Source: Flexistipes sinusarabici DSM 4947
GTDB taxonomy: Bacteria; Chrysiogenota; Deferribacteres; Deferribacterales; Flexistipitaceae
Direction of reading: 5' to 3'
NCBI RefSeq assembly: GCF_000218625.1
Contig: NC_015672.1
Coordinates: 1,550,001 to 1,614,000 of the forward strand
Length of the DNA: 64,000 bases
The notes below the pieces were generated by a model. It worked only from the letters and a program-made list of their open reading frames with translations, was not told the origin of the DNA and made no database searches. This document shows positions 1 through 64,000 of this stretch, piece after piece. Both the position numbers and the translations under genes were made by a program. How positions within the stretch are numbered: the stretch's first letter is position 1; every line of letters begins with the position of its first letter.

Positions 1-1
1 A

Positions 2-1888
2 AATTTGGAAGACATCAAAGCTCCAGACTGCTTTTATATTGAAGAAACTTTAAGAGAGCGCTTAAATATACCTGTTTTTCACGATGATCAGCATGGCACA
101 GCCATTATCGCATTGGCAGCACTTCTCAATGCCTCAGAAATTGTGAAGAAGGAAATTTCGGATTTAAAAGTGGTTATCAACGGGGCAGGAGCTTCAGCCA
201 TAGCCATTGCAAAGCTGATAATCTCTACGGGAGTTAAGAAAGAAAACGTCATAATGTGTGATTCCAAAGGTGTTATCTATCAGGGTCGTACAGAGGGTAT
301 AAATAAATATAAAGAAAAATTTGCCGTGGATACGGACAAAAGAACACTTCTGGAAGCGATGGACGGAGCTGACGTATTTTTGGGATTATCCGTAAAAGGT
401 GCAGTCACAAAAGAAATGGTAAAAATGATGAACAGAAACCCCATTATTATGGCAATGGCCAACCCTGACCCGGAAATTACCCCAGAAGAAGTTGAAGAAG
501 TAAGAGGTGACGCCATAATGGCAACAGGAAGATCGGATTATCCGAATCAGGTAAACAATGTTCTCGGTTTTCCTTTTATCTTCAGAGGTGCACTTGACGT
601 CAGGGCAACAGCCATTAATGAGGAAATGAAACTGGCTGCGGCCAAAGCACTCGCTGAGCTTGCAAGACAGGACGTTCCCGAATCTGTGTGCAAAGCTTAC
701 GGGCTGGAAAAAATTGAATTTGGCAAAGAGTATATTATTCCCAAGCCGTTTGATCCAAGGGTTTTGACAACAGTTGCACCGGCTGTGGCACAAACTGCAA
801 TGGAAACAGGTGTGGCACGAGTGGAAATAAAAGACTGGGACAAATATAAAGATGTCCTTGAATCAAGACTTTCTATAGCAAAAGAATTTACACGGCAGAT
901 TATAAATAAAGCCAGATTTAATCCTAAAAAGATCGTTATGGCTGAAGGCAATTATGAAAAAATACTAAGAGCTTCACAGAAAATTGTTGAGGAAGGATTC
1001 GCAACACCGGTAATTCTTGGCGATGAAGCTGAAATAAAAGAGCTGGCCGATATTAACAATATCAATCTGGAAGGCTGCGAGATAATTGATCCGGCAAAAT
1101 CTGACAAACTTGAGGAGTATGCCGAACAGCTATTTAATCAGAGGCAGCGAAAGGGTATGACCAAAGTTGAGGCCAAGAGAAGATTGATAAGAATAACAAA
1201 CTACTACGGCTCCATGATGGTACTAAACGGTGAAGCTGACTGTATGCTGACAGGTTTTTCAAGAAGCTATCCGGAGTCCGTCAAGCCGTTCCTGGAAACT
1301 GTACCTCTTCAAAAAGACTACAAAGTTCCTTCCGGCTCTTATTTTATGGTTTTTAAAGAAAATATCGTATTATGTGCCGATACAACAGTAAATATCGATC
1401 CTGATGCAGAACAGCTGGCAGAAATTGCTCTCCAGTCCACAGAAACATGGAAAAAATTTGATACTGACGCCAAAATTGCAATGCTTTCCTTCACCAACTT
1501 TGGCAGTGTCCGTATTCCCAGGACAAAAAAGGTTTCCGACGCTATGAAAATGGTAAAAGAAAAACATCCGGAGCTGATCATAGACGGCGATATGCAGGCA
1601 GACACAGCTACCTATCCTCCTATAGCACAAGATGCGTTCCCATTCTCTGCTATTCAGGGTGACGCTAATACACTCGTTTTCCCAAATCTTGAGGCGGGAA
1701 ACATAGCATACAAACTGCTTTACAGATTAGGTGGTGGTACAGCTATCGGCCCAATTTTGCAGGGATTCTGCAAATCCGTACACGTACTGCAGAGGGGAAG
1801 TGATGTAAATGAGATAGTTAATATGGCTGCAATTGCCGTAGTGGACGCTCATTATAAAGAGCAGCACAAAGACGAAATCTGCAAATAA
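2..1888 (+). CDS. maeB: NADP-dependent malic enzyme with C-terminal phosphotransacetylase-like domain (5' truncated by window edge)
   Basis: Oxidative decarboxylation of malate to pyruvate with NADP, a cytosolic step linking the C4-acid pool to pyruvate. The reading frame is already open at base 2, so the first residues lie outside the window; the visible 628 residues compare with about 750 for the family, so roughly 125 are missing. The visible part has the end of the malic domain, the dinucleotide-binding loop VINGAGASA near residue 60, the MAMANPDPEI segment of the NAD-binding domain near 150, and from about residue 300 a phosphotransacetylase (PTA_PTB) domain (KKIVMAEG ... ITNYYGSMMVLNGEADCMLTG). 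In MaeB proteins this domain is generally a regulatory acetyl-CoA sensor and not an active transferase. The gene ends in a strong hairpin and is separate from the following gsp operon. Confidence 0.95.
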   Translation, partial: NLEDIKAPDCFYIEETLRERLNIPVFHDDQHGTAIIALAALLNASEIVKKEISDLKVVINGAGASAIAIAKLIISTGVKKENVIMCDSKGVIYQGRTEGINKYKEKFAVDTDKRTLLEAMDGADVFLGLSVKGAVTKEMVKMMNRNPIIMAMANPDPEITPEEVEEVRGDAIMATGRSDYPNQVNNVLGFPFIFRGALDVRATAINEEMKLAAAKALAELARQDVPESVCKAYGLEKIEFGKEYIIPKPFDPRVLTTVAPAVAQTAMETGVARVEIKDWDKYKDVLESRLSIAKEFTRQIINKARFNPKKIVMAEGNYEKILRASQKIVEEGFATPVILGDEAEIKELADINNINLEGCEIIDPAKSDKLEEYAEQLFNQRQRKGMTKVEAKRRLIRITNYYGSMMVLNGEADCMLTGFSRSYPESVKPFLETVPLQKDYKVPSGSYFMVFKENIVLCADTTVNIDPDAEQLAEIALQSTETWKKFDTDAKIAMLSFTNFGSVRIPRTKKVSDAMKMVKEKHPELIIDGDMQADTATYPPIAQDAFPFSAIQGDANTLVFPNLEAGNIAYKLLYRLGGGTAIGPILQGFCKSVHVLQRGSDVNEIVNMAAIAVVDAHYKEQHKDEICK

Positions 1889-1897
1889 ATCTTTATT

Positions 1898-1930
1898 AGC
1901 CCGCCGCATATAAGCATTATGTGGCGGGCT
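1898..1930 (+). terminator. Rho-independent-type terminator after maeB
   Basis: A 13-bp GC-rich stem begins 10 bases after the maeB stop. The left arm AGCCCGCCGCATA pairs with TATGTGGCGGGCT (one G-U pair) around a 7-base loop. A short TATT follows, so the U tract is weak, but the stem is strong and well placed. Confidence 0.75.
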
Positions 1931-2283
1931 TATTAACCTGAAGTACAAATAACACTTAAAATTTACACTCTTAACCTCCAGGCATTCAATTAATTTATAT
2001 TGCAGAGGGTTGGAATTGTTTTCTTAAAAACCAACACTTTTACATTCAATGCTAAACACTTTGCAAACTCCGTCTTATTGTTATTTTTTAAACATTAAAA
2101 TATCTGGTTTATTAATACTTCTTTATTTTATGTTACGCTAATTCGATAAAAAAATTTAAGATGCTTAACATGGAAAGCCAAATATAAATGAATTTAATCT
2201 TAATATTTTAATCATATTATAGTGAAATGATTTACGGGGTTTACTCTTTTCAAATTTTGATATACTTATAAATTCTATAATGA
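1931..2283. other. AT-rich intergenic region upstream of the type II secretion operon
   Basis: About 350 bases without a credible gene on either strand. It is strongly AT-rich and must hold the promoter of the gsp operon. A TATAAT lies at about 2275-2280, just before the gspG ribosome site, but no well-spaced -35 box accompanies it, so no promoter is called. No repeat or RNA gene was seen. Confidence 0.4.
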
Positions 2284-2298
2284 AAGGAGGAGAGTTCA

Positions 2299-2745
2299 AT
2301 GGAAAGCAGTAAAAGAAAAAATGCAGGCTTCACTTTGATTGAAATAATGGTGGTGGTCGTAATACTTGGTATACTTGCAACTTTTCTTGTGCCCAAAATC
2401 ATCAACAGGCCGGACGAAGCCAGAATTACCAAGGTAAAAAACGACATCAAAGCCATCGAATCGGCATTAAAACTTTATAAAATTGATAACGGATTTTATC
2501 CCACAACCGAGCAGGGGCTTTCCGCACTGATAGAAAAACCCGATATGGAGCCTATACCGAGAAACTGGAAAAAGGGCGGTTATCTAAATTCTGAAGAGGC
2601 TCCAAAAGATGCGTGGGGTAACAAATATATTTACCGCTCCCCCGGCTCAGACGGAAGGGATTACGTAATAATCTCCTACGGTGCCGACGGCAAAGAGGGA
2701 GGAGACGGAATGAATGCCGATATCAAGAGTTATGACCTTCAATAA
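2299..2745 (+). CDS. gspG: Type II secretion system major pseudopilin GspG
   Basis: Major subunit of the periplasmic pseudopilus that pushes folded substrates through the outer-membrane secretin. The 148-residue protein has a short basic leader, the prepilin peptidase site G-FTLIE near residue 10 with the conserved Glu at mature position 5, and a hydrophobic helix ([15 protein letters not shown]). The C-terminal half has the GspG signatures [11 protein letters not shown] and the Gly/Asp-rich calcium-binding end ([21 protein letters not shown]). The ATG follows a strong AAGGAGG at 2284-2290. It is the first gene of an eight-gene same-strand run, and its end overlaps the next start. Confidence 0.96.
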
Positions 2746-3190
2746 ACTGAAAAAAGAAATTTTGCACACTAATAACAATGCATTCACTCTGCTTGAGATT
2801 ATAATCGTAATAACTATTATAGGTATCGGTGTCATTACAATGACCCCTCAGATGATGAGGAATACCGTTGAACAGGACAGAACCGTTGAATTTTTCAATA
2901 AAACACTAAAACAGGCACTCAAAGAAAGCAAAGAGCAACAGGCACCCGTCAGCATAAAAGGATTCAAAGGCTCGGATAATCTCATCACAGTTTCAGGAGA
3001 AAGAACGGAAATTCCCGGAATTTCAGCGGTCAACAATGCTGAAATCAACGATTCAAACGCATATGGTACAGAATATGAAATTACCGTATTTCCCAACGGA
3101 ATCTGTGATTACTTCAAGCTTACCTTTCAGGACGGAAGCTACGTGGAATCCTCGCCTTTGCTGCTGAAAGTGAATAAATATGATTCTTAA
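2714..3190 (+). CDS. gspH: Type II secretion minor pseudopilin, GspH-like
   Basis: Prepilin-type protein of 158 residues. After a leader of about 23 residues comes [19 protein letters not shown], a prepilin cleavage site (A-F) with Glu at mature position 5. The rest is diverged and predicted periplasmic. Its place between gspG and gspI supports the GspH role, a minor pseudopilin near the pseudopilus tip. The chosen ATG overlaps gspG by 32 bases and has GGGAGGAG about 9 bases upstream; an internal ATG at 2732 is the alternative. Assignment rests on the prepilin motif plus gene order more than on similarity of the globular domain. Confidence 0.8.
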
Positions 3191-3518
3191 AAACAAAGGT
3201 TTTACGCTTCTGGAAATTTTAGTGGCTCTGGCAATTCTTTCCATAAGTATGCTGGCCCTCTACAACCTTCTGAATTTTTCTCTCGATCTGCACAGCTATT
3301 CAAAAAGCAGAACAAGTCTTGTGGGCAAAGGATATGAAATCGTCTTAAAACGGCTGAATTTTGATGAAAATATTAACAGTGTAAAAAACAAATATGACAA
3401 TATAACTATTACCCTGGAGCAGCAAATCACCTTAATCCCTGATATCCAGGAAAATTATCTCACTGTGGAAAACAAAGAAAGCAGTGTAACTTACAGGTAT
3501 TTTAATGAAACAAAATAG
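3180..3518 (+). CDS. gspI: Type II secretion minor pseudopilin, GspI-like
   Basis: A 112-residue prepilin-like protein with the cleavage motif KG-FTLLEILVALAILSISM starting at residue 7, the LVALAIL form typical of GspI. GspI forms the tip complex of the pseudopilus with GspJ and GspK. It overlaps gspH by 11 bases and gspJ by 14 bases, so the genes are probably translationally coupled. The length is normal for the family. The C-terminal region (residues 50-112) is diverged and was placed by context. Confidence 0.85.
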   Translation: MILKNKGFTLLEILVALAILSISMLALYNLLNFSLDLHSYSKSRTSLVGKGYEIVLKRLNFDENINSVKNKYDNITITLEQQITLIPDIQENYLTVENKESSVTYRYFNETK

Positions 3519-4023
3519 CGGTTTTACATTAATAGAGCTTCTTATAGCACTTTTGATTTCTTCGTTTGTAATAATGGGAACTTACTCTCTTTTGGATTCA
3601 ACAATAAATGCCAGAGAATATTTCAGTTCACAGCAGAACTACCAAAAAATATACAAGAGTCTTTATCAGTTGATAAACGATGACATCATTTCATCTGCAG
3701 ATAAACAAATACGTGTACAGAAATCGCCCATGGATGACAATTCGGAAGTCAGTTTCCACACACAGAACAGCCTGTATTTTAATCAGAGTATGGGGGTTGA
3801 TGTCAGTTATTATGTGGATGATGACGGCTGGCTGGTCAGAGAAGAAAACCACAAGATTCTGGAAAACCCGATGGTTATCAAACTTATAAACAATGTCAAC
3901 TCGTTCACAGTCCGGGGTTATAATGGAAATGAATACAGCGACCGCAGTTTCGAGACAAAACTTCTGAAATTCAATATCGATATAAACGGCAGAAAATACG
4001 AGGTAGTTACCGGTGCGTTTTAA
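3505..4023 (+). CDS. gspJ: Type II secretion minor pseudopilin, GspJ-like
   Basis: A 172-residue prepilin-like protein. The site SG-FTLIELLIALLISSFVI starts at residue 6, followed by a long beta-rich periplasmic region. Size and position between gspI and gspK match GspJ, part of the I-J-K tip complex. Its ATG lies inside the end of gspI and its last 11 bases overlap the GTG start of gspK, typical of a coupled operon. Confidence 0.85.
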   Translation: MKQNSGFTLIELLIALLISSFVIMGTYSLLDSTINAREYFSSQQNYQKIYKSLYQLINDDIISSADKQIRVQKSPMDDNSEVSFHTQNSLYFNQSMGVDVSYYVDDDGWLVREENHKILENPMVIKLINNVNSFTVRGYNGNEYSDRSFETKLLKFNIDINGRKYEVVTGAF

Positions 4024-4954
4024 ATTGAGAAACGGTATAAACAAAAAAGGGACAGTGGTAATCTTTGTTCTGTTTGTAATAGCTTTTGCCTCCTCCATTA
4101 TTATCAACCTCAGCGAGAGGTCGGTTAACAGCTATGAAGAAGTGAACGACGTATACCTCATGAACCAAGCCTATATTTACGGCAAAACAGCTGTTAAAAT
4201 AGTCAAAAATCTCATTGAGGATGATGATTTCAAAGAAGACTCCAGGGATGACGACTGGTTTAATATACCGATGTATCCGCTTCAAAAAGGTTATATTTCC
4301 ATTAAAATCATCCCTCTCAACAGCAAAATAAATATAAACGATATAAACAGCAGTAATGACAACCTTTCCAAAAGAACCTCTTCAGCATGGGACGGTCTGA
4401 TGCAGGAGTATGAGTTCAACGATACGGAGACCACCTCAGATTTCTTAAAAGACTGGATAGACAACGACACAAAAATTTCCCCAACAGGTATCGAGCTCGA
4501 ACGCTACGACTATCTGGGCAATACATATCAAACAAAAAATGAAAAGCTAAGCACTCTAACTGAATTAACGCTCATAAATAAAGAATTATACCCTGCAATG
4601 AAAAATCACTTTACAGTTATTGCCGAAGATAAGCAGATTAATATTAATTTTGTAAACGAAAATACACTGAAATACTATCTGCCAGAACTGGAATTCTATG
4701 CTGAAGATATCATAGATTACCGTAAGTTTAATGATTACACAGATGTTTCCCAGATAAGAAAGGCAGCCCCGATACCCGACGACCTTTATGTAAAAATGGT
4801 GCCTTTTCTTACAGTAAAAAGTTCCAACTTCTATATTAAAATTAACGTTCAACTTTCAGAAAAAGATTTTTACTACCACGCCCTATTGAAAAGAAATCAA
4901 AATAATGCTAAAGTCACTAAGTTTTTTAAAGGTACAAATAAAGATTACTTTTAA
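4013..4954 (+). CDS. gspK: Type II secretion minor pseudopilin GspK
   Basis: The largest pseudopilin (313 residues), thought to cap the pseudopilus tip. It has a short leader and a hydrophobic helix (KGTVVIFVLFVIAFASSII) without the Glu at mature position 5, as is usual for GspK. The large globular domain carries the GspK pattern: the SKININDIN segment, a helix-hairpin-helix-like region around residues 110-150 (FLKDWIDNDTKISPTG), and a later FVNENTLKYYLPEL segment. Translation starts at a GTG inside the end of gspJ. Confidence 0.9.
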   Translation: MRFKLRNGINKKGTVVIFVLFVIAFASSIIINLSERSVNSYEEVNDVYLMNQAYIYGKTAVKIVKNLIEDDDFKEDSRDDDWFNIPMYPLQKGYISIKIIPLNSKININDINSSNDNLSKRTSSAWDGLMQEYEFNDTETTSDFLKDWIDNDTKISPTGIELERYDYLGNTYQTKNEKLSTLTELTLINKELYPAMKNHFTVIAEDKQININFVNENTLKYYLPELEFYAEDIIDYRKFNDYTDVSQIRKAAPIPDDLYVKMVPFLTVKSSNFYIKINVQLSEKDFYYHALLKRNQNNAKVTKFFKGTNKDYF

Positions 4955-5010
4955 ATGTTTTTATTTTTAGATTTGCAGTTGCACCAAGAAATTATTCACA
5001 CGAGGAAACG

Positions 5011-6024
5011 ATGGCAGAAGCTTTGAAAGATATACTGTATGTTCATAAAAACGATATTTATCTTTTGAAAAATAATGAGTATGAAAAATTCGATGAAGAG
5101 CAGATTGATAACCTAAAGAATTATGACGTTCTTCTGGATGATGATTATTTTGTTTTTGAAAGTATCGACATTAATGTATCAAGCAAAAAAAAGACAAAAC
5201 GTATTATCGAAAACTATCTGATAACAACCTATCCGAGAGATCTGGTAGCCACACATTACTACTGCAGAATGCATAATTTTGTCATGATAGCTATCCCCAA
5301 AAAAACTCTTCACAATTTTATGCATGAGCATGCCGATTTTTTAAAGAATGCAAAAAATATAAGCACCCCCCTTCTGGAAACAATATATTCAAACAGCGGT
5401 AAATATATCTACAAAACCGACGGCGTGGCTTATGAAGTCACAGATAACGGAATAGCAATTATTCCCGGCAAGAGTTATGAGGAAAGCGAAGTACTCCGTA
5501 AGGAGAATTTGATAGGGAAGATAAACAACCTGTCTTCAAAACTGAATATTTTTGAAAATACGGGGAACATATATTACCTGAAACAATTGGCTCCTGTTTT
5601 AATTGTATTGATTATTTCCTACGGACTGTTTGTTACAGGAGAAAGTTTTCAGTACATGAAATACAGCAGTATCTTAAACAGCGTACGCTCCGATCTTCAG
5701 TCAATTTACAGCAACGCCGGCGTAGCCGACACAGCTGACCCTTACGGTATGCTGCTCTACAAGGCCAAAGGAAGCCCCAATGAAGCAAAAACCTTAATCA
5801 GCAATCTTCTGGAAAAACTCAGTCAATCAATACCAGCAAGCACCACCATTGTTTCCATGAACTATAAAACCGGAGAACTTAAACTCAACGGAGAAGCCAA
5901 GGACCTGAAAACATTGGAAGAGATAGAAAGCAGTCTCTCAAACAATCTTGACAAAAGTGCTCAGATTATCAATACGAATAAGGACGGCGAAATAATCAAA
6001 TTTTCAATACGGGTCAGCTTATGA
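5011..6024 (+). CDS. gspL: Type II secretion inner-membrane assembly protein, GspL-like
   Basis: A 337-residue bitopic protein. A cytoplasmic N-terminal part of about 190 residues is followed by one hydrophobic segment (APVLIVLIISYGLFVTG, about residues 193-210) and a periplasmic domain with a ferredoxin-like end (LNGEAKDLKTLEEIESSL). This matches GspL, which ties the secretion ATPase GspE to the inner-membrane platform. The cytoplasmic part is diverged. ATG is preceded by GAGGAAACG. It overlaps the next gene by 4 bases (ATGA). Confidence 0.75.
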   Translation: MAEALKDILYVHKNDIYLLKNNEYEKFDEEQIDNLKNYDVLLDDDYFVFESIDINVSSKKKTKRIIENYLITTYPRDLVATHYYCRMHNFVMIAIPKKTLHNFMHEHADFLKNAKNISTPLLETIYSNSGKYIYKTDGVAYEVTDNGIAIIPGKSYEESEVLRKENLIGKINNLSSKLNIFENTGNIYYLKQLAPVLIVLIISYGLFVTGESFQYMKYSSILNSVRSDLQSIYSNAGVADTADPYGMLLYKAKGSPNEAKTLISNLLEKLSQSIPASTTIVSMNYKTGELKLNGEAKDLKTLEEIESSLSNNLDKSAQIINTNKDGEIIKFSIRVSL

Positions 6025-6497
6025 AACAGTTAATCAATAGCAACAGAGAAACTTTACTTTATTTTATCATAGCTGCAGGAGCGGTTTTTCTTATCTTTTA
6101 CTGGACTCATTTATTTTTTCAGAGCAAAATTGAGTCAATGAAGAATGAAACTGAAACAGTTCAGGAAAAAGTGGTGGAAGCCGAACAGCTGCTCAAGTTA
6201 ATGCGGAGCAGCGATTCCAAGGAAAGCAGACTTAATTCCGGACTGCTGACTTTCGTTCAGAACATAGGAAAATCCCTCAATATCGAAAATAAAATTATTT
6301 CGGTAAAGCCCCAATCTTCATCACAATTTAACGAAGCGGTTACACTGAAAATTGAAAGTCTTAATCTGAATGAAATTTTAAATATTATTCAGCGGGTTGA
6401 TAAATTTTCAAACCTTATAGTCACCAATTTGTCAATAAGTAAGCGATATGATAATCCCAAGCTGGCAAACATGGCAATTGATATAGGGAAACAATAA
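6021..6497 (+). CDS. gspM: Type II secretion protein M-like (GspM)
   Basis: A 158-residue protein with one N-terminal transmembrane helix (LLYFIIAAGAVFLIFYW), a coiled-coil stretch (MKNETETVQEKVVEAEQLL) and a small periplasmic domain. This is the architecture of GspM, the partner of GspL. Sequence similarity in this family is low; the call relies on architecture and on position right after gspL and before a gspN-like gene. Starts overlap gspL by 4 bases. Confidence 0.75.
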   Translation: MKQLINSNRETLLYFIIAAGAVFLIFYWTHLFFQSKIESMKNETETVQEKVVEAEQLLKLMRSSDSKESRLNSGLLTFVQNIGKSLNIENKIISVKPQSSSQFNEAVTLKIESLNLNEILNIIQRVDKFSNLIVTNLSISKRYDNPKLANMAIDIGKQ

Positions 6498-7228
6498 TGA
6501 AAAAAACAATTTTGATTTCGATAATAACTTTTATTTTCAGTTTCTTCATTTTCACACTGTTTCTTTTCCCGTATGACACCGTTGTAAAATACTTCATTAA
6601 TAACGCCATAAATCAAAACAGAATACCTGTTGATTATTCCCAAATACAATCCTCACCTTTCGGGACTACCATAAAAAATATTGAATATTTTTACAAAAAT
6701 AAACTATCCCTTGGGACTCTTAAAATAGATTATTCGCCATTAAGCATTATTACAAAATCAGTATCTGCTCACACAGCAGACAGCCCTTTGGACGTAACGG
6801 CCGTATATAACGGCAAAACATTTGATATAAAAGTAAACCAGACAGTCTCGGAAATAGCCCAGCTGGTTCCGCAAGTGGAAGAATATGTTAAAAAGGGTGA
6901 AATCAGAGCTGAAGGCCGGATTAACCCGGCAAAAATGCAGGGTAAAGCGGATATAGTTTTATCAAATCTGTCTGTAGCAACACCTGTTTTCCCCAGCCTG
7001 AATTTCCAGAAGATAACCGCCGGTTTAACGTTGAACAAAAACAGGCTCAAAATTGAAAAAGTTCAGTCATCAGGGGAAAATAAGATATCCTTAAACGGAA
7101 TTGTTTATCTTAATTATAACAGTCTTTACAATTCTAACGTCAATCTGAATGGCAATATCGATATCGCGGGGATGAAAAGAGATTTCAAGGTATCCGGCAG
7201 ATTAATTTCTCCAAGAATAAATTTCTGA
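6497..7228 (+). CDS. gspN: Type II secretion protein N-like (GspN)
   Basis: A 243-residue protein with one N-terminal membrane helix (ILISIITFIFSFFIFTLFLF) and a long beta-rich periplasmic domain with repeated AsmA-like motifs (ADIVLSNLSVATP, LKIEKVQSSGENKISLNG, GNIDIAG). This is the form of GspN found in deltaproteobacterial-type systems. It directly abuts gspM (1-base overlap) and closes the operon. No convincing terminator follows; the next 140 bases hold repeat-like DNA. Confidence 0.75.
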   Translation: MKKTILISIITFIFSFFIFTLFLFPYDTVVKYFINNAINQNRIPVDYSQIQSSPFGTTIKNIEYFYKNKLSLGTLKIDYSPLSIITKSVSAHTADSPLDVTAVYNGKTFDIKVNQTVSEIAQLVPQVEEYVKKGEIRAEGRINPAKMQGKADIVLSNLSVATPVFPSLNFQKITAGLTLNKNRLKIEKVQSSGENKISLNGIVYLNYNSLYNSNVNLNGNIDIAGMKRDFKVSGRLISPRINF

Positions 7229-7368
7229 AAGTCAACTTAAAAGTGAAATGGTCAATTAGTGAAGTTGGGAAGTAGAAAAAATGTCATCCCAACCGAAGCG
7301 GAGAAGTCTCAACGATGAACCTTGAACGTTGAACTAAACCTGGGAGAGACGCAGAGGGAGTACTTTTC
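7229..7368. repeat. Repeat-like spacer between gspN and a convergent lipoprotein gene
   Basis: This short spacer carries two non-coding signatures seen elsewhere in the window. At 7282-7313 there is a fragment reading CCGAAGCGGAGAAGTCTCAA, close to the complement of the segment around 8895-8915. At 7312-7338 there is a run built of GAACCTT/GAACGTT/GAACTAA units. No coding potential is visible. Confidence 0.45.
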
Positions 7369-8700
7369 TCATTTTTTCTTGAAAAAATAGTAATAATCTT
7401 TACCGATTTTTCTTAAAAACATAATATGCGTCTTTGACTCGGAAACTTTTGTTGCGACAGACATCACTTCCTTGCCGGATTTGCTGTAAAAGGATCCGTT
7501 ATCAAACCGATAAGCACCTGTGCAGTTATCCGGAATACTTTTTGTAATGTCAGCAGAATAGGAAACGGAATCTACCTTCTTTATTTTGTAATCTATATCT
7601 CTGAAAAAATAAAAGCTTCCGCTGCGGCAAAGATTTATATCCGGACTATTAAGGGAAATTTCTTTAATGTATCGCTTTTTATCCATGTAAGTTATATTGA
7701 GCAATCTGTTATTCAGTGAAATAAGCTTATCACCGGACACCAAAACTTTCTCCGCATCACCGGTATTTATAAATCTTTGCTGATTAAAAATGTGAACTTT
7801 TCTTCCGCACAAAATGCCGTTTTCCGGTATAATACGACAGTCATCTTTAGCAACATCACTTTTATTGTCCATAGTCAGTGTCTTTTCCAGATTAATTTCA
7901 CCGCTGTTTAAGCTGAATTTTTTAAAACCAGTTTCAGATTCTATTAAAAGGCTGTCTTTATAAAACTGGGAAGAATCAATTTTACCATTTAAATGATAAG
8001 GTTTCAGAAATTTACCGCTTGCCTGCCCTGAAGCGGTAATTATCAGAAGAAGTGGAATTATACGATCTTTTTCGTCATGAAAATATATGTAACCATCAGA
8101 ATAATGCATCCCGCGGATTTGGGTTTTTAACCCTCCCGACAGAAAAGGTTTTTGAGAACCGACTTTGTTTATGACAAATTGTTTTTCACCGTATTGTATA
8201 ATATATGGAAATCTAAAAGTAACGCCGCGGTACTTTCTTTTAAGACTGAATATTTTCCCGCAGTTTTTTACTGAATAAACATTGATATCACTCCCCTTTA
8301 TAGTCATTATAAAACCTGAAGATAATTTCAGATAATATACATCATTATGCAGCTGAATACTCTCGCAATACTTTTCACCTGTTATCAGAAGATTATTCTT
8401 TACAAATATCAGAGAGTTGTTATCAAAACTAAAATTACTGACATTATCGGCAATTTGGCGTGTCAGATATTCATATTTAAAAATTACAACTCCATTTAAA
8501 ATAAGTTCGGATTTGGGAAAACTCTTTTCAAAATTTTGGGGCAATTCCATATTTTCAAATGAAACATTGTCTATCATATCTTTAAAATATGAACCACCTG
8601 CAGTATTAGGATTCAAGATTTCTTCAGTCCTGTTAACCGCACAACCTGCAAATATTGATATGCAGAAAATAAATATGCCGGCTTTACAAACAAAATTCAC
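7369..8700 (-). CDS. Hypothetical lipoprotein, beta-rich
   Basis: A 443-residue predicted lipoprotein. The signal peptide (MNFVCKAGIFIFCISIFAGC) ends in a lipobox IFAGC with the acylated Cys at about residue 20. The mature part is rich in short beta-strand-like stretches with repeated I/V-S-x-x-N-x-L patterns, which could be a propeller-like fold, but no repeat is clean enough to assign. Function is not recognised. It stands alone on the minus strand, with repeat-rich DNA on both sides, so it is probably monocistronic. Confidence 0.7.
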   Translation of the reverse strand: MNFVCKAGIFIFCISIFAGCAVNRTEEILNPNTAGGSYFKDMIDNVSFENMELPQNFEKSFPKSELILNGVVIFKYEYLTRQIADNVSNFSFDNNSLIFVKNNLLITGEKYCESIQLHNDVYYLKLSSGFIMTIKGSDINVYSVKNCGKIFSLKRKYRGVTFRFPYIIQYGEKQFVINKVGSQKPFLSGGLKTQIRGMHYSDGYIYFHDEKDRIIPLLLIITASGQASGKFLKPYHLNGKIDSSQFYKDSLLIESETGFKKFSLNSGEINLEKTLTMDNKSDVAKDDCRIIPENGILCGRKVHIFNQQRFINTGDAEKVLVSGDKLISLNNRLLNITYMDKKRYIKEISLNSPDINLCRSGSFYFFRDIDYKIKKVDSVSYSADITKSIPDNCTGAYRFDNGSFYSKSGKEVMSVATKVSESKTHIMFLRKIGKDYYYFFKKK

Positions 8701-8744
8701 TGTTCACCCCATTTATAAGTACATTCGCATATATGTTTAATATA

Positions 8745-9000
8745 TTCTCCTCTCTTATGGTAGAGATTTCTCAACACATGGCAGATATTAGATAGTTTTT
8801 TCTCACCCCTCGCCCTGTTGAATGCCGAAGGCAAATAGCAAAGCTATTATTCAACAAGGCAAGCGTAGTCGAGAGGTCTCTTGTAAAACAACGCAATAGA
8901 TTTCTCCGCTCCACCGAGCACATAAATTCTTATGTGCTCGGTTCCGGTCGCCGGCATCCTTCCGAATGGAACGAACTGAAACCGGGGGGATCTCTGTTTT
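8745..9000. repeat. Composite intergenic repeat with two inverted-repeat modules
   Basis: The 394-base gap between the lipoprotein gene and mntP is mostly repeat-like. One module has outer arms GCCCTGTTGAAT (about 8809-8820) and ATTCAACAAGGC (about 8850-8861), complementary at 11 of 12 positions. A second is a perfect 12-bp stem, CCGAGCACATAA / TTATGTGCTCGG, at 8914-8941 with a 4-base loop. Flanks such as GATTTCTCCGCTCC and GGGGGATCTCTG resemble dispersed intergenic repeats found in many bacteria. No gene is credible here. Confidence 0.5.
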
Positions 9001-9094
9001 TATATAACAAATATATTTGCGTTTCTGCTTATAATTTCCACACAATCGAATAATTGTCAAACTAACTTTTTAAATTTGATTAGAAAGCAAAATT

Positions 9095-9655
9095 GTGATA
9101 TCTACTCAAATGCTTAATATTTGGGAAGTACTTTTAATTGCAGTGGCAATGAGTATAGATGCTTTCAGTGTCGCCTTCGGTGTAGGCTGCAGGTTTAACC
9201 GTCCAAGACACTATTTCAGACTTTCGTGGCATTTCGGATTATTTCAGTTCCTTATGCCCCTGATAGGTGCATTTTTCGGTAGAATACTGCTCAAATACAC
9301 ATCCAATCTTAACATTATAGCGGGAATTATACTTTTTATAATTGCATATAAAATGATAAAGGATGCTACTGTTTCAGATTCCGAGAGATGCTATACAACA
9401 GATCCCACAAAAGGGCTTTCCCTGATCTTCTTATCGATTGCAACAAGCATGGACGCTCTGGGAGTTGGTATATCACTTGCACTCTTCCCAGGCAATATCT
9501 TTATTCCGGCTTCTGTAATCGGTATTGTATGCATTGCCTTTACATTCGCAGGTGTCTATTTCGGAAGCCTCAGCCGGCATTTTATCGGCAGGTACGCTGA
9601 ATATTTTGGAGCAGTTGTTCTTGTTGCAATAGGAATAAAATTTTTAGTGGTGTAA
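9095..9655 (+). CDS. mntP: Putative manganese efflux pump MntP
   Basis: Small inner-membrane exporter of 186 residues with about six transmembrane helices. It has the MntP/YebN signatures: a first-helix AVAMSIDAFSVAFGVG with the acidic residue needed for Mn transport, and the related second-half motif SIATSMDALGVGISLAL, showing the internal two-fold repeat. The GTG at 9095 gives full length; an ATG at 9110 is a possible alternative. No yybP-ykoY-type Mn riboswitch is recognisable upstream, where repeat DNA lies. mqnA starts 2 bases after its stop, so the two genes are probably cotranscribed. Confidence 0.9.
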   Translation: MISTQMLNIWEVLLIAVAMSIDAFSVAFGVGCRFNRPRHYFRLSWHFGLFQFLMPLIGAFFGRILLKYTSNLNIIAGIILFIIAYKMIKDATVSDSERCYTTDPTKGLSLIFLSIATSMDALGVGISLALFPGNIFIPASVIGIVCIAFTFAGVYFGSLSRHFIGRYAEYFGAVVLVAIGIKFLVV

Positions 9656-9657
9656 AA

Positions 9658-10434
9658 ATGAAAATAGGTGAAATTCGCTACGCAAATGTATATCCCATTT
9701 TTTACTATTTAAAGAAAATCAAGGAATATGACTTTGTAAGGGGTACACCTTCTTTCCTGAATAAAATGATTCGGGAAGGAGGGGTTGATGTCGGTGTTTG
9801 CAGCAGTATAGAGTATGCAAGGAATCCGGGAAAATATGTTATAATCCCGGATATCTCCATCAGTTCGGTGGGAGATGTCAAAAGTGTCTGCCTGTTCAGC
9901 AGCAGGAAAATTGAAAATCTGGAAAATGCAACTGTTTTCCTGACCGAGGAGTCGGGCACCAGTGTTGTTTTATTAAAAATCCTCCTTAAATATTATTTTA
10001 ATGTAAAAGTATCCTTCACAAACAATTTTGATGATAGTGACGCCGTACTGCTGATAGGTGATAAAGCACTTTTCAGTTACTACAATAACGACTATAAATA
10101 CGTTTATGATCTGGGATTTCACTGGTTTCAGTTTTCCGGCTACCCTTTTGTTTTTGCACTCTGGATATCAGACAGCAAATGGGAAGGAACCGAGGATATA
10201 AAACGACTGCACAAAAATCTTGTAAATATAAAAGTAGACTCACAAAAAAATCTGGCGGCACTTCTGGAAGAATACAGTTTTAAAGGCTTGACATCATATC
10301 AAATACTGGACTACTGGGATATTATTAACTACAATCTTACGGAGAAACATATTTGTGGACTAATAAAATTTTACAAGCTTGCCCGGGAAATTGGAGAAAT
10401 CAAAAAATTTCCGCCCCTTAATCTTTCTGTTTGA
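9658..10434 (+). CDS. mqnA: Chorismate dehydratase MqnA (futalosine menaquinone pathway)
   Basis: Converts chorismate to 3-enolpyruvyl-benzoate, the entry to the futalosine route to menaquinone. The 258-residue protein has the MqnA periplasmic-binding-like fold with the expected motifs: IRYANVYPIFY at the start, GGVDVGVCSSIEYAR near residue 40, the SGTSVVLLK phosphate-loop-like motif near 100, LIGDKAL near 135 and the YPFVFALWI segment near 160. Menaquinone is the likely electron donor for the quinol-linked reductases at 53-63 kb. The 3' end overlaps the convergent mscS gene by 17 bases. Confidence 0.92.
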   Translation: MKIGEIRYANVYPIFYYLKKIKEYDFVRGTPSFLNKMIREGGVDVGVCSSIEYARNPGKYVIIPDISISSVGDVKSVCLFSSRKIENLENATVFLTEESGTSVVLLKILLKYYFNVKVSFTNNFDDSDAVLLIGDKALFSYYNNDYKYVYDLGFHWFQFSGYPFVFALWISDSKWEGTEDIKRLHKNLVNIKVDSQKNLAALLEEYSFKGLTSYQILDYWDIINYNLTEKHICGLIKFYKLAREIGEIKKFPPLNLSV

Positions 10435-11542
10435 CAATCAGTGGGCTTTCATCATCAGTTTCATGATATAAAGACATGGACGGAAAAGCAAAACTTATGT
10501 CATGTTTTTGAAATATATCCATAATATTAAAATATACATCCTGCTTAATGGCAAGATATTCAGCCCACGTTGATGTGGCAGCAAAACAATAAACAAATAT
10601 ATTAAGAGAACTGGCAGCAAACTCATCGAAATAGACCATTATCATATCGTTGCTTATATCTTTATGATTGACAAGCATATCATTGATATCATCCACCGCT
10701 TTTTTTAACGATGCCGGCGGGGTCGAATAGGTTGCCCCCACCTTGCACTTAATACGGCGGGAATCCCTGCGTGACCAGTTTGTTACATTATCAGTTGCTA
10801 TTTTGGAATTGGGAACTGAAACAAGCGCTTTTTCAAAAGTTCTTATTTTAGTAGTTCTGAAACCGATTTCCTCCACAACCCCTTCTATGTCTGCAACAAC
10901 GATCCAGTCACCGATTGCAAACGGGCGATCCATGATAATCATAAGGCTGCCGAAAAAATTGGCAAGAGTATCTTTTGCTGCAAGAGCCACAGCGAGCCCG
11001 CCTATTCCAAGCCCTGTGATAATAGCTCCGATATTATATCCCCATTCCTGAATAATAATGGTTACAGCAAACACAATAAGTGCTGCTCTTATGAGTTTTC
11101 TAAAAAGAGGTAAAAATTCAACGGCAATTTCTATCTGTTTTTTATAGGCATATTTTTCCATAAATATTTTAAGCAGATTTTCGGCTCTGTATAATACCCA
11201 GAAAAAACTGCCTATCAAAAAAGTCTTATAAATATTCAAAAGGAGAAGATCTATATCTTTTGTAAATGTAAAAACATTTATTGCCAGAAAAAAACCTGTT
11301 GCTGTAATAGCGAGACTTAGAGGCGGTTTCACAATCTCCACCAAGTCATCATCAAAAGAACTCAGTGTTTTTGTGGTTGTCTTTTTCAGGAAATAAAAGA
11401 TGAGATTTAATAATACGTGCTTTAAAACGAAAAAAAGAAAAAGGATGCCAAAGGCAGCCAGCATCTCGCCGACATTGACATTGAATATCTCATAGGAAAG
11501 AATCGGTATTAGTTCATCAAAAAATTTATTCAAATTAGTCAT
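10418..11542 (-). CDS. MscS-family mechanosensitive ion channel
   Basis: A small-conductance mechanosensitive channel that opens under osmotic down-shock. Four or five N-terminal helices lead to the pore helix (IGAIITGLGIGGLAVALAAKDT), whose Gly/Ala packing is diagnostic, then the beta domain (FAIGDWIVVADIEGVVEEIGFRTTKI, VPNSKIATDNVTNWSRRD) and the alpha/beta C-terminal domain. I prefer the ATG at 11542, which overlaps the sspB stop; a TTG at 11569 would add nine residues. It lies directly downstream of sspB on the same strand. Confidence 0.9.
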   Translation of the reverse strand: MTNLNKFFDELIPILSYEIFNVNVGEMLAAFGILFLFFVLKHVLLNLIFYFLKKTTTKTLSSFDDDLVEIVKPPLSLAITATGFFLAINVFTFTKDIDLLLLNIYKTFLIGSFFWVLYRAENLLKIFMEKYAYKKQIEIAVEFLPLFRKLIRAALIVFAVTIIIQEWGYNIGAIITGLGIGGLAVALAAKDTLANFFGSLMIIMDRPFAIGDWIVVADIEGVVEEIGFRTTKIRTFEKALVSVPNSKIATDNVTNWSRRDSRRIKCKVGATYSTPPASLKKAVDDINDMLVNHKDISNDMIMVYFDEFAASSLNIFVYCFAATSTWAEYLAIKQDVYFNIMDIFQKHDISFAFPSMSLYHETDDESPLIVKQKD

Positions 11543-11960
11543 CCTTTCTGGAAAAATCGACCTTAACAATTTTCCCGTTTGAAGACTTTACCCTGGATTT
11601 ATCAGCAGATTTTTCTTTATCTTTATTATTACCGCCGGACTCTTTTTCTGTATCCATCGAAAATTTAAAAACAAAATCCGGCTTGCCCGGGTCGTCAAAA
11701 ACAGTAACAATAGATTGAAAGGGTATAACAAGGGACTCCCATTTGCCCGAAAAACGCATATCTGCATAAAGGGCATTATTATCCCATCTCAGATTTTTAT
11801 ACGATGAAGCACCGAACACAAGCACAAGACCATGCTCACTCTCATTACCAACAAAGCCTCTTTCACCTATACGTATATCGCCGGCAGGAACAACATGCAT
11901 ATAAAATTTATCGTAAAAATCAAAAAGTAATTCCAGAACCTGTTTCTTAAATTTACTCAT
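11535..11960 (-). CDS. sspB: SspB-like ClpXP adaptor
   Basis: Adaptor that delivers ssrA-tagged and other substrates to the ClpXP protease. The 141-residue protein has the SspB fold signature LRWDNNALYADMRFSGKWESLVIPF in two parts around residues 55-85, followed by a Lys/Ser-rich linker and a short C-terminal tail (KIVKVDFSRKDD). The basic-hydrophobic end matches the ClpX-binding tail expected of SspB. It overlaps the channel gene by 8 bases. Upstream a terminator separates it from the minus-strand LysM gene. Confidence 0.8.
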   Translation of the reverse strand: MSKFKKQVLELLFDFYDKFYMHVVPAGDIRIGERGFVGNESEHGLVLVFGASSYKNLRWDNNALYADMRFSGKWESLVIPFQSIVTVFDDPGKPDFVFKFSMDTEKESGGNNKDKEKSADKSRVKSSNGKIVKVDFSRKDD

Positions 11961-11975
11961 AAATAATTAATAAAG

Positions 11976-12001
11976 AAGGGGATCCCAAAAGAGATCCCCT
12001 T
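11976..12001 (-). terminator. Terminator between the LysM gene and sspB
   Basis: Stem AAGGGGATC / GATCCCCTT (9 bp) with an 8-base loop. On the minus strand it is followed by CTTTATTAATTATTT, a moderately U-rich tail. It sits 45 bases after the stop of the LysM lipoprotein gene and probably ends that transcript. Confidence 0.65.
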
Positions 12002-12046
12002 TACATATTTCATTCACTTATGTCTTCACCAATAGAAACTTAAGCC

Positions 12047-12883
12047 TTATTTTCCGTCAAAGAGTGACCAAGGTCCTCTAGTCTTAGCGAAATTAATGGC
12101 TTCTTCTTTTTCACTATAGTAATAATCTTTATTGATGTTAAAGATCTGTCCGGGAAATATCAGATCAGGATCTTTAATTTCGTCTTTATTAGCCCAGTAT
12201 ATGAGAGGCCACATAAAGGGGTTCATGTATTTTCTGTCAGAAATATCCCAGAGTGTATCACCTTTTACAACGGTATATTTTTCAACACCTGAGGATTCTT
12301 TAGTAGTTTCTTCTTCTGCCGCCATACTTTCTTTCATTTCCTCAGCTTTTGCAGCTGCAATCTCTTCTTTGGCATCCTGCAGCCCTGCTTTAATTTCATC
12401 GATTAAAGCGTTAGCCTTGCCTGGTTCACAATCGTCAATATATCCCTGAGCCTCTTCGTATTTTGCCACAAGCTCGTCATAATTTCCAACGTTATATTTT
12501 TGTGCATCCGCTTCAATAGCATCAAGCTCTTTGCCTAATTCTTCAAGTTCGGCTGCTGCCCTATCGTTCTTTTTGGACATAGCCTTTGTCACTCTTTCAG
12601 CTTCTGCAGCTTTTTCCTGTGCAGCTTTCAGTCTCTTTTCAGCAGCATCATAATACTCACCTTTAAAGGTGTGATCTTTTGCTTCTTCCATCTGCTCTTC
12701 AGCAGCTTTAAGTTCTTCCATAGCTGCATTATACTCTTCTGTGGCACACTCTTTGGCATTATACTGTTCTGCAGCATTGAGTGCAGCTTTTGTGTCGTCA
12801 TACATTTTTACCGGAGCTTTTGCACATGCGAAAGCGAATGAAACAACCAGAGCAACTAAGCTCAAATATTTCAAAATTTTCAT
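12047..12883 (-). CDS. LysM-domain lipoprotein with coiled-coil core
   Basis: A 278-residue secreted protein. The signal peptide (MKILKYLSLVALVVSFAFAC) ends in a lipobox-like AFAC. A long Ala/Glu-rich coiled coil (about residues 30-190) follows, then a C-terminal LysM domain (YTVVKGDTLWDISDRKY ... PLIYWAN ... LIFPGQ) that binds peptidoglycan glycan. It probably links the outer membrane to the cell wall. The ATG at 12883 was chosen over an upstream in-frame start because GGAGGGAG lies just before it and the signal peptide begins there. The exact role is not known. Confidence 0.85.
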   Translation of the reverse strand: MKILKYLSLVALVVSFAFACAKAPVKMYDDTKAALNAAEQYNAKECATEEYNAAMEELKAAEEQMEEAKDHTFKGEYYDAAEKRLKAAQEKAAEAERVTKAMSKKNDRAAAELEELGKELDAIEADAQKYNVGNYDELVAKYEEAQGYIDDCEPGKANALIDEIKAGLQDAKEEIAAAKAEEMKESMAAEEETTKESSGVEKYTVVKGDTLWDISDRKYMNPFMWPLIYWANKDEIKDPDLIFPGQIFNINKDYYYSEKEEAINFAKTRGPWSLFDGK

Positions 12884-12955
12884 AACTCCCTCCGTATCTC
12901 TTATTATTTTAAAAATAACACATACTTTGCCAAAAGTCAAAGAAAGATATAAAGT

Positions 12956-14746
12956 TTATATATCTTCCACCATATCAAGCTTTAAACTTAATTCCTTCAG
13001 CTGTTTTTCATCAACAATACTCGGAGCATCGCTCATCATACACGTAGCCCTCTGGGTCTTAGGAAAAGCTATAACATCCCGTATCGATTCCGAACCGGTC
13101 AAAATCGTTGCAATCCTGTCAACACCGAAAGCAATACCGCCGTGAGGCGGAGTGCCATATTTGAGAGCATCCATAAAGAAACCAAACTTTCTCCTGCTTT
13201 CCTCTCTTGTCATACCGAGGGCATCAAACATTTTTTCCTGGACATCACTTCTGTGTATCCTAATACTACCCCCTCCTATCTCAGAACCGTTGAGAACAAG
13301 ATCGTAAGCTTTGGCTCTTATTTGTGAAGGGTCTGTGTCAAAATATTTGATATCCTCATCAACGGGTGCAGTAAAAGGATGATGCACGGCTGCGTAGCGT
13401 TTTTCATCCTCATCCCACTCAAGAAGAGGAAAGTCCGTAATCCAGACAAAATTGTATTTATTTTTATCGATAAGATTCAGCATTCTTCCCAGCTTGAGCC
13501 TTACCTTCGACATGTAGAGATTAACAATGCCAGTTTTGCCGGCTCCGAAAAAGATAATATCTCCGGCTTCTCCGCCCATTTCACTGACAATTTGGTCAGC
13601 CAGCTCTTCACCCAGAAATTTTACAATAGGAGACTGCAGACCGTCCTCGTTAACCCTGATATATGCAAGTCCCTTTGCTCCAAGACTCACAGCAAAATCT
13701 GTTAAATCATCAATATCCTTTCTGGAGAAATTGGTTGCATTTTTTGCATTAATTGCCTTTACCACTCCGCCGTTTTTTACACTGTCGGCAAAGACTTTAA
13801 ATCCGCAATCCTTCACAAGATCATTTATTGTTTTTAGATGAAGTCCAAATCTTGTATCAGGTGCATCGTGACCGAATTTTTCCATTGCCTCATCATAAGA
13901 CATTATCTCAAAAGGCTTTTTAACATCTACATCCATTATATCTTTAAATATTTTAACGAACAATTCTTCAATAAGTTTCATCAAATCTGCACGGTCAATA
14001 AAAGACAGTTCCATATCCAGCTGCGTAAACTCAGGCTGCCTGTCAGCCCGAAGATCTTCATCCCTGAAACATTTTACTATCTGAAAATACCTGTCAAAAC
14101 CTGATATCATAAGAAGCTGCTTAAACATCTGCGGAGACTGAGGCAACGCATAGAACCTACCCGGATTTACCCTGCTCGGCACGAGATAATCCCTTGCCCC
14201 TTCAGGTGTACTTTTTGTCAGAAAAGGGGTTTCAATATCAAGGAAATCTTTTTCATACAAAAACTCTCTTATCACCCGTATCAGCTGGTGTCTCAGTATA
14301 ATATTCTGCTGCAAAGCGGGTCTTCTCAAATCCAGGTATCTGTATTTGAGCCTTATGTCTTCGTTCGCATTGGAATGATTTTCTATAACAAACGGTGGAG
14401 TTTCGGATTTATTCAGAATCTTCAATTCGTTTACATAAACTTCCACTTCACCCGTGGGCAGAGAAGAGTTAACAGTCCCTTCAGGCCTGTGTTCCACCTT
14501 TCCCTTAGCGGCAATAACGAACTCATTTCTGACGTTATCTCCAAGCTCATGCACTTCTTTATCAAATTCAGGGTTAAGTACTATCTGGGTAACCCCGTCA
14601 CGATCCCTGAGGTCGATAAAAATAACACCGCCATGGTCTCTTCTGCGCTGAACCCATCCCATGACAACAACTTCTTCTCCGATATTACCGGCTCTCAGTT
14701 CACCGCAACTATGCGTTCTTCTCCAGCTACCTAAATGTGACAGCAC
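12956..14746 (-). CDS. aspS: Aspartyl-tRNA synthetase
   Basis: Charges tRNA-Asp with aspartate (class II synthetase, bacterial type with GAD insert). The protein has the N-terminal OB anticodon-binding domain (GWVQRRRDHGGVIFIDLRDRDG in two adjoining parts), class II motif 1/2 region (RYLDLRRPALQQN, FTQLDMELSF, CFRDEDLRADRQPEF), the GAD domain in the middle and motif 3 GIAFGVDRIATILTG near the end. The GTG at 14746 is preferred: AAGGAGG lies 5 bases upstream, inside a longer open frame beginning at 14761. hisS ends 25 bases upstream, so the two synthetase genes are cotranscribed. Whether it also charges tRNA-Asn cannot be judged here. Confidence 0.95.
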   Translation of the reverse strand: MLSHLGSWRRTHSCGELRAGNIGEEVVVMGWVQRRRDHGGVIFIDLRDRDGVTQIVLNPEFDKEVHELGDNVRNEFVIAAKGKVEHRPEGTVNSSLPTGEVEVYVNELKILNKSETPPFVIENHSNANEDIRLKYRYLDLRRPALQQNIILRHQLIRVIREFLYEKDFLDIETPFLTKSTPEGARDYLVPSRVNPGRFYALPQSPQMFKQLLMISGFDRYFQIVKCFRDEDLRADRQPEFTQLDMELSFIDRADLMKLIEELFVKIFKDIMDVDVKKPFEIMSYDEAMEKFGHDAPDTRFGLHLKTINDLVKDCGFKVFADSVKNGGVVKAINAKNATNFSRKDIDDLTDFAVSLGAKGLAYIRVNEDGLQSPIVKFLGEELADQIVSEMGGEAGDIIFFGAGKTGIVNLYMSKVRLKLGRMLNLIDKNKYNFVWITDFPLLEWDEDEKRYAAVHHPFTAPVDEDIKYFDTDPSQIRAKAYDLVLNGSEIGGGSIRIHRSDVQEKMFDALGMTREESRRKFGFFMDALKYGTPPHGGIAFGVDRIATILTGSESIRDVIAFPKTQRATCMMSDAPSIVDEKQLKELSLKLDMVEDI

Positions 14747-14770
14747 TTCGGCCTCCTTCACTTACCAAAC

Positions 14771-16021
14771 TTAAAGTTTTTGCGATAAAATATTTTTCAA
14801 CTCATCCAGCAAGACAAGCTGTTGTTCTCCATCAGTCATATTTTTCAATGTAACGGCGTTTTTCCCGAGCTCTTCCTCTCCTACAATAACCACATAGGAA
14901 GCCTGTGATCTGTTGGCTTTCTTCAGCTGGGATTTCATGGAGCCCAGCTCAAAATCCATATCAACGCCCCAGTTTTCATCTCTGAGACTTTTCAAAAGTT
15001 TTAGTCCGGCATCGACTGTTTCAGGAAACATCACCATAAAAATATCAAGGGTCTCTTCGTAAGTCAGCCCGGCTTCTTTGATCAGATTAACCAGCCTGTC
15101 GATTCCTACGGCAAAACCTATTCCTGGATAATCCGGGCCTCCCAGCTGTTTTACCAAGCCGTCATACCTGCCTCCGGCTCCAACAGTACTGTTAGCTTCA
15201 AACTTATCGGTTATCATCTCAAAAGCCGTCCGCACATAATAATCAAGTCCTCTTACCATGAAAGGATTAACATCATAATCTATACCTGATATCTCCAGAT
15301 AATACTTCACACTGTCAAAATGTTTCCTACACTCAGAGCACAGATAATCAATCATCACCGGTGCATCAGATGCAACCTTTTTACATCCTGGAACTTTACA
15401 GTCCAGTATTCTCAAAGGATTTGTACTTAGCCTTCTTTTGCAGTCCTCGCACAATTCTTTTTCATATTTTGAAAAATATTCAATCAATTTATTTTTATAA
15501 CCTGGTCGGCATTCCGGACAACCAATAGAATTAATTTCAAGACGCAAAAACTCCCCTATTCCGCACTTGTCAAAAAAAGAGCACAAAAGCTGTATAACTT
15601 CGGCATCAACAAGAGGAGATGCTGAGCCGAAAGCTTCTACCCCGTACTGGTAAAATTGTCTGTAACGACCCTTTTGAGGCCTCTCTCTGCGAAACATGGG
15701 ACCGTAGTAATAATACTTCTTAACTCCACTGCCTGCATAAAGTTTATTTTCAACTACACCGCGAACCACACCGGCCGTACCTTCAGGTCTCAGTGCAAGA
15801 AGATCACCATTTCTGTCTTCGAAGGCAAACATTTCCTTTTCGACAATATCAGTTGTACTGCCTATACCCCTGTCAAAAACTTCCGCTTTTTCAAGCACCG
15901 GCATCTTATATTCGCTGTAGCCGAACGACTCGGAAAGAGAATAAATAACCTCTTCAATTTTTCTCCAGTAACCGATCTCTTCGCCGTAAATATCCCTGAA
16001 GCCTCTGACCTTTCTAAACAA
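14771..16021 (-). CDS. hisS: Histidyl-tRNA synthetase
   Basis: Charges tRNA-His. The 416-residue length is normal. Class II motifs are clear: GFRDIYGEE at the start, motif 2 with YGPMFRRERPQKGRYRQFYQ near residue 105, the His-specific LDYYVRTAFEMI region, and motif 3 GIGFAVGIDRLVNLI near 305. The C-terminal anticodon-binding domain ends in SQASYVVIVGEEEL. It has an insert with four CxxC-like pairs (residues 165-240: CPECRPG, CEDCKRR, CKVPGCKKV, CSECRKHF), a feature seen in many bacterial HisRS. Translation begins at TTG with GGAGG six bases upstream. Confidence 0.95.
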   Translation of the reverse strand: MFRKVRGFRDIYGEEIGYWRKIEEVIYSLSESFGYSEYKMPVLEKAEVFDRGIGSTTDIVEKEMFAFEDRNGDLLALRPEGTAGVVRGVVENKLYAGSGVKKYYYYGPMFRRERPQKGRYRQFYQYGVEAFGSASPLVDAEVIQLLCSFFDKCGIGEFLRLEINSIGCPECRPGYKNKLIEYFSKYEKELCEDCKRRLSTNPLRILDCKVPGCKKVASDAPVMIDYLCSECRKHFDSVKYYLEISGIDYDVNPFMVRGLDYYVRTAFEMITDKFEANSTVGAGGRYDGLVKQLGGPDYPGIGFAVGIDRLVNLIKEAGLTYEETLDIFMVMFPETVDAGLKLLKSLRDENWGVDMDFELGSMKSQLKKANRSQASYVVIVGEEELGKNAVTLKNMTDGEQQLVLLDELKNILSQKL

Positions 16022-16093
16022 AAATTTCCTCCGGCTATCTTATATGTTATAATTTAAATAAAGAGCAGTATAAACACTGCGAACTTAACAATT

Positions 16094-16122
16094 TTGAAAA
16101 AAATCTTTGTAAGATATAAGTT
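16094..16122 (+). promoter_or_regulatory. Candidate promoter of the PPC-domain gene
   Basis: TTGAAA at 16094-16099 is followed by TATAAG at 16115-16120 (15-base spacing), or by TAAGTT at a 17-base spacing. This region lies between divergent genes hisS and the PPC-domain gene and must hold promoters for both. The match is modest. Confidence 0.3.
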
Positions 16123-16161
16123 AGATTTATGATGCTGTCAACTAAAAGAATGGAGGTGCCC

Positions 16162-16590
16162 ATGTACAATATTTTCAGAATCGACAATGTTTATCAGGGG
16201 CGGCTGAAAAAAGATGAAGATCTGTATTACGGTCTGATGAATGAAATAAAGAATCTTAATATACACGAAGGCTTTATTGCCGGTATCGGCAGTGTTACAA
16301 AGGCTTCCATTGCATTTTATAATCAGAAGGAAGGAACGTATGAAAACACACATGTCAATGAGCCTATGGAAATTGTCTCACTTAAGGGAAATATTTCTCT
16401 GAAAGATGACAAGCCGTTTGCACATATCCATATCACACTTGCCAAAAGGGATTTCACCGTAATAGGCGGACACTTACTTCCGGATACGCCGGTTTTCGCA
16501 TTCGAATATGAAATATTCTCATATGCCGGAGAAAATGCCAATGTAAGAAAATTTAATGAAGATACTAAGCTTTTTCTTTGGAGCTTTTGA
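16162..16590 (+). CDS. PPC (DUF296) domain protein
   Basis: A 142-residue stand-alone PPC/DUF296 domain protein. In plants the domain is joined to AT-hooks; bacterial single-domain versions form trimers and their function is not settled. Family signatures are present: LNIHEGFIAGIGSVTKASI, the MEIVSLKGNISL strand, HIHITLAKRDFTVIGGHLLP with the conserved His residues and GGH, and FEYEIF near the end. The ATG at 16162 was chosen because GGAGGTG lies 3 bases before it. It is convergent with, and overlaps by 26 bases, the kinase-like gene. Confidence 0.85.
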   Translation: MYNIFRIDNVYQGRLKKDEDLYYGLMNEIKNLNIHEGFIAGIGSVTKASIAFYNQKEGTYENTHVNEPMEIVSLKGNISLKDDKPFAHIHITLAKRDFTVIGGHLLPDTPVFAFEYEIFSYAGENANVRKFNEDTKLFLWSF

Positions 16591-17275
16591 TATCGATAAG
16601 ACTCAAAATCATACCGGCTGCTTCGGATACTGAAAGTTTTTCAACGTTAATAACCAGGTGATACAGTTTGTCATCACTGATATCTTCTCCGTAATAGTGC
16701 TGCAGATAATTCCTTCGTTTTTTATCTATATCCTCGACAAGCTTAGAAGCTTCTTTTTTCGGGATATCCCTCCGGCTTGCAATCCACTCAACCCTTTTAG
16801 AAACAGGCGCATACAGCCTTATATGCAGAGCATTGGGGTGTTCCTGCAAAACAACCTGTCCGCCTCTGCCCATAATAACGGCGTTATCCTTATCGGCAAT
16901 AAAATGAAATACCCTTTCACTCATCTGCCTGAAAACATCACTGTCGAAAACAGGACTGTAATCGACATCTTCTTTAAACAACTTCTCCTTCTCATCGATA
17001 ATTTTCTCCGCCAACGGTTCTTTGAGTTCTTTGCCGCTTTTGCCGAACATCTCTTTAAACATCGATAAATCAATATATTTGGAAAGCCTGGCGTTAATAT
17101 TCGAATGCTGTTCCTCATCAAATTTTGATACCACCTCCAAGGGTGTATTCGCTAAAATTGAAATATATTCAATAATCTGTTTATTAATCATAGAATAATT
17201 AAGACGTCCGGCAACCTCTTCTCCAACTTTCTCTCCGGAACAGCCGAAACTTCTGGAAATTGTCACTACCGCCAT
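16565..17275 (-). CDS. Cytidylate kinase-like family protein
   Basis: A 236-residue P-loop kinase of the cytidylate-kinase-like family. The N-terminus VVTISRSFGCSGEKVGEEVA carries a modified nucleotide-binding loop; IMGRGGQVVL near residue 136 and the RVEWIASRR segment match family motifs. This is the broad-family form, not canonical CMP kinase (Cmk), so substrate is uncertain. It overlaps folK upstream by 10 bases and is the last gene of the metK-to-folK block. Confidence 0.8.
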   Translation of the reverse strand: MAVVTISRSFGCSGEKVGEEVAGRLNYSMINKQIIEYISILANTPLEVVSKFDEEQHSNINARLSKYIDLSMFKEMFGKSGKELKEPLAEKIIDEKEKLFKEDVDYSPVFDSDVFRQMSERVFHFIADKDNAVIMGRGGQVVLQEHPNALHIRLYAPVSKRVEWIASRRDIPKKEASKLVEDIDKKRRNYLQHYYGEDISDDKLYHLVINVEKLSVSEAAGMILSLIDIKSSKEKA

Positions 17276-17760
17276 TTTAACTCTCCCAAACGGTGAATCT
17301 CACTGTGATTATCCAATAAATCATACATTTTTTCAACACTAATATGATTCTCCGGATGAACATACTCCGGCTCAATCTCCATAAGCGGCAGGACAACAAA
17401 ATTTCTGTACGGGAACCCTTTATGGGGCAAAAAGAGTGATTTACTTTTAACAATCCTTTTGCCAAAATCAATAATATCGATATCAATATTTCTGGGTCCC
17501 CATTTGTAAGGGGTATCCCGATGCATTATCTTCTCAATAGTTTTGCAAAAAGAAAGAAGCTGACAAGGATTGATAAAAGTTGATGCTTTTAATACAATAT
17601 TAAAGTAGTCCGGCTGAGCATCAAGAAGCAATGACCGGCTTTTGTAAACACCTGAAACGGAGATAATATTCAAAAGAGAAGACAATCCTGCGATAGCAGA
17701 TGACAGATTTTTGGCTTTCGGATAAGTGTTTGAGCCCAACCCCAAAAAAACTGTATTCAT
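17266..17760 (-). CDS. folK: HPPK, 6-hydroxymethyl-dihydropterin pyrophosphokinase
   Basis: Transfers pyrophosphate from ATP to 6-hydroxymethyl-dihydropterin in folate synthesis. The 164-residue protein begins with VFLGLGSNTYPKAKNL, the family start, and has the KWGPRNIDIDII motif near residue 90 containing the Mg-binding acidic pair, followed by LFLPHKGFPYRNFVVLPL. Other folate genes are not in the window. It overlaps the kinase-like gene that follows. Confidence 0.93.
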   Translation of the reverse strand: MNTVFLGLGSNTYPKAKNLSSAIAGLSSLLNIISVSGVYKSRSLLLDAQPDYFNIVLKASTFINPCQLLSFCKTIEKIMHRDTPYKWGPRNIDIDIIDFGKRIVKSKSLFLPHKGFPYRNFVVLPLMEIEPEYVHPENHISVEKMYDLLDNHSEIHRLGELKWR

Positions 17761-17824
17761 TCCTAACCAACCTCTCTACCTCACCACTCACTACTTAACC
17801 ACTTAACTATCTTCCTACTTCCCC
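17761..17824. repeat. Low-complexity intergenic tract of CTTAACCAC/CACTCACTA-like units
   Basis: The 54-base spacer, running into the end of the oxidoreductase gene, is almost entirely pyrimidine-plus-A: CTACCTCAC, CACTCACTA, CTTAACCAC, TTAACTATC, TTCCTACTT in succession. These are roughly 9-base units of the same style as tracts at 31.65 and 41.7 kb. Confidence 0.45.
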
Positions 17825-19200
17825 CCTTTTGTCTTCACTTTTTTTCCCAGCTCATTAAGAACTTCGGCGAAAGTAGGATGGTTAAATATATATTCGGAAA
17901 TATTATCGATTTTAATACCGGACTGGATTAAAAGTGTAAATGCCGTCACAAGTTCAGAAGCACCTTTTCCGAAAATATGGGCACCGAGAATCCTTTTCGT
18001 TTCCCTGTCATAAATCACTTTTACCAGTCCTTTGTTAAACCCTATTATCAAAGATTTCTCAAGATTTGTATAGGTATACTTTACCGTCAAGGGCGAGAAA
18101 CCTTTCACTCTGGCTTCCTTTTCGGTAAAACCTACACTTGAAACCTCCGGATCTATGTATAAAACCTTCGGCATAAATTCGTATTTAAATTTTCTCTGAA
18201 CACCTGATATATGTTTAGCAACAAATGAAGAGGATTTATATGCCCAGTTAACAAGCATAGTTTTTCCCGATGCATCACCCACAAGATATATATTTTTATT
18301 GCTGGTTCTAAAGCTCTGGTCAAGCTCCACACCATTCTCATTCATTTGGACACCGGCTTTCTCTAATGAAAGATTATTCACAGCAGGTTTACGCCCGACA
18401 GCAACAAAGATTTCCTCAGCTTCCATATTATCATCATCATCGAAAAAAAGAATACTCTTATTCCCTACTTTTTCCACATTCACTATATTGGCATTCTTTC
18501 TCAGATTAATACCGTTCCTCTTGAAGCTGTCTTCCAGTCTTTTCGTGACCTGCGGGTCAAACGTGGAGAGTATTCTGTCCGTTTTTTCTACAATGTGGAC
18601 ATCACAGCCTAATCTCCTGAAAAATGTAGCATATTCACATCCCACAAAGCCGCCTCCGATAACGGCAACAGAAGCAGGAACTGTCTGAAGATTGAAAATA
18701 TTATTTGCATATAGGAACTTTTTTGTGGAAGGTATTTCAAGGGGAGGGTTATACGAACCCGTGGCTACAATACACTTGCCAAATTTAACTTCGTGTTTTT
18801 TACCGGTTTGACGGGATAGAATTTTAAGTTTATCTTTGCCGGCAAATTCAGCAATACCCTGAAAAAATTCCGAACCGGCTTCATTTAGCTGATCGGTGAA
18901 AGCCTTTACTATTTTGGTTGAGATGTTTTCAACATACTTCCTGGATTTTTTAAAATCAAACGGAGCTTTAACGGCCTCTTCGGGTATATCAATAAAATTA
19001 ACCGTTCTTGTCTTAAATTTATTGTACAAATAACTCAGATACAGGGCGGTGTTCGACATAATACTGCCCGAAAAACAATACCCGCCTCCGATGTATTCAG
19101 AAACCACAAGAACAGAAAAACCGGCAGAGGACAGCTGTGTAGCGGCGTTCACACCTGCAGGTCCCGCTCCTATCACTATAACATCATATTTACTTTGCAC
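17815..19200 (-). CDS. Dihydrolipoamide dehydrogenase-like flavoprotein lacking the second redox cysteine
   Basis: A 461-residue pyridine nucleotide-disulfide oxidoreductase. It has the FAD-binding start VIVIGAGPAGVNAATQL, the NAD-binding VAVIGGGFVGCEYATFFRRLG near residue 175 in adjoining parts, the FAD motif NIYLVGDASG near 305 and the dimerisation domain with HPTFAEVLNELG holding the catalytic His-Glu pair. The active-site region reads GGGYCFSGSIMSN where true dihydrolipoamide dehydrogenases have a C-x4-C pair, so the second Cys is Ser. Soluble transhydrogenase SthA also has only the first Cys, so this may be a transhydrogenase or other dehydrogenase. No 2-oxoacid dehydrogenase genes are adjacent. 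Start is GTG with AGGTG upstream. Confidence 0.8.
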   Translation of the reverse strand: MQSKYDVIVIGAGPAGVNAATQLSSAGFSVLVVSEYIGGGYCFSGSIMSNTALYLSYLYNKFKTRTVNFIDIPEEAVKAPFDFKKSRKYVENISTKIVKAFTDQLNEAGSEFFQGIAEFAGKDKLKILSRQTGKKHEVKFGKCIVATGSYNPPLEIPSTKKFLYANNIFNLQTVPASVAVIGGGFVGCEYATFFRRLGCDVHIVEKTDRILSTFDPQVTKRLEDSFKRNGINLRKNANIVNVEKVGNKSILFFDDDDNMEAEEIFVAVGRKPAVNNLSLEKAGVQMNENGVELDQSFRTSNKNIYLVGDASGKTMLVNWAYKSSSFVAKHISGVQRKFKYEFMPKVLYIDPEVSSVGFTEKEARVKGFSPLTVKYTYTNLEKSLIIGFNKGLVKVIYDRETKRILGAHIFGKGASELVTAFTLLIQSGIKIDNISEYIFNHPTFAEVLNELGKKVKTKGGK

Positions 19201-19216
19201 TTTTCACCTGTTCTGG

Positions 19217-20371
19217 TCAGGAGCCAAGCTTGCCCGCCAAATCTTTTATATCCTGAGCCCTTGCAGTGTCTTCCCAGGAAAAACCATCCCGGCCGAAATG
19301 ACCGTAGGCTGCCGTACTTTTATAAATCGGTTTTCTAAGATCCAGCGCTTCCATAATACCTTTGGGGGTAAGATCAAATGTTTTTCTGACAATTTTTTCC
19401 AGCTCTGAATCTGGGACAGCACCTGTGCCGTAGGTATTTACGGAAACAGAGACAGGCTCGACCACTCCGATAGCATATGCCAGCTGCAATTCACATCTGC
19501 TGGCTACACCGGAAGCAACTATATTCTTTGCAACCCATCTGGCTGCATAAGCAGCACTTCTGTCAACTTTTGAAGGGTCCTTACCTGAAAAGCAGCCGCC
19601 TCCATGTCTGCCGGAACCTCCGTAGGTATCCACAATTATTTTTCTGCCCGTAAGACCGCAGTCTCCCATCGGACCCCCCACAACAAATCTGCCGGTGGGA
19701 TTGATATGATATGTGATATCTTCATCATCAAGCAGATGTTTGGGGATAACAGGTTTGATAACCTTCTCAACTATATCCTCTTTCAAATCGGTAAGCTTTA
19801 TATCATCGGCATGCTGGGTGGAAACCACAACGGTATCCACTTTCACCGGTTTGAAGCCGTCGTACTCTATAGTAACCTGCGATTTACCGTCCGGACGCAG
19901 ATAAGGCAGTATCTCCGATTTTCTTACATCGGAAAGCTGCATACAAATTTTGTGAGCAAGCATTATCGGAAGAGGCATTAACTCCTCGGTTTCATCACAT
20001 GCAAAACCGAACATCAACCCCTGATCACCTGCTCCGCCGGTATCAACCCCCTGGGCAATATCAGGAGACTGCTTGTCAATACTCGTCATCACACCGCAGG
20101 TCTCATAATCAAAACCGTATTTTGCCCTTGTATAGCCTATCTCCTTTACTGTATCGCGGACAACGCCGGGAATATCAACATATGTTCTTGTAGTAATTTC
20201 TCCGGCTACGATTGCCAGCCCCGTTGTCACCATTGTCTCACATGCCACTCTGCTGAAGGGATCCTCACTCAGCATTGAATCAAGGATGGCGTCGGAAATC
20301 TGATCCGCAATTTTATCCGGATGACCTTCTGTCACTGATTCTGAAGTAAATACATACTTTTTCTTATCCAT
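19217..20371 (-). CDS. metK: S-adenosylmethionine synthetase
   Basis: Makes S-adenosylmethionine from ATP and methionine. The 384-residue length is standard. Motifs are [20 protein letters not shown] at the start, [12 protein letters not shown] near residue 115, the [19 protein letters not shown] Mg/K site near 255 and a C-terminal [12 protein letters not shown] spacer of only about 60 bases precedes it and contains no SAM-riboswitch-like structure. It lies in a same-strand run below dut, tsaB, rimI and the DUF465 gene. Confidence 0.97.
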
Positions 20372-20434
20372 TCAACACCTCTTGCATTTATTAAAAAGTT
20401 ACCGTCAATTACAAGCCCCAGGCAAACGAATAAA

Positions 20435-20662
20435 TCAACTGGATTTTTTATGCTCGGAAATAATCTGTTCCATCCTGTCTTTTCCCCTGAGCTTGATTTT
20501 TTTAATCTCTTTTATTTTCTGTTCAACCTCAGGTGGTATGTATTTCAAGCTGTAAAGAGCTTCCAAGTCCTGCTCAAGCTTCACATGTTCGTCAAAGAGT
20601 TCTTTAAATTCCTTATTGGTTTCCAGCAGCTCTTGCACAACACCCTGATTCATTTTTAACAT
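20435..20662 (-). CDS. DUF465 (YdcH-like) small coiled-coil protein
   Basis: A 75-residue helical protein: MLKMNQGVVQELLETNKEF then LFDEHVKLEQDLEAL and the basic LRGKDRMEQIISEHK end. The pattern of a short loop then KIKEIKKIKLRGKDRM fits DUF465/YdcH, a family of unknown function. The ATG at 20662 is preferred since AAGGGG lies 6 bases before it; an in-frame start at 20680 or 20653 is possible. Its beginning overlaps the end of rimI. Confidence 0.75.
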   Translation of the reverse strand: MLKMNQGVVQELLETNKEFKELFDEHVKLEQDLEALYSLKYIPPEVEQKIKEIKKIKLRGKDRMEQIISEHKKSS

Positions 20663-21092
20663 CTTGCACCCCTTGTACATATAATTTCATAACAAATCCG
20701 TCGATACCTTGTGAATAATAATTTTTCCTCAATCCAATTTTCCTGAAGCCCTTCTTTTTATAAAGATTTAATGCAGGAGCGTTATCCTGACTAACTTCAA
20801 GAAAAATATGACAACTTTTTGATTGTTCTAAAAGAAATTCCATCAATTTATCTGCAATTCCGCAGCGTCTGAAATCCTTTTTTACAGAAATATTCAAAAG
20901 CTCCACCTCATCCAACATCCATCTGTAAATAAGGTAGCCTGCAACCTGATTTTTTTCGAGAAAAACATAAATTGCGGAATCTTGTTTCATAAACTCTTCA
21001 TATATAAGATTATATGACCAAGGCTTTTGGAAGTTTTCCTTTTCTATTTCAGCAATCAGCTTTAAATGTGAAATATCAGCTTCAACTACCAA
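20613..21092 (-). CDS. rimI: Ribosomal-protein-alanine N-acetyltransferase RimI-like
   Basis: GNAT-family acetyltransferase, 159 residues. Visible motifs are IAEIEKENFQKPWS at the start, NISVKKDFRRCGIADKLME carrying the acetyl-CoA loop, and VSQDNAPALNLYKKKGFRKIG. This set is typical of RimI, which acetylates ribosomal protein S18. It overlaps tsaB by 11 bases; tsaB-rimI pairing is common and supports the call. Confidence 0.9.
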   Translation of the reverse strand: MVVEADISHLKLIAEIEKENFQKPWSYNLIYEEFMKQDSAIYVFLEKNQVAGYLIYRWMLDEVELLNISVKKDFRRCGIADKLMEFLLEQSKSCHIFLEVSQDNAPALNLYKKKGFRKIGLRKNYYSQGIDGFVMKLYVQGVQDVKNESGCCARAAGNQ

Positions 21093-21657
21093 ACTTGAGC
21101 TCCGCTTCGGATTTAGTCATATAAAAAGGAACACAGTCTCTTAAAAACTGTGAAAATTTATTGTGCATTATTGCCTTGCTAAGATCAACATGATCTGAAT
21201 TTTTCGTATTAATCAAAACAATATCAGAATCTATCATATCTTCGGTAACATTCTGATATTCAGAATATTTTCCCCTCTCAAAATCGTATTCCCTGAGGGC
21301 GAAGGTCTTTCCGCGCAGTTTACACGCTATTCTGCTTTTTGATTTATTGATAACCAGCGCAGCCGCATCGAGAGATGAAATCCCTGAAGGTTTTATTCCC
21401 AATCCCGCAGCAATGCCCTGAAGGGAAGAAACGCCGATTCTTATTCCGGTAAATGATCCCGGACCGATAACAGCTGTAATACTATTAAGCTGCCGCATCT
21501 GCATAGACACACTTTTCAAACAGTAATCTATTGTTTCCAGTAGCATCTCATTCATTTTGTTTTTTAGTTTCAGAGATATGTTTGAAATAAGCTCGCCTTC
21601 TCTTACCAGCGATAAGGACAAATTTCCCCATGAAGTGTCGATTATCAATGAGTTCAT
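21082..21657 (-). CDS. tsaB: TsaB, tRNA t6A modification protein
   Basis: Partner of TsaD in forming threonylcarbamoyl-adenosine at position 37 of ANN-decoding tRNAs. The 191-residue ASKHA-type protein has LIIDTSWGNLSLSL at the start and the signature ITAVIGPGSFTGIRIGVSSL near residue 65, followed by SSLDAAAL. The C-terminal half is diverged and somewhat shorter than in E. coli. tsaD is not in the window. Confidence 0.9.
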   Translation of the reverse strand: MNSLIIDTSWGNLSLSLVREGELISNISLKLKNKMNEMLLETIDYCLKSVSMQMRQLNSITAVIGPGSFTGIRIGVSSLQGIAAGLGIKPSGISSLDAAALVINKSKSRIACKLRGKTFALREYDFERGKYSEYQNVTEDMIDSDIVLINTKNSDHVDLSKAIMHNKFSQFLRDCVPFYMTKSEAELKFGS

Positions 21658-21695
21658 TAGCTTAATATTATCTAATTACCTTTTATAGTCAAGAT

Positions 21696-22130
21696 TTAAA
21701 AACCCGTATGCCCGAAACCGCCCGATCCTCTCTCTGTTGTATCCAACTCGTCAGAAAGAGTAAATTCGGCCCTGTAAACTTTTGAAAATACAACTTGGGC
21801 AATTCTGTCTCCTGTATTGAAGACAAAGTCGTTATCACCAAAGTTCACTAAAATTACCCCTACTTCACCACGATAATCAGAATCAATGGTTCCGGGCGTA
21901 TTAAGTATTGTTACCCCTTTTTTTAAGGCCAAACCGCTTCTGGGTCTGATTTGGGCTTCATATCCTTCCGGAATAGAGAAAGATACACCGGTCTTCACCA
22001 GTTTTATTTTCCCTGCTTTCACAACTCCCGCTTCTGCAGCAAATAAATCTGCCCCGGCTGATTCTTCGGTTTTGTAAACAGGAACCCTGCTGTCATTTGT
22101 TTTTTGTATTTTAACGTTAATTTTTTTCAT
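21696..22130 (-). CDS. dut: dUTP pyrophosphatase
   Basis: Hydrolyses dUTP to dUMP and pyrophosphate, keeping uracil out of DNA. The 144-residue trimeric-type dUTPase shows its five motifs: SAGADLFAAEAG, RPRSGLALKKG, NTPGTIDSDYRGEVGVILVN, GDRIAQVVF and the C-terminal glycine-rich ERGSGGFGHTGF that closes the active site. It begins 36 bases after pnp with a terminator in between, so it may have its own promoter or depend on read-through. Confidence 0.95.
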   Translation of the reverse strand: MKKINVKIQKTNDSRVPVYKTEESAGADLFAAEAGVVKAGKIKLVKTGVSFSIPEGYEAQIRPRSGLALKKGVTILNTPGTIDSDYRGEVGVILVNFGDNDFVFNTGDRIAQVVFSKVYRAEFTLSDELDTTERGSGGFGHTGF

Positions 22131-22140
22131 ACCAAGAAAA

Positions 22141-22162
22141 AAAGGTGTCCTGAGACACCTTT
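22141..22162 (-). terminator. Rho-independent terminator after pnp
   Basis: Perfect 9-bp stem AAAGGTGTC / GACACCTTT with loop CTGA. On the minus strand it runs directly into a tract of about eight T. It follows the pnp stop and marks the end of the rimP-pnp operon. Confidence 0.85.
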
Positions 22163-22166
22163 ATAT

Positions 22167-24266
22167 TTATTCCAAATCTTTTCTGGTTATTTTATGTCTG
22201 CCCCGCTCGTCTTTGCCCTGGTATTTCACCTTAACTTCATCTCCCACCTTCAGGTAATCTGCAATACTTTTAATCCGTTCTTTACTGTATTGAGACACAT
22301 GAAGAAGTGCTTCCACACCTGGCAGAAGTTCTACAAAAGCGCCGTATTCCATAACCTTTTTAACTTTACCAGTATAAACCTTGTTAACTTCAAGCTCCTG
22401 CACCAGAGCTTCAATCTTTTCTCTGGCATTTTCAATAGATTCCTTGTCTGTAGCAAAGATATTAAGGATACCACCGTCAAGTATATCTATAGCTACACCG
22501 GTCTCGTCTATAATGCCTTTAATCGTTTTCCCGGAAGGTCCGATAATAAGCCCGACCTTCTCAGGATTTACATTGATTCTTTCAAATCTTGGAGCGTTAT
22601 CAGGCAGCTCTTTTGGTGAAGGGAGTTGCTCATTCATTTTATCGAGAATGTACAGCCTGCCCTCTTTTGCCTGCTGCAAAGCCTCTTTCAATATATCACG
22701 GGAAAGACCCTCTATCTTTATATCCATTTGTAAAGCTGTAATACCTTCTTTAGTTCCGGTAACTTTAAAATCCATATCTCCAAGATGATCTTCCAATCCC
22801 ATTATATCTGTCAGAACGGCAAATTTACCATCCTCATAAATAAGCCCCATAGCAATTCCGGCAACGGCATCCTTAACGGGCACACCGGCATCCATAAGTG
22901 CAAGGCTTCCCCCACACACCGATGCCATCGAAGATGAGCCGTTAGATTCAAGAATATCCGAAACAACACGCATTGTATAAGGAAAACTCTCCTCATCGGG
23001 GAGAATATACTGAAGAGCACGCTCGGCAAGCGCACCATGACCTATCTCCCTTCTGCCGGGAGGTTTCATAAAACCGACTTCACCCACACAGTAAGGCGGG
23101 AAATTATAGTGAAGCATAAAACGTTTTGAAGTTTCTCCTTCAATATCATCCACCATCTGAGAATCCATTTTCGTTCCCAGAGTTGTGGTGACAAGCGCCT
23201 GTGTTTCACCTCTTGTAAAAAGAGCCGAACCGTGTGCTTTTGGAAGAAGGCCTGTTTCAATATCGATAGGTCTTATCTCATCGTATTTTCTGCCGTCAAC
23301 TCTCTGCCCGGAATTGAGTGTAACATCCCTGAACACATTTTTTTCCACAGCAGAAAAAGCATCTTTGTAAAGTTTGGATTTATCTGCAAAATCCTCTTCA
23401 CCGAGCTCCTCTTTGACTTTTTCGAGATATTCCTCTTTTATTTCGTCAATAGCATCGTATTTTTCCTGTTTTCCGGGAATCATTACAGCTTTTTTCAGCT
23501 TATCCCCTATTTCGGAATTAACTTTTACCACTAAATCTTCAGGAGTGGAAAAATCACTGAAACTGATTTTTTCTTTACCCAAATCGTCTCTCATCTGCTT
23601 CTGAACAGCTATTATTTTTTTGATTCCTTCATGACCGAACTCCAGAGCATCAATCACTTCATCTTCAGAAACTATGTCCATGCCGGCTTCGACCATTACA
23701 ATGGCGTCCTCCGTACCGGCAACAGTTATATTCATTTCAAGCTCATCAAGTTTTCCGGCGTCAGGATTCAAAATAAGTTCACCGTTGATTCTTCCCACAC
23801 GCACTGCACCGACAGGTCCGTTAAAAGGGATATCGGAAATCATCAGTGAAGCACTGGCAGCATTAAGTGCCAGAATATCACTTGAGCAAACCTGGTCGCT
23901 TGAAACAACCATAGCCACTATTTGGGTTTCATTTCTGAAACCATCGGGAAAAAGTGGTCTTAAAGGGCGGTCAATCAACCTTGATATCAAGGTTTCCCTG
24001 TCAGAAGGCTTAGCCTCCCTCTTAAAAAAACCTCCGGGTATTTTACCCACCGCATAAAATTTTTCAAAATAATTTACAGTCAAAGGGAAGAAATCTATCC
24101 CCTCGGGAGCATCCTTGCTGCAGGTGGCGGCAACCAGTACAATGGTATCTCCATGCTGCGCCCAAATGCTGGCATTGGCCTGTTTGGCTTTCCAGCCCGT
24201 CTTCAGATAAATCGGCTCGGAGTCTTCCCCGAGCGCGATTTCATAAACTTTCTCTTTGTTTTCCAT
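22167..24266 (-). CDS. pnp: Polyribonucleotide nucleotidyltransferase (PNPase)
   Basis: 3'-5' phosphorolytic exoribonuclease of RNA turnover. The 699-residue length is normal. Two RNase PH domains are visible (first with GIDFFPLTVNYFEKFYAVGKIPGGF in adjoining parts, second with the catalytic-core HYNFPPYCVGEVGFMKPPGRREIGHGALAERAL region around residue 390-420), then the KH domain GLIIGPSGKTIKGI near 560 and the S1 domain (TGKVKKVMEYGAFVELLPG) to the end. It lies one base from rpsO, the usual rpsO-pnp pair. Confidence 0.97.
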   Translation of the reverse strand: MENKEKVYEIALGEDSEPIYLKTGWKAKQANASIWAQHGDTIVLVAATCSKDAPEGIDFFPLTVNYFEKFYAVGKIPGGFFKREAKPSDRETLISRLIDRPLRPLFPDGFRNETQIVAMVVSSDQVCSSDILALNAASASLMISDIPFNGPVGAVRVGRINGELILNPDAGKLDELEMNITVAGTEDAIVMVEAGMDIVSEDEVIDALEFGHEGIKKIIAVQKQMRDDLGKEKISFSDFSTPEDLVVKVNSEIGDKLKKAVMIPGKQEKYDAIDEIKEEYLEKVKEELGEEDFADKSKLYKDAFSAVEKNVFRDVTLNSGQRVDGRKYDEIRPIDIETGLLPKAHGSALFTRGETQALVTTTLGTKMDSQMVDDIEGETSKRFMLHYNFPPYCVGEVGFMKPPGRREIGHGALAERALQYILPDEESFPYTMRVVSDILESNGSSSMASVCGGSLALMDAGVPVKDAVAGIAMGLIYEDGKFAVLTDIMGLEDHLGDMDFKVTGTKEGITALQMDIKIEGLSRDILKEALQQAKEGRLYILDKMNEQLPSPKELPDNAPRFERINVNPEKVGLIIGPSGKTIKGIIDETGVAIDILDGGILNIFATDKESIENAREKIEALVQELEVNKVYTGKVKKVMEYGAFVELLPGVEALLHVSQYSKERIKSIADYLKVGDEVKVKYQGKDERGRHKITRKDLE

Positions 24267-24267
24267 A

Positions 24268-24537
24268 TTACTTCCTTATTCCCAGATTGCTTATCAACTT
24301 TTTGTACCTGTTGTAATTTTTCTTCTTAAGATAATCCAGCAGTTTTCTTCTTTTGCCGACTAATATCAACAGGCCTTTTCTGGAGTGATAATCCTGTGGG
24401 TGATTTTTAAAATGTTCAGTAAGGTCTTTTATTCTATTGGTTAAAAGTGCCACCTGAACTTCCGGAGAACCTGTGTCATTGTCATGCACCTTAAATTTCT
24501 CCATAATCTCTTGCTTTTCTTCTTTTGCTAAAGCCAT
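24268..24537 (-). CDS. rpsO: 30S ribosomal protein S15
   Basis: An 89-residue primary 16S rRNA-binding protein of the small subunit. It has the conserved [44 protein letters not shown] in adjoining parts, and [13 protein letters not shown] end. The ATG has AAGGAGGTG upstream. It is in the standard truB-rpsO-pnp order; in other bacteria S15 represses its own translation, but no leader structure is evident to me here. Confidence 0.98.
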
Positions 24538-24613
24538 TTTACACCTCCTTGTAAAAACGAAAATTCTATCAAAAAAAAATTTATTTTACAATAATTTTAT
24601 CAAAATATCCGAA

Positions 24614-25513
24614 TTAAAGTTTATTTTTGAACACCTTAACAACTTTAATCGGTTTTCTACTTCTTTTCATCTTCCTGCCAAAGGCCAGTATTTCGCTTTT
24701 TAAATTCTCTATAAAAAAGTTATCTCCCTGCTCTAAAGGAAGTTTTAAATAACCATGTTTATCAGGAGCATTTCCGTTCATCAAAGCATCAACAGCTTCA
24801 TCCTTCACAACTGCAACAGGCCAGTTTAAAATGTCATTCACATTCTTCATAAACGAATAATCACCGTTTTCAATACATTTTTCGATTTCCTCAATCGAAA
24901 AAGAGTCTTTCATATGAAAAATACCGTTAGATGATCTTACAAGTCCTCTCATATATGCCAGACATCCGCTCTCATCTCCCAATCTGTCTATCAGGCTTCT
25001 TATGTATGTACCCTTATTGCATCTGATACGTAAAACCACAACGGGAAATTCAAAACTCAGCAGTTCCAACTCTTTTATCTTCGAAGTTCTGTATCCTGCG
25101 TCTTCTATTTCACCTTTTCTGGCAAGCTTATATGCCCTCTCCCCGTTAAGCTTAACTGCAGAATATGATGGAACCTTTAAATTCACATCACCGGTAAAAT
25201 TTTCCAGCAATTTCCGGAATTTTTCTTCATCAATTTTACAGTGTGGTCTTTCCTCCAAAATGCTCCCGGTTTTATCCATTGTGTCTGTCTTTTTACCGAA
25301 ACATAATTCAGCCACATACTCTTTTTCAGAATCCATAATATAATCGGCAAACTTTGTTGCCTGATTTACGCAAACGGGCAGTACACCCTCGGCCAAGGGG
25401 TCAAGTGTTCCTGTGTGCCCGCATTTATCGGCACCAAGCAGTTTTTTTACCTTATTGACCGTCTGAAATGAAGATACTCCGGAGGGTTTATAAACGTTAA
25501 TTATTCCGTTCAT
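24614..25513 (-). CDS. truB: tRNA pseudouridine-55 synthase
   Basis: Forms pseudouridine 55 in the T loop of tRNAs. The 299-residue protein has GIINVYKPSGVSSFQTV at the start, the catalytic GHTGTLDPLAEGVLPVC near residue 40 with the Asp nucleophile, and VPSYSAVKLNGERAYKLAR near 115. The C-terminal end matches a PUA-like tail. I chose the ATG at 25513; an in-frame TTG at 25534 adds seven residues. The start overlaps the end of rbfA. Confidence 0.95.
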   Translation of the reverse strand: MNGIINVYKPSGVSSFQTVNKVKKLLGADKCGHTGTLDPLAEGVLPVCVNQATKFADYIMDSEKEYVAELCFGKKTDTMDKTGSILEERPHCKIDEEKFRKLLENFTGDVNLKVPSYSAVKLNGERAYKLARKGEIEDAGYRTSKIKELELLSFEFPVVVLRIRCNKGTYIRSLIDRLGDESGCLAYMRGLVRSSNGIFHMKDSFSIEEIEKCIENGDYSFMKNVNDILNWPVAVVKDEAVDALMNGNAPDKHGYLKLPLEQGDNFFIENLKSEILAFGRKMKRSRKPIKVVKVFKNKL

Positions 25514-25862
25514 CTGATTTGTGAATTTCCTCAATAAGCTCTTCTATTCTGCTTGCCACTTCAATGGTGTCATCTTTAATAAATTCCAGATCCGGTATCT
25601 TGCGTATTCTTATCTTTTTATTCAACTGACTTATAATAAAACCTGTAGAGCTTTTCAATCCTTCCAAAACCTCATCCAGGTTATCCTCAAACATACTGCG
25701 CACATATACTCTGGCAAGACTCAAATCCTTTGTGACATTAACCTTAACAATAACCGCCCCGCTCACACGCGGATCTTTTATAGAAAATTCCGCCAGCTTC
25801 GAAATCTCCTGTCTGAGAAGCTCGGCCACTCTCCTGTCTCTGTATCCGCCTTTCTGCATCAA
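25497..25862 (-). CDS. rbfA: 30S ribosome-binding factor A
   Basis: Assembly factor for the 30S subunit. The 121-residue KH-like protein has RRVAELLRQEISKLAEF at the start, then DPRVSGAVIVKVNVTKDLSLARVYV and the RKIPDLEFIKDDTIE segment, all RbfA signatures. It overlaps both the upstream YlxP gene (4 bases) and downstream truB. Confidence 0.95.
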   Translation of the reverse strand: MMQKGGYRDRRVAELLRQEISKLAEFSIKDPRVSGAVIVKVNVTKDLSLARVYVRSMFEDNLDEVLEGLKSSTGFIISQLNKKIRIRKIPDLEFIKDDTIEVASRIEELIEEIHKSDERNN

Positions 25863-26140
25863 AAAATCTCCTGATTTATATGCATAATTACAACCTCGTG
25901 AAACATATCCACAAAATTGATAATTTCCTGAAGTTGTGAATCCAGAAAGGATCTGTCGTCAGCAAGGGTAACAATTGCCAGATCGGCCCTGTTCCAGACA
26001 TCCTTTTCTCCCACTTCAGCAACCGCTACATTAAATTTATTTTTAAGACGGGTTTTCAAGCTGTTTAAAACCCTTCTTTTTTCTTTAAGGGAAAAAGCGC
26101 TGTCAATATCAAGCTCAAAGACAACAGAGCCTATCGTCAT
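25859..26140 (-). CDS. YlxP-like protein (DUF503)
   Basis: A 93-residue DUF503 protein. FSLKEKRRVLNSLKTRLKNKF and VAVAEVGEKDVWNRADLAIVTL (in adjoining parts) are the family signatures. YlxP genes commonly sit between infB and rbfA, as here; a ribosome-related role is likely but its activity is not settled. It begins inside the infB stop (ATGA overlap). Confidence 0.88.
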   Translation of the reverse strand: MTIGSVVFELDIDSAFSLKEKRRVLNSLKTRLKNKFNVAVAEVGEKDVWNRADLAIVTLADDRSFLDSQLQEIINFVDMFHEVVIMHINQEIF

Positions 26141-28923
26141 TCATTATCCGCCTTTTCTTTCTGATGCTCTTTTTGCACATCTTCAATAGTACGCTTTTCT
26201 TCTTTAAATTCATATATTTCCAGGATATCTCCCTCTTTTATGTCATTGAATTTAGCTATGCCGATACCACATTCATAACCTGAAGTAACTTCCTTGGCAT
26301 CATTCTGAAACCGTTTCAGAGAATCTATAGCACCGTCATAAACAACCACATTATCTCTGACAACACGGGCATGAGCATTTCTTACAACTTTGCCTTCGAG
26401 GACATAAGAGCCTGCAATCTTACCGGCTTTGGGCACCGAGAAAACCTGTCTCACCTCTACTCTGCCGATTACATTTTCCTTTGTCTCGGGTGTAAGCATA
26501 CCCTCTATGGCTTTTTCAACACTTTCGATGGCTTCATAAATCACGGAATAAAGATTTATTTCAACATCCTCTTTTTCAGCGGTGGTTTTAGCTTTGGAAT
26601 CAGGTCTGACATTAAAACCGATCACTATCGCATTGGAAGCAGAAGCGAGCAGGATATCGGACTCGTTAATTCCGCCCACACCACCGTGAATGATGTTTAA
26701 TTTTACTTCCGGATTGGAAAGCTTGAGCAGAGAATTCTTGAGTGCTTCAAGAGAGCCCTGAACATCGGCTTTTATAACAATATTAAGCTCGGAGATTTCT
26801 CCTTCTTTTATACGGTCAAAAAGATCATTGAGGCTTACTTTAGATCTTTCGGCAAGCTCTTTCTCTTTTTTCTTATCGTGTCTCATGGAAGCAACCTGTT
26901 TGGCTGTCTTTTCATCCTTGGTCACTATAAAAGAATCCCCGGATTCAGGCACTTCACTGAATCCCATAACTTCAACAGGAATTGACGGGCCGGCTTTCTT
27001 GATGGGTTTTCCGGCGTAATTGAACATAGCTCTCACTTTACCCTGATTATCACCAACAACAAAAGCATCCCCAACTCTCAAGGTACCTTTTTTCACAAGT
27101 ACTGTGCCTACAGGTCCTTTCTGCTTATCAAGCTGAGACTCTATAACAATCCCTTCTGCCGGACGATCGGGATCTGCCTTAAGCTCCAGCATTTCAGACT
27201 CAAGAAGTACGCGGTCAAGCAGGTCATCTATACCCACATGATTTTTGGCCGAAATTTCTTCAAACTGATATTCACCACCCCATTCTTCAGGGATAATATT
27301 ATATTCGGCAAGTTGGGTTTTAACCTTCTCAACATTAGCATTTGGTTTATCAACCTTATTGATAGCCACAACCATTCTGACTCCAGCAGCTTTGGCATGA
27401 TCAATGGCCTCTTTCGTCTGGGGCATCACACCATCGTCAGCTGCAACTATAAGAATAACGATATCGGTGACATTAGCACCCCTTGCCCGAAGGCCGGAAA
27501 ATGCTTCGTGGCCGGGGGTATCCAGAAAAACCACCTTTCCCTTTTCGTGGTCTACTTCATACGCGCCTATATGCTGAGTAATTCCGCCTGCTTCAGCATC
27601 AGCAACTTTAGTTTCCCTGATCGCATCCAAAAGCGATGTTTTACCGTGGTCAACATGCCCCATAACTGTAACAATGGGCGGTCTATGCTGCATCTTTTCA
27701 GGATCATCCTCCACCTGAGGCAGAAGATCATCTTCTTTAACCGTTTTTGTTTCCACTTCAATATCATATTCAGCTCCCAGAAGCTGGGCAGTTTCCGCGT
27801 CAATATGCTGATTAACTGTTGCCATAACACCCATCATCATAAGCTTTTTAATAAGTTCTGTAGCTTTAATACCGATCATGCCGGCAAATTCACTCACTGT
27901 CACAGATTCTCCAATCTGAATTTTTTCCGGTTTGACGGGTTTCTGGGGTTTTGGCTGTTCAGCCTTTTTCTCTTTACCTTTCTTTTGGGGCTGAGGTTTG
28001 CCTTTCTTCTTATCTTTTGGTTTTGCTTCTTCTTTTTTTACTTTTTTCTCTTCTTTCTCTTTCTCTTCAGCTTGAACCTCTTCTTTTACTGGCTCCTGTT
28101 CTGCAGTTTGTGGAGCCTCCGTTTCTTCGGACTCCAGTTCTTCCTCAATCTCTTCTTCTAGCTCAAGCTCTTCTATACCTTCCCAGATATCTCTCTGAAT
28201 ATTTTTATCCTTTTTAACGCCCTTCTTGCCTTTTGCTTTTTTGCCTTCCTTCTCTTTTTCAGCAAAGAGGTCATCCTCTTCCTTTTTCTTGCGCTTTGCT
28301 ATATTTTCTTCGCTGTAAAAATCAGGTGCCAGGCCTGCATCAGGTGTTTGCACTTCTTTAGTGATTTCCTCTTTTTTGATCTTTGCTGACTGCTCCTGCT
28401 GCTTACCTCTCTCACCAGCACTTTTAGATGCAGGCGATACTTTCTTTTTATCCTCATCCGTTTTTGCAACCTTTTCCGTGGCTGCTTTTTTACTACTCTC
28501 CTCAGCAGATTTCTTATCAGCAGCTTTTTTAGGTTCGGTTTTTTCCACCTTGGTTTTTTGCGTTTTTTGTACCTGAGATCGTTCCTCGTCAACCTTTTTC
28601 AGGTTCTTTTCCAGTTCTTTTTTCTTTTTCAGTAACTCCTCTTTGGAGATCTTGGTCTTTTTTTGAGGTTCTCCGTTTTCTTTAACAACAACTTCTTTAG
28701 GTCTTGGGTGTCTCTTATGTCTTTCCAGAGCCTTTTTAAGCATCTGCTGCCTTTTATCAACACTCAGCAGTTTAGGGTCTACACCAAGAGTTTTAACTGA
28801 ATTTATATCTATTTCATCAGATTCATCATTAATATCAACACCTGACTCCTTGAGCTTCTCAATAGCCTCTTTTAATGTCAAATCTGATTTTTTTACTACC
28901 TCTGCTAATTTATACTTATCCAT
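26137..28923 (-). CDS. infB: Translation initiation factor IF-2
   Basis: GTPase that places initiator tRNA on the 30S subunit. The 928-residue protein has an IF2-N domain, a long Lys/Glu-rich low-complexity linker (about residues 80-330), a second IF2-N-like region ([23 protein letters not shown] in adjoining parts), and the G domain near 420 with [27 protein letters not shown] and NKVDKP, then domains II-IV. The acidic/basic linker is long but ordinary for the family. It lies between the rnpM-like gene and ylxP. Confidence 0.97.
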
Positions 28924-28936
28924 AAAAAAACACCTC

Positions 28937-29512
28937 TTAAGCTGACCCGTTATTTATCTGTCTTAATGTGTCGACAGTATTTTTTATTTTTCCCGCAAGT
29001 GAATTTTCCAGAACAAAATAAGCTGCCCTGTACTTACCTTCAACATTTTTATAATAATCATTTTTTGTTTTAAAAAAACAATATTCTATATTATATTTGC
29101 CGCACAAGTGCAAAATCTTTGATTTATTATCGTCTCCCACATCCCCGCTTATAAGGGAATATTTGGCACGTGATATGACATTTACATCTTTCAACATCGC
29201 ACTGCTCACCACTTTTCCGCCGCCTCTTCCGTTTCTCAAAAGCGAATAAACATACCTTTCATAAACATCTTCAACATGCTTCAAAACTGCATCAGAAGCA
29301 CCCGTATCAACATCGAAGCCAAAAGCCTTATTAAACAACCTTTTGTCCGCTGCTTCTTTTATACATTTTTTCTCAGCACAGACATAAACCCCTTTTAAAG
29401 GCATAGTCTGTTTAAAATCCAATGCAAACTCACCTGTGGGCAATGATACAAACTTCATCAGTTCTCTGTTTAATTTTATTAATCCACATGCAGCGCATCT
29501 GTTTTCTTTCAA
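28937..29512 (-). CDS. YlxR/RnpM-type RNA-binding protein with L7Ae-like C-terminal half
   Basis: A 191-residue fusion. Residues 1-75 are a DUF448 (YlxR) domain: RCAACGLIKLNRELMKFV, then GVYVCAEKKCIKEAADKRLF. The remaining part (VISRAKYSLISGDVGDDNKSK, HLCGKYNIEYCF) resembles a ribosomal L7Ae-type domain. In many bacteria these are two separate neighbours (ylxR, ylxQ) between nusA and infB; here they are one chain. YlxR/RnpM modulates RNase P in Bacillus. It starts at TTG three residues after the nusA stop. Confidence 0.8.
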   Translation of the reverse strand: MKENRCAACGLIKLNRELMKFVSLPTGEFALDFKQTMPLKGVYVCAEKKCIKEAADKRLFNKAFGFDVDTGASDAVLKHVEDVYERYVYSLLRNGRGGGKVVSSAMLKDVNVISRAKYSLISGDVGDDNKSKILHLCGKYNIEYCFFKTKNDYYKNVEGKYRAAYFVLENSLAGKIKNTVDTLRQINNGSA

Positions 29513-29516
29513 ACCT

Positions 29517-30875
29517 TTACTCTTCCTCTTCCTCTGTTTCTACTTCCACCCCTGCATCTTCACCCGTTTCCGACTCCTCTTCAGAGTCCAGCTCTTCAAG
29601 TTTCGAAGTAAGATAATCTATCGCTTCATTAAGGATTTCAATGGCCTGGGCCTCATCAATGCTGAGAGCTAAGCTTATTTCGTCAACACTCGAAGTAGAA
29701 AGTTTCTCCACATCATCAATCCCGGCTTCAATAAGTTTTGTAATCATCGTATCGTCCAGGATATCTATATTCTCAAGATTATACAGCTCATAAAATTCTT
29801 TAAATTCCTGCTCCTGCTCCTCCATACGCACTTTTCGGATAACATTATATTCACTTTCTTTAAGTACATCCAGCCTCCAGCCGGTAAGCATAGCGGCAAG
29901 GCGCACATTCTGCCCTCTCTTGCCGATAGCCAGCGAAAGCTGATCATCCGGTACAACAACCTCAATAGTTTCCTCATCCTCGAAAATATTGGTAAGCAAA
30001 ACCTGTGAAGGGGAAATTGCATTACATACATACCTTACAGGGTCTGGCGACCATTCTATAACATCTATTTTTTCGCCTCTGAGCTCATTACTTATGGAAT
30101 TAATCCTGACACCTTTAAGACCTATGCATGCCCCAACAGGATCAATATTGCTGTTCAGCGTATACACAGAAACCTTTGCCCTGTCACCGGGCTCTCTGGC
30201 GCACCCTTTAACTTCAATTATACCTTCGAAAACCTCAGGAATTTCAACTTCGAACAGCTTCTTAAGAAAATCCGGATGCGTTCTGGACAATACCAGCTGC
30301 GGCCACCCTCTGTGGACCCTGATTTCAAGGAGTACAGCTCTAATATAGTCGCCTCTGTTGTAAAAATCGCCCGGTATTTTTTCCCGTTTGGGTAAAAGTG
30401 CTTCCGTTTTGCCTATATTGACTACAATATTATCCCTTTCCGTTTTAAGAACGGTTCCCGTTACAACATCACCGATCTTATTCTGAAAATCCTGGTAAAT
30501 TATATTTTTCTCTGCTTCCCTGATTTTTTCCATAAGCTTCTGCTTTGCGACAAGAGCAGCTTGTCTTCCCAAATCCTCCAATGTTACCGGGATATATATG
30601 ATATCTCCGAGCTGAGGATTATCCTTATATTTCACAGCATCGTCTATATGTATATCGTGCCATTTGCTGTCAACCTCTTCCACAACCTCTTTCGGAATAT
30701 ATATCTCTATTTCGCCCTTGTCCAGATCCACGCTAACTTCCGGTTCGCCGTATTTGCCTATCCGTTTAGCGGCAGCTGCTACAATAGATTCGGTAAGTGC
30801 ATTTTTCAGATCATCCCGGCTTAAACCCTTCTCTCTACCAAGCTCATCAGCCACCTTGGCAAGTTCTCTGCTCAT
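29517..30875 (-). CDS. nusA: Transcription elongation factor NusA
   Basis: Binds RNA polymerase and modulates pausing, termination and antitermination. The 452-residue protein shows the N-terminal polymerase-binding domain, an S1 domain (DVVTGTVLKTERDNIVVNIG near residue 140), and two KH domains (DPVGACIGLKGVRINSI and LSLAIGKRGQNVRLAAMLTGW). A helix-hairpin-helix-type C-terminal part follows, ending in a strongly acidic tail of about 25 residues. It begins with AGGAGG before ATG and follows rimP by 8 bases. Confidence 0.97.
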   Translation of the reverse strand: MSRELAKVADELGREKGLSRDDLKNALTESIVAAAAKRIGKYGEPEVSVDLDKGEIEIYIPKEVVEEVDSKWHDIHIDDAVKYKDNPQLGDIIYIPVTLEDLGRQAALVAKQKLMEKIREAEKNIIYQDFQNKIGDVVTGTVLKTERDNIVVNIGKTEALLPKREKIPGDFYNRGDYIRAVLLEIRVHRGWPQLVLSRTHPDFLKKLFEVEIPEVFEGIIEVKGCAREPGDRAKVSVYTLNSNIDPVGACIGLKGVRINSISNELRGEKIDVIEWSPDPVRYVCNAISPSQVLLTNIFEDEETIEVVVPDDQLSLAIGKRGQNVRLAAMLTGWRLDVLKESEYNVIRKVRMEEQEQEFKEFYELYNLENIDILDDTMITKLIEAGIDDVEKLSTSSVDEISLALSIDEAQAIEILNEAIDYLTSKLEELDSEEESETGEDAGVEVETEEEEE

Positions 30876-30883
30876 CTTTCCTC

Positions 30884-31360
30884 CTAAAACTCCACTTCTA
30901 AATTGGCTTTCTTTATATTGTCATAATCTATGTGAAAATATTTTTTACTGCTTTTCATAAATATCGTCACCGTCTTGTCTTCAACATTGTTTATATAGCC
31001 TTTCAACGTTTTCTTTCCGGTCTCTTCAGTATCTTTCAAGACTACTTTGCAATAACGACCTCTGAATCTGAGAAAGTCATCAATATTCCTAAGGGGTCTG
31101 TCAAGGCCGGGTGTCGAAACCTCAAGATTATAGTTATCATAACCTACTATATCGTTTTCGTCCAGCCATTCCGATATAATACCGCTAACTTTACTGCATT
31201 CTTGCAGGCCAACCCCTTCACCGTCAATAGTAACTCTCAAAACAAGACCGGTATTTTCTCTCCTGAAGGTTACATCAAAAAGCTCCAGCCCTATATCAGG
31301 CAATACTTCGAGTGCAAAGCCTTTAACCTTCTCCTCAATAAGTCTGTGAGTTTTATTCAT
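30884..31360 (-). CDS. rimP: Ribosome maturation factor RimP
   Basis: Assists 30S subunit assembly. The 158-residue length and motifs (GLELFDVTFRRENTGLVLRV in the N-domain, CSKVSGIISEWLDEND and YNLEVSTPGLDRPLRNIDDF) match the family. It is the first gene of the nusA-infB operon. A terminator-like hairpin with a U tract lies only 29 bases upstream of its start (see 31389-31408). Confidence 0.95.
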   Translation of the reverse strand: MNKTHRLIEEKVKGFALEVLPDIGLELFDVTFRRENTGLVLRVTIDGEGVGLQECSKVSGIISEWLDENDIVGYDNYNLEVSTPGLDRPLRNIDDFLRFRGRYCKVVLKDTEETGKKTLKGYINNVEDKTVTIFMKSSKKYFHIDYDNIKKANLEVEF

Positions 31361-31381
31361 ATCGACCAGCCTAAATTAAGC

Positions 31382-31427
31382 AAAAAAATGAGTGGGATCA
31401 CCCACTCAGCTTTGGTGATTTATCATA
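31382..31427 (-). promoter_or_regulatory. Leader attenuator in front of rimP-nusA-infB
   Basis: On the minus strand, TGAGTGGG-TGAT-CCCACTCA forms a perfect 8-bp stem (31389-31408) followed by seven T, a textbook intrinsic terminator, 29 bases before rimP. Just upstream, ATCACC (31414-31419 on the complement) can pair with GGTGAT inside the terminator, giving a weak competing antiterminator. A TATTAT at about 31434-31439 could be the -10 of the leader. Together these suggest premature termination control. Confidence 0.55.
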
Positions 31428-31646
31428 ACTAATATAATAGTGCAAGGCCTTTTTTAGAAGTAAAAATTTAAGGCATTTAAGCATAATGTCAATAGCAATA
31501 TCAAACTGGCGCACTACCAAAATTTTGCACTTATAATATTTGGTAGTACTTTATATATATTGGGATAGCTTTTTAAAAAATGTGAGGTTGACGAGCATAC
31601 AAACTATAATGAATGATGCATAACGGATGAAGGGAAGGTTTAAGAG

Positions 31647-31752
31647 GTATTTGAGGTAGTTGAGGTACTTAAGGTAGTTGAGGTATCAACCGCGTACGCA
31701 ACTTTGTCAACACTTTCAACTATTTCAACTTGATCAACTTTCTTAACCTCAA
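31647..31752. repeat. Tandem 9-bp units in inverted orientation around a centre near 31692
   Basis: Left half: GTATTTGAG, GTAGTTGAG, GTACTTAAG, GTAGTTGAG, GTATCAACC in tandem (31647-31691). Right half: CAACTTTGT, CAACACTTT, CAACTATTT, CAACTTGAT, CAACTTTCT, TAACCTCAA (31699-31752). Right-half units are roughly the complement of left-half units, so the tract is an imperfect large inverted repeat with a strict 9-base period. It separates the rimP promoter region from the lipoprotein gene at 31763. The remaining part of the gap (31428-31646) holds a 9-bp inverted repeat, ACTACCAAA / TTTGGTAGT, at 31513-31547 and nothing else clear. Confidence 0.7.
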
Positions 31753-31762
31753 ACCTTTACCT

Positions 31763-32437
31763 TTACTTCTCCATAACAAGCCACAAATACAAGTCGCCCG
31801 TTTGCTCATCTATCCACACATCCTTCACAACGGCATTTTTTACAACATCTTCGGCGCTGTGCACGGACAATGAGCTTAATTTGGAATGGTAATGGGAATA
31901 AACATCTGAAGATACCTGCATTCGCTCAGACTTAAGCTCCGTATTTACTACAACTCTAATCATTTTTATCAATTCAGCCTGAGCAACTGTTTTTGCCAGC
32001 TTTTTTTGTGCTCCCAAACCGCCGTTTACCGATGATTTTTTTGCCACTCCCACTGCTCCCAGATAACCGTTATACGCAGGATTAAAAAACCAAACAGGTT
32101 TGCCGTTCTTCATAGGAAATTCACTGTCAGGAAGATTTTTCTTCTCCACAGCATACGGTCTTTTCTTTTCTGGATAATTATTTATACCAGCCTCTGCTTT
32201 CCACTTCTCCTGTTCATTTTTCTTTCGAAAATTACTTTTGTTCTTCATTTCCTCTTCTACTTTTTCAAGCTCTTGCTCAGCTGGTGATTTATTTCCGGTT
32301 TCCCTGTCGAGTTCTTCAAAAGCTTCATTTGCATTTTTGTTTTGTCTTTCATAAGAATTCTGCTTTACATTATTAGCTGCAGTCACACACCCGCTTACTA
32401 AAATTAATGAGATAAAAACAAAGATTTCTCGCTTCAT
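31763..32437 (-). CDS. LPP20-like lipoprotein
   Basis: A 224-residue predicted lipoprotein. MKREIFVFISLILVSGC is the signal with lipobox LVSGC. A charged linker of about 100 residues is followed by a domain with WFFNPAYNGYLGAVGVAKK, then AQKKLAKTVAQAELIKMIRV, resembling the LPP20 family also seen at 34116-34694 (shared pattern W-x-x-N-P ... G-x-G-x-A ... A-x-x-x-A-x-x-E-I/L). The ATG at 32437 was chosen for its signal peptide and AAGGAG upstream. It is divergent from the transglutaminase-like gene. Function unknown. Confidence 0.7.
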   Translation of the reverse strand: MKREIFVFISLILVSGCVTAANNVKQNSYERQNKNANEAFEELDRETGNKSPAEQELEKVEEEMKNKSNFRKKNEQEKWKAEAGINNYPEKKRPYAVEKKNLPDSEFPMKNGKPVWFFNPAYNGYLGAVGVAKKSSVNGGLGAQKKLAKTVAQAELIKMIRVVVNTELKSERMQVSSDVYSHYHSKLSSLSVHSAEDVVKNAVVKDVWIDEQTGDLYLWLVMEK

Positions 32438-32617
32438 TAACAAAATGCTCCTTTTCAATATCAAAGATTCTCGAATTATAGCAGTCGTTAAATATTTAAT
32501 CAATTCATATGTAGAAGGCAGTTATTAATATATTTTTATAATTGCTTATTTTAAATCATAAATGTAAAATTAAATATACACAAAATTATCTGCAGTATGT
32601 ACAAAAAGAGGAGACAT

Positions 32618-34060
32618 ATGAAGAAACAAATTATTCTTGTTTTTCTGTTCATTTTATTCGCAATTCCGGCATCGGCCGAACAGTCGTTTGAGAACTATAT
32701 AAATAAGCAGTTTGGTGAATTCCAAAATTTCAAAGAAGAAAGGGACAGGGAATTTGCAGAATTTTTGAAAAAACAATGGAAAGAATTCAATGCTTTCAAA
32801 GGAATAGATCCGGATACAGTACCGAAACCTGATAAAATTCCTCATGCAAAACCACATACTCCGAAAGTTAAAAAGAAAGAAATCCCAACTCCACCGGAGC
32901 CTGAGCCTGTTAAAAAGATAAGCCCTGTGATTTATCCAGAAGTGTCTCAAGAAGCATTGGAAACCTCGGAAATGGACTTCGATTTTTTCGGCACAAAAAT
33001 TTATGTACGTTTTGATAAAGATATTGCCGAAACTTTTCCAGCAACAGTAAATAACGAAGAAATCAGTGAATATTGGAAAAAACTCAGCACTGCTGATTAC
33101 AAACCTCTTATAAGTCAGATAACAGATATCAGGCGAAAGCTTAAACTGCACGACTGGGGAACATACCTGCTCACAAGAAACATCAGCAAAAACATTCATA
33201 AAGACAGGAATTCAGCAGCCCTATTGCAGTGGTATATTTTGTCAAAACTGGGTTATGAAGCCAAGATAGGTTTCAAAAACAACAGGATATACCTGCTTTT
33301 ACCGTCAAAGTATACCTTGTACGGCGTTACTTATTTTACAATAGAGAAAACACGATATTACACAGTAGATACACTGTTTAAGAAAAACACAATAACGAGC
33401 CTGAAAACATATGAGGACAAATACGAAGGAGCAGATAAATTCGCTTTTTTCAGAGCAGAAAATCCAAATTTAGCAAATTACGGTGCTGCTAAAACATTCA
33501 GTTTTAATTACTCGGGGGAAAAATATTCTTTCAACCTGATATACAATCAAAATTATATAGGATACTACAGGTTCTTCCCTCAAACAGTGCTTAACGCCTA
33601 CCTTGCTTCTCCGCCCTCGGCAGGTTTTCAACGTGCAGTCGTAAAATCTTTAAACAGTGCGGTTTTGGGGAAAAGCGAAGTCGAAGCAGTTAATATCATA
33701 TTAAGATTCGTTCAAAAATCTTTTGAATATAAAACAGATATGGAACAGTTCGGCTTTGAAAAATATCTTACACCGGAAGAAACAGTTTTTTACCCGTATT
33801 CTGACTGTGAGGACAGAGCAATGCTCTTTGCATATCTGATAAGAGAAATTCTGGGACTTGATGTTATTTTGCTGGATTATCCGGGACATGTGGCGGCAGC
33901 AGTCAGCTTCAGCGAAGAGATAAATCTAAATGGGAAAAGTATCGAATATAATGGCAAACGTTACTATACAGCTGATCCCACATATGTTAACGCAACAATC
34001 GGCATGGTAATGCCTCTTGTAAAAAATAAAAACTTTGAAGCAATTTCACTTAGTAATTGA
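32618..34060 (+). CDS. Secreted transglutaminase-like cysteine protease domain protein
   Basis: A 480-residue exported protein. Signal peptide MKKQIILVFLFILFAIPASA, then a coiled-coil and Pro/Lys-rich region, then a large domain ending in a transglutaminase-like core. The catalytic triad is visible: Cys in YPYSDCEDRAMLFAYLIRE, His in LDYPGHVAAAV and Asp in YYTADPTY. Such proteins are usually proteases or amidases in the envelope. The ATG at 32618 has GAGGAG upstream. It precedes, on the same strand, the LPP20-like lipoprotein by 55 bases, which suggests a joint role. Substrate unknown. Confidence 0.8.
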   Translation: MKKQIILVFLFILFAIPASAEQSFENYINKQFGEFQNFKEERDREFAEFLKKQWKEFNAFKGIDPDTVPKPDKIPHAKPHTPKVKKKEIPTPPEPEPVKKISPVIYPEVSQEALETSEMDFDFFGTKIYVRFDKDIAETFPATVNNEEISEYWKKLSTADYKPLISQITDIRRKLKLHDWGTYLLTRNISKNIHKDRNSAALLQWYILSKLGYEAKIGFKNNRIYLLLPSKYTLYGVTYFTIEKTRYYTVDTLFKKNTITSLKTYEDKYEGADKFAFFRAENPNLANYGAAKTFSFNYSGEKYSFNLIYNQNYIGYYRFFPQTVLNAYLASPPSAGFQRAVVKSLNSAVLGKSEVEAVNIILRFVQKSFEYKTDMEQFGFEKYLTPEETVFYPYSDCEDRAMLFAYLIREILGLDVILLDYPGHVAAAVSFSEEINLNGKSIEYNGKRYYTADPTYVNATIGMVMPLVKNKNFEAISLSN

Positions 34061-34115
34061 TATTTTTTATGTTATATTAAAAAAAGTTTTCAATGCACTA
34101 TATAAGGAGGGTTTT

Positions 34116-34694
34116 ATGAAAAAAGTTCTATATGCAGCAATGGTATTAACTATATTATCTTTTGTTGCGGCAGGGTGCGGCAAGAAAGCTCCGGAACCTC
34201 TTAAACATTCATGCCTTGAAGGTGCTCCCAGCTGGGTGATTAACCCAAGTATGGAAGGAAGCATAACCGGCCTTGGTTCAGCAAAAATCGGTGCTGCGGG
34301 CATGCAGTTTGCAAGAACAGAAGCTATTGCAGTGGCAAGAGACGAAATAGCCAGAACGATTAGTGTTAAGGTAAAAAACATGTTTAAAAATTTCACCCAG
34401 GCCACCGGGGTAGGAGATGAAGAAACCGTGGACAGAGTGGCTGTAAACGTTTCAAAACAGGTTGCCAGCCAAACACTTTCAGGAAGCGTACCAACAAAAA
34501 CATGGGTTTCACCATGTAACGAATACTATACACTCGTTGTGCTGAATCCGGGTAAAGTGGAGGATGTTGTACAGAAGAATGCTATCAGCAGCTTTAAAAA
34601 TGAAAGAGCGTTATGGCAGCAGTTCCAGGCAAAGAAAGCACATGAGGAGCTTGAAAAAGAAATTGAAAAGGAATTCGGTGACTATAAAAACTAA
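34116..34694 (+). CDS. LPP20-family lipoprotein
   Basis: A 192-residue lipoprotein: signal MKKVLYAAMVLTILSFVAAGC with lipobox VAAGC, then GAPSWVINPSMEGSITGLGSA, FARTEAIAVARDEIARTISVKV, the LPP20 pattern, and a basic/acidic helical tail. The ATG at 34116 has AAGGAGG 5 bases upstream, which decides it against an upstream in-frame start. It shares its domain with the divergent lipoprotein at 31763. LPP20 proteins are outer-membrane-attached; their function is not established. Confidence 0.82.
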   Translation: MKKVLYAAMVLTILSFVAAGCGKKAPEPLKHSCLEGAPSWVINPSMEGSITGLGSAKIGAAGMQFARTEAIAVARDEIARTISVKVKNMFKNFTQATGVGDEETVDRVAVNVSKQVASQTLSGSVPTKTWVSPCNEYYTLVVLNPGKVEDVVQKNAISSFKNERALWQQFQAKKAHEELEKEIEKEFGDYKN

Positions 34695-35075
34695 ACATGT
34701 TTTTCCTGAAAAATGATTAAAATATAGAGTGAGTACCCCGTCCAACCGCGCGCTTAATGCGTTAAGTGCGCGGAGCTTTATCTTCCTTTCCTATCAAAGA
34801 GTTGGAAGGGGATTAAGCCTGTCCGCTTCTGAACTGAGGGTGCTAAAATGGATAAAAATACATTATTCAAAATTCCTGAAACATATCAAAGCAGGATTTA
34901 ACCGGTCGGACAAAGACTTGCAGCAGGTTCAAGTGCAAAAATCGAAAAAAAACAAGAAAATACTGTACAAAAAATTCAAGTTTTATAAAAATACACTAAT
35001 AACTGAGCACAACAAACATACTAAAAGAGATGTTTTAAAAATATCGTATTAAAATTCTTTTTGAAGGAGGTTTGG
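34695..35075. other. Intergenic region with a strong hairpin, upstream of fbp
   Basis: About 380 bases without a convincing gene. A 12-bp stem, CCGCGCGCTTAA / TTAAGTGCGCGG (one G-U), lies at 34746-34773 with loop TGCG, in a GC-richer island. A shorter inverted match, CTTCC / GGAAG, follows (34782-34809). The rest (34860-35060) is AT-rich, and includes the fbp promoter region and AAGGAGG at 35063-35070. A 107-codon open frame from GTG 34729 has poor coding character and is not called. Confidence 0.5.
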
Positions 35076-36068
35076 ATGGAAAAAGGAGTAACAAACTTAA
35101 GCAGATTTCTGCTTGAGGAGCAGAGAAAACACCCGGAAGCAACAGGTGAATTCACCATACTGCTGGAACAGATAGCTTTTGCTGCAAAAATAATAAGCAG
35201 CGAAGTTAACAAAGCCGGACTCGTAAACATCCTTGGTAAAAATGAATCCACAAATGTCCACGGAGAAGAACAGCAGAAACTGGATGTCTATGCAAACCGC
35301 AAAATGATTGAAGCCCTGGATCATACGGGAAAAGTCTGTGCCATGGCATCCGAAGAAGAAGAAGATATTATAGAAATCCCCGACAAATATCCGAAAGGCA
35401 AATATGTCATAGTCTTCGATCCTCTCGACGGTTCCAGCAATATTGACGTGAATATCAGTATTGGAACCATATTCGGTATTTATAAAAGAATTTCGGAAGG
35501 TTTTAACGGATGCAGAGAGGATTTTCTGCAGGAGGGGAATAAACTTGTAGCTTCAGGATATGTAGTTTACGGCTCCAGTACTATGTTTGTGTACACCACG
35601 GGTGTCGGTGTAAACGGATTTACCCTTGATCCCAGCATCGGTGAATTTCTCCTTTCACATGAAAACATCAGAATTCCTGAACACGGCAAAATATTAAGCA
35701 TAAACGAGGCCAATTATCACAGATGGACTCCTGAAATCAGGGATTTTGTTGAATATATAAAAAATATAAAAGAAAGAAAATACACCTCCCGCTATATCGG
35801 TTCACTTGTTGCCGATTTCCACAGAAATCTTCTGAAAGGAGGTATTTTCCTCTATCCCGGAGACAAAAGCAATCCCGAAGGTAAACTCAGGCTGCTTTAT
35901 GAGGCAAATCCAATGGCACACATTATTGAACAGGCAGGTGGAATGGCCACAGACGGTCACAAGAATATTCTTGATATAAAACCGGAAAAGCTTCACCAGA
36001 AGACACCGTTAATAATAGGTTCCAGGTTTGAAGTGGAAACGTACCTGAAATATATGAAAAAGAGCTGA
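35076..36068 (+). CDS. fbp: Fructose-1,6-bisphosphatase, class I
   Basis: Hydrolyses fructose 1,6-bisphosphate to fructose 6-phosphate, the committed step of gluconeogenesis. The 330-residue protein has the class I motifs: AMASEEEEDIIEIP, VFDPLDGSSNIDVNISIGTI with the metal-binding acidic cluster in adjoining parts, and the GKLRLLYEANPMAHIIEQAGG sugar-phosphate site near the end. The ATG at 35076 has AAGGAGG 6 bases upstream. It leads a five-gene plus-strand operon, with nfo starting 3 bases after its stop. Confidence 0.97.
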   Translation: MEKGVTNLSRFLLEEQRKHPEATGEFTILLEQIAFAAKIISSEVNKAGLVNILGKNESTNVHGEEQQKLDVYANRKMIEALDHTGKVCAMASEEEEDIIEIPDKYPKGKYVIVFDPLDGSSNIDVNISIGTIFGIYKRISEGFNGCREDFLQEGNKLVASGYVVYGSSTMFVYTTGVGVNGFTLDPSIGEFLLSHENIRIPEHGKILSINEANYHRWTPEIRDFVEYIKNIKERKYTSRYIGSLVADFHRNLLKGGIFLYPGDKSNPEGKLRLLYEANPMAHIIEQAGGMATDGHKNILDIKPEKLHQKTPLIIGSRFEVETYLKYMKKS

Positions 36069-36071
36069 TAA

Positions 36072-36902
36072 ATGTATGTGGGCGCACACGAATCAATAGC
36101 CGGGGAGATTCACAAAAGCATCGACAGAGCACTAACGGATGAATGTGAATCGATGCAGGTGTTTGTAAAGAATGCCAATAGATGGCAGGGCAAAAAAATA
36201 AGCGGTGATGAAGCAGAGAAATTTCGCAAAAAAGCTGAAAAATTAGGGCATAATAAAATTTGCGCCCACAGTTCGTATCTTATCAACATGGCAACAGAAA
36301 AGAAAGACCTGTATAAAAAATCTTTTGAAAGCCTAAAGGATGAACTGGGCAGGTGTGATGCTCTCGGTATCCCGTACTATGTAATTCATCCGGGCTCGCA
36401 CACAGGTATCGGTGAGGAGAAAGGTCTTAATAATATTATTGCCCTCATTGACAATATTTATGGGAATAATGATTTTAACTGCATGATGTTACTGGAAACC
36501 ACCGCAGGACAGGGAACAAATCTCGGCTATGATATCCGGCATCTTAAATATATTATCGACTCCTCAAAATATCCTGATAAACTGGGTGTTTGTCTTGACT
36601 CCTGCCATATGTTTGCAGCAGGTTATGATTTTAAAAATGATTACGAGAATGTAGTTAATGAAACATTCCGTCTCTTCGGTGACAAAGTAAAAGTATTCCA
36701 CCTTAACGATACCAAGTTTGATCTCGGCAGCAAAAGAGACAGACATGAAATGATTGGTGAAGGCTTTCTCGGTGAAGAGTTTTTCAGAAAAGTCTTGAAT
36801 GATAAGCATTTCAGCAAAACATTAGGTATATTGGAAACACCACTGAAAAAAGATGAAAGCTATAAACCCCAGATCAGGTATTTAAAAAGTTTAAGGAGGT
36901 GA
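36072..36902 (+). CDS. nfo: Deoxyribonuclease IV (AP endonuclease Nfo)
   Basis: Cuts DNA 5' of abasic sites in base excision repair using a trinuclear zinc site. The 276-residue protein has the motifs VGAHESIAG at the start, CAHSSYLINMA, YVIHPGSHTG, LLETTAGQGTNLG, GVCLDSCHMFAAGYDF and VFHLNDTKFDLGSKRDRHE, which carry the expected His/Glu/Asp metal ligands. It overlaps the next gene's ribosome-binding site. Confidence 0.96.
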   Translation: MYVGAHESIAGEIHKSIDRALTDECESMQVFVKNANRWQGKKISGDEAEKFRKKAEKLGHNKICAHSSYLINMATEKKDLYKKSFESLKDELGRCDALGIPYYVIHPGSHTGIGEEKGLNNIIALIDNIYGNNDFNCMMLLETTAGQGTNLGYDIRHLKYIIDSSKYPDKLGVCLDSCHMFAAGYDFKNDYENVVNETFRLFGDKVKVFHLNDTKFDLGSKRDRHEMIGEGFLGEEFFRKVLNDKHFSKTLGILETPLKKDESYKPQIRYLKSLRR

Positions 36903-36907
36903 TAATA

Positions 36908-37423
36908 ATGAATAAAGCACTTATAATCATTGACATGCTTAATGATTTCGTACAGGAAGGTGCTCCTCTGCAAACTCCGAATGCCAAAAGCATTGTAGCC
37001 TGTATAAACGAACAGAGAAAAATTGCTGCAGAAAACTCCAATCCCGTTATATATGTGTGTGATGCTCACGATCCGGAAGACAAAGAATTTGAAATTTGGC
37101 CGAAGCATTGTGTAAAAGGAACGAAAGGAGCAGAAATTATCGATGAGCTCAAACCGGAGAGTAATGATATAGTCCTGGAGAAAACAAGATATTCCTGTTT
37201 CTTTGATAGCCGGTTAAATGAGATCCTGAAGGAAAAAAACATCGATACTTTAGTATTGACTGGACTTTTAACCAACGTTTGTGTTATGTATACCGCTGCT
37301 GATGCGGTCAGCAGAAACTACCGTGTGATTGTACCGGAAAACTGTGTTATCGCCCTGGATGAGGAAACACACAAGTTTGGTATGCAGCAACTGAAAAATG
37401 TTCACAATGCGGAGATTATATGA
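36908..37423 (+). CDS. Isochorismatase-family cysteine hydrolase (nicotinamidase-like)
   Basis: A 171-residue hydrolase of the nicotinamidase/isochorismatase fold. Catalytic residues are all present: Asp in IIDMLNDFV, Lys in VLEKTRYSCF and Cys in TGLLTNVCVMYTAADA. A metal-binding DAHDPEDKEFEIWPKHC segment near residue 56, with two Asp and two His, resembles that of PncA, so nicotinamidase (NAD salvage) is a reasonable guess but not proven. The ATG at 36908 has AAGGAGGT upstream. Confidence 0.8.
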   Translation: MNKALIIIDMLNDFVQEGAPLQTPNAKSIVACINEQRKIAAENSNPVIYVCDAHDPEDKEFEIWPKHCVKGTKGAEIIDELKPESNDIVLEKTRYSCFFDSRLNEILKEKNIDTLVLTGLLTNVCVMYTAADAVSRNYRVIVPENCVIALDEETHKFGMQQLKNVHNAEII

Positions 37424-38961
37424 CGGAAGATTCAAGTCTGCTGATTTTAAGAGATTTGGTTAAACCGAAAAAGGAAATCGAAACGCATATTTCCCACGTT
37501 TTGCTTACTGATGATTATGTCTACAAACTGAAGAAAAAGGTGGACTTCGGTTTCCTGAATTTCAAGCTTTCAAAGGACAGGAAGCGCTTTTGTATTCTGG
37601 AAAAAGAACTGAACCAGCGTTTTTGCCAGAATGTATATGAGGATGCTTTGAAGATTGCCAGACGCGGCTCCGAATTTGTTCTCGTTCCGGCCACAAGCAC
37701 ACTGACGGCAGTGGATTATGTTGTAAAAATGAAAAGAATTCCTGAAAAGGATTTTCTGAAAAACAGAATCGAAAAAGGTGAAATTTCCCAGGATAACGCA
37801 AGAGAGATAGGACAACAGACAGCAGAGTTATTCCAAAATATTGAAACTTCGGTTGAAGCTGCAGAAGAAAACGGCGGCTATAAAACGGTACGATATAATT
37901 GTGAAGAAAATTTCCAGCAAACTGAAAAGTATAGCGGCACATTAATAGACAGTAAGTATTATGACTTTATAAAGAAAAAAACATTAGATTTTCTGGATAA
38001 TAATCAAAATATTTTTACAAACAGAGTATCCGGGGGATATGTAAAAGACGGACACGGGGATTTGAGGCTGGAACATATTTTTTTCCAAAACCAAAAAGTC
38101 GGACTGATGGACTGTATAGAGTTCAACAGAAGGATGCGTTTCAACGATGTCATATCCGATTTCGTTTTTCTCTGCACTGAACTTGACCAAATCGGCAAAT
38201 ATGAACTCTCGGACGCCTTTCTTGAGGGATTTCTCAGTGTCTATGACGATGAGGACTCACAAAAACTGATAAATTTTTATAAATGTTACAGGGCTTTTGT
38301 AAGGGCAAAAGTCACCTGTTTCTTATTGGAAGAGAAAGGTGAAAACTGGGAAAATTACACCCAAAAGAAAGAAGAACTAAACAGGCTAATGGAATTAAGT
38401 CTTACATATTCAATTAACATGGATGGAGTAAAAACTCTTCTTTTCACGGGTCTTATGGGAACAGGTAAAAGTAAAAATGCAAAGGCTTTTGTAAAAAAAT
38501 ACCCTGGCCGCCTTCTGAGTACTGATTATTATAGAAAAATCACAGCCGGTCTTGATCCCAAATCAAAAATTTATGATGAATACGGCAAAGGTTTATACTC
38601 AAAAGAGAATTCACAAATATTATACAAAAAACTCGGTGAGATAGCCTGTAAATACAGCAAATTAGGCAGGATGACGGTAGTTGACGGCAGTTTCTCGAAA
38701 AACGATTTTCTTGAAATATTCAGGAACGATAATAATCTGCATATAATCAAACTCAAATTTACAGCTGATGAAGATGAAATAATTAAAAGACTGCAGAAAC
38801 GGCTGAGCAAATCCTCTGTTTCCGACGGAAGGCCGGAAATTTTTGATAAACAGATGAAATCTGCAGAGGATATAGGTGCTGGACTGGTAGTGGACACTAC
38901 CGAAGCAGCTGTGGATGATAATTTAATAAAAATAGAAAATTTTTTGATTGATGAAGCATAA
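37420..38961 (+). CDS. Fused aminoglycoside-phosphotransferase-like kinase and P-loop ATPase
   Basis: A 513-residue two-domain protein. Residues 1-330 resemble COG2187 (APH-like kinase): VYKLKKKVDFGFLNF, KDGHGDLRLEHIFF with the catalytic Asp, and LMDCIEFNRRMRFNDVISDF with the metal-binding Asp. Residues 345-513 resemble COG0645, with a P-loop GLMGTGKSKNAKAF and TVVDGSFSK. This fusion is widespread in proteobacteria, where its substrate is unknown; drug resistance is not implied. It overlaps the preceding gene by 4 bases (ATGA). Confidence 0.8.
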   Translation: MTEDSSLLILRDLVKPKKEIETHISHVLLTDDYVYKLKKKVDFGFLNFKLSKDRKRFCILEKELNQRFCQNVYEDALKIARRGSEFVLVPATSTLTAVDYVVKMKRIPEKDFLKNRIEKGEISQDNAREIGQQTAELFQNIETSVEAAEENGGYKTVRYNCEENFQQTEKYSGTLIDSKYYDFIKKKTLDFLDNNQNIFTNRVSGGYVKDGHGDLRLEHIFFQNQKVGLMDCIEFNRRMRFNDVISDFVFLCTELDQIGKYELSDAFLEGFLSVYDDEDSQKLINFYKCYRAFVRAKVTCFLLEEKGENWENYTQKKEELNRLMELSLTYSINMDGVKTLLFTGLMGTGKSKNAKAFVKKYPGRLLSTDYYRKITAGLDPKSKIYDEYGKGLYSKENSQILYKKLGEIACKYSKLGRMTVVDGSFSKNDFLEIFRNDNNLHIIKLKFTADEDEIIKRLQKRLSKSSVSDGRPEIFDKQMKSAEDIGAGLVVDTTEAAVDDNLIKIENFLIDEA

Positions 38962-39940
38962 CTTTATAATAAAACCGATAAACTCTCCTTTTGAAGATAC
39001 TGCTTTTTTTGTGCGCAATATTTACAAGAAAAAGGCCTTTCTTCTGGATTGCGGAAGACTCGGCAATATCTCAAACAGTGAAGTCCTCAGCATAAGTGAT
39101 ATTTTTATCAGTCATGCCCATGTGGATCATTTTTATGGATTTGACAGAATATTAAGAAGTTTCTTGAGATCTGAGAAGCATATTAGATTTTTCGGGCCAC
39201 CCGGAATTATCGAAAATGTCAGCGGCAAACTCAGAGGATACACATGGAATTTGGTTCAGGACTACAAATTTACTCTCGAAGTAATAGAATTAAGCAGCAA
39301 AAAACCTTACAAAAGGGCAATGTTCAGATCCTACGAATCATTCAAGCCCGAAATTGAGAAGTATAGCCCTGAAAAGATAGATTTGGGGGACGGATTCACC
39401 CTTACATTTCAATTTTTCGATCACGGAACAATCTCCGTAGGTTACAGAATAAACGAATTTATTCACATAAATATTAAGAAAAATTCATGTGAACAGTATG
39501 GGTTTATCCCCGGCAAATGGCTGACCGAGCTAAAAGACGAACTGAGAAAAGGAAACAGGGAAACAATCCTTAATGTGTCCACTTTTGACGGCACAAAAGA
39601 ATACAGCATAAAAGAACTTGAGGAAATGCTCGTTATATATTCACCGGCTCAGGATTTAACATTCATTACGGACAACGCTCCCACATATGAAAATTATGTA
39701 AAGGCAATAAATTTTGCCGAAAACAGCCATATTCTGCTTATCGAAAGTATGTTTATGAAAACGGATGTAACACACGCCGTTAAAAAGAAGCATTTAACCA
39801 CGGATCTGGCCAAGAATATCTTCTGTAAAAGTGGAAGCAAATATGTGAAATTTTTTCACTTTGCACCCAAATACGAAAAGGAAAAACCCGCTTTTTATCA
39901 GAATCTCTATAACGGCGTGGCTAAAAAAATCTTCAAATAA
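38951..39940 (+). CDS. Metallo-beta-lactamase-fold hydrolase, RNase Z-like
   Basis: A 329-residue MBL-fold protein. The metal motif ISHAHVDHFYGFDRIL (HxHxDH) is intact, followed by a FFGPPGIIENV segment typical of RNase Z-like proteins, a late Asp in FITDNAP and HFAPKY near the end with the terminal His. It resembles the RNase Z group, but lacks clear features for the tRNA 3'-processing enzyme, so specificity is open. An ATG at 38951 is used; a TTG codon precedes it. It overlaps the previous gene and is followed by convergent pepD only 5 bases away. Confidence 0.8.
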   Translation: MKHNFIIKPINSPFEDTAFFVRNIYKKKAFLLDCGRLGNISNSEVLSISDIFISHAHVDHFYGFDRILRSFLRSEKHIRFFGPPGIIENVSGKLRGYTWNLVQDYKFTLEVIELSSKKPYKRAMFRSYESFKPEIEKYSPEKIDLGDGFTLTFQFFDHGTISVGYRINEFIHINIKKNSCEQYGFIPGKWLTELKDELRKGNRETILNVSTFDGTKEYSIKELEEMLVIYSPAQDLTFITDNAPTYENYVKAINFAENSHILLIESMFMKTDVTHAVKKKHLTTDLAKNIFCKSGSKYVKFFHFAPKYEKEKPAFYQNLYNGVAKKIFK

Positions 39941-39945
39941 ATTTA

Positions 39946-41334
39946 TCAGGCTATTTTTTCAAAAACCCTTTTTAACAGTCTTGCCACTTTCTCCACAGAT
40001 GAAAGGCTTAAACGCTCAGCAGGGCTGTGAGCATCAATTATAGTGGGTCCCAGGGATATCATTTCCATATTTTCGAATTTTTCACCGATTACACCGCATT
40101 CAAGTCCGGCATGGACAACATCTACTTTAGGAGCTTTTCCGAAAATTTCGGAATAGGTATTCTTAAATATGCTGACTATTTCAGAATCGGGTTCAGGAAG
40201 CCATCCGGGATACTCATTTCCCGTCTCATACTCAGCACCAGCTTTTAAAGCGCAGCCTTCTATCAAGGCCGTCAAGTCATTAAGATTAGACGGGTTAGAG
40301 CTCCGCTGACTGACCAAACTCATAAAAGAGCTGTTTTCAATTTTTATTGTGGCCAGATTGGACGATGTTTCCACTTTATCAGGCATCTTAGAATCATAGG
40401 AGTAGACTCCGTGAGGAATTTCGTTAATCATACTGACAATTTGGACTGAATCATCCTGTGTTAAAAAACCTGAGCCGCTGTTTTTTGCAGTTTTCAAATC
40501 AAACAATCCGGTATCAAACTCCGCCAGTGTATCTTCTATGTTTTTTCTTGTGATTTCACCTTCTACCATAAATTCTGCGAAGGCGCTGCGGGGGATAGCA
40601 TTATGAGCTGTTCCCCCGTTAATATCCGATATGTAAACAGGATAATTTTTGTTAACAGCCCCAAGCATTTCTCCCAACATCTTTATCGCATTCGGTCTGC
40701 CTTTATGTATATCAAGTCCTGAGTGCCCCCCTTCCAATCCTTTGATTTCAAGCTTGAACATCTCAGCAGCATCAAGATTAATAAAATCATATTTTTTGTT
40801 TATCAACGTATCCCTTCCACCGGCACATCCGATAATAAACTCTCCCTCCGTTTCCGTATCAAGATTTATCAAAGTGCTTCCGGTTAGCATGTCTTCTTCC
40901 AGACCGGAAGCTCCAACAAGTCCCCTCTCCTCATCCACTGTGAAAAGAAGCTCCAGATTGGGCTTAGGCGACTTTTCCTCTGACAATAAAAACGCCAGAG
41001 CCATACCGGCTCCGTTATCAGCACCTAATGTAGTACCTTCGGCTTTAAGCCAGTCATCTTTAATTGTCATCTTAATGGGGTCTTTGCTGAAATCATGCCT
41101 TGCACCACTTTCTTTCTCACACACCATATCCATATGATTTTGGATAACAACGGTGTTATTACTGCCGGTGTCAATTTTTACACAAATGTTACCGGTTTTA
41201 TCCGTTTTTGTTTCAAATCCGTTATCGTGAGCCCTTTTCATTATCCATTCCGCAATCATTTTTTCATTACCGGAACATCTTGGTATCCGGGATATTTCCC
41301 CAAATATTTCCATAAATTCTTTAAGATAGCTCAT
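39946..41334 (-). CDS. pepD: Aminoacyl-histidine dipeptidase PepD-like
   Basis: Cytosolic M20-family dipeptidase (aminoacyl-histidine type). The 462-residue protein has RIPRCSGNEKMIAEWI at the start, IQNHMDMVCEKESG and LGADNGAGMALAF (metal site), FTVDEERGLVGASGL with the catalytic Glu, and GGHSGLDIHKGRPNAIK. The C-terminal half with HAGLECGVIGEK and DAHSPAERLSL carries the remaining ligands. It is convergent with the MBL gene and faces the repeat-rich spacer upstream. Confidence 0.93.
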   Translation of the reverse strand: MSYLKEFMEIFGEISRIPRCSGNEKMIAEWIMKRAHDNGFETKTDKTGNICVKIDTGSNNTVVIQNHMDMVCEKESGARHDFSKDPIKMTIKDDWLKAEGTTLGADNGAGMALAFLLSEEKSPKPNLELLFTVDEERGLVGASGLEEDMLTGSTLINLDTETEGEFIIGCAGGRDTLINKKYDFINLDAAEMFKLEIKGLEGGHSGLDIHKGRPNAIKMLGEMLGAVNKNYPVYISDINGGTAHNAIPRSAFAEFMVEGEITRKNIEDTLAEFDTGLFDLKTAKNSGSGFLTQDDSVQIVSMINEIPHGVYSYDSKMPDKVETSSNLATIKIENSSFMSLVSQRSSNPSNLNDLTALIEGCALKAGAEYETGNEYPGWLPEPDSEIVSIFKNTYSEIFGKAPKVDVVHAGLECGVIGEKFENMEMISLGPTIIDAHSPAERLSLSSVEKVARLLKRVFEKIA

Positions 41335-41454
41335 TTTTCACCCTGTTTATAATTATTGAAACCCAATTTACACTATATTATTTCCAAACTCAATAACGCA
41401 CAACTTATAAACTCCCAAAATTTTCACATTTTAATGCGTGAGAACCGTAATGCG

Positions 41455-41499
41455 TGATGGGTAATGGGTAATGGGTGATGGGTTCAAGGTTCAAGGTTT
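41455..41499. repeat. Heptamer tandem repeat TGATGGG/TAATGGG then TTCAAGG
   Basis: Four 7-base units TGATGGG, TAATGGG, TAATGGG, TGATGGG run from 41455 to 41482, followed by TTCAAGG twice to 41496. A further diverged copy of GTAATGCGTGA precedes it. The period is strict, and no reading frame uses it. Confidence 0.7.
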
Positions 41500-41523
41500 A
41501 CCCTGTGAGCTTTGAATAATTCA

Positions 41524-41608
41524 GGAAGCGGGGGTTCAGCCCCGCCACAGAATAACGTCAGTTTTCAAACGGAAGCCCGTGCAACTGCAGGGCTAAACCC
41601 CTGCCTCC
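41524..41608. repeat. REPIN-like pair of inverted palindromic hairpins
   Basis: A 22-base REP-like unit GGAAGCGGGGGTTCAGCCCC (plus GC; 41524-41545) is repeated in inverted orientation at 41587-41608 with 18 of 22 identities. Each copy folds as a hairpin (GCGGGG...CCCCGC, GCAGGG...CCCTGC). The two copies are 41 bases apart, the geometry of a REPIN. It lies between pepD and hsp20. Confidence 0.6.
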
Positions 41609-41640
41609 GAAACCTAACACTAATTCTCTCTTTCCCATAT

Positions 41641-41745
41641 TTACCTTTACCTTTACCTTTGCCTCTGCCTCTGCCTCTGCCTTTGCCTCTGCTTTTGCTT
41701 TTAACTTAGCGCTTAAAACTTAACACTTAGCACTTCACTCTCTCC
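41641..41745. repeat. Hexamer tandem repeat CTTTAC/CTCTGC and adjoining CTTAACACTTAG tract
   Basis: A 6-base period tract (TTACCT then TGCCTC then TGCTTT units, about ten copies) spans 41641-41702 and grades into CTTAGCGCTTAAAACTTAAC-type units and a pyrimidine run to about 41745. It cannot encode a protein of sensible composition. Confidence 0.65.
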
Positions 41746-41892
41746 CTATTTCCAGCTGTTTATCCTTTTAAACTCGTTCTAAATAATATTGATAAGAAAA
41801 TTTTAGTGGCTCTAAAAATAAATCTTGACACAAGTAGACTCAGATATATCTTTATAAATGTAAAGAAAATAATTCATTAAGGAGGTGCAGAT
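41746..41892 (+). other. Upstream region of hsp20 with a TTGACA box
   Basis: The rest of this gap is unique AT-rich DNA. CTTGACA at 41824-41830 is a good -35 candidate for a vegetative or heat-shock sigma factor. No clear -10 sits at the right distance (TATATC is 14 bases downstream, TATAAA 22), so it is not called as a defined promoter. GGAGGTG at 41881-41887 is the hsp20 ribosome site. Confidence 0.35.
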
Positions 41893-42348
41893 ATGTTACC
41901 TAAAAGAACACAAAAAGGACTTTCTCCTTTCAGAGGAATTGACAGTCTGCAGGATGAAATGAACAGATTGTTCAATGACTTCTTTTCTCCGGATGAAAGA
42001 CTGCTGGGAGAAATGGAATTTACACCCTCGATTGATATCTCCGAAAACAAGAATGAAATTGTTGTCAAAGCTGATTTGCCCGGCATGGAGGAAAAAGATA
42101 TCGATGTGAGCATAGCCGGCGACCTTTTGACAATCAAGGGTGAGAGAAAAGAGGAAAAAGAGGAGAAAGAGGAAGATTATTACCGCAGAGAAAGGGTGTA
42201 CGGTTCTTTCTCCAGACAAATCACACTGCCGAAGCATATTAAACGTGAAGATGTAAAGGCAAAATTTAAAAACGGTGTACTGAAAATCACACTTCCCAAA
42301 TCGGAAGACTACAAAGAGAAAGAAGTAAAAATCGAACTTGAAAAATAA
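41893..42348 (+). CDS. Small heat-shock protein, Hsp20/alpha-crystallin
   Basis: ATP-independent holdase chaperone of 151 residues. It has an N-terminal FRGIDSLQDEMNRLFNDFF, the alpha-crystallin core (DISENKNEIVVKADLPGMEEKDIDV in adjoining parts, then LLTIKGERK) and the signature FKNGVLKITLPK near the end. An acidic Glu-rich insertion lies at about residues 85-97. The ATG has GGAGGTG upstream. It appears monocistronic, closed by a strong terminator. Confidence 0.93.
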   Translation: MLPKRTQKGLSPFRGIDSLQDEMNRLFNDFFSPDERLLGEMEFTPSIDISENKNEIVVKADLPGMEEKDIDVSIAGDLLTIKGERKEEKEEKEEDYYRRERVYGSFSRQITLPKHIKREDVKAKFKNGVLKITLPKSEDYKEKEVKIELEK

Positions 42349-42352
42349 CAAG

Positions 42353-42377
42353 AAAGGGGCTCAAAGCCCCTTTTTTT
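42353..42377 (+). terminator. Bidirectional terminator between hsp20 and cls
   Basis: Stem AAAGGGGCT / AGCCCCTTT (9 bp, 3-base loop CAA) followed by TTTT on the plus strand, and A-rich on the other side. It lies 5 bases after the hsp20 stop and at the stop of the convergent cls gene, so it can serve both. Confidence 0.85.
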
Positions 42378-43783
42378 CATAATACAGGCGACAACGTTCT
42401 GCAGACGCCTTCAAATATCCTGTTGATGAATTTTTTGTTTTGCAGGGTGCTAAGTTCAATCTGGCTGGCCATCTCAAAATAGGAATCTATAAGATCCGTG
42501 GTGTTTGAAGCAAATTTTTTTGAATATATTACAACGTTCAACTCAAAGTTAAGCCTGAAACTGCGGGCATCCATATTTGCAGAACCAAGGGTTGTCCAGA
42601 AACCGTCAATCATGATAATCTTGGCATGAAGCATAACATTTCTCGTTTCATATATATCAACACCTGCTTCCACTAATTCTTCGTAATAAGAGCGTCCGGC
42701 TGCAGCAACAAAAGGGTGATTATTTTTGCCGGGCAGAAGGATTCTGACTTTCACTCCGCGCTTGGAAGCATTCTTCAGCGTTTGGATTATGGGTTGATCA
42801 GGAACCAGGTAGGGCGTGATTATATCGATTGTTTTTTCTGCAGCACTGAGAGTGGAAAAGATTGTATCATATATGAGCGGGCTGCTCTGATCAGGACCTG
42901 AAGGAATAACATGGAGATTAATATCTCCGCCCACTCTGGCATGCTTTTTATGGAGTAAATCCGTGATATCTTCACCGGTGGCAAAGTACCAATCTTCGGA
43001 GAAAACCTCTTCAACTGCATAAACTGCATCTCCGCTGAAACGAACATGTGTGTCCACCCATTTGGTACTGCCAATAATATCTCCAATATATTCATTTCCT
43101 ATATTGATACCGCCTGTATAACAAACCCTTCCATCCACAACCACAATTTTTCTGTGATTTCTGAAGTTCATGCGCAAAATACTCTTATAGTTTAATGGAG
43201 ACAAAAAGGCGGCACATTTTCCGCCATTTCTTTTTAAATTTTTCAGATAATTCTTCAAAGTGATTCCAACAGCGCCCATACCGTCGTAGAGAAAAAATAC
43301 CTTAACTCCCTGTTCAGCTTTATACTCAATCAGTTTAAGAAAAAAATCACCCGTTTCATCCTGTCTGAAAACATAGTATTCTATTAAAATATAATGTCTG
43401 GCATTAAGCAGATCCCTGGCAAGTTTGGAATATTTGTCCGTTGCACTGGGTAAGAGTTCAAGATCATAACAGAGCTGCGGCTTTAAATTTGTAACCGTTT
43501 CCACAAGATTGGCCAGGCGGGAATTTTTGTATTCGGGCATTTTGTCAAAATATTTTTTAACACTGACATTTCGCCTGCTTTTCAACTTGACATCAACCAG
43601 CTTTTTAAGCCTGGGATTGCCGAAAATAAGATAAAGCAAGGCTCCCAGATACGGGAAAAAAATGATAATAAGAACCCATGAGAAAGTTGCTCTGGCTTCC
43701 TTGCGTCCTGATAAAACAACGAGAACAAGGACTATGGAGAGTATAAGACTAAAATATTCTGCAAATAACCTGAAAACATTCAT
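42377..43783 (-). CDS. cls: Cardiolipin synthase (PLD family)
   Basis: Joins two phosphatidylglycerol molecules into cardiolipin in the inner membrane. The 468-residue protein has two N-terminal transmembrane segments and two HKD motifs, HRKIVVVDGRVCYTGGINIG near residue 220 and HAKIIMIDGFWTTLGSANMD near 400, as in ClsA. It starts with ATG overlapping the end of the upstream radical-SAM gene by 4 bases. Confidence 0.95.
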   Translation of the reverse strand: MNVFRLFAEYFSLILSIVLVLVVLSGRKEARATFSWVLIIIFFPYLGALLYLIFGNPRLKKLVDVKLKSRRNVSVKKYFDKMPEYKNSRLANLVETVTNLKPQLCYDLELLPSATDKYSKLARDLLNARHYILIEYYVFRQDETGDFFLKLIEYKAEQGVKVFFLYDGMGAVGITLKNYLKNLKRNGGKCAAFLSPLNYKSILRMNFRNHRKIVVVDGRVCYTGGINIGNEYIGDIIGSTKWVDTHVRFSGDAVYAVEEVFSEDWYFATGEDITDLLHKKHARVGGDINLHVIPSGPDQSSPLIYDTIFSTLSAAEKTIDIITPYLVPDQPIIQTLKNASKRGVKVRILLPGKNNHPFVAAAGRSYYEELVEAGVDIYETRNVMLHAKIIMIDGFWTTLGSANMDARSFRLNFELNVVIYSKKFASNTTDLIDSYFEMASQIELSTLQNKKFINRIFEGVCRTLSPVL

Positions 43784-44673
43784 CCTGTATAAAGTTTACC
43801 CTGATATAAATTATTTTTCTCCATAAATTTGTTTAATTTATTAACAAAATCCGATTTTGACGACGGCCACTCGGGAGCGATTAACAACTCTTCAGGGGAA
43901 TCTCCTATCAGCCTTGAAATTACAACATCAGGCTGCAAGCGTGCTATAAATTGGGACAAAATATCAATGTATTCCTCTTGGCTCAGCAAGTTAAATTTTT
44001 TCTCTATATACAGCTCGGCAAGTTTTGTATTTTTCAATACCTGAAGATGATGAAATTTTATTGAGTCAATCCCGATTCCGGCAACAAAATCAGCAGTTTC
44101 AATCATATCCCGCCGGCTCTCACCCGGAAGTCCTAAAATAATATGGGCACAAACGCTTATACCTTTTGCCTTGGTCTTTTTACAAGCCCAGGCAAATTCT
44201 TCTGCTGTATGCCCTCTGTTAATAAATTTCAATGTAGAGTTTTTGGCACTCTGCAGACCGTATTCGATTGTAACGTCATATTTTTCATTCAGCTCTGAAA
44301 GATAGTCCAAAATATTTTCATCCACACAGTCCGGCCGCGTGCCGATATGAATCCCCACAACATCCTCATCAATAAGAGAACTGTTTATCCTGCTTTTAAC
44401 CGTTTGTATATCACCGTAGGTATTGGTTCCGCTTTGAAAATATATAATAAATTTGTTTATCTTTCTCCTGCGCAGCTTTTCAATTCTTTTTTTAACCTGA
44501 TCTGCTATCTCTCCTCTTTCCACATGGGTAAAGGAAGCAGTATCACAATATATACAGCCTTCTCCGCCGCTGTTTCCAGTTTTATTGGGACATGAGAAGC
44601 CTGCATCCACAGGTACTTTCCAGACCTTTTCACCATATTTTTCTTTAAGATATTTGTTCAAGGAATAATACAT
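43780..44673 (-). CDS. TIGR01212-type radical SAM protein (YhcC-like)
   Basis: A 297-residue radical SAM protein. The Cys cluster CPNKTGNSGGEGCIYCD near residue 29 is the TIGR01212/YhcC form of the iron-sulfur site, with further motifs YFQSGTNTYGD, VVGIHIGTRPDCVDE, IEYGLQSAKN and HIILGLPGES. The target reaction of this family is not settled. It lies between the midA-like gene and cls in a same-strand run. Confidence 0.9.
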   Translation of the reverse strand: MYYSLNKYLKEKYGEKVWKVPVDAGFSCPNKTGNSGGEGCIYCDTASFTHVERGEIADQVKKRIEKLRRRKINKFIIYFQSGTNTYGDIQTVKSRINSSLIDEDVVGIHIGTRPDCVDENILDYLSELNEKYDVTIEYGLQSAKNSTLKFINRGHTAEEFAWACKKTKAKGISVCAHIILGLPGESRRDMIETADFVAGIGIDSIKFHHLQVLKNTKLAELYIEKKFNLLSQEEYIDILSQFIARLQPDVVISRLIGDSPEELLIAPEWPSSKSDFVNKLNKFMEKNNLYQGKLYTG

Positions 44674-44678
44674 AAATG

Positions 44679-45809
44679 CTAAAAATTCCGGGACAATGTA
44701 TCAAAAGTCTCAAAAGACGATTTGTTAAAAACAAAATCTTTTGGAACTTTAACATTTTTTGTCTGAACAAGAACATGAAAATTTGTCCCAAAACCGCCTT
44801 CAGGAACGATAAGAGACTTTATCGCCGTTCTTTGGAGGTCAGTTTCAGCCTTTTCCATCTCATTAAGAATTCCGCACTGTATTAGAAACAGCCACTGGGG
44901 CACAAAAGATAGTGTCTCCAGGCCATACTCTTTTCCGTAAATTTCCAAACCGCTAAAATCAACAAAAGCAGTGATATCCTGATATCCTATGCGCTCAAAA
45001 AAATCATTGTTCTGTTTATGTTTAAAATAACAAGTTACTGTACCGTCCACTCTGAAGTCAGAATAAAGCTGTTCAGCTTCAAAACCATAATCGATAGTAA
45101 TAACAAAACCTTTTGAAATTTTACTGCCCAGCGTTTTTATCCAATTCAATGCATCTATATTAATATCACCGATCTGTTTGTTATTAAGTTTAACGCCTGC
45201 CTGCTGCATGTACTCTTCAATCTCAGGTGTAGAAATTTTATCCGGGTAAAACTGCAGCTCATTGTTGTGATTAATAACATAAAGTTCTTTATATTCTCCG
45301 TCTATATTGATTATGCGGTGTACCGGAAAAGCGTCAACAAGCTCATTGGAAAAAAATATACCGTTGAAATCGGCAAATTTTTCAAAATCAGTCCACACGA
45401 CCTTACCGGCATCAGCATGTTCTTTAAGAAGCTCTCCCTGTCTTTGTATAAGATATTCGCTTTTTTCAATTATGATGTAGCTGAGATTGCTGTAAATTTC
45501 GGGAAATTCCTGTTTGTAATAATCAAGTATATCTTTGGTCAGATAGCCGCTTCCGGCGCCCATTTCGCATATATTCTGTTCAATACCGGTACTTTCAAAT
45601 ACCTGTACAAATCCGGAAGCTATGGATCTGCCGAAAGAAGAGGAAGCATTAACCGCCGTATAAAAACTCCCCTGCTCGCCGAAAGGATTCTCCTTCTGAT
45701 AATACCCCAGCTCAGGATAATAAAGCGCCGTGTCCATAAATTCGGCAAAGGTAATTTTCCCCTTTTCTCTTATCTTGTCTTTTATAATAATCTCCAGTTG
45801 GTTATCCAT
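44679..45809 (-). CDS. SAM-dependent methyltransferase, MidA/NDUFAF7 family
   Basis: A 376-residue COG1565 protein. MDTALYYPELGYYQK near residue 25, the motif-I region ICEMGAGSGYLTKDIL near 90, FFSNELVDAFPVH near 150 and FVITIDYGFEAEQLY near 240 are family hallmarks. Mitochondrial members methylate a complex I subunit; bacterial members are untested. No complex I genes are in the window. Confidence 0.85.
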   Translation of the reverse strand: MDNQLEIIIKDKIREKGKITFAEFMDTALYYPELGYYQKENPFGEQGSFYTAVNASSSFGRSIASGFVQVFESTGIEQNICEMGAGSGYLTKDILDYYKQEFPEIYSNLSYIIIEKSEYLIQRQGELLKEHADAGKVVWTDFEKFADFNGIFFSNELVDAFPVHRIINIDGEYKELYVINHNNELQFYPDKISTPEIEEYMQQAGVKLNNKQIGDINIDALNWIKTLGSKISKGFVITIDYGFEAEQLYSDFRVDGTVTCYFKHKQNNDFFERIGYQDITAFVDFSGLEIYGKEYGLETLSFVPQWLFLIQCGILNEMEKAETDLQRTAIKSLIVPEGGFGTNFHVLVQTKNVKVPKDFVFNKSSFETFDTLSRNF

Positions 45810-45815
45810 AAATTT

Positions 45816-46568
45816 CTACTCCACCTTAAAATAAAATTTAATCTGTATTTTATCAGGCTTATTATAAGACACTGCCTCAAATTTCAGCTTACTCACATAA
45901 TCAATGGCAAGCTGTTCAATATTTTCATCTGATCTCGTTACCGGTGTAATACCATAGGTATTCCCATTCTGGTCAACATAAAAACTTAATGTAATTGTCG
46001 TATTGGATTCGAGTGAAAAAGATGGTTTCTCCGGATAAGGTTTAAGAAGCGTTCTGTTGATATTGCTGGCACTTTTAATTTTAAAAAAATTATTACCCGC
46101 ATTTGCCGCTTTGTTTTTGTTTACCCCCACTGACTGGGAGGATATTTCCGACTTTACTGAAGCAATTTCCGAGCTGACATTTACTCTCTTTTTTGATGCC
46201 GGTGCCTGAACAAGGTTTTCAAACCCGGGCTTTTGCACAGAAATTTCAGGCTCATCTTTAAATTTCGGGAGATTAACCCTCGGCAGGGTTCTTGAGACTT
46301 CAACATCGGCGCCTTCTATAACTTTTTCAGCTGAAATCAGCTGCTTTTCTTCAGCAGCAATCTCTTTTTTCCCGGGGGCTTTTTTTTCAGCAGATTTTTC
46401 GTTGGTTTCCTGAGGCTTCTTGATATTGGGTTTTACAAGCTCAATTTCAATTGTTTCATTATCCTTTTTACTAAAATCAACATTGAAACCGGGAATGTAC
46501 AAAAGTATAAGAAAATGAATCAGAATTGACAGCAATAAGGTTATAGGGAGAAACATGTATTTTTTCAT
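45816..46568 (-). CDS. tonB: TonB-like energy transducer
   Basis: A 250-residue protein. One N-terminal membrane helix (MFLPITLLLSILIHFLILLYI) is followed by a Lys/Glu/Pro-rich periplasmic linker and a C-terminal TonB-type domain (LESNTTITLSFYVDQNGNTYG, AIDYVSKLKFEAV, IQIKFYFKVE). It transfers proton-motive energy to outer-membrane receptors with ExbB-ExbD, whose genes lie directly upstream (overlap of 4 bases). The linker is not the classic Pro-Lys repeat type. Confidence 0.85.
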   Translation of the reverse strand: MKKYMFLPITLLLSILIHFLILLYIPGFNVDFSKKDNETIEIELVKPNIKKPQETNEKSAEKKAPGKKEIAAEEKQLISAEKVIEGADVEVSRTLPRVNLPKFKDEPEISVQKPGFENLVQAPASKKRVNVSSEIASVKSEISSQSVGVNKNKAANAGNNFFKIKSASNINRTLLKPYPEKPSFSLESNTTITLSFYVDQNGNTYGITPVTRSDENIEQLAIDYVSKLKFEAVSYNKPDKIQIKFYFKVE

Positions 46569-46966
46569 TCTTCCTCGGTTGCTATTGCAAGCTTTTCAAA
46601 CCCTGCCCTTTTACAGTAATCCATTACAAAAACAACATCACCATGGGCTGAATTTTTATCAGCCTGCAGAATCACAGTGGCATCAGGCATCGCTTTGTGC
46701 AGTTCGTTTAATTTTCTGGACAAACCTGCTTTTGAAACTCTGTTGCCGTTAATATTAATCAAGCCGTTTTGGGAAATCACAATATTAATATTTTTTTTAA
46801 CCTCAACGTTTTCACCTTTTGCTTTAGGCAGATTGACCTTCAGTGCATCTGTATAAATAAATGTGGTGGAAACCATAAAAAAAATCAGGAGTAAAAAGAC
46901 CACGTCTATCAGCGGGGTCAGGTTGATATCAACGCTTCTCGTCTTTTTATCGTCACGGAATTTCAT
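46565..46966 (-). CDS. exbD: Biopolymer transport protein ExbD/TolR
   Basis: A 133-residue protein with one N-terminal helix (VDINLTPLIDVVFLLLIFFMV) containing the functional Asp, and a periplasmic domain with INGNRVSKAGLSRKLNEL and ILQADKNSAHGDVVFVMDYC. Family member ExbD/TolR of the proton-driven motor. It overlaps exbB and tonB by 4 bases each. Confidence 0.92.
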   Translation of the reverse strand: MKFRDDKKTRSVDINLTPLIDVVFLLLIFFMVSTTFIYTDALKVNLPKAKGENVEVKKNINIVISQNGLININGNRVSKAGLSRKLNELHKAMPDATVILQADKNSAHGDVVFVMDYCKRAGFEKLAIATEEE

Positions 46967-47574
46967 TTTGTTTCCTCTTTAAAAATCAGATTAAGGATGT
47001 TGGAAGTGGCACCTTCCAGCTCATAAACCACCTTTTCTGACCTGCTGTTAATAATATGATAGAAAATAACCGTGGGGATCGCCACAGAAAGACCGGCAGC
47101 CGTAGTTAACAGTGCTTCTGATATTCCGCCCGCCAAAGCCTGGGCGTTACCCACACCCTGCTGGGAAATCACTACAAATGTTTTAATCATACCGACAACG
47201 GTACCCAAGAGACCGAGCAGAGGTGCAATGTTTGCAATTGTCTGCAATGTGGGTAGAAAACGTTCGAGTTTCTTGGCCTGGAATCGGCCGGCTTCTTCTG
47301 ACAGCTCCATCAACCGTGAAATTGGCAAATCCAGATTATCGAGGATTGTTTTTGATATATCACCTATTGCACAATTGTTCATGTCGCAAAGAGACCGTGC
47401 ATCCTGAAAGGATTTATTCTGCAGGAAAACATACAGCTTATCCATAAAATTTTTTGGAACATATCTGTCTTTACGCAAACTGACCAAACGTTCCAAAAAT
47501 ACTGCCAGTGATATTATTGACAGCAGTAAAATAGGATACATCAACACTCCGCCCTTTTCTAAAATTTCAAGCAT
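46963..47574 (-). CDS. exbB: Biopolymer transport protein ExbB/TolQ
   Basis: A 203-residue MotA/TolQ/ExbB-family proton channel subunit. Three membrane segments are visible; the C-terminal part has LQTIANIAPLLGLLGTVVGMI and the GGISEALLTTAAGLSVAIPTVI signature. It starts 1 base after the TPR gene's stop and overlaps exbD by 4 bases. Confidence 0.93.
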   Translation of the reverse strand: MLEILEKGGVLMYPILLLSIISLAVFLERLVSLRKDRYVPKNFMDKLYVFLQNKSFQDARSLCDMNNCAIGDISKTILDNLDLPISRLMELSEEAGRFQAKKLERFLPTLQTIANIAPLLGLLGTVVGMIKTFVVISQQGVGNAQALAGGISEALLTTAAGLSVAIPTVIFYHIINSRSEKVVYELEGATSNILNLIFKEETK

Positions 47575-50250
47575 CTATTCCTCCTTGCTTCCCATTTTAT
47601 CTATTATTTTTTGTACTTTGTCCGCATTTTTATTGTCACCTGTTTCAATGAAAGCTTTTTTTGCAAGCTTTAATGACTTTAATGCATAATCTGATCCGGG
47701 ATAAAGGTAATATACTTTCATAAGCCCGGATGCCGCTTTTTTATAATTCCCTTTTGCATACTCAACAGCACCGACAAAGTACGCTCCTGCAGGAGCATAC
47801 TTTCTGATTCCCGAATCTATTAGCTCGTATGCATAGTCCTCTTTCTTCTCAAGTTTATTTAAAGGAGTAATATTCAACACTCTTTCAATACCTTTTAGAT
47901 AAAGGTCATACTGCTCCTTTTTAAATTCCAAAGCAATATTTTCCACTTCCGAAACGTTATCCGACTGCTCCATAATATTTGTTTTGGCCACCCTTTCAAA
48001 CCTTTCGTTGTCACTGAGTTCCCTGTAGATTTCTAGGGCTTTTAAAGGGTCATTTTCTTTCAAACATTTCGCCTTCTGAAGCAAAAGTTCCCCGTCCCGG
48101 CCAAATCTGCTTATAGCACTATTCATGTCCATAATACACTCTTTCAACTTGCCTTTATTAAAAAAGAAATCAGCTCTGAGAATATATGCCTCTTTAACGT
48201 TTGATGCATCAGAATAATTGTTAAAGAAATAATTGAGATACTTTATCCCCATACCGGTGTCACCGGAGTTGAAAGCGAGCCTGGCAAAATCAAGCACAAT
48301 AATATTTTCCCTCTCGAATTCCATTTCATTAAGCCATTTGAAACCTTTTATCAGAAAACTTTTTTGTATTTTCTGCCGGCTTTGTATAGAAATAAGTCCG
48401 TTTATACTGTCATAAAGATATTTTTTCTCCTTCAAAAAATCGTAATAAATCTGTTCAGCTCTGTCATATTTGCCTGTGGAATAGAGCGATTTTGCCATGA
48501 TCAGTCTGTATTCAGGTGTCAGATCTGCGATACTATTCAAAATATTTATCACCGTGTAATATTCATTCGCAAGATAAAGCTGCCTTATCGTTCTGTCGAT
48601 AAAATCTTTTTCATTCTTATGCCGGTTGAATATTTCCAGCCCTTTATCAAACTCCTCAAGCTTATAATATGTAAGCATTTTTAACAAATCTTTACCGGGG
48701 TAACCACCATTGATTTTATTGAGCATTGTCAAGGCTTTTTCATAATCCTGCATATTAAACAGTGCGGCAGCTTTTATGTAGACGGCTTTATTGCTGTCAA
48801 TATTTTCAAGAAGGTTAAAAGCCTCCCGGAAATCTGACTCAGCCAGATAAACCTGTGCTTTAAGCTCTGTGCAAAAGGCGGTGGAACAACTTTCCACAAG
48901 CATCAGAGTCTGTTCATACTGTTTTTCCATGTAATAAAACTGCCCCAGCATAAATCTGGCAATGTTTTTCTTTTCCTTGTCCTCTCCATTGTTCAGATAC
49001 CTGATAAAAAAATGTTTTGACCTGCTCGCATTTTTATCAGCATAACAGATACCTTTGTAAAAATAGCTGTTAATAAGCAGGTTTTCCTGAAAAACCACCT
49101 GTTCAAAATATTCAGCAGCTTTTTCATATTTATTCCTGCTAAGGTAAAGTAAACCTTTGTAATAGTTCAAATAATCTCTATTAACAGGGTTACTGAACGA
49201 AAACATACTCAGGACATTTTCACGGATATCGGGGAAACTTTCCGACAGATAGAAAAATAAAAGGCTGAGTTTATCCCTTTCCTTTGCTATTTTTTCATAG
49301 CTTTTTTCAGCATTTTCATAATCTCCCTTTAAAAAGTAGTACTTAAAATTGAAATAATATTTATAGGCATTATTCCTGTTCATACCGTTTATCAGAATAA
49401 AAGCACGCTCCAAATTACCGGTTTTTAGGAGTGCATCTGTAATAAAGTTAACAGATACCTCTGATGAAGGTTCGTATCCTACCACTTTCTCCAGTTTCCC
49501 GGCAAAATATTCTGCCGCGATTTTGTAATCCCTTATCACCTGATATTTAGAAATATACTCTTCGTAACCATTTATAAAATTAAGCATTTTATCGTATTGA
49601 TTGTTTTTGTACAAAGTATCGAGATATAGATACGATGCATACGGACTGAGCCTTTTTAAATGCCCGCCTAAGCGGAGTATATCTTTATATCTCCCCACTT
49701 CCTCCAGGTACTCAAAAAGTTTATCCTGGGCATAAAAGGCAAATTTGTCTTCACCGGCAGCCACCCTTTCAAAAATCTCCACAGCCTTTGGAATGTCACC
49801 TGTCTTCAGAAGGGAAGATGCGTATAAAAAAGCCGTCTCATTTGCAAATTTCCCGCCTGTGAATTTATTTTTATATTCAGGGTATGCATTCACAACGCCG
49901 AGATAATTACCTTCAAGAAACTGTTTTACAAGATAATTCCTGTAGGCTTTATTCCCCACAAATACGGCCGATAATCCCGTTCCAAAAGTCCCACCGTAAA
50001 TTGAACCCGGTTTCTTGGTGGAATATTCTTTTCTTTCAAAAGACTCAGCTTCAATCTTAATACTTTCTATGTAAGTACTAAAACTTTTTGCATTTTTAAA
50101 GCTGACGTTAATCTTCGTAAATGAAGGTTTTATACGAAAACTGGCAATTTCTTTTCCGAAAAAAGAAAAATCCGGGACTTTAACTTCAGCACGAAGCAGA
50201 CCGGTACATAAAAACAATATGGATAAAACAAAAACTCCCGTCTTTTTCAT
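47575..50250 (-). CDS. Large exported TPR-repeat protein
   Basis: An 891-residue protein with signal peptide MKKTGVFVLSILFLCTGLLRA and a short beta segment (residues 30-100). Many tetratricopeptide-like helix pairs follow to the end (for example AAEYFEQVVFQENLLINSYFY, LMVESCSTAF region, YKKAASGLMKVYYLYPGSDYA). Likely periplasmic or outer-membrane-facing, and part of the TonB-ExbBD unit by its position. The ATG at 50250 has GGCGG 8 bases upstream; an ATG two codons earlier is possible. Function is not known. Confidence 0.75.
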   Translation of the reverse strand: MKKTGVFVLSILFLCTGLLRAEVKVPDFSFFGKEIASFRIKPSFTKINVSFKNAKSFSTYIESIKIEAESFERKEYSTKKPGSIYGGTFGTGLSAVFVGNKAYRNYLVKQFLEGNYLGVVNAYPEYKNKFTGGKFANETAFLYASSLLKTGDIPKAVEIFERVAAGEDKFAFYAQDKLFEYLEEVGRYKDILRLGGHLKRLSPYASYLYLDTLYKNNQYDKMLNFINGYEEYISKYQVIRDYKIAAEYFAGKLEKVVGYEPSSEVSVNFITDALLKTGNLERAFILINGMNRNNAYKYYFNFKYYFLKGDYENAEKSYEKIAKERDKLSLLFFYLSESFPDIRENVLSMFSFSNPVNRDYLNYYKGLLYLSRNKYEKAAEYFEQVVFQENLLINSYFYKGICYADKNASRSKHFFIRYLNNGEDKEKKNIARFMLGQFYYMEKQYEQTLMLVESCSTAFCTELKAQVYLAESDFREAFNLLENIDSNKAVYIKAAALFNMQDYEKALTMLNKINGGYPGKDLLKMLTYYKLEEFDKGLEIFNRHKNEKDFIDRTIRQLYLANEYYTVINILNSIADLTPEYRLIMAKSLYSTGKYDRAEQIYYDFLKEKKYLYDSINGLISIQSRQKIQKSFLIKGFKWLNEMEFERENIIVLDFARLAFNSGDTGMGIKYLNYFFNNYSDASNVKEAYILRADFFFNKGKLKECIMDMNSAISRFGRDGELLLQKAKCLKENDPLKALEIYRELSDNERFERVAKTNIMEQSDNVSEVENIALEFKKEQYDLYLKGIERVLNITPLNKLEKKEDYAYELIDSGIRKYAPAGAYFVGAVEYAKGNYKKAASGLMKVYYLYPGSDYALKSLKLAKKAFIETGDNKNADKVQKIIDKMGSKEE

Positions 50251-50270
50251 AAACATTACCGCCTTAGCTC

Positions 50271-50390
50271 TCAGCTTTGCTGATCAGTTTTTTCCGGTGA
50301 TGTGGGGTTATTCTGACTGCACCCCTCACACGAAACAATTGCAGTTGAGAAAACGATCACAACCATCAGGATTAGTAATCTTTTTATCAC
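50271..50390 (-). CDS. Small 39-residue lipoprotein overlapping surE
   Basis: A 40-codon gene starting at GTG 50390, whose GTGA overlaps the surE stop (TGA 50389-50387). The predicted product has a hydrophobic signal (KRLLILMVVIVFSTA) and lipobox AIVSC, then mature CEGCSQNNPTSPEKTDQQS. Lys/Arg at the N-terminus, hydrophobic core and lipobox are all in order, and the ribosome site is the surE end. Small lipoproteins like this are often missed in annotation. Function unknown; it stands between surE and the TPR gene, ending 20 bases before the latter's start. Confidence 0.6.
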   Translation of the reverse strand: MIKRLLILMVVIVFSTAIVSCEGCSQNNPTSPEKTDQQS

Positions 50391-51157
50391 TTCCACTCTT
50401 TAACCCCCTCAGTATTTTTAAGCTTTTCATAAAGACTGTAATCAGTAAGATCATATTTAATCGGCGTCACACTCACAAATCCCTGCTCAAGGAGATAATC
50501 ATCGCAGTCCTGACTTCTGTGAACAACAGTCTTTTCCCCTTTAAGCCAAAAATATGTATTCCCTCTGGGGTCAAGACGCTTTTCAAACGTATCCATAAAT
50601 CTCGTTTTTCCCTGTTTTGTAAATTTCCACCCCTTTATTTCCCTCCTTTCCAGCGGAGGTACATTTATATTAAAGATAAGATTTGAATGGTAATCGTTCA
50701 GATTATGCAGATATTTGGCAAAAAAAGCAGCAAAATCAGCAGCTGCAGAAAAATCGGTGTATTCAATTGAGGCTAAACTGACAGCCATCGATTTAACCCC
50801 CAGCATAGCGCCTTCAGTGGCTGCGGAAACGGTGCCGGAGTAAATGACATTGGAGGCTAAATTGGCTCCATGATTAATCCCTGAAACAACAAGATCAGGC
50901 TTAATCGTAATGATATCATCAAAAGCAAGCTTCACACAATCAGCCGGTGTACCCTCAACACCATATCCGAAAAACTCGCCCTTACGGTTAACTTCGTGAA
51001 GCCTCAGGGGATATTTTACAGTGATGGCATGCCCCACAGCACTCTGCTCTTTAATGGGTGCCACAACAACAACTTCAGCAATTTTTGAAATACTTTTATA
51101 TAGCTCGTATATACCTTTGGAATATATGCCGTCATCATTCGTAATAAGAACTTTCAT
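50387..51157 (-). CDS. surE: 5'/3'-nucleotidase SurE
   Basis: Nucleoside monophosphate phosphatase of stationary-phase survival. The 256-residue protein has VLITNDDGIYSKGI at the start with the metal Asp pair, VVAPIKEQSAVGHAIT near residue 33 and VSGINHGANLASNVIYSGTVSAATEGAMLG around residue 90 in adjoining parts, all SurE motifs. It overlaps the small lipoprotein and is first in a long minus-strand run to cls. Confidence 0.95.
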   Translation of the reverse strand: MKVLITNDDGIYSKGIYELYKSISKIAEVVVVAPIKEQSAVGHAITVKYPLRLHEVNRKGEFFGYGVEGTPADCVKLAFDDIITIKPDLVVSGINHGANLASNVIYSGTVSAATEGAMLGVKSMAVSLASIEYTDFSAAADFAAFFAKYLHNLNDYHSNLIFNINVPPLERREIKGWKFTKQGKTRFMDTFEKRLDPRGNTYFWLKGEKTVVHRSQDCDDYLLEQGFVSVTPIKYDLTDYSLYEKLKNTEGVKEWK

Positions 51158-51362
51158 AATTTATTTACCCTGTTTGTTTTAATCAAAATACTATAATTAA
51201 TGTATGTTTTCAACACTTTTGGCTCGGTCAGCTTTCCTTTATTTTCCATAACCTTTTCTCCGGCAGACAGAAACATTCAAAATCATGGGAAACAGTTCCA
51301 ATCTTTTACAGCAGAAAACTTAATAATTCAAAGGTTTTAATAAAGGACAGTAAAGATGCAGT

Positions 51363-51407
51363 AACAGTTAATACAGAAGCGGGAAAACCGCATCTGCATT
51401 AACTGTT
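51363..51407 (-). terminator. Terminator-like hairpin overlapping the stop of the CoA-disulfide-reductase-like gene
   Basis: Long stem: AACAGTTAATACAGAAGCGG (51363-51382) pairs with the complement of the segment 51388-51407 at 18 of 20 positions, loop GAAAA. The distal arm includes the gene's stop codon (51399-51401). On the minus strand the following bases (ACTGCATCTTTACTG) are only mildly T-rich, so termination is likely but not certain. Confidence 0.6.
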
Positions 51408-52724
51408 TAGAAGTTTCTCAGCGGCCTGAACTATAGCGTTGCTGGCAGGAAAAAACGTTTGAAAAGGCTGAGCACAATAGCTGAATTGAAACAAATCATA
51501 TGCAGTAGAATTTTTCTGGATTGCAAAGGAAATCACATCAATGAACTGCGGAACACTTTCACCGGCAACAACCTCTGCCCCTAAAATTCTTAAGGTATTT
51601 TTTTCAGCAATCAGTTTTACATAGACTTTGGTGGCACCCGGAATCATAGGAAATCTTGTGGTGGTTTCCCCTACAGCAGTCATAATATCAAAACCCCTTT
51701 GCCTTGCCATTTCCTCGCTGAATCCTGTACCTCCCATACGCCAGTTTACGCACTTTGTTATGGCACCATTAATAAAACCCGGATAGGAATAGTTTTTGCC
51801 GAGTATCCGGTAAGCGCATATTTTAGCCATAGGTACCGCATTTGTAGCAAGTTTCCCGCCCAGCGGTTTTTTGTCAATGTAGGAAATGTAACTCGTACAG
51901 TCGCCCACAGCATATACATCTTCAATATTAGTTTCCATATATTCGTTTACTTTTATACCGTCGTTATCAATCTCAAGCGGTGAGTTTTTAAAAATTTCAA
52001 CATTGGGCTTAACACCGACACACATGATCACCATATCATTTTCTGCCAAAGTAATAGACTCATTATTGGAAAGCTTTACTTTTTCAACACGCTCTTTTCC
52101 TGTTAATTCATCAACTGCAACATTCAACTTCAGATTAATACCAAGTTCAACAATTTCTTTTTCCGGTAATTTGGAAAGTTCTTTACTTAGCATATTGGGA
52201 ACCACTCTGTCCTGCATCTCCACAAGGTAAGTTTCGATACCTTTGTGCTTTAAAGCCACCGACATTTCTATACCGATGTTACCTGCACCAACAACAACTG
52301 CCTTTTCAGCACCTTTCTCCACGCATTCCAATATCTGATCTAAGTCGCTTTCCGTTTTTACAGATACGACATTTTTAAGCTCACCCCCGTCAATAGGAGG
52401 GATAAAAGGGGTTGCACCTGTCGAAATGATAAGTTTATCATAATTATAATTTCCGGAAAGTTCTGTTTTTACTACTTTATTTTCAAAATCAACATTGACA
52501 GCCTTATCTTTTACAAGTGTTGCTCCGGTTTCTGTTATCAAATTGTCACTCTTACGGACTTTCTGTCTATCCACTAAATCTTCTACAACATACGGCAGAG
52601 CACAATATATAACGCTGTAAGGCTCAGGACGTATTACAGTGACATCGATCTCAGGGTTATGCGCCTTCAACGTCTTAGTTGACTGTATACCGCCCGGACC
52701 GCCGCCAATAACCAGTACTTTCAT
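51399..52724 (-). CDS. CoA-disulfide reductase / NADH oxidase-like flavoprotein
   Basis: A 441-residue FAD/NAD-dependent oxidoreductase. It has VLVIGGGPGGIQS at the start, the single active Cys in PYSVIYCALPYVV near residue 41 as in CoA-disulfide reductase and NADH oxidases, VVVGAGNIGIEMSVAL near 145 and NIEDVYAVGDCTSY near 270. Relatives reduce CoA disulfide, polysulfide (as in NADH-dependent sulfur reductase) or O2; sulfur chemistry is attractive next to the reductase island but not shown. The ATG at 52724 has GGAGGTG upstream. Confidence 0.82.
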   Translation of the reverse strand: MKVLVIGGGPGGIQSTKTLKAHNPEIDVTVIRPEPYSVIYCALPYVVEDLVDRQKVRKSDNLITETGATLVKDKAVNVDFENKVVKTELSGNYNYDKLIISTGATPFIPPIDGGELKNVVSVKTESDLDQILECVEKGAEKAVVVGAGNIGIEMSVALKHKGIETYLVEMQDRVVPNMLSKELSKLPEKEIVELGINLKLNVAVDELTGKERVEKVKLSNNESITLAENDMVIMCVGVKPNVEIFKNSPLEIDNDGIKVNEYMETNIEDVYAVGDCTSYISYIDKKPLGGKLATNAVPMAKICAYRILGKNYSYPGFINGAITKCVNWRMGGTGFSEEMARQRGFDIMTAVGETTTRFPMIPGATKVYVKLIAEKNTLRILGAEVVAGESVPQFIDVISFAIQKNSTAYDLFQFSYCAQPFQTFFPASNAIVQAAEKLLNS

Positions 52725-53087
52725 AGCCACCTCCATTTATATATTGATATATGAATATTTGTATATTTATTTTTGGCATTTGTCAATTTATTTGCAAAAT
52801 AAATAGCCAGAAGCTTAGCCTCATAAAACAGAGTGAAACTAAGAACTCCTGCTTTTTTTAAATATTAAGTATACCAATACCTCAAATACATTTTTTATAT
52901 ATAACGAAATAAAATACAAAAATGATAAAATAAAAAAATATTCTGTGTTTGCAAAATACAATAATTCTAATTTTTTTTAATAAAATATTTAGCGTTATAA
53001 GCTTATGCTGTTATAAACCAAACTTTTTACATGCAAACCGATATCCACCTTTACAAGCATATGATTATTACAAATCAAACTCAAAAC
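52725..53087. other. AT-rich intergenic region between divergent genes
   Basis: About 360 very AT-rich bases between the CoA-disulfide-reductase-like gene (minus) and the first DUF134 gene (plus). It must hold both promoters. ATAAGCTTAT at 52997-53006 is a perfect 10-bp palindrome flanked by a repeated GTTATAA (52994-53000 and 53010-53016). No gene is credible. Confidence 0.4.
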
Positions 53088-53116
53088 TTGACTTCAAGGA
53101 AACACAGCAATATAAT
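53088..53116 (+). promoter_or_regulatory. Sigma-70-type promoter of the first DUF134 gene
   Basis: TTGACT (53088-53093) and TATAAT (53111-53116) with a 17-base spacer, near-consensus. The DUF134 ATG follows 33 bases after the -10. Confidence 0.75.
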
Positions 53117-53148
53117 ATAAATAAACATAAGTTCAAAAGGAGTTGCAA

Positions 53149-53631
53149 ATGCCTCGTCCACCTAAAGAAAGATTGGTTATGCACCGGCCTCGGATTAATG
53201 AATTCGGGCCATACAATGACAACAAACCAAACAAAGATGAATCCTTAGAAAACAATGGTAATACGACAATTTTAACTCTTGATGAGCTGGAGGCAATGAG
53301 GCTTGCTGATCTTGAATGTTTGTCACAGGAAGAAGCGGCGGCACTGATGAATGTATCGAGGCAAACCTTCGGCAGGATAGTTGAAATAGCCAGAAAAAAA
53401 ATGGCGGATGCTCTGATAAACGGCAAGATTGTCAAAATAGAGTGCAAAGAATACATAAGATTTTATAAGAGACATTTAAAATGCATCAGATGCGCCCATG
53501 AATGGGAAGATTCGGATGGTGCAAAAACAAACTACTATTGCCCCAAATGCAACTCTGATGAAATAATAAAAATGAGAAGGTGCGGTAAAGAGTGTAAATG
53601 CCCCTTAAAATTAACCGGCAATATACCCTAA
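53149..53631 (+). CDS. DUF134 (UPF0251) DNA-binding protein, probable regulator of the first reductase operon
   Basis: A 160-residue protein. It begins MPRPPKERLV, has the LTLDELEAMRLADLECLSQE and EAAALMNVSRQTFGRIVEIA sigma-like helix-turn-helix core near residues 40-80, and a C-terminal zinc-ribbon-like region with paired Cys (CIRCAHEW ... YYCPKCNSDE ... CGKECKCP). The ATG at 53149 has AAGGAG upstream. DUF134 genes commonly sit near metal or redox genes, and are likely metal- or redox-linked regulators. It lies 203 bases before psrA on the same strand. Confidence 0.85.
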   Translation: MPRPPKERLVMHRPRINEFGPYNDNKPNKDESLENNGNTTILTLDELEAMRLADLECLSQEEAAALMNVSRQTFGRIVEIARKKMADALINGKIVKIECKEYIRFYKRHLKCIRCAHEWEDSDGAKTNYYCPKCNSDEIIKMRRCGKECKCPLKLTGNIP

Positions 53632-53651
53632 ATCCCTACCCGTTGTGTCTG

Positions 53652-53671
53652 TTATTGGCAAATGCTTTTAA
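53652..53671 (+). promoter_or_regulatory. Imperfect second copy of the reductase-operon site
   Basis: TTATTGGCAAATGCTTTTAA matches the palindrome at 53708-53727 in 16 of 20 positions, with an intact left half. It is 56 bases upstream of it. It may be an additional regulator contact. Confidence 0.35.
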
Positions 53672-53707
53672 AATTATTGTACAGAAATATCTTTTCAGAT
53701 ACCTTCT

Positions 53708-53727
53708 TTATTGGCATATGCCATAAA
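53708..53727 (+). promoter_or_regulatory. Palindromic operator candidate upstream of first psr operon
   Basis: TTATTGGCAT|ATGCCATAAA, centred at 53717/53718, with a perfect 12-bp core TGGCATATGCCA. The right half ATGCCATAAA recurs unchanged in the same setting upstream of the second operon (63159-63178). It lies about 27 bases before the TTGACA box. Confidence 0.6.
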
Positions 53728-53753
53728 TGCCTGATAATAAAGCAAAAAAAATA

Positions 53754-53782
53754 TTGACAGCCCATTCCTTTAATTATATTTA
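53754..53782 (+). promoter_or_regulatory. Candidate promoter of the first psr operon
   Basis: TTGACA (53754-53759), 17 bases, then TATTTA (53777-53782). The -35 is consensus and the -10 is fair. psrA starts 53 bases after it. Confidence 0.55.
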
Positions 53783-53834
53783 TCTATATTCAAACATATG
53801 GATAAAGTGAAACACCAAAACAAGGGGGCAAAAT

Positions 53835-56159
53835 ATGTCTTTATTGAAAACCAAGCTCAACAGGAGGAAGTTCCTTGCTTACAGTGGGGGTACTCTTGCA
53901 GCCGGGGCAATGGCTTCTAAATTCTCAACGATCAAAGCCGTTGCATCGGAACACGGTAAACAAAGTAAAGAGTCGGGAAGCAAAACTGTTCCCAGCGCAT
54001 GTGCAATATGCGTCAACAAATGCTCTTTATTTGCCGATGTCAAAGACGGGGTAATTCATAAACTAAACCCCAATCACAACTTCTTTAAATCCAGGTCTAT
54101 GCTGTGTGCCCGGGGGAATGTGGGAGCTAAAGTGCCCTACTCTCCGGACAGATTGAAAAAGCCTTTAATAAGAACCGGCAAACGCGGTGAAGGTAAATGG
54201 AAAGAAGTAAGCTGGGATGAGGCTTACGATTACATTATTGAAAATGTAATAAAACTGATAAACAAATATGACAACAGATCTTCCATCGCATTTGCTTCCA
54301 CGGAAGGCTTGCAGGAAGAATTTTTCAGGCACCTGACATCCGTAGTTGGATCAACGAACAGTGTACGTCATCCTACGCTGTGTCTTGCTTCCAATATTCA
54401 GGGATACTCTTCTGTTTACGGCACATTGCCAGATGCTGACATTGCCAACGCAAAGTTTGTTGTTATGGCCGGCTCCAACAGGGCGGAAGCTTTTATTACA
54501 CCTGACACAATTGATCTGGCGAAAAAACATAAAGAACAGACTTTTGTATATCTTGATCCGCGTGCAACAAAATCTGCAGCTCTTGCAGACAAATGGTTCC
54601 CGATAAAACCTGGTACTGATATGGCAGTTGTTCTGGCCATGATTAATGTCATCATCTCTGAAGAGTTATACGACAAGGAATTTGTTAACAAATATACACA
54701 CGGTTTTGATCAGTTGAAAGAACACGTTAAGGAAAATACGCCGGAATGGGCTGAAAAGGAAAGCGAGATCCCTGCAGATGAAATAAGATGGATGGCAAGA
54801 AAATTCGCTGAAAATGCCCCGGCTTCTGTATGGTATCCTGGAAGAAGAAGTTCTTTTACTGCCAATGATGTTTACTACAGAAGAGCATGCGCTATTCTTA
54901 ATGCAATAGTTGGAGCCTGGGACAGAAAGGGAGGTCTTATACCCAAGTCCGGTATAAGTCTGAAATCTCACGAGTTCATTTTTCCTCTTTATGACAGGGT
55001 TAAAAACAGAATAGACGGCGGAAAGGTAAATTTTGCAGCTGATATTCTCCCTGAATATATAAAATCCAACAAAGGGATGCCCAAAGATGAAGTGGCTTAT
55101 CTTTCAGAAGCTGACGGAAGCTGGGTACTGTTCAGGGATGCTATATTAAAGCAAAAACCGTATCCCGTAAAAGGGATGTTTGTTTACAAGCAAAACCCGG
55201 TTGAATCTGTTCCCAACAGATCTAAAACACTGGAAATGCTGAAATCTATGGAATTCATATGTACAATCGATATCCAGATGTCCGATACTGCATGGTATTC
55301 AGATGTAGTTCTCCCTGAATCCACATATCTGGAAAGATGGGATCCGGCTCATAGCTTAGGCGGTGTTGCGCCGGTAGTGATTTTCAGAAAACCTGTTATA
55401 GATCCTCTTTTTGATACAAAATCCATGAAGGATATTACCGTTGATTTAACTGAAAGATTCCTTAAGAAAGAGGAGTTCTGGGTTGATGCCTGGGAAGAAG
55501 ATAAGGCTTATATGAGGGATTATGTCAAAACATTCAAAGGTGTTCCCATGTCTCATATTATAGAGCATCAACTTTCGGATTATCCGGGTGCATACAAGAT
55601 GCTGATGGAAAAGGGATGCTTTTACAAAACAGATAAAATTCCATACGGCAAAACCCTTAAAGAAGGCGCCAGACTCAAAACAAAAACGGGTAAAATTGAA
55701 CTTGCCAGCGTAAGGTACCCGGAAGCAGGTCTACATGCCCTCCCGGTTTATCAGAAACCATCTGAAGCTCCGCAAGGTAAATACAGATTTGTTGTGGGAA
55801 GACACGCACAGTTTACTCAGGCAAACACACAAAATGTACCTTATCTGCTGGAAGCTTACGGGCACTACACAAACATGCTTTGGATACATCCTAAATCCGC
55901 ACTCAAACAGGGATTGAATGACGGGGACTATGCAATTGTTAAAAGTTCCGTGGGAGAGCAAAAGGTAAAAGTTCACGTCACTGAATATACAAGACCGGAT
56001 ACAGTCTTTTATCTTCATGGTTTCGGACGGCTGTCCAAGTGGCTTACTAATGTTTATAAAGTTGGCGCTTCGGATGCCGAAATACTGGAAGATTATGCCG
56101 AGACAATATCCGGGAATGCTTTATTGCACGAAACATTTGTAGAAATAAAAAAAGCTTAG
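53835..56159 (+). CDS. psrA: Molybdopterin oxidoreductase, polysulfide/thiosulfate reductase A-type catalytic subunit (copy 1)
   Basis: Catalytic, Mo-bis-MGD subunit of a quinol-linked sulfur-compound reductase, exported by Tat. The 774-residue protein begins with LNRRKFLAYSGG, a twin-arginine signal. A [4Fe-4S] site CAICVNKCSLFADVKDG with MLCARGN near residue 95 follows, then the probable Mo-ligand Cys in RHPTLCLASNIQG, PDTIDLAKKH, FVYLDPRATKSAA and PGTDMAVVLAM. The C-terminal molydopterin-binding domain ends with KKA. Substrate (polysulfide, thiosulfate, tetrathionate, or another) is not decided by sequence. It heads a three-gene operon. Confidence 0.88.
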   Translation: MSLLKTKLNRRKFLAYSGGTLAAGAMASKFSTIKAVASEHGKQSKESGSKTVPSACAICVNKCSLFADVKDGVIHKLNPNHNFFKSRSMLCARGNVGAKVPYSPDRLKKPLIRTGKRGEGKWKEVSWDEAYDYIIENVIKLINKYDNRSSIAFASTEGLQEEFFRHLTSVVGSTNSVRHPTLCLASNIQGYSSVYGTLPDADIANAKFVVMAGSNRAEAFITPDTIDLAKKHKEQTFVYLDPRATKSAALADKWFPIKPGTDMAVVLAMINVIISEELYDKEFVNKYTHGFDQLKEHVKENTPEWAEKESEIPADEIRWMARKFAENAPASVWYPGRRSSFTANDVYYRRACAILNAIVGAWDRKGGLIPKSGISLKSHEFIFPLYDRVKNRIDGGKVNFAADILPEYIKSNKGMPKDEVAYLSEADGSWVLFRDAILKQKPYPVKGMFVYKQNPVESVPNRSKTLEMLKSMEFICTIDIQMSDTAWYSDVVLPESTYLERWDPAHSLGGVAPVVIFRKPVIDPLFDTKSMKDITVDLTERFLKKEEFWVDAWEEDKAYMRDYVKTFKGVPMSHIIEHQLSDYPGAYKMLMEKGCFYKTDKIPYGKTLKEGARLKTKTGKIELASVRYPEAGLHALPVYQKPSEAPQGKYRFVVGRHAQFTQANTQNVPYLLEAYGHYTNMLWIHPKSALKQGLNDGDYAIVKSSVGEQKVKVHVTEYTRPDTVFYLHGFGRLSKWLTNVYKVGASDAEILEDYAETISGNALLHETFVEIKKA

Positions 56160-56177
56160 TAAGTAAGAGGTGAAAAT

Positions 56178-56798
56178 ATGAGTGAAAACAGCAGAGCTTT
56201 AAAGCTTGCGGAAGCTAACCAGAAGCTTGCACATAAAAGAAGAAACGCAAAAGAAAAATGGGGGATAGTTCTCGATACCTCAAAATGTATAGACTGTAAA
56301 GCATGCACCGTAGCATGCAAAATGGAAAACTACGTACCTGTCGGATTCTATAATTACAGAATCTGGGTGGCAGAAGATACGCATTATGCCAATTATCCCA
56401 CCATAAGCAGAAGTTTTCAGCCTTCACAGTGCCAGCAGTGCGAAAATCCGCCCTGTGTTCATGTCTGCCCAACACACGCCTCCTACAAAACGGCTGATGG
56501 TGTTGTTATGGTGGATGCAGACAAATGCATTCTCTGTAAATACTGCATGACCGCATGCCCTTATGATGCCAGATATGAAAGCCACACTACAGAAGCCATT
56601 GACAAATGTACTTTTTGTTACCAGCGCAGAGAAGAAGGCAGAGATCCTGCATGTGTGGAAACCTGCCCTCCTAAAGTAAGGGTGTTCGGCGATCTTAATG
56701 ACCCGAACAGCGAAGTTTACAAACTTTTGGCAGAAAATGAATACACGGTTTTGAAACCTGGAAAAGGAACAAAACCGAAACTCAAATATATAAAATAG
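56178..56798 (+). CDS. psrB: Four-cluster ferredoxin subunit (PsrB-type, copy 1)
   Basis: Electron-transfer subunit of 206 residues with four [4Fe-4S] motifs: CIDCKACTVACKMEN, CQQCENPPCVHVCPT, CILCKYCMTACPYDA and CTFCYQRREEGRDPACVETC. It carries electrons from the membrane subunit to PsrA. Compared with copy 2 it has an N-terminal extension of about 22 residues that is Lys/Glu-rich. The gene follows psrA by 18 bases. Confidence 0.92.
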   Translation: MSENSRALKLAEANQKLAHKRRNAKEKWGIVLDTSKCIDCKACTVACKMENYVPVGFYNYRIWVAEDTHYANYPTISRSFQPSQCQQCENPPCVHVCPTHASYKTADGVVMVDADKCILCKYCMTACPYDARYESHTTEAIDKCTFCYQRREEGRDPACVETCPPKVRVFGDLNDPNSEVYKLLAENEYTVLKPGKGTKPKLKYIK

Positions 56799-56807
56799 GA
56801 GGCAAAA

Positions 56808-57986
56808 ATGACTACCAACGTATCAACCATGAACGTTTTTGCTAAAAACGATAAAATATCCAATATATGGTTAATATTAACCTTGCTTATCTCGCTTTTA
56901 GGTGTATACGGTTTATTCAACGTTCTGATTAACGGCCATGATGTTTACGGCGTTACCAGAACGGTTCCCTGGGGGATTTTGATTTCCACATATGTATTTT
57001 TTGTGGTTTCCAGTACAGGGCTTTGCCTAGTCTCTTCTATGGGGCACGTTTTCGGAATTGAAAATTTTGAAGTCATCGGAAAAAGATCAATCATACTGGC
57101 AATATTTACTCTGTTGTGTGGTTTTGGTGTCATTGCCCTGGAACTCGGACACCCTTTCAGAATGATGATATACAATGTAATCTCACCCAATTTCAAGTCA
57201 GCCATCTGGTGGATGGGTACTTTATACGGTATATACCTGGTATTTATCATTGTTGAATTTTACTTTCTGATGAAGCATAATCATAAAGGTGCATTTTACG
57301 CAGGACTTGGAGGTTTTCTGGCGGGGATATCAGCACACTCAAACCTCGGAGCAGTGTTTGGTCTTCTGGAAGCAAGACCTTTCTGGCACGGTCCTTACCT
57401 GCCGATTTATTTTATACTTTCAGCTCTGATATCTGGATCTGCTCTGATTATAATCATATTCTTTGTAGCTTACAGATCCCCTTCCAACATGCCTGAAAAA
57501 GTAGTGAAGGTTTTAAAGAGCATCACCAAAATTTTCGGTTTCCTTATTGGTGTATTGATATTTTTTGATATCTGGAAAGTTATCACCTCAATTTACGGAG
57601 CACCCCCAGAAAAATTTGAAGCTGTACAGACACTGCTTTCCGGCCAGCTGGGCGTCAACTTTTGGTTGTTTGAAGTTGCTTTGGGAATGTTAATACCATT
57701 TTTCATAATTATTTTTACAAAAGGAAGAAACATTAAAGCAAGTCTCGTTGCAGCTATCTCAGCAGTAATAGGAATCTTTTATATGAGATATGATCTGGTA
57801 ATCGCCGGTCAGCTTGTTCCAATGAGAGAACCGGCTCCGGGAGCTCATGTGCAGGGAGCACTTCCCAACGGACTGGTATCTTATACTCCCTCTTTCACCG
57901 AAGTATCAATTGTTATAGGTGCGATAGCTTTCTGTGCATTTCTCTATCTAATGGCAGAAAAATATCTTAATTTAAACGAAGAATAA
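56808..57986 (+). CDS. psrC: NrfD/PsrC-type membrane anchor (copy 1)
   Basis: A 392-residue polytopic protein, about eight or nine transmembrane helices, that oxidises menaquinol for the complex. The PWGILISTYVFFVVSSTGLC region near residue 45, GHVFGIENFE and GIYLVFIIVEFYFL are like NrfD family members. The ending is hydrophobic then LAEKYL-like. It is followed at once by a terminator. Confidence 0.9.
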   Translation: MTTNVSTMNVFAKNDKISNIWLILTLLISLLGVYGLFNVLINGHDVYGVTRTVPWGILISTYVFFVVSSTGLCLVSSMGHVFGIENFEVIGKRSIILAIFTLLCGFGVIALELGHPFRMMIYNVISPNFKSAIWWMGTLYGIYLVFIIVEFYFLMKHNHKGAFYAGLGGFLAGISAHSNLGAVFGLLEARPFWHGPYLPIYFILSALISGSALIIIIFFVAYRSPSNMPEKVVKVLKSITKIFGFLIGVLIFFDIWKVITSIYGAPPEKFEAVQTLLSGQLGVNFWLFEVALGMLIPFFIIIFTKGRNIKASLVAAISAVIGIFYMRYDLVIAGQLVPMREPAPGAHVQGALPNGLVSYTPSFTEVSIVIGAIAFCAFLYLMAEKYLNLNEE

Positions 57987-57991
57987 AAAGA

Positions 57992-58015
57992 ACGGGCCCC
58001 GTTTATGGGGCCTGT
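57992..58015 (+). terminator. Terminator at the end of the first psr operon
   Basis: Stem ACGGGCCCC / GGGGCCTGT (9 bp, one G-U) with loop GTTTAT, followed by CTTTC. It lies 5 bases after psrC and just before the convergent NifX-like gene's end, so it may serve both. Confidence 0.75.
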
Positions 58016-58021
58016 CTTTCA

Positions 58022-58378
58022 TTAATGCTCTGAACAATTACCTGAACCCGCACAAAATTCATTTGAGGAATTTACATTTCCTTTTAAATATTCTGATACT
58101 ATTTTCACCGGTTTATCATTGTTTATACCTGTGATCACTTTTATTCCGTAATCATTTAAAAAAACTTTCGCCCTGCCTCCAATGCTTTTAGTCAGCAAAA
58201 TATCCACATTTTCACTTTTTAACCACTTCGGATAAACCCCGGGAGCATGTTCAGGCGGTGTTTGTGTAAATTCACGAACAATCTCACCATCATCAGCAAT
58301 ATCAGCAACAAAAAACGAATCTGCTCCTCCGAAATGATCACTAACTTCATTATTAATAAGCGGTATTGATATCCTCAT
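58022..58378 (-). CDS. NifX/NifB-like dinitrogenase cofactor-type domain protein
   Basis: A 118-residue protein of the dinitrogenase iron-molybdenum cofactor family. Signatures are ISIPLINNEVSDHFGGADSFF at the start (in adjoining parts), LTKSIGGRAKVFLNDYGIKVI and a C-terminal tail with two Cys (EFCAGSGNCSEH). These small proteins bind or move Fe/Mo-S clusters. There is no nitrogenase in view, so a role in Mo or Fe-S supply for the reductases is plausible but inferred. It overlaps the DUF5320 gene by 26 bases. Confidence 0.8.
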   Translation of the reverse strand: MRISIPLINNEVSDHFGGADSFFVADIADDGEIVREFTQTPPEHAPGVYPKWLKSENVDILLTKSIGGRAKVFLNDYGIKVITGINNDKPVKIVSEYLKGNVNSSNEFCAGSGNCSEH

Positions 58379-58562
58379 GGTTAATTCTCCCTACGTCTGT
58401 TTTATTTCCATGTCTGCCTCTACAAGTTTTGTGTCTGCATCTTCCATAGCGCGGTCTGTCTCTTTCAAGTCTGGCAAATTCACTGTTGTCACTACATTTT
58501 CCTAAACCCCTACCCGTTTTAGAGCCGTTTCCAAAAGGGCCTCTTCTGTCTAATCCGGGCAT
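58353..58562 (-). CDS. DUF5320-like small protein
   Basis: A 69-residue, Gly/Arg-rich protein: MPGLDRRGPFGNGSKTGRGL near the start, then CSDNSEFARLERDRPRYG with later paired Cys/His (RCRHKTCRGRHG). The start MPG-D-R-x-GP-x-G is typical of DUF5320 proteins that often accompany NifX-like and DUF134 genes. It follows the second DUF134 gene by 10 bases and overlaps the NifX-like gene. Function unknown. Confidence 0.75.
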   Translation of the reverse strand: MPGLDRRGPFGNGSKTGRGLGKCSDNSEFARLERDRPRYGRCRHKTCRGRHGNKTDVGRINHEDINTAY

Positions 58563-58572
58563 ATCTCACCCC

Positions 58573-58941
58573 CTATTTACACTTATGTTTGAATTTATTA
58601 CTATTGCCATCTAACACTTCAAGTCCGCATTTATCACACTGCTGCCTGGTCACAAATTCTATATTACCGCCTTTAATAATGAGCTCTTTAGCCCCCACAA
58701 GGAAATCAGCTACTTTGTGTCTGGCTCTCACAATAAGACGTGAAAATGTCGGTCTTGAAATATTCATCAGGAGAGCGGCATTTTCATGATCATATCCCAA
58801 ATAATCAGCAAGTCTGATTGCTTCGAACTCATCAATTGTTAAATCTACTTTATCAAGTTTGACAGATGGTAAGCCACTCGGTTTAAAATTTTTTACTTCC
58901 GGGTCATAGCCAACAAATCTTATTTTATCTTGTCTGGGCAC
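58573..58941 (-). CDS. DUF134 DNA-binding protein, second copy
   Basis: A 122-residue regulator-like protein. I place the start at GTG 58941 (protein MPRQDKIRFVGYDP) because AAGGAG lies 6 bases upstream and this matches the usual MPR start of the family; an in-frame extension to 59115 is thus not coding. It has LTIDEFEAIRLADYLGYDHE and ALLMNISRPTFSRLIVRARH, the helix-turn-helix core, and one C-terminal Cys pair (QCDKCGL, HKCK). It follows psrC copy 2 by 94 bases, with a hairpin in the gap. Confidence 0.85.
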   Translation of the reverse strand: MPRQDKIRFVGYDPEVKNFKPSGLPSVKLDKVDLTIDEFEAIRLADYLGYDHENAALLMNISRPTFSRLIVRARHKVADFLVGAKELIIKGGNIEFVTRQQCDKCGLEVLDGNSNKFKHKCK

Positions 58942-59005
58942 TTCAAACTCCTTATGAACAAAAAAATCACACTTGCCTGCAACTCTAATTTTTTGAGATA
59001 AAGCC

Positions 59006-59025
59006 GACCCGTCTGTTAACGGGTC
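59006..59025 (-). terminator. Hairpin after the second psr operon
   Basis: Stem GACCCGT / ACGGGTC (7 bp) with a 6-base loop, 10 bases after the psrC copy 2 stop. The T-tract on the minus strand (GGCTTTATCTC) is weak, so it may be a terminator, or a processing/attenuating hairpin before the DUF134 gene. Confidence 0.5.
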
Positions 59026-59035
59026 AGCAAAATTG

Positions 59036-60223
59036 TTAATGTTCCTTTGTATCCAAGAGGAGGAAACGTTCTGCAAGAAAATATAAAACCAGAAATACCC
59101 CCCATCCGAGAGCAAATATCATCCATTCAACAGCTGAGGGAGAATATTGAGCTAATCCATTTACTGTATGAACACCTGAACCGGGCAATCCTTCCCTCAT
59201 TGGAGGAAGCTGACTGGCAACAATAAAATCATACCGGGTAAAGAATAAGCCGACCATAAAAATTATACCGGCGATGCCTAATGCCTTCATATTGGACGCC
59301 TTTGAAAACACTATTATTGCAAGCGGTAAAACTACGGCGAGAAGCAATTCCCCAACCCAAAAATTCATACTTAACGGACCGGTGAGCAGCGCTTTTGCTG
59401 CAAGATAACTATCCCCGGGCTGAGTATACAGAGATGAAAGTATTTTCCACAGATATAAAAATATCATTACTCCGATTCCGGCTCCCATAAGTTTGCCAAG
59501 AGCTTTCATACTGCTGTGAAGACTCTCGGGAACTTTAAATTTGTAAATTATATTATGAATTGCCAGTAAAAGAGCAGCACCGGCTGTTATACCTGAAATT
59601 ACCAGAAATATTGAAAAATATACTCCATGATAGAATGGTCTTGCATTTAAAGAACCGAAAACATACCCAAGGTTACTGGTTGCAAGAACCCCAACAAGAA
59701 GTGCAAAAAATCCGACAATTTTAGCCGTATTATGATCCGACTCTTTCTTATTAGGTTTAAATATTATATACAACTCCACTGCAAGTATAACAAGTTCAAT
59801 CCCGTAAAATACACCCATCCAAACAATCGGAGCGCTCAAATTTGGAGAAAGGATGAGATATATCATTAGTCTTATGGGGTGGCCTATTTCCATTCCTATC
59901 TGTGTAAAACCAGCTAATAAAATCACAAAGGCCATTACTACAATACGCTTGCTCATTTTTGAGTATTTCTCGAAGCCAAAAGCATGTCCCAGTCCGCCTA
60001 TAAAAGCCAGACCTGTTGATGTAATTACAAAATATGCATATGTGGCTATCAATAATCCCCAAGGTACTTCTCTGTTTACAGCATACACAGCTTCATGACC
60101 CTGCAAAAATACCTGCAATGAAGCATATCCCCCGATACCAAGCAAGATCAACCCTAAAACAATCAACGAAGTGGTTAAGGTCTTACCTGCTACATTTGAT
60201 ACTTTTTCTGTGTGAGTGGTCAT
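59036..60223 (-). CDS. psrC: NrfD/PsrC-type membrane anchor (copy 2)
   Basis: A 395-residue polytopic protein homologous to copy 1: AVNREVPWGLLIATYAYFVI near residue 45, GLGHAFGFEKYSKMSKRIVV, EIGHPIRLMIYLILSPN and LPPMREGLPGSGVHTVNG match corresponding segments of the plus-strand copy. It is the membrane/quinol subunit. It lies 15 bases after the ferredoxin gene, on the same strand. Confidence 0.9.
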   Translation of the reverse strand: MTTHTEKVSNVAGKTLTTSLIVLGLILLGIGGYASLQVFLQGHEAVYAVNREVPWGLLIATYAYFVITSTGLAFIGGLGHAFGFEKYSKMSKRIVVMAFVILLAGFTQIGMEIGHPIRLMIYLILSPNLSAPIVWMGVFYGIELVILAVELYIIFKPNKKESDHNTAKIVGFFALLVGVLATSNLGYVFGSLNARPFYHGVYFSIFLVISGITAGAALLLAIHNIIYKFKVPESLHSSMKALGKLMGAGIGVMIFLYLWKILSSLYTQPGDSYLAAKALLTGPLSMNFWVGELLLAVVLPLAIIVFSKASNMKALGIAGIIFMVGLFFTRYDFIVASQLPPMREGLPGSGVHTVNGLAQYSPSAVEWMIFALGWGVFLVLYFLAERFLLLDTKEH

Positions 60224-60238
60224 GGCAAACCTCCTTTA

Positions 60239-60790
60239 TTAATCTACATAGAACAAACGAGGCCTTGTATTAACACTAGGCTTCAGTCTGTAATATGAAT
60301 TCTTAGCCAAAAGCTTACTTGCTTTACTTTTCGGATCATTTATGTCACCAAACACTCTGACCTTTGTCGGACACGTTTCTACACAGGCCGGATCCCTGTC
60401 AGGAAGTCTGTGGTAACACATGGTGCATTTCTCCACTACTTCCAGATGCTCATCAACAAACCTGGCATCATAAGGGCAAGCGGTCATGCACGCTTTGCAC
60501 AAAACACATTTATCATAATCAACCAGCACAACACCTTCTTCTGTTTTATAAGTGGCATTGGTGGGGCATACACTTGCACAGGGGGTGTTTTCACAATGCT
60601 GGCACTGGGAAGGCTGGAAAGTTTGAGTTAAATCAGGAAAATTCCCATGCACCCTGTTTTCTGTTACCCATATTCTATAAGTTTCCTGACCCACAGGAAC
60701 ATTATTTTCAAACTTACAGGCTACAGTGCAAGCTTTGCAGTTTAAGCACTTACTTGCATCCAATACTATTGCATATTTTTTTTTCGCCAT
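60239..60790 (-). CDS. psrB: Four-cluster ferredoxin subunit (PsrB-type, copy 2)
   Basis: A 183-residue protein with four [4Fe-4S] motifs: CLNCKACTVACKFEN, CQHCENTPCASVCPT, CVLCKACMTACPYDA and CTMCYHRLPDRDPACVETC. Strongly similar to copy 1 but without the Lys-rich N-terminal extension and one residue shorter in the fourth Cys spacer. It begins 11 bases after the psrA stop. Confidence 0.92.
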   Translation of the reverse strand: MAKKKYAIVLDASKCLNCKACTVACKFENNVPVGQETYRIWVTENRVHGNFPDLTQTFQPSQCQHCENTPCASVCPTNATYKTEEGVVLVDYDKCVLCKACMTACPYDARFVDEHLEVVEKCTMCYHRLPDRDPACVETCPTKVRVFGDINDPKSKASKLLAKNSYYRLKPSVNTRPRLFYVD

Positions 60791-60801
60791 TTGTGCACCT
60801 C

Positions 60802-63132
60802 TTAAGCTTTTCTTATTTCAACAAACGTTTCATGCATAGCCGCATTACCTGAAATTGAGTCAACATAATCTTCCAGGATAGCGGCCTGTGAAGCACCGGT
60901 TTTGTAAACTAAAGACAATCCTTTAGACAGACGCCCGAAGCCGTGTGTATAAAAGATACAATCCGGTCTGATTTTCCTGGTGACTTTTGCCTTAATTTTT
61001 TGTTCTCCTACAGGACTTTTGACATAAACGTAGTCACCATCCATAATTCCTAACTCAAGTGCTCTTTTATCGTTTATCCATACAGCATTTTCAGGCTCAA
61101 TTTCGTGCAAATATTCGTTATTTTGTGTCCCGGAATGGGTGTTCCATGCGTGTCTGCCTAAAATCATTCTGAATTCGTTGGGTTTGGGCTGAGGAGGTGA
61201 TGCATAAACGGGGAGTGGGTTTAATCCGTCATTTTCGTATCGAACATTGTAAATTTCTATCTTTCCCGTCTTTGTTTTATATCTGAAATCTTTCTTTTTT
61301 ATTTTTCCATATTTTGCTTTATCATCAAGATAAAATACCCCTTCTTTAAGCATCATTTCATAAGCTCCGGGGTATTTGGAAAGTTGATGTTCTATAAATT
61401 TCTCTGTAGGCTGATTTAGTATAGGCTCAACAACAGTTTCTTTAAAAGTTTTAACATCTGACTCCCAGCAATCGTCCCATAATGAAGGGATTTTAAGCAT
61501 TTCATTGACAATTCCGGCAGTGATCTCTTTCATGGATTTAGTATCAAATATAGGCTCAATAACAGGTTGTCTTGCTACAACAATAGGCCATATCCCCGAA
61601 AGAGAATGGCAGGGATCCCATCTTTCCAGGTATGTGGATTCAGGAAGAACAAGATCAGAATACCATGCAGTATCCGACATCTGGATATCTATTGTGCAGA
61701 TAAACTCCATTTGCTGCATCATTTCTAATGTTTTTTCTCTGTTGGGAACTGCTTCAACCGGGTTCTGTTTAAAGACAAACATACCTTTTACAGGATACGG
61801 GTCAGATTTAAGTATTGAATCTCTGAAAACAATCCAGCTGCCGTCTTTCTCACTTAAATATGCACAGCTGTCTTGAGGGAGGCCTTCTTTGGCCCTCTCA
61901 TCATTTGGTATTAAATTTTTGATAGATGATTTTCTGCTGACATCTATGCGCGGCTTAACCATTTCATAAAAGGGATATAAAGCGCCATCATGCTTATTAA
62001 GAGGTATTGATGATTTTGGAACGATACCCCCCGGCTCATCCCAACTACCTGTAATTGCTGTCAAAATGGCACATGCACGTCTGAAGTATACATCATTCAC
62101 ATACCAAGATGTTCTTCTGCCCGGATAAACAACACTTCTGGGGGCATATTTGGCATATTCACGAGCTATCCATCTAATCTCATCAGCCTGGATTTCACAC
62201 TCTTTTTCAGCCCATTCCGGTGTATACTGTTTTACAAGTTTTACAAGGTCTTCAAAACCGTATGTGTATTTATTGACGAAATTTTCATCATACAGATTTT
62301 CATTTACAATAACATGAATTAGAGCCAATACAAAAGCAAGGTCAGTCCCGGGCTTAATAGCATACCACTTGTCTGATTTTGCGGCTGTGGATGTAAAACG
62401 GGGATCCACATAAACGAGCGTTTGCTTTTTGGGCATGGATTTTTGAAAATCAATTGTGTCCGGTGTTACAAAAGATTCGGCTCTGTTAGCTCCGAGCATC
62501 AAAACAAAATCAGCTTCCGTTAAGTCAGCATCGGGATATGTGCCAAAAACAGATGACCATCCCTGAATAACCGATGCCAAACACAAAGTGGGATGTCTTA
62601 CTGTATTAGTGGACCCGTAAGAAGTTGATAGCATATTGAAAAACTCTTCCTGAAAACCTTCGGTTGAAACAAAGGCTACAGAAGATCTGTTTTGATATTT
62701 TTGTTTTAATTCTGCCAGCTTTTCAGCAGCCAGCTTATAAGCCTCTTTCCAGCTTATTTCTTTCCATTTTCCTTCACCGCGTTTACCAACACGCAAAAGC
62801 GGTTTTTTTAATCTGTCAGGATTATAAGGCTCAGCAGCCCCGGCATTTCCTCTTGCACAAAGCATGGAGCGGGATTTGAAAAACTTGTGATTTGGGTTTA
62901 GTTTTTCAATTCTGCCATCCGCCACATGTGCAACAAGACCGCATTTGTTAACACACATTCCGCATGCAGACGGTATAAACTTTTCTTTGCCCTTTGAAGA
63001 GTTGAGGGTTGAATGTTCACTTGCGGTCGCTTTTACAGTGTTAAACAACCCTCCCGCTGCAATAGAAGATGCAGCAGCACCTGATACCTGAAGAAACTTT
63101 CTCCTGGATAAACCTAACTGCCCTTTTCCCAT
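60802..63132 (-). CDS. psrA: Molybdopterin oxidoreductase, polysulfide/thiosulfate reductase A-type catalytic subunit (copy 2)
   Basis: A 776-residue catalytic subunit. Twin-arginine signal LSRRKFLQVSGAA, [4Fe-4S] Cys set CGMCVNKCGLVAHVADG with MLCARGN, and RHPTLCLASVIQG with the probable Mo-ligand Cys. By eye it is about 70% identical to copy 1 across the 55 residues around that Cys, less elsewhere. The ATG has GGAGG upstream. The substrate may differ from copy 1; sequence alone does not say. Confidence 0.88.
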   Translation of the reverse strand: MGKGQLGLSRRKFLQVSGAAASSIAAGGLFNTVKATASEHSTLNSSKGKEKFIPSACGMCVNKCGLVAHVADGRIEKLNPNHKFFKSRSMLCARGNAGAAEPYNPDRLKKPLLRVGKRGEGKWKEISWKEAYKLAAEKLAELKQKYQNRSSVAFVSTEGFQEEFFNMLSTSYGSTNTVRHPTLCLASVIQGWSSVFGTYPDADLTEADFVLMLGANRAESFVTPDTIDFQKSMPKKQTLVYVDPRFTSTAAKSDKWYAIKPGTDLAFVLALIHVIVNENLYDENFVNKYTYGFEDLVKLVKQYTPEWAEKECEIQADEIRWIAREYAKYAPRSVVYPGRRTSWYVNDVYFRRACAILTAITGSWDEPGGIVPKSSIPLNKHDGALYPFYEMVKPRIDVSRKSSIKNLIPNDERAKEGLPQDSCAYLSEKDGSWIVFRDSILKSDPYPVKGMFVFKQNPVEAVPNREKTLEMMQQMEFICTIDIQMSDTAWYSDLVLPESTYLERWDPCHSLSGIWPIVVARQPVIEPIFDTKSMKEITAGIVNEMLKIPSLWDDCWESDVKTFKETVVEPILNQPTEKFIEHQLSKYPGAYEMMLKEGVFYLDDKAKYGKIKKKDFRYKTKTGKIEIYNVRYENDGLNPLPVYASPPQPKPNEFRMILGRHAWNTHSGTQNNEYLHEIEPENAVWINDKRALELGIMDGDYVYVKSPVGEQKIKAKVTRKIRPDCIFYTHGFGRLSKGLSLVYKTGASQAAILEDYVDSISGNAAMHETFVEIRKA

Positions 63133-63158
63133 TTTTTAGCCTCCAACTATTTTTGCAA

Positions 63159-63178
63159 TTTATAGCACATGCCATAAA
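63159..63178 (-). promoter_or_regulatory. Operator candidate upstream of second psr operon
   Basis: TTTATAGCAC|ATGCCATAAA: the right half is identical to the 53708-53727 site, and the left half differs from a perfect palindrome at two positions. It is 27-46 bases upstream of the psrA start codon. Confidence 0.55.
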
Positions 63179-63768
63179 CAACTCTTTTTCCAATTATTGG
63201 TCATCTCAATACTCAAAGCTTCAAAAACAAGCTCGGCATGTAAAAACTTCAACACATAACAACAAACAACTGCTTAATATTGTCATATGCTCTTTATTGT
63301 GTATACAATATACAACTATAGATATATATGCAATAAAAAATTTACAAAAAAATTCTTTTTTTATTAGGACTATATAGGTCTTATTTACTTTATGGTGTTA
63401 AATCAATTAGTTACAATTCCTACATAATCAGTAAGGTTTATAAAAAAAATTTATACACTCAGCTTTTCAAAATCTTACCACATGTTCATTATGAACATAT
63501 GACCATTATTGCGATTTTGCTTTATTAACCAAAGTTCAGATTAATACACCTGTTTTAGTTATGCAGAATGCATTTTTTCTTCGAAATATACCAACGCTTT
63601 GAATCACCATATAATTTAAAATATTTAGAATTGGTAAATCGAGACTTTTGAATCATCCTAATATTTTTAAATTTCATTAATTTTGCAGCTAAATTTGTTA
63701 ACTACCACTTTTTTAAACAACATTATCAGCAAAAACAAAGGTATTTGTTTGTTTAAATTGCCTCAAAT
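63179..63768. other. AT-rich intergenic region between second psr operon and an IS element
   Basis: About 590 AT-rich bases without a credible gene. Two palindromes stand out: ATGTTCAT-T-ATGAACAT, perfect, at 63482-63498, and GTATA-CAA-TATAC near 63301-63313. The promoter of the second psr operon lies at its left end. It may include the left flank of the insertion sequence. Confidence 0.4.
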
Positions 63769-63793
63769 TGTCCAAAATAGGTAATTTTGGACA
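63769..63793 (-). terminator. Hairpin after the IS transposase gene
   Basis: TGTCCAAAAT / ATTTTGGACA, a perfect 10-bp stem with 5-base loop, 22 bases past the transposase stop. It may be the element's terminator or part of its end. Confidence 0.5.
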
Positions 63794-63814
63794 CACCTGT
63801 ATGGTTAAATCTTG

Positions 63815-64000
63815 TCAAATCATTCTTAAAGCACCCTTTCTCAGATTATATGCCATACAATGTATAGACAATTCCAGCCTAACCTTATCAATACCTATAA
63901 ATCGGCTACGAGTATAACCAAAATGAAGCTTAATCAATCCAATTGCCTGCTCAACGACATAACGAACCTTGCTTACTGCCTTGTTATGAAATTTCTGAAA
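63815..64000 (-). mobile_element. C-terminal end of an IS5-like transposase (continues past the window edge)
   Basis: The minus strand from 64000 to the stop at 63815-63817 is open for 61 codons and reads KVRYVVEQAIGLIKLHFGYT then SRFIGIDKVRLELSIHCMAY and NLRKGALRMI. VEQ-x-x-G-x-x-K, then a basic stretch and IHCMAYNLRK, are the C-terminal signature of DDE transposases of the IS5 type. The rest, including the catalytic triad, lies beyond the window. Exact IS family cannot be fixed from this piece. Confidence 0.8.

Follow-up and report, generated by a model that had tools for sequence, protein, structure and literature searches.

A DUF134 protein as candidate regulator of the duplicated Psr-type reductase operons of Flexistipes sinusarabici, with a predicted palindromic operator

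Flexistipes sinusarabici carries two complete operons for Psr-type reductases, psrABC-I and psrABC-II, which lie tail to tail in an island that also holds two genes of the DUF134 family. Does each operon have a regulator of its own, or could one protein control both, and which DNA sequence would it read? We addressed these questions by comparing the island with other genomes. Positions refer to the window, the whole 64-kb stretch of DNA that was analysed; the genome is a single contig of 2,526,590 bp. The genes of the island and the gene divergent from it are as follows.

51399-52736, minus strand: CoA-disulfide-reductase-like flavoprotein, divergent from DUF134-I (TIGR03385, 277.6 bits, short of the cut-off of 578.8 bits); possible regulon member
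53149-53631, plus strand: DUF134-I, predicted helix-turn-helix (HTH) regulator (PF02001; helix VSRQTFGRI; C-terminal Cys-rich ribbon)
53835-56159, plus strand: psrA-I, predicted Tat-exported molybdopterin catalytic subunit (PF00384, PF01568, PF04879)
56178-56798, plus strand: psrB-I, ferredoxin-type electron-transfer subunit (PF13247)
56808-57986, plus strand: psrC-I, NrfD-type membrane anchor (PF03916)
58022-58378, minus strand: NifX-like protein (single PF02579 domain)
58353-58562, minus strand: DUF5320 small protein (PF17253, E 4.4e-10)
58573-58941, minus strand: DUF134-II, PTFSRL helix class (PF02001; class test and tree)
59036-60223, minus strand: psrC-II, NrfD-type membrane anchor (PF03916)
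60239-60790, minus strand: psrB-II, ferredoxin-type subunit (PF13247)
60802-63132, minus strand: psrA-II, predicted Tat-exported molybdopterin catalytic subunit (Thermus PSR match; psrA-II clade)

These genes and their Pfam domains agree with a preliminary description of the DNA, which had placed two complete, diverged Psr-type operons tail to tail, a DUF134 gene ahead of operon I, and a DUF134-DUF5320-NifX cluster behind operon II. Identity between copies I and II is 60% for PsrA, 63% for PsrB, 42% for PsrC, and 36% for DUF134. The DUF134 proteins score 76.3 and 86.1 bits against a Pfam PF02001 gathering cut-off of 27, and the 2.53-Mb genome has no further DUF134 gene; the NifX-like gene (58.4 bits against PF02579) is the only PF02579 gene. 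DUF134-II starts with GTG, with AAGGAG ahead of it. The regulatory DNA of the island lies at 52.7-53.1, 53.63-53.83, and 63.13-63.51 kb; neither it nor the divergent flavoprotein gene figured in the preliminary description.

Both operons show the Psr/Phs layout of a catalytic subunit with a Tat signal and an Fe4S4 cluster, a ferredoxin subunit, and an NrfD anchor. Each PsrA has a twin-arginine RRKFL start, an N-terminal Fe4S4 Cys set, and a Cys that aligns with the one conserved in Thermus PSR. The closest solved structure to PsrA-I is Thermus PSR (2vpw, E 1.2e-107; E 3.5e-118 for PsrA-II); of the other solved structures, ArrA, acetylene hydratase, and formate dehydrogenases come far behind it. 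The pair scores below the PhsA equivalog PRK15488 (519.5 and 538.2 versus 694 bits) and below the NCBIfam cut-offs for TtrA (83-97 versus 1750 bits), ArrA (207-221 versus 1600 bits), and DmsA/YnfE (264-281 versus 778 bits). Judged by these comparisons, the operons encode Psr/Phs-type reductases. Subunit A would be the Tat-exported molybdopterin reductase, B the Fe-S subunit, and C the quinol-oxidizing NrfD-type anchor, and the complex would hand electrons from menaquinol to an external acceptor, polysulfide or a sulfur chain being the likeliest candidate. Relatives having both operons reduce S0 and not thiosulfate according to the literature, which speaks against thiosulfate as their acceptor. 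F. sinusarabici itself is listed as S0 negative in PMC6896113, a point against this reading. Nitrate is reported to shut psr operons down in Deferribacterota, and in Deferrivibrio metallireducens the two orthologous copies both go down with nitrate, according to PMC11896075. In two genomes of family f5, psr-I adjoins genes for flavocytochrome c sulfide dehydrogenase-like, delta-chaperone-like, and DUF3373 proteins, neighbors that fit sulfur chemistry.

A tree of 68 PsrA sequences, with Thermus PSR as the only characterized reference, divided the two copies between a psrA-I clade (SH-aLRT 99) and a psrA-II clade (SH-aLRT 100), each covering families f1, f5, f7, and f8. The former takes in two Calditerrivibrio-like members, and a gene of the type I operon in one f5 genome (G013) groups among psrA-II. 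The copies thus do not fall in one recent clade, and the duplicated, diverged module of the preliminary description appears as two orthogroups across four Deferribacterales families. Since both orthogroups span all four, the duplication would predate these families, and the split is, on this tree, old and order-wide in Deferribacterales. PMC6896113 describes the Deferribacter pair as a recent duplication, after the split of D. autotrophicus and D. desulfuricans. Our tree contradicts that dating, because the genome taken here as D. desulfuricans (G016) holds one copy of each clade. PMC11896075 (Fig. 4) describes duplicated operons that face each other in F. sinusarabici, Deferrivibrio metallireducens, and D. 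essentukiensis but run in tandem in Deferribacter, and it attributes the F. sinusarabici copies to duplication with inversion. Our locus comparison recovered both arrangements. The facing duplication is therefore already known, and the new part is its regulation.

The uncharacterized family DUF134 has members in archaea and in several phyla of bacteria. A literature search returned no description of a regulator function or an operator for DUF134/UPF0251 (PF02001); several of the matches probably concern other families whose DUF number begins with the same digits. A profile search found similarity to Sigma70_r4_2, that is, an HTH like that of sigma-70 region 4. The HTH of a DUF134-I model (mean pLDDT 85) superposes on DNA-bound sigmaE region 4 (rmsd 0.8 Å, 47 residues) and locally on DNA-bound DeoR; a Foldseek search with the model gave no whole-chain match at E 0.001 or better. 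As modeled, DUF134-I has the DNA-binding fold expected of a transcription factor.

The psr-linked DUF134-I proteins all fall in one clade of the DUF134 tree (SH-aLRT 96), and DUF134-II groups with DUF134 genes lying away from psr in f5. All psr-I loci read in f1, f5, f7, and f8 have DUF134-I 5' of psrA-I, and three Seleniivibrio-like genomes have it 5' of psrA-II; the Calditerrivibrio-like genome G003 has no DUF134 upstream of psrA-I. DUF134-II lies 3' of psrC-II in f1, f7, and f8. The psrA loci from other phyla have no DUF134 gene close by; in one of them it lies about 6 kb off.

If DUF134-I is a regulator, what would it bind? A recurring palindrome, GCATATGC, was first seen on reading upstream regions. 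To avoid circularity, we took 48 DUF134 loci from other phyla, each with 700 bp on either side of the gene, and searched them de novo for enriched words. GCATATGC was the top enriched 8-mer, present at 17 loci versus 1.15 expected. It is the core of the longer palindrome TTATNRGCATATGCYNATAA, and it stands just 5' of the DUF134 gene in about ten families outside the phylum, typically 20 to 40 bp ahead of the start (e.g., TATAATGAGCATATGCTCATAATA). A palindrome kept across phyla upstream of a family's own genes is again what a transcription factor would be expected to have. A 22-bp matrix built from the foreign sites alone was then run over the 64-kb window, and its eight best matches all fell in the three promoter regions of the island, which make up about 1 kb. 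These sites, given without strand except where stated, and the predicted psrA-I promoter are as follows.

52769-52790: operator-like site in the divergent DUF134-I/reductase promoter region (12.6 bits)
52994-53015: weak operator-like site upstream of DUF134-I (8.6 bits)
53050-53071: operator-like site upstream of DUF134-I (14.7 bits), putatively autoregulatory
53651-53672: second candidate operator of psrA-I, GTTATTGGCAAATGCTTTTAAA (19.1 bits)
53707-53728: primary candidate operator of psrA-I, TTTATTGGCATATGCCATAAAT (21.7 bits, best in 64 kb)
53754-53782, plus strand: psrA-I promoter predicted from sequence (TTGACA, 17 bp, TATTTA)
63158-63179: operator-like site directly before psrA-II, GTTTATGGCATGTGCTATAAAT on the minus strand (11.3 bits)
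63276-63297: operator-like site upstream of psrA-II (14.7 bits)
63488-63509: operator-like site upstream of psrA-II (15.1 bits)

Shuffled windows gave a mean maximum of 11.9 bits, so the lower matches are convincing by position and not by score alone; the site at 63158 lies within the shuffled range. In pattern searches of the whole genome, only the 53707 site comes within one mismatch of the palindrome, and only the 53707 and 53651 sites, both before psrA-I, come within two; at up to three mismatches there are 49 sites, 6 of them inside the 11-kb island. The exact sequence GCATRTGCYATAAA occurs twice in the genome, once before each psrA; the copy before psrA-II is the site at 63158. The 150 bp upstream of Flexistipes DUF134-I hold near-matches to GCATATGC and no exact copy, and sites like that at 53050 lie about 80 bp 5' of DUF134-I in five genomes. 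Such sites near the DUF134 start, here and in other genomes, suggest autoregulation.

The link between site and DUF134 was examined at psrA genes, scoring sites of at least 14 bits within 400 bp upstream and counting as neighbors DUF134 genes within 6 kb. A site was present at 17 of 22 psrA genes with a DUF134 neighbor and at 1 of 80 without (Fisher p 5e-14, a value that overstates independence, as related genomes are counted). At the sole exception (L055), the contig ends inside the operon, and the DUF134 genes of the same genome are on L056. In a set of 45 relatives, 28 sites were counted, of which 11 have a DUF134, NifX, or psrA gene no more than 400 bp away. Three Seleniivibrio-like genomes have DUF134-I before psrA-II yet no site there. 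The word also goes with the helix class: upstream regions contain GCATATGC in 19/39 cases for the TFG helix class, to which DUF134-I belongs, versus 0/30 for the TFS/TFT class of DUF134-II, although the DUF134 tree reduces this contrast to about one independent change. Six GCATATGCCATAAA matches in relatives were set aside because they lie within the gene of a single conserved protein (FLWHMHQP motif), and the words TCTGGGCA and GCCCAGAC, enriched near the other DUF134 class, derive from the conserved gene start MPRP.

Could the palindrome instead be read by another regulator, with the DUF134 genes merely part of its regulon? A second palindrome, TGTATATTGTATACA, stands before psrA-II in nearly all Deferribacterales, and other regulators may therefore act here. 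We nevertheless consider this explanation unlikely, because the placement of the word just ahead of DUF134 genes in foreign families is usual for autoregulation, and because it is missing both before psrA genes that lack a DUF134 neighbor and from the entire TFS/TFT class. Far less probable still is a plain lineage-specific duplication that left redundant copies under no special regulation. Operon order and protein family are indeed alike in both copies, and the duplication itself is already published; on such a history, however, one would have to account for two orthogroups retained in four families and for non-random operators at conserved spacing. The reading that we consider likely is that DUF134-I serves both psr operons as a dedicated local regulator, probably by activating them, and that it reads TTATNRGCATATGCYNATAA. 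The preliminary description had given the operons regulators of their own. Regulator genes are indeed linked to them, but the assignment of one to each operon does not hold up as well as DUF134-I serving both, because the word goes with the helix type of DUF134-I and never with that of DUF134-II.

The proposed switch would work as follows. DUF134-I, an HTH protein that is probably a dimer, would recognize TTATNRGCATATGCYNATAA. It would occupy two sites ahead of psrA-I and as many as three ahead of psrA-II, and it would also bind in the region that separates DUF134-I from the divergent flavoprotein gene. In front of psrA-I, the -35 element starts 36 bp after the operator center, a distance of 36 to 37 bp in f1, f5, and f7; the positions of the sites before psrA-II vary. 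The main psrA-I operator would thus lie about 71 bp 5' of the transcription start (near -71), a typical place for class I activators, which makes activation the likelier sign of control there. The whole would be a duplicated periplasmic Psr/Phs-type respiratory module under one local switch. What the comparison itself shows are the genes, the age of the duplication, the operator, its link to DUF134, and the spacing; direct binding, the sign of control, the signal, and the substrate are inferred.

What, then, is the role of the small genes behind operon II? They had been proposed to form a metal-cluster delivery pair, and a delivery set of DUF134-II, DUF5320, and NifX that matures the reductases would explain why these genes adjoin in both Flexistipes genomes and why, in Deferribacter, DUF5320, Mrp-type ATPases, and NifX come in a looser series after DUF134-II. 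An arrangement with NifX and DUF5320 immediately after DUF134-II is, though, seen only in Flexistipes, and most orthologous psr pairs have neither gene adjacent. Psr enzymes, moreover, carry a molybdopterin cofactor and not FeMo-co. Three other genomes encode fusions of DUF134 to PF02579, the NifX domain, and operator sites are found upstream of NifX genes in other genomes; both observations tie NifX to the regulator and fit regulation better than delivery, which we regard as improbable. They suggest that the NifX-like protein is a sensor partner of DUF134 rather than a cofactor carrier.

A wider reading, which we offer tentatively and as somewhat doubtful, is that DUF134 proteins are phylum-crossing transcription factors whose common, ancestral operator is GCATATGC flanked by AT-rich arms, and that the NifX-like domain receives the signal, reporting a metal-sulfur species, and does not carry nitrogenase cofactor. 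If DUF134-I is the switch proposed here, DUF134 and its frequent NifX-like neighbor would gain a function and a precise DNA target, and a candidate dedicated regulator could be named for Psr-type sulfur respiration in Deferribacterota.

Comparison with known systems places the parts of the island as follows. The operons of Deferrivibrio, Deferribacter, and F. sinusarabici in PMC11896075 and PMC6896113 represent the same locus, and the passages of these papers that treat it mention neither DUF134 nor an operator. Both island DUF134 proteins belong, by the curated cut-off, to DUF134/UPF0251 (PF02001), a family with a sigma-70 region 4-like HTH. The NifX-like protein, far under the MrpORP cut-off (84 versus 450 bits), shares its domain with the single-domain PF02579 proteins of the MTH1175 type; here it lies beside DUF134, and elsewhere it is fused to it. 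Thermus thermophilus PsrABC (2vpw-2vpz) has the same subunit families, and its PsrA is similar over the full length, although it lies far from the Flexistipes PsrA proteins in the tree.

Upstream of psrA-II, the catalytic-subunit gene of the psr-II operon, lies a second palindrome, TGTATATTGTATACA, distinct from the operator-like palindrome associated with DUF134 genes. It was present in nearly all of the Deferribacterales upstream regions read (L044, L052, L053, L057, L059, L065, and others), occurred both with and without DUF134, and overlaps a likely -10 box. Its presence before psrA-II suggests either that a further regulator acts here or that the core promoter is conserved. In the window, the psrA-II upstream region is bordered by the following feature:

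63815-64000, minus strand, end of an apparent transposase gene

In the tree, one psrA of genome G013 (L054, 10751-13075) falls within the psrA-II clade, although it belongs to the operon of the first type, with psrB, psrC, and DUF134 all type I; this is a pattern as after gene conversion. In the G040 assembly, an in-frame TAG splits psrA-I (L041, 5288-7690), reflecting either a pseudogene or a sequencing error. The two other Flexistipes genomes (loci L045 and L046) have an additional, third operon of PsrA type, distant from the others and encoding a short PsrC, which is absent from the F. sinusarabici DSM 4947 genome.

Other genes adjoin psr in families f7 and f8, where they encode SBP_bac_11 periplasmic binding proteins (preceded in f7 by operator-like sites), and upstream of psr-I in two f5 genomes. 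In addition, DUF134 is naturally fused to a NifX-type PF02579 domain at three loci.

Genes adjoining psr, and DUF134 fusions, in compared loci

L052 14453-15430; L055 6935-7927; L053 9849-10793: SBP_bac_11 genes (f7, f8)
L066 1277-6405; L041 2-4292: flavocytochrome c sulfide dehydrogenase-like, delta-chaperone-like, and DUF3373 genes, with psr-I (f5)
L174 1904-2686; L245 1053-1772; L259 1523-2194: DUF134-PF02579 fusion genes
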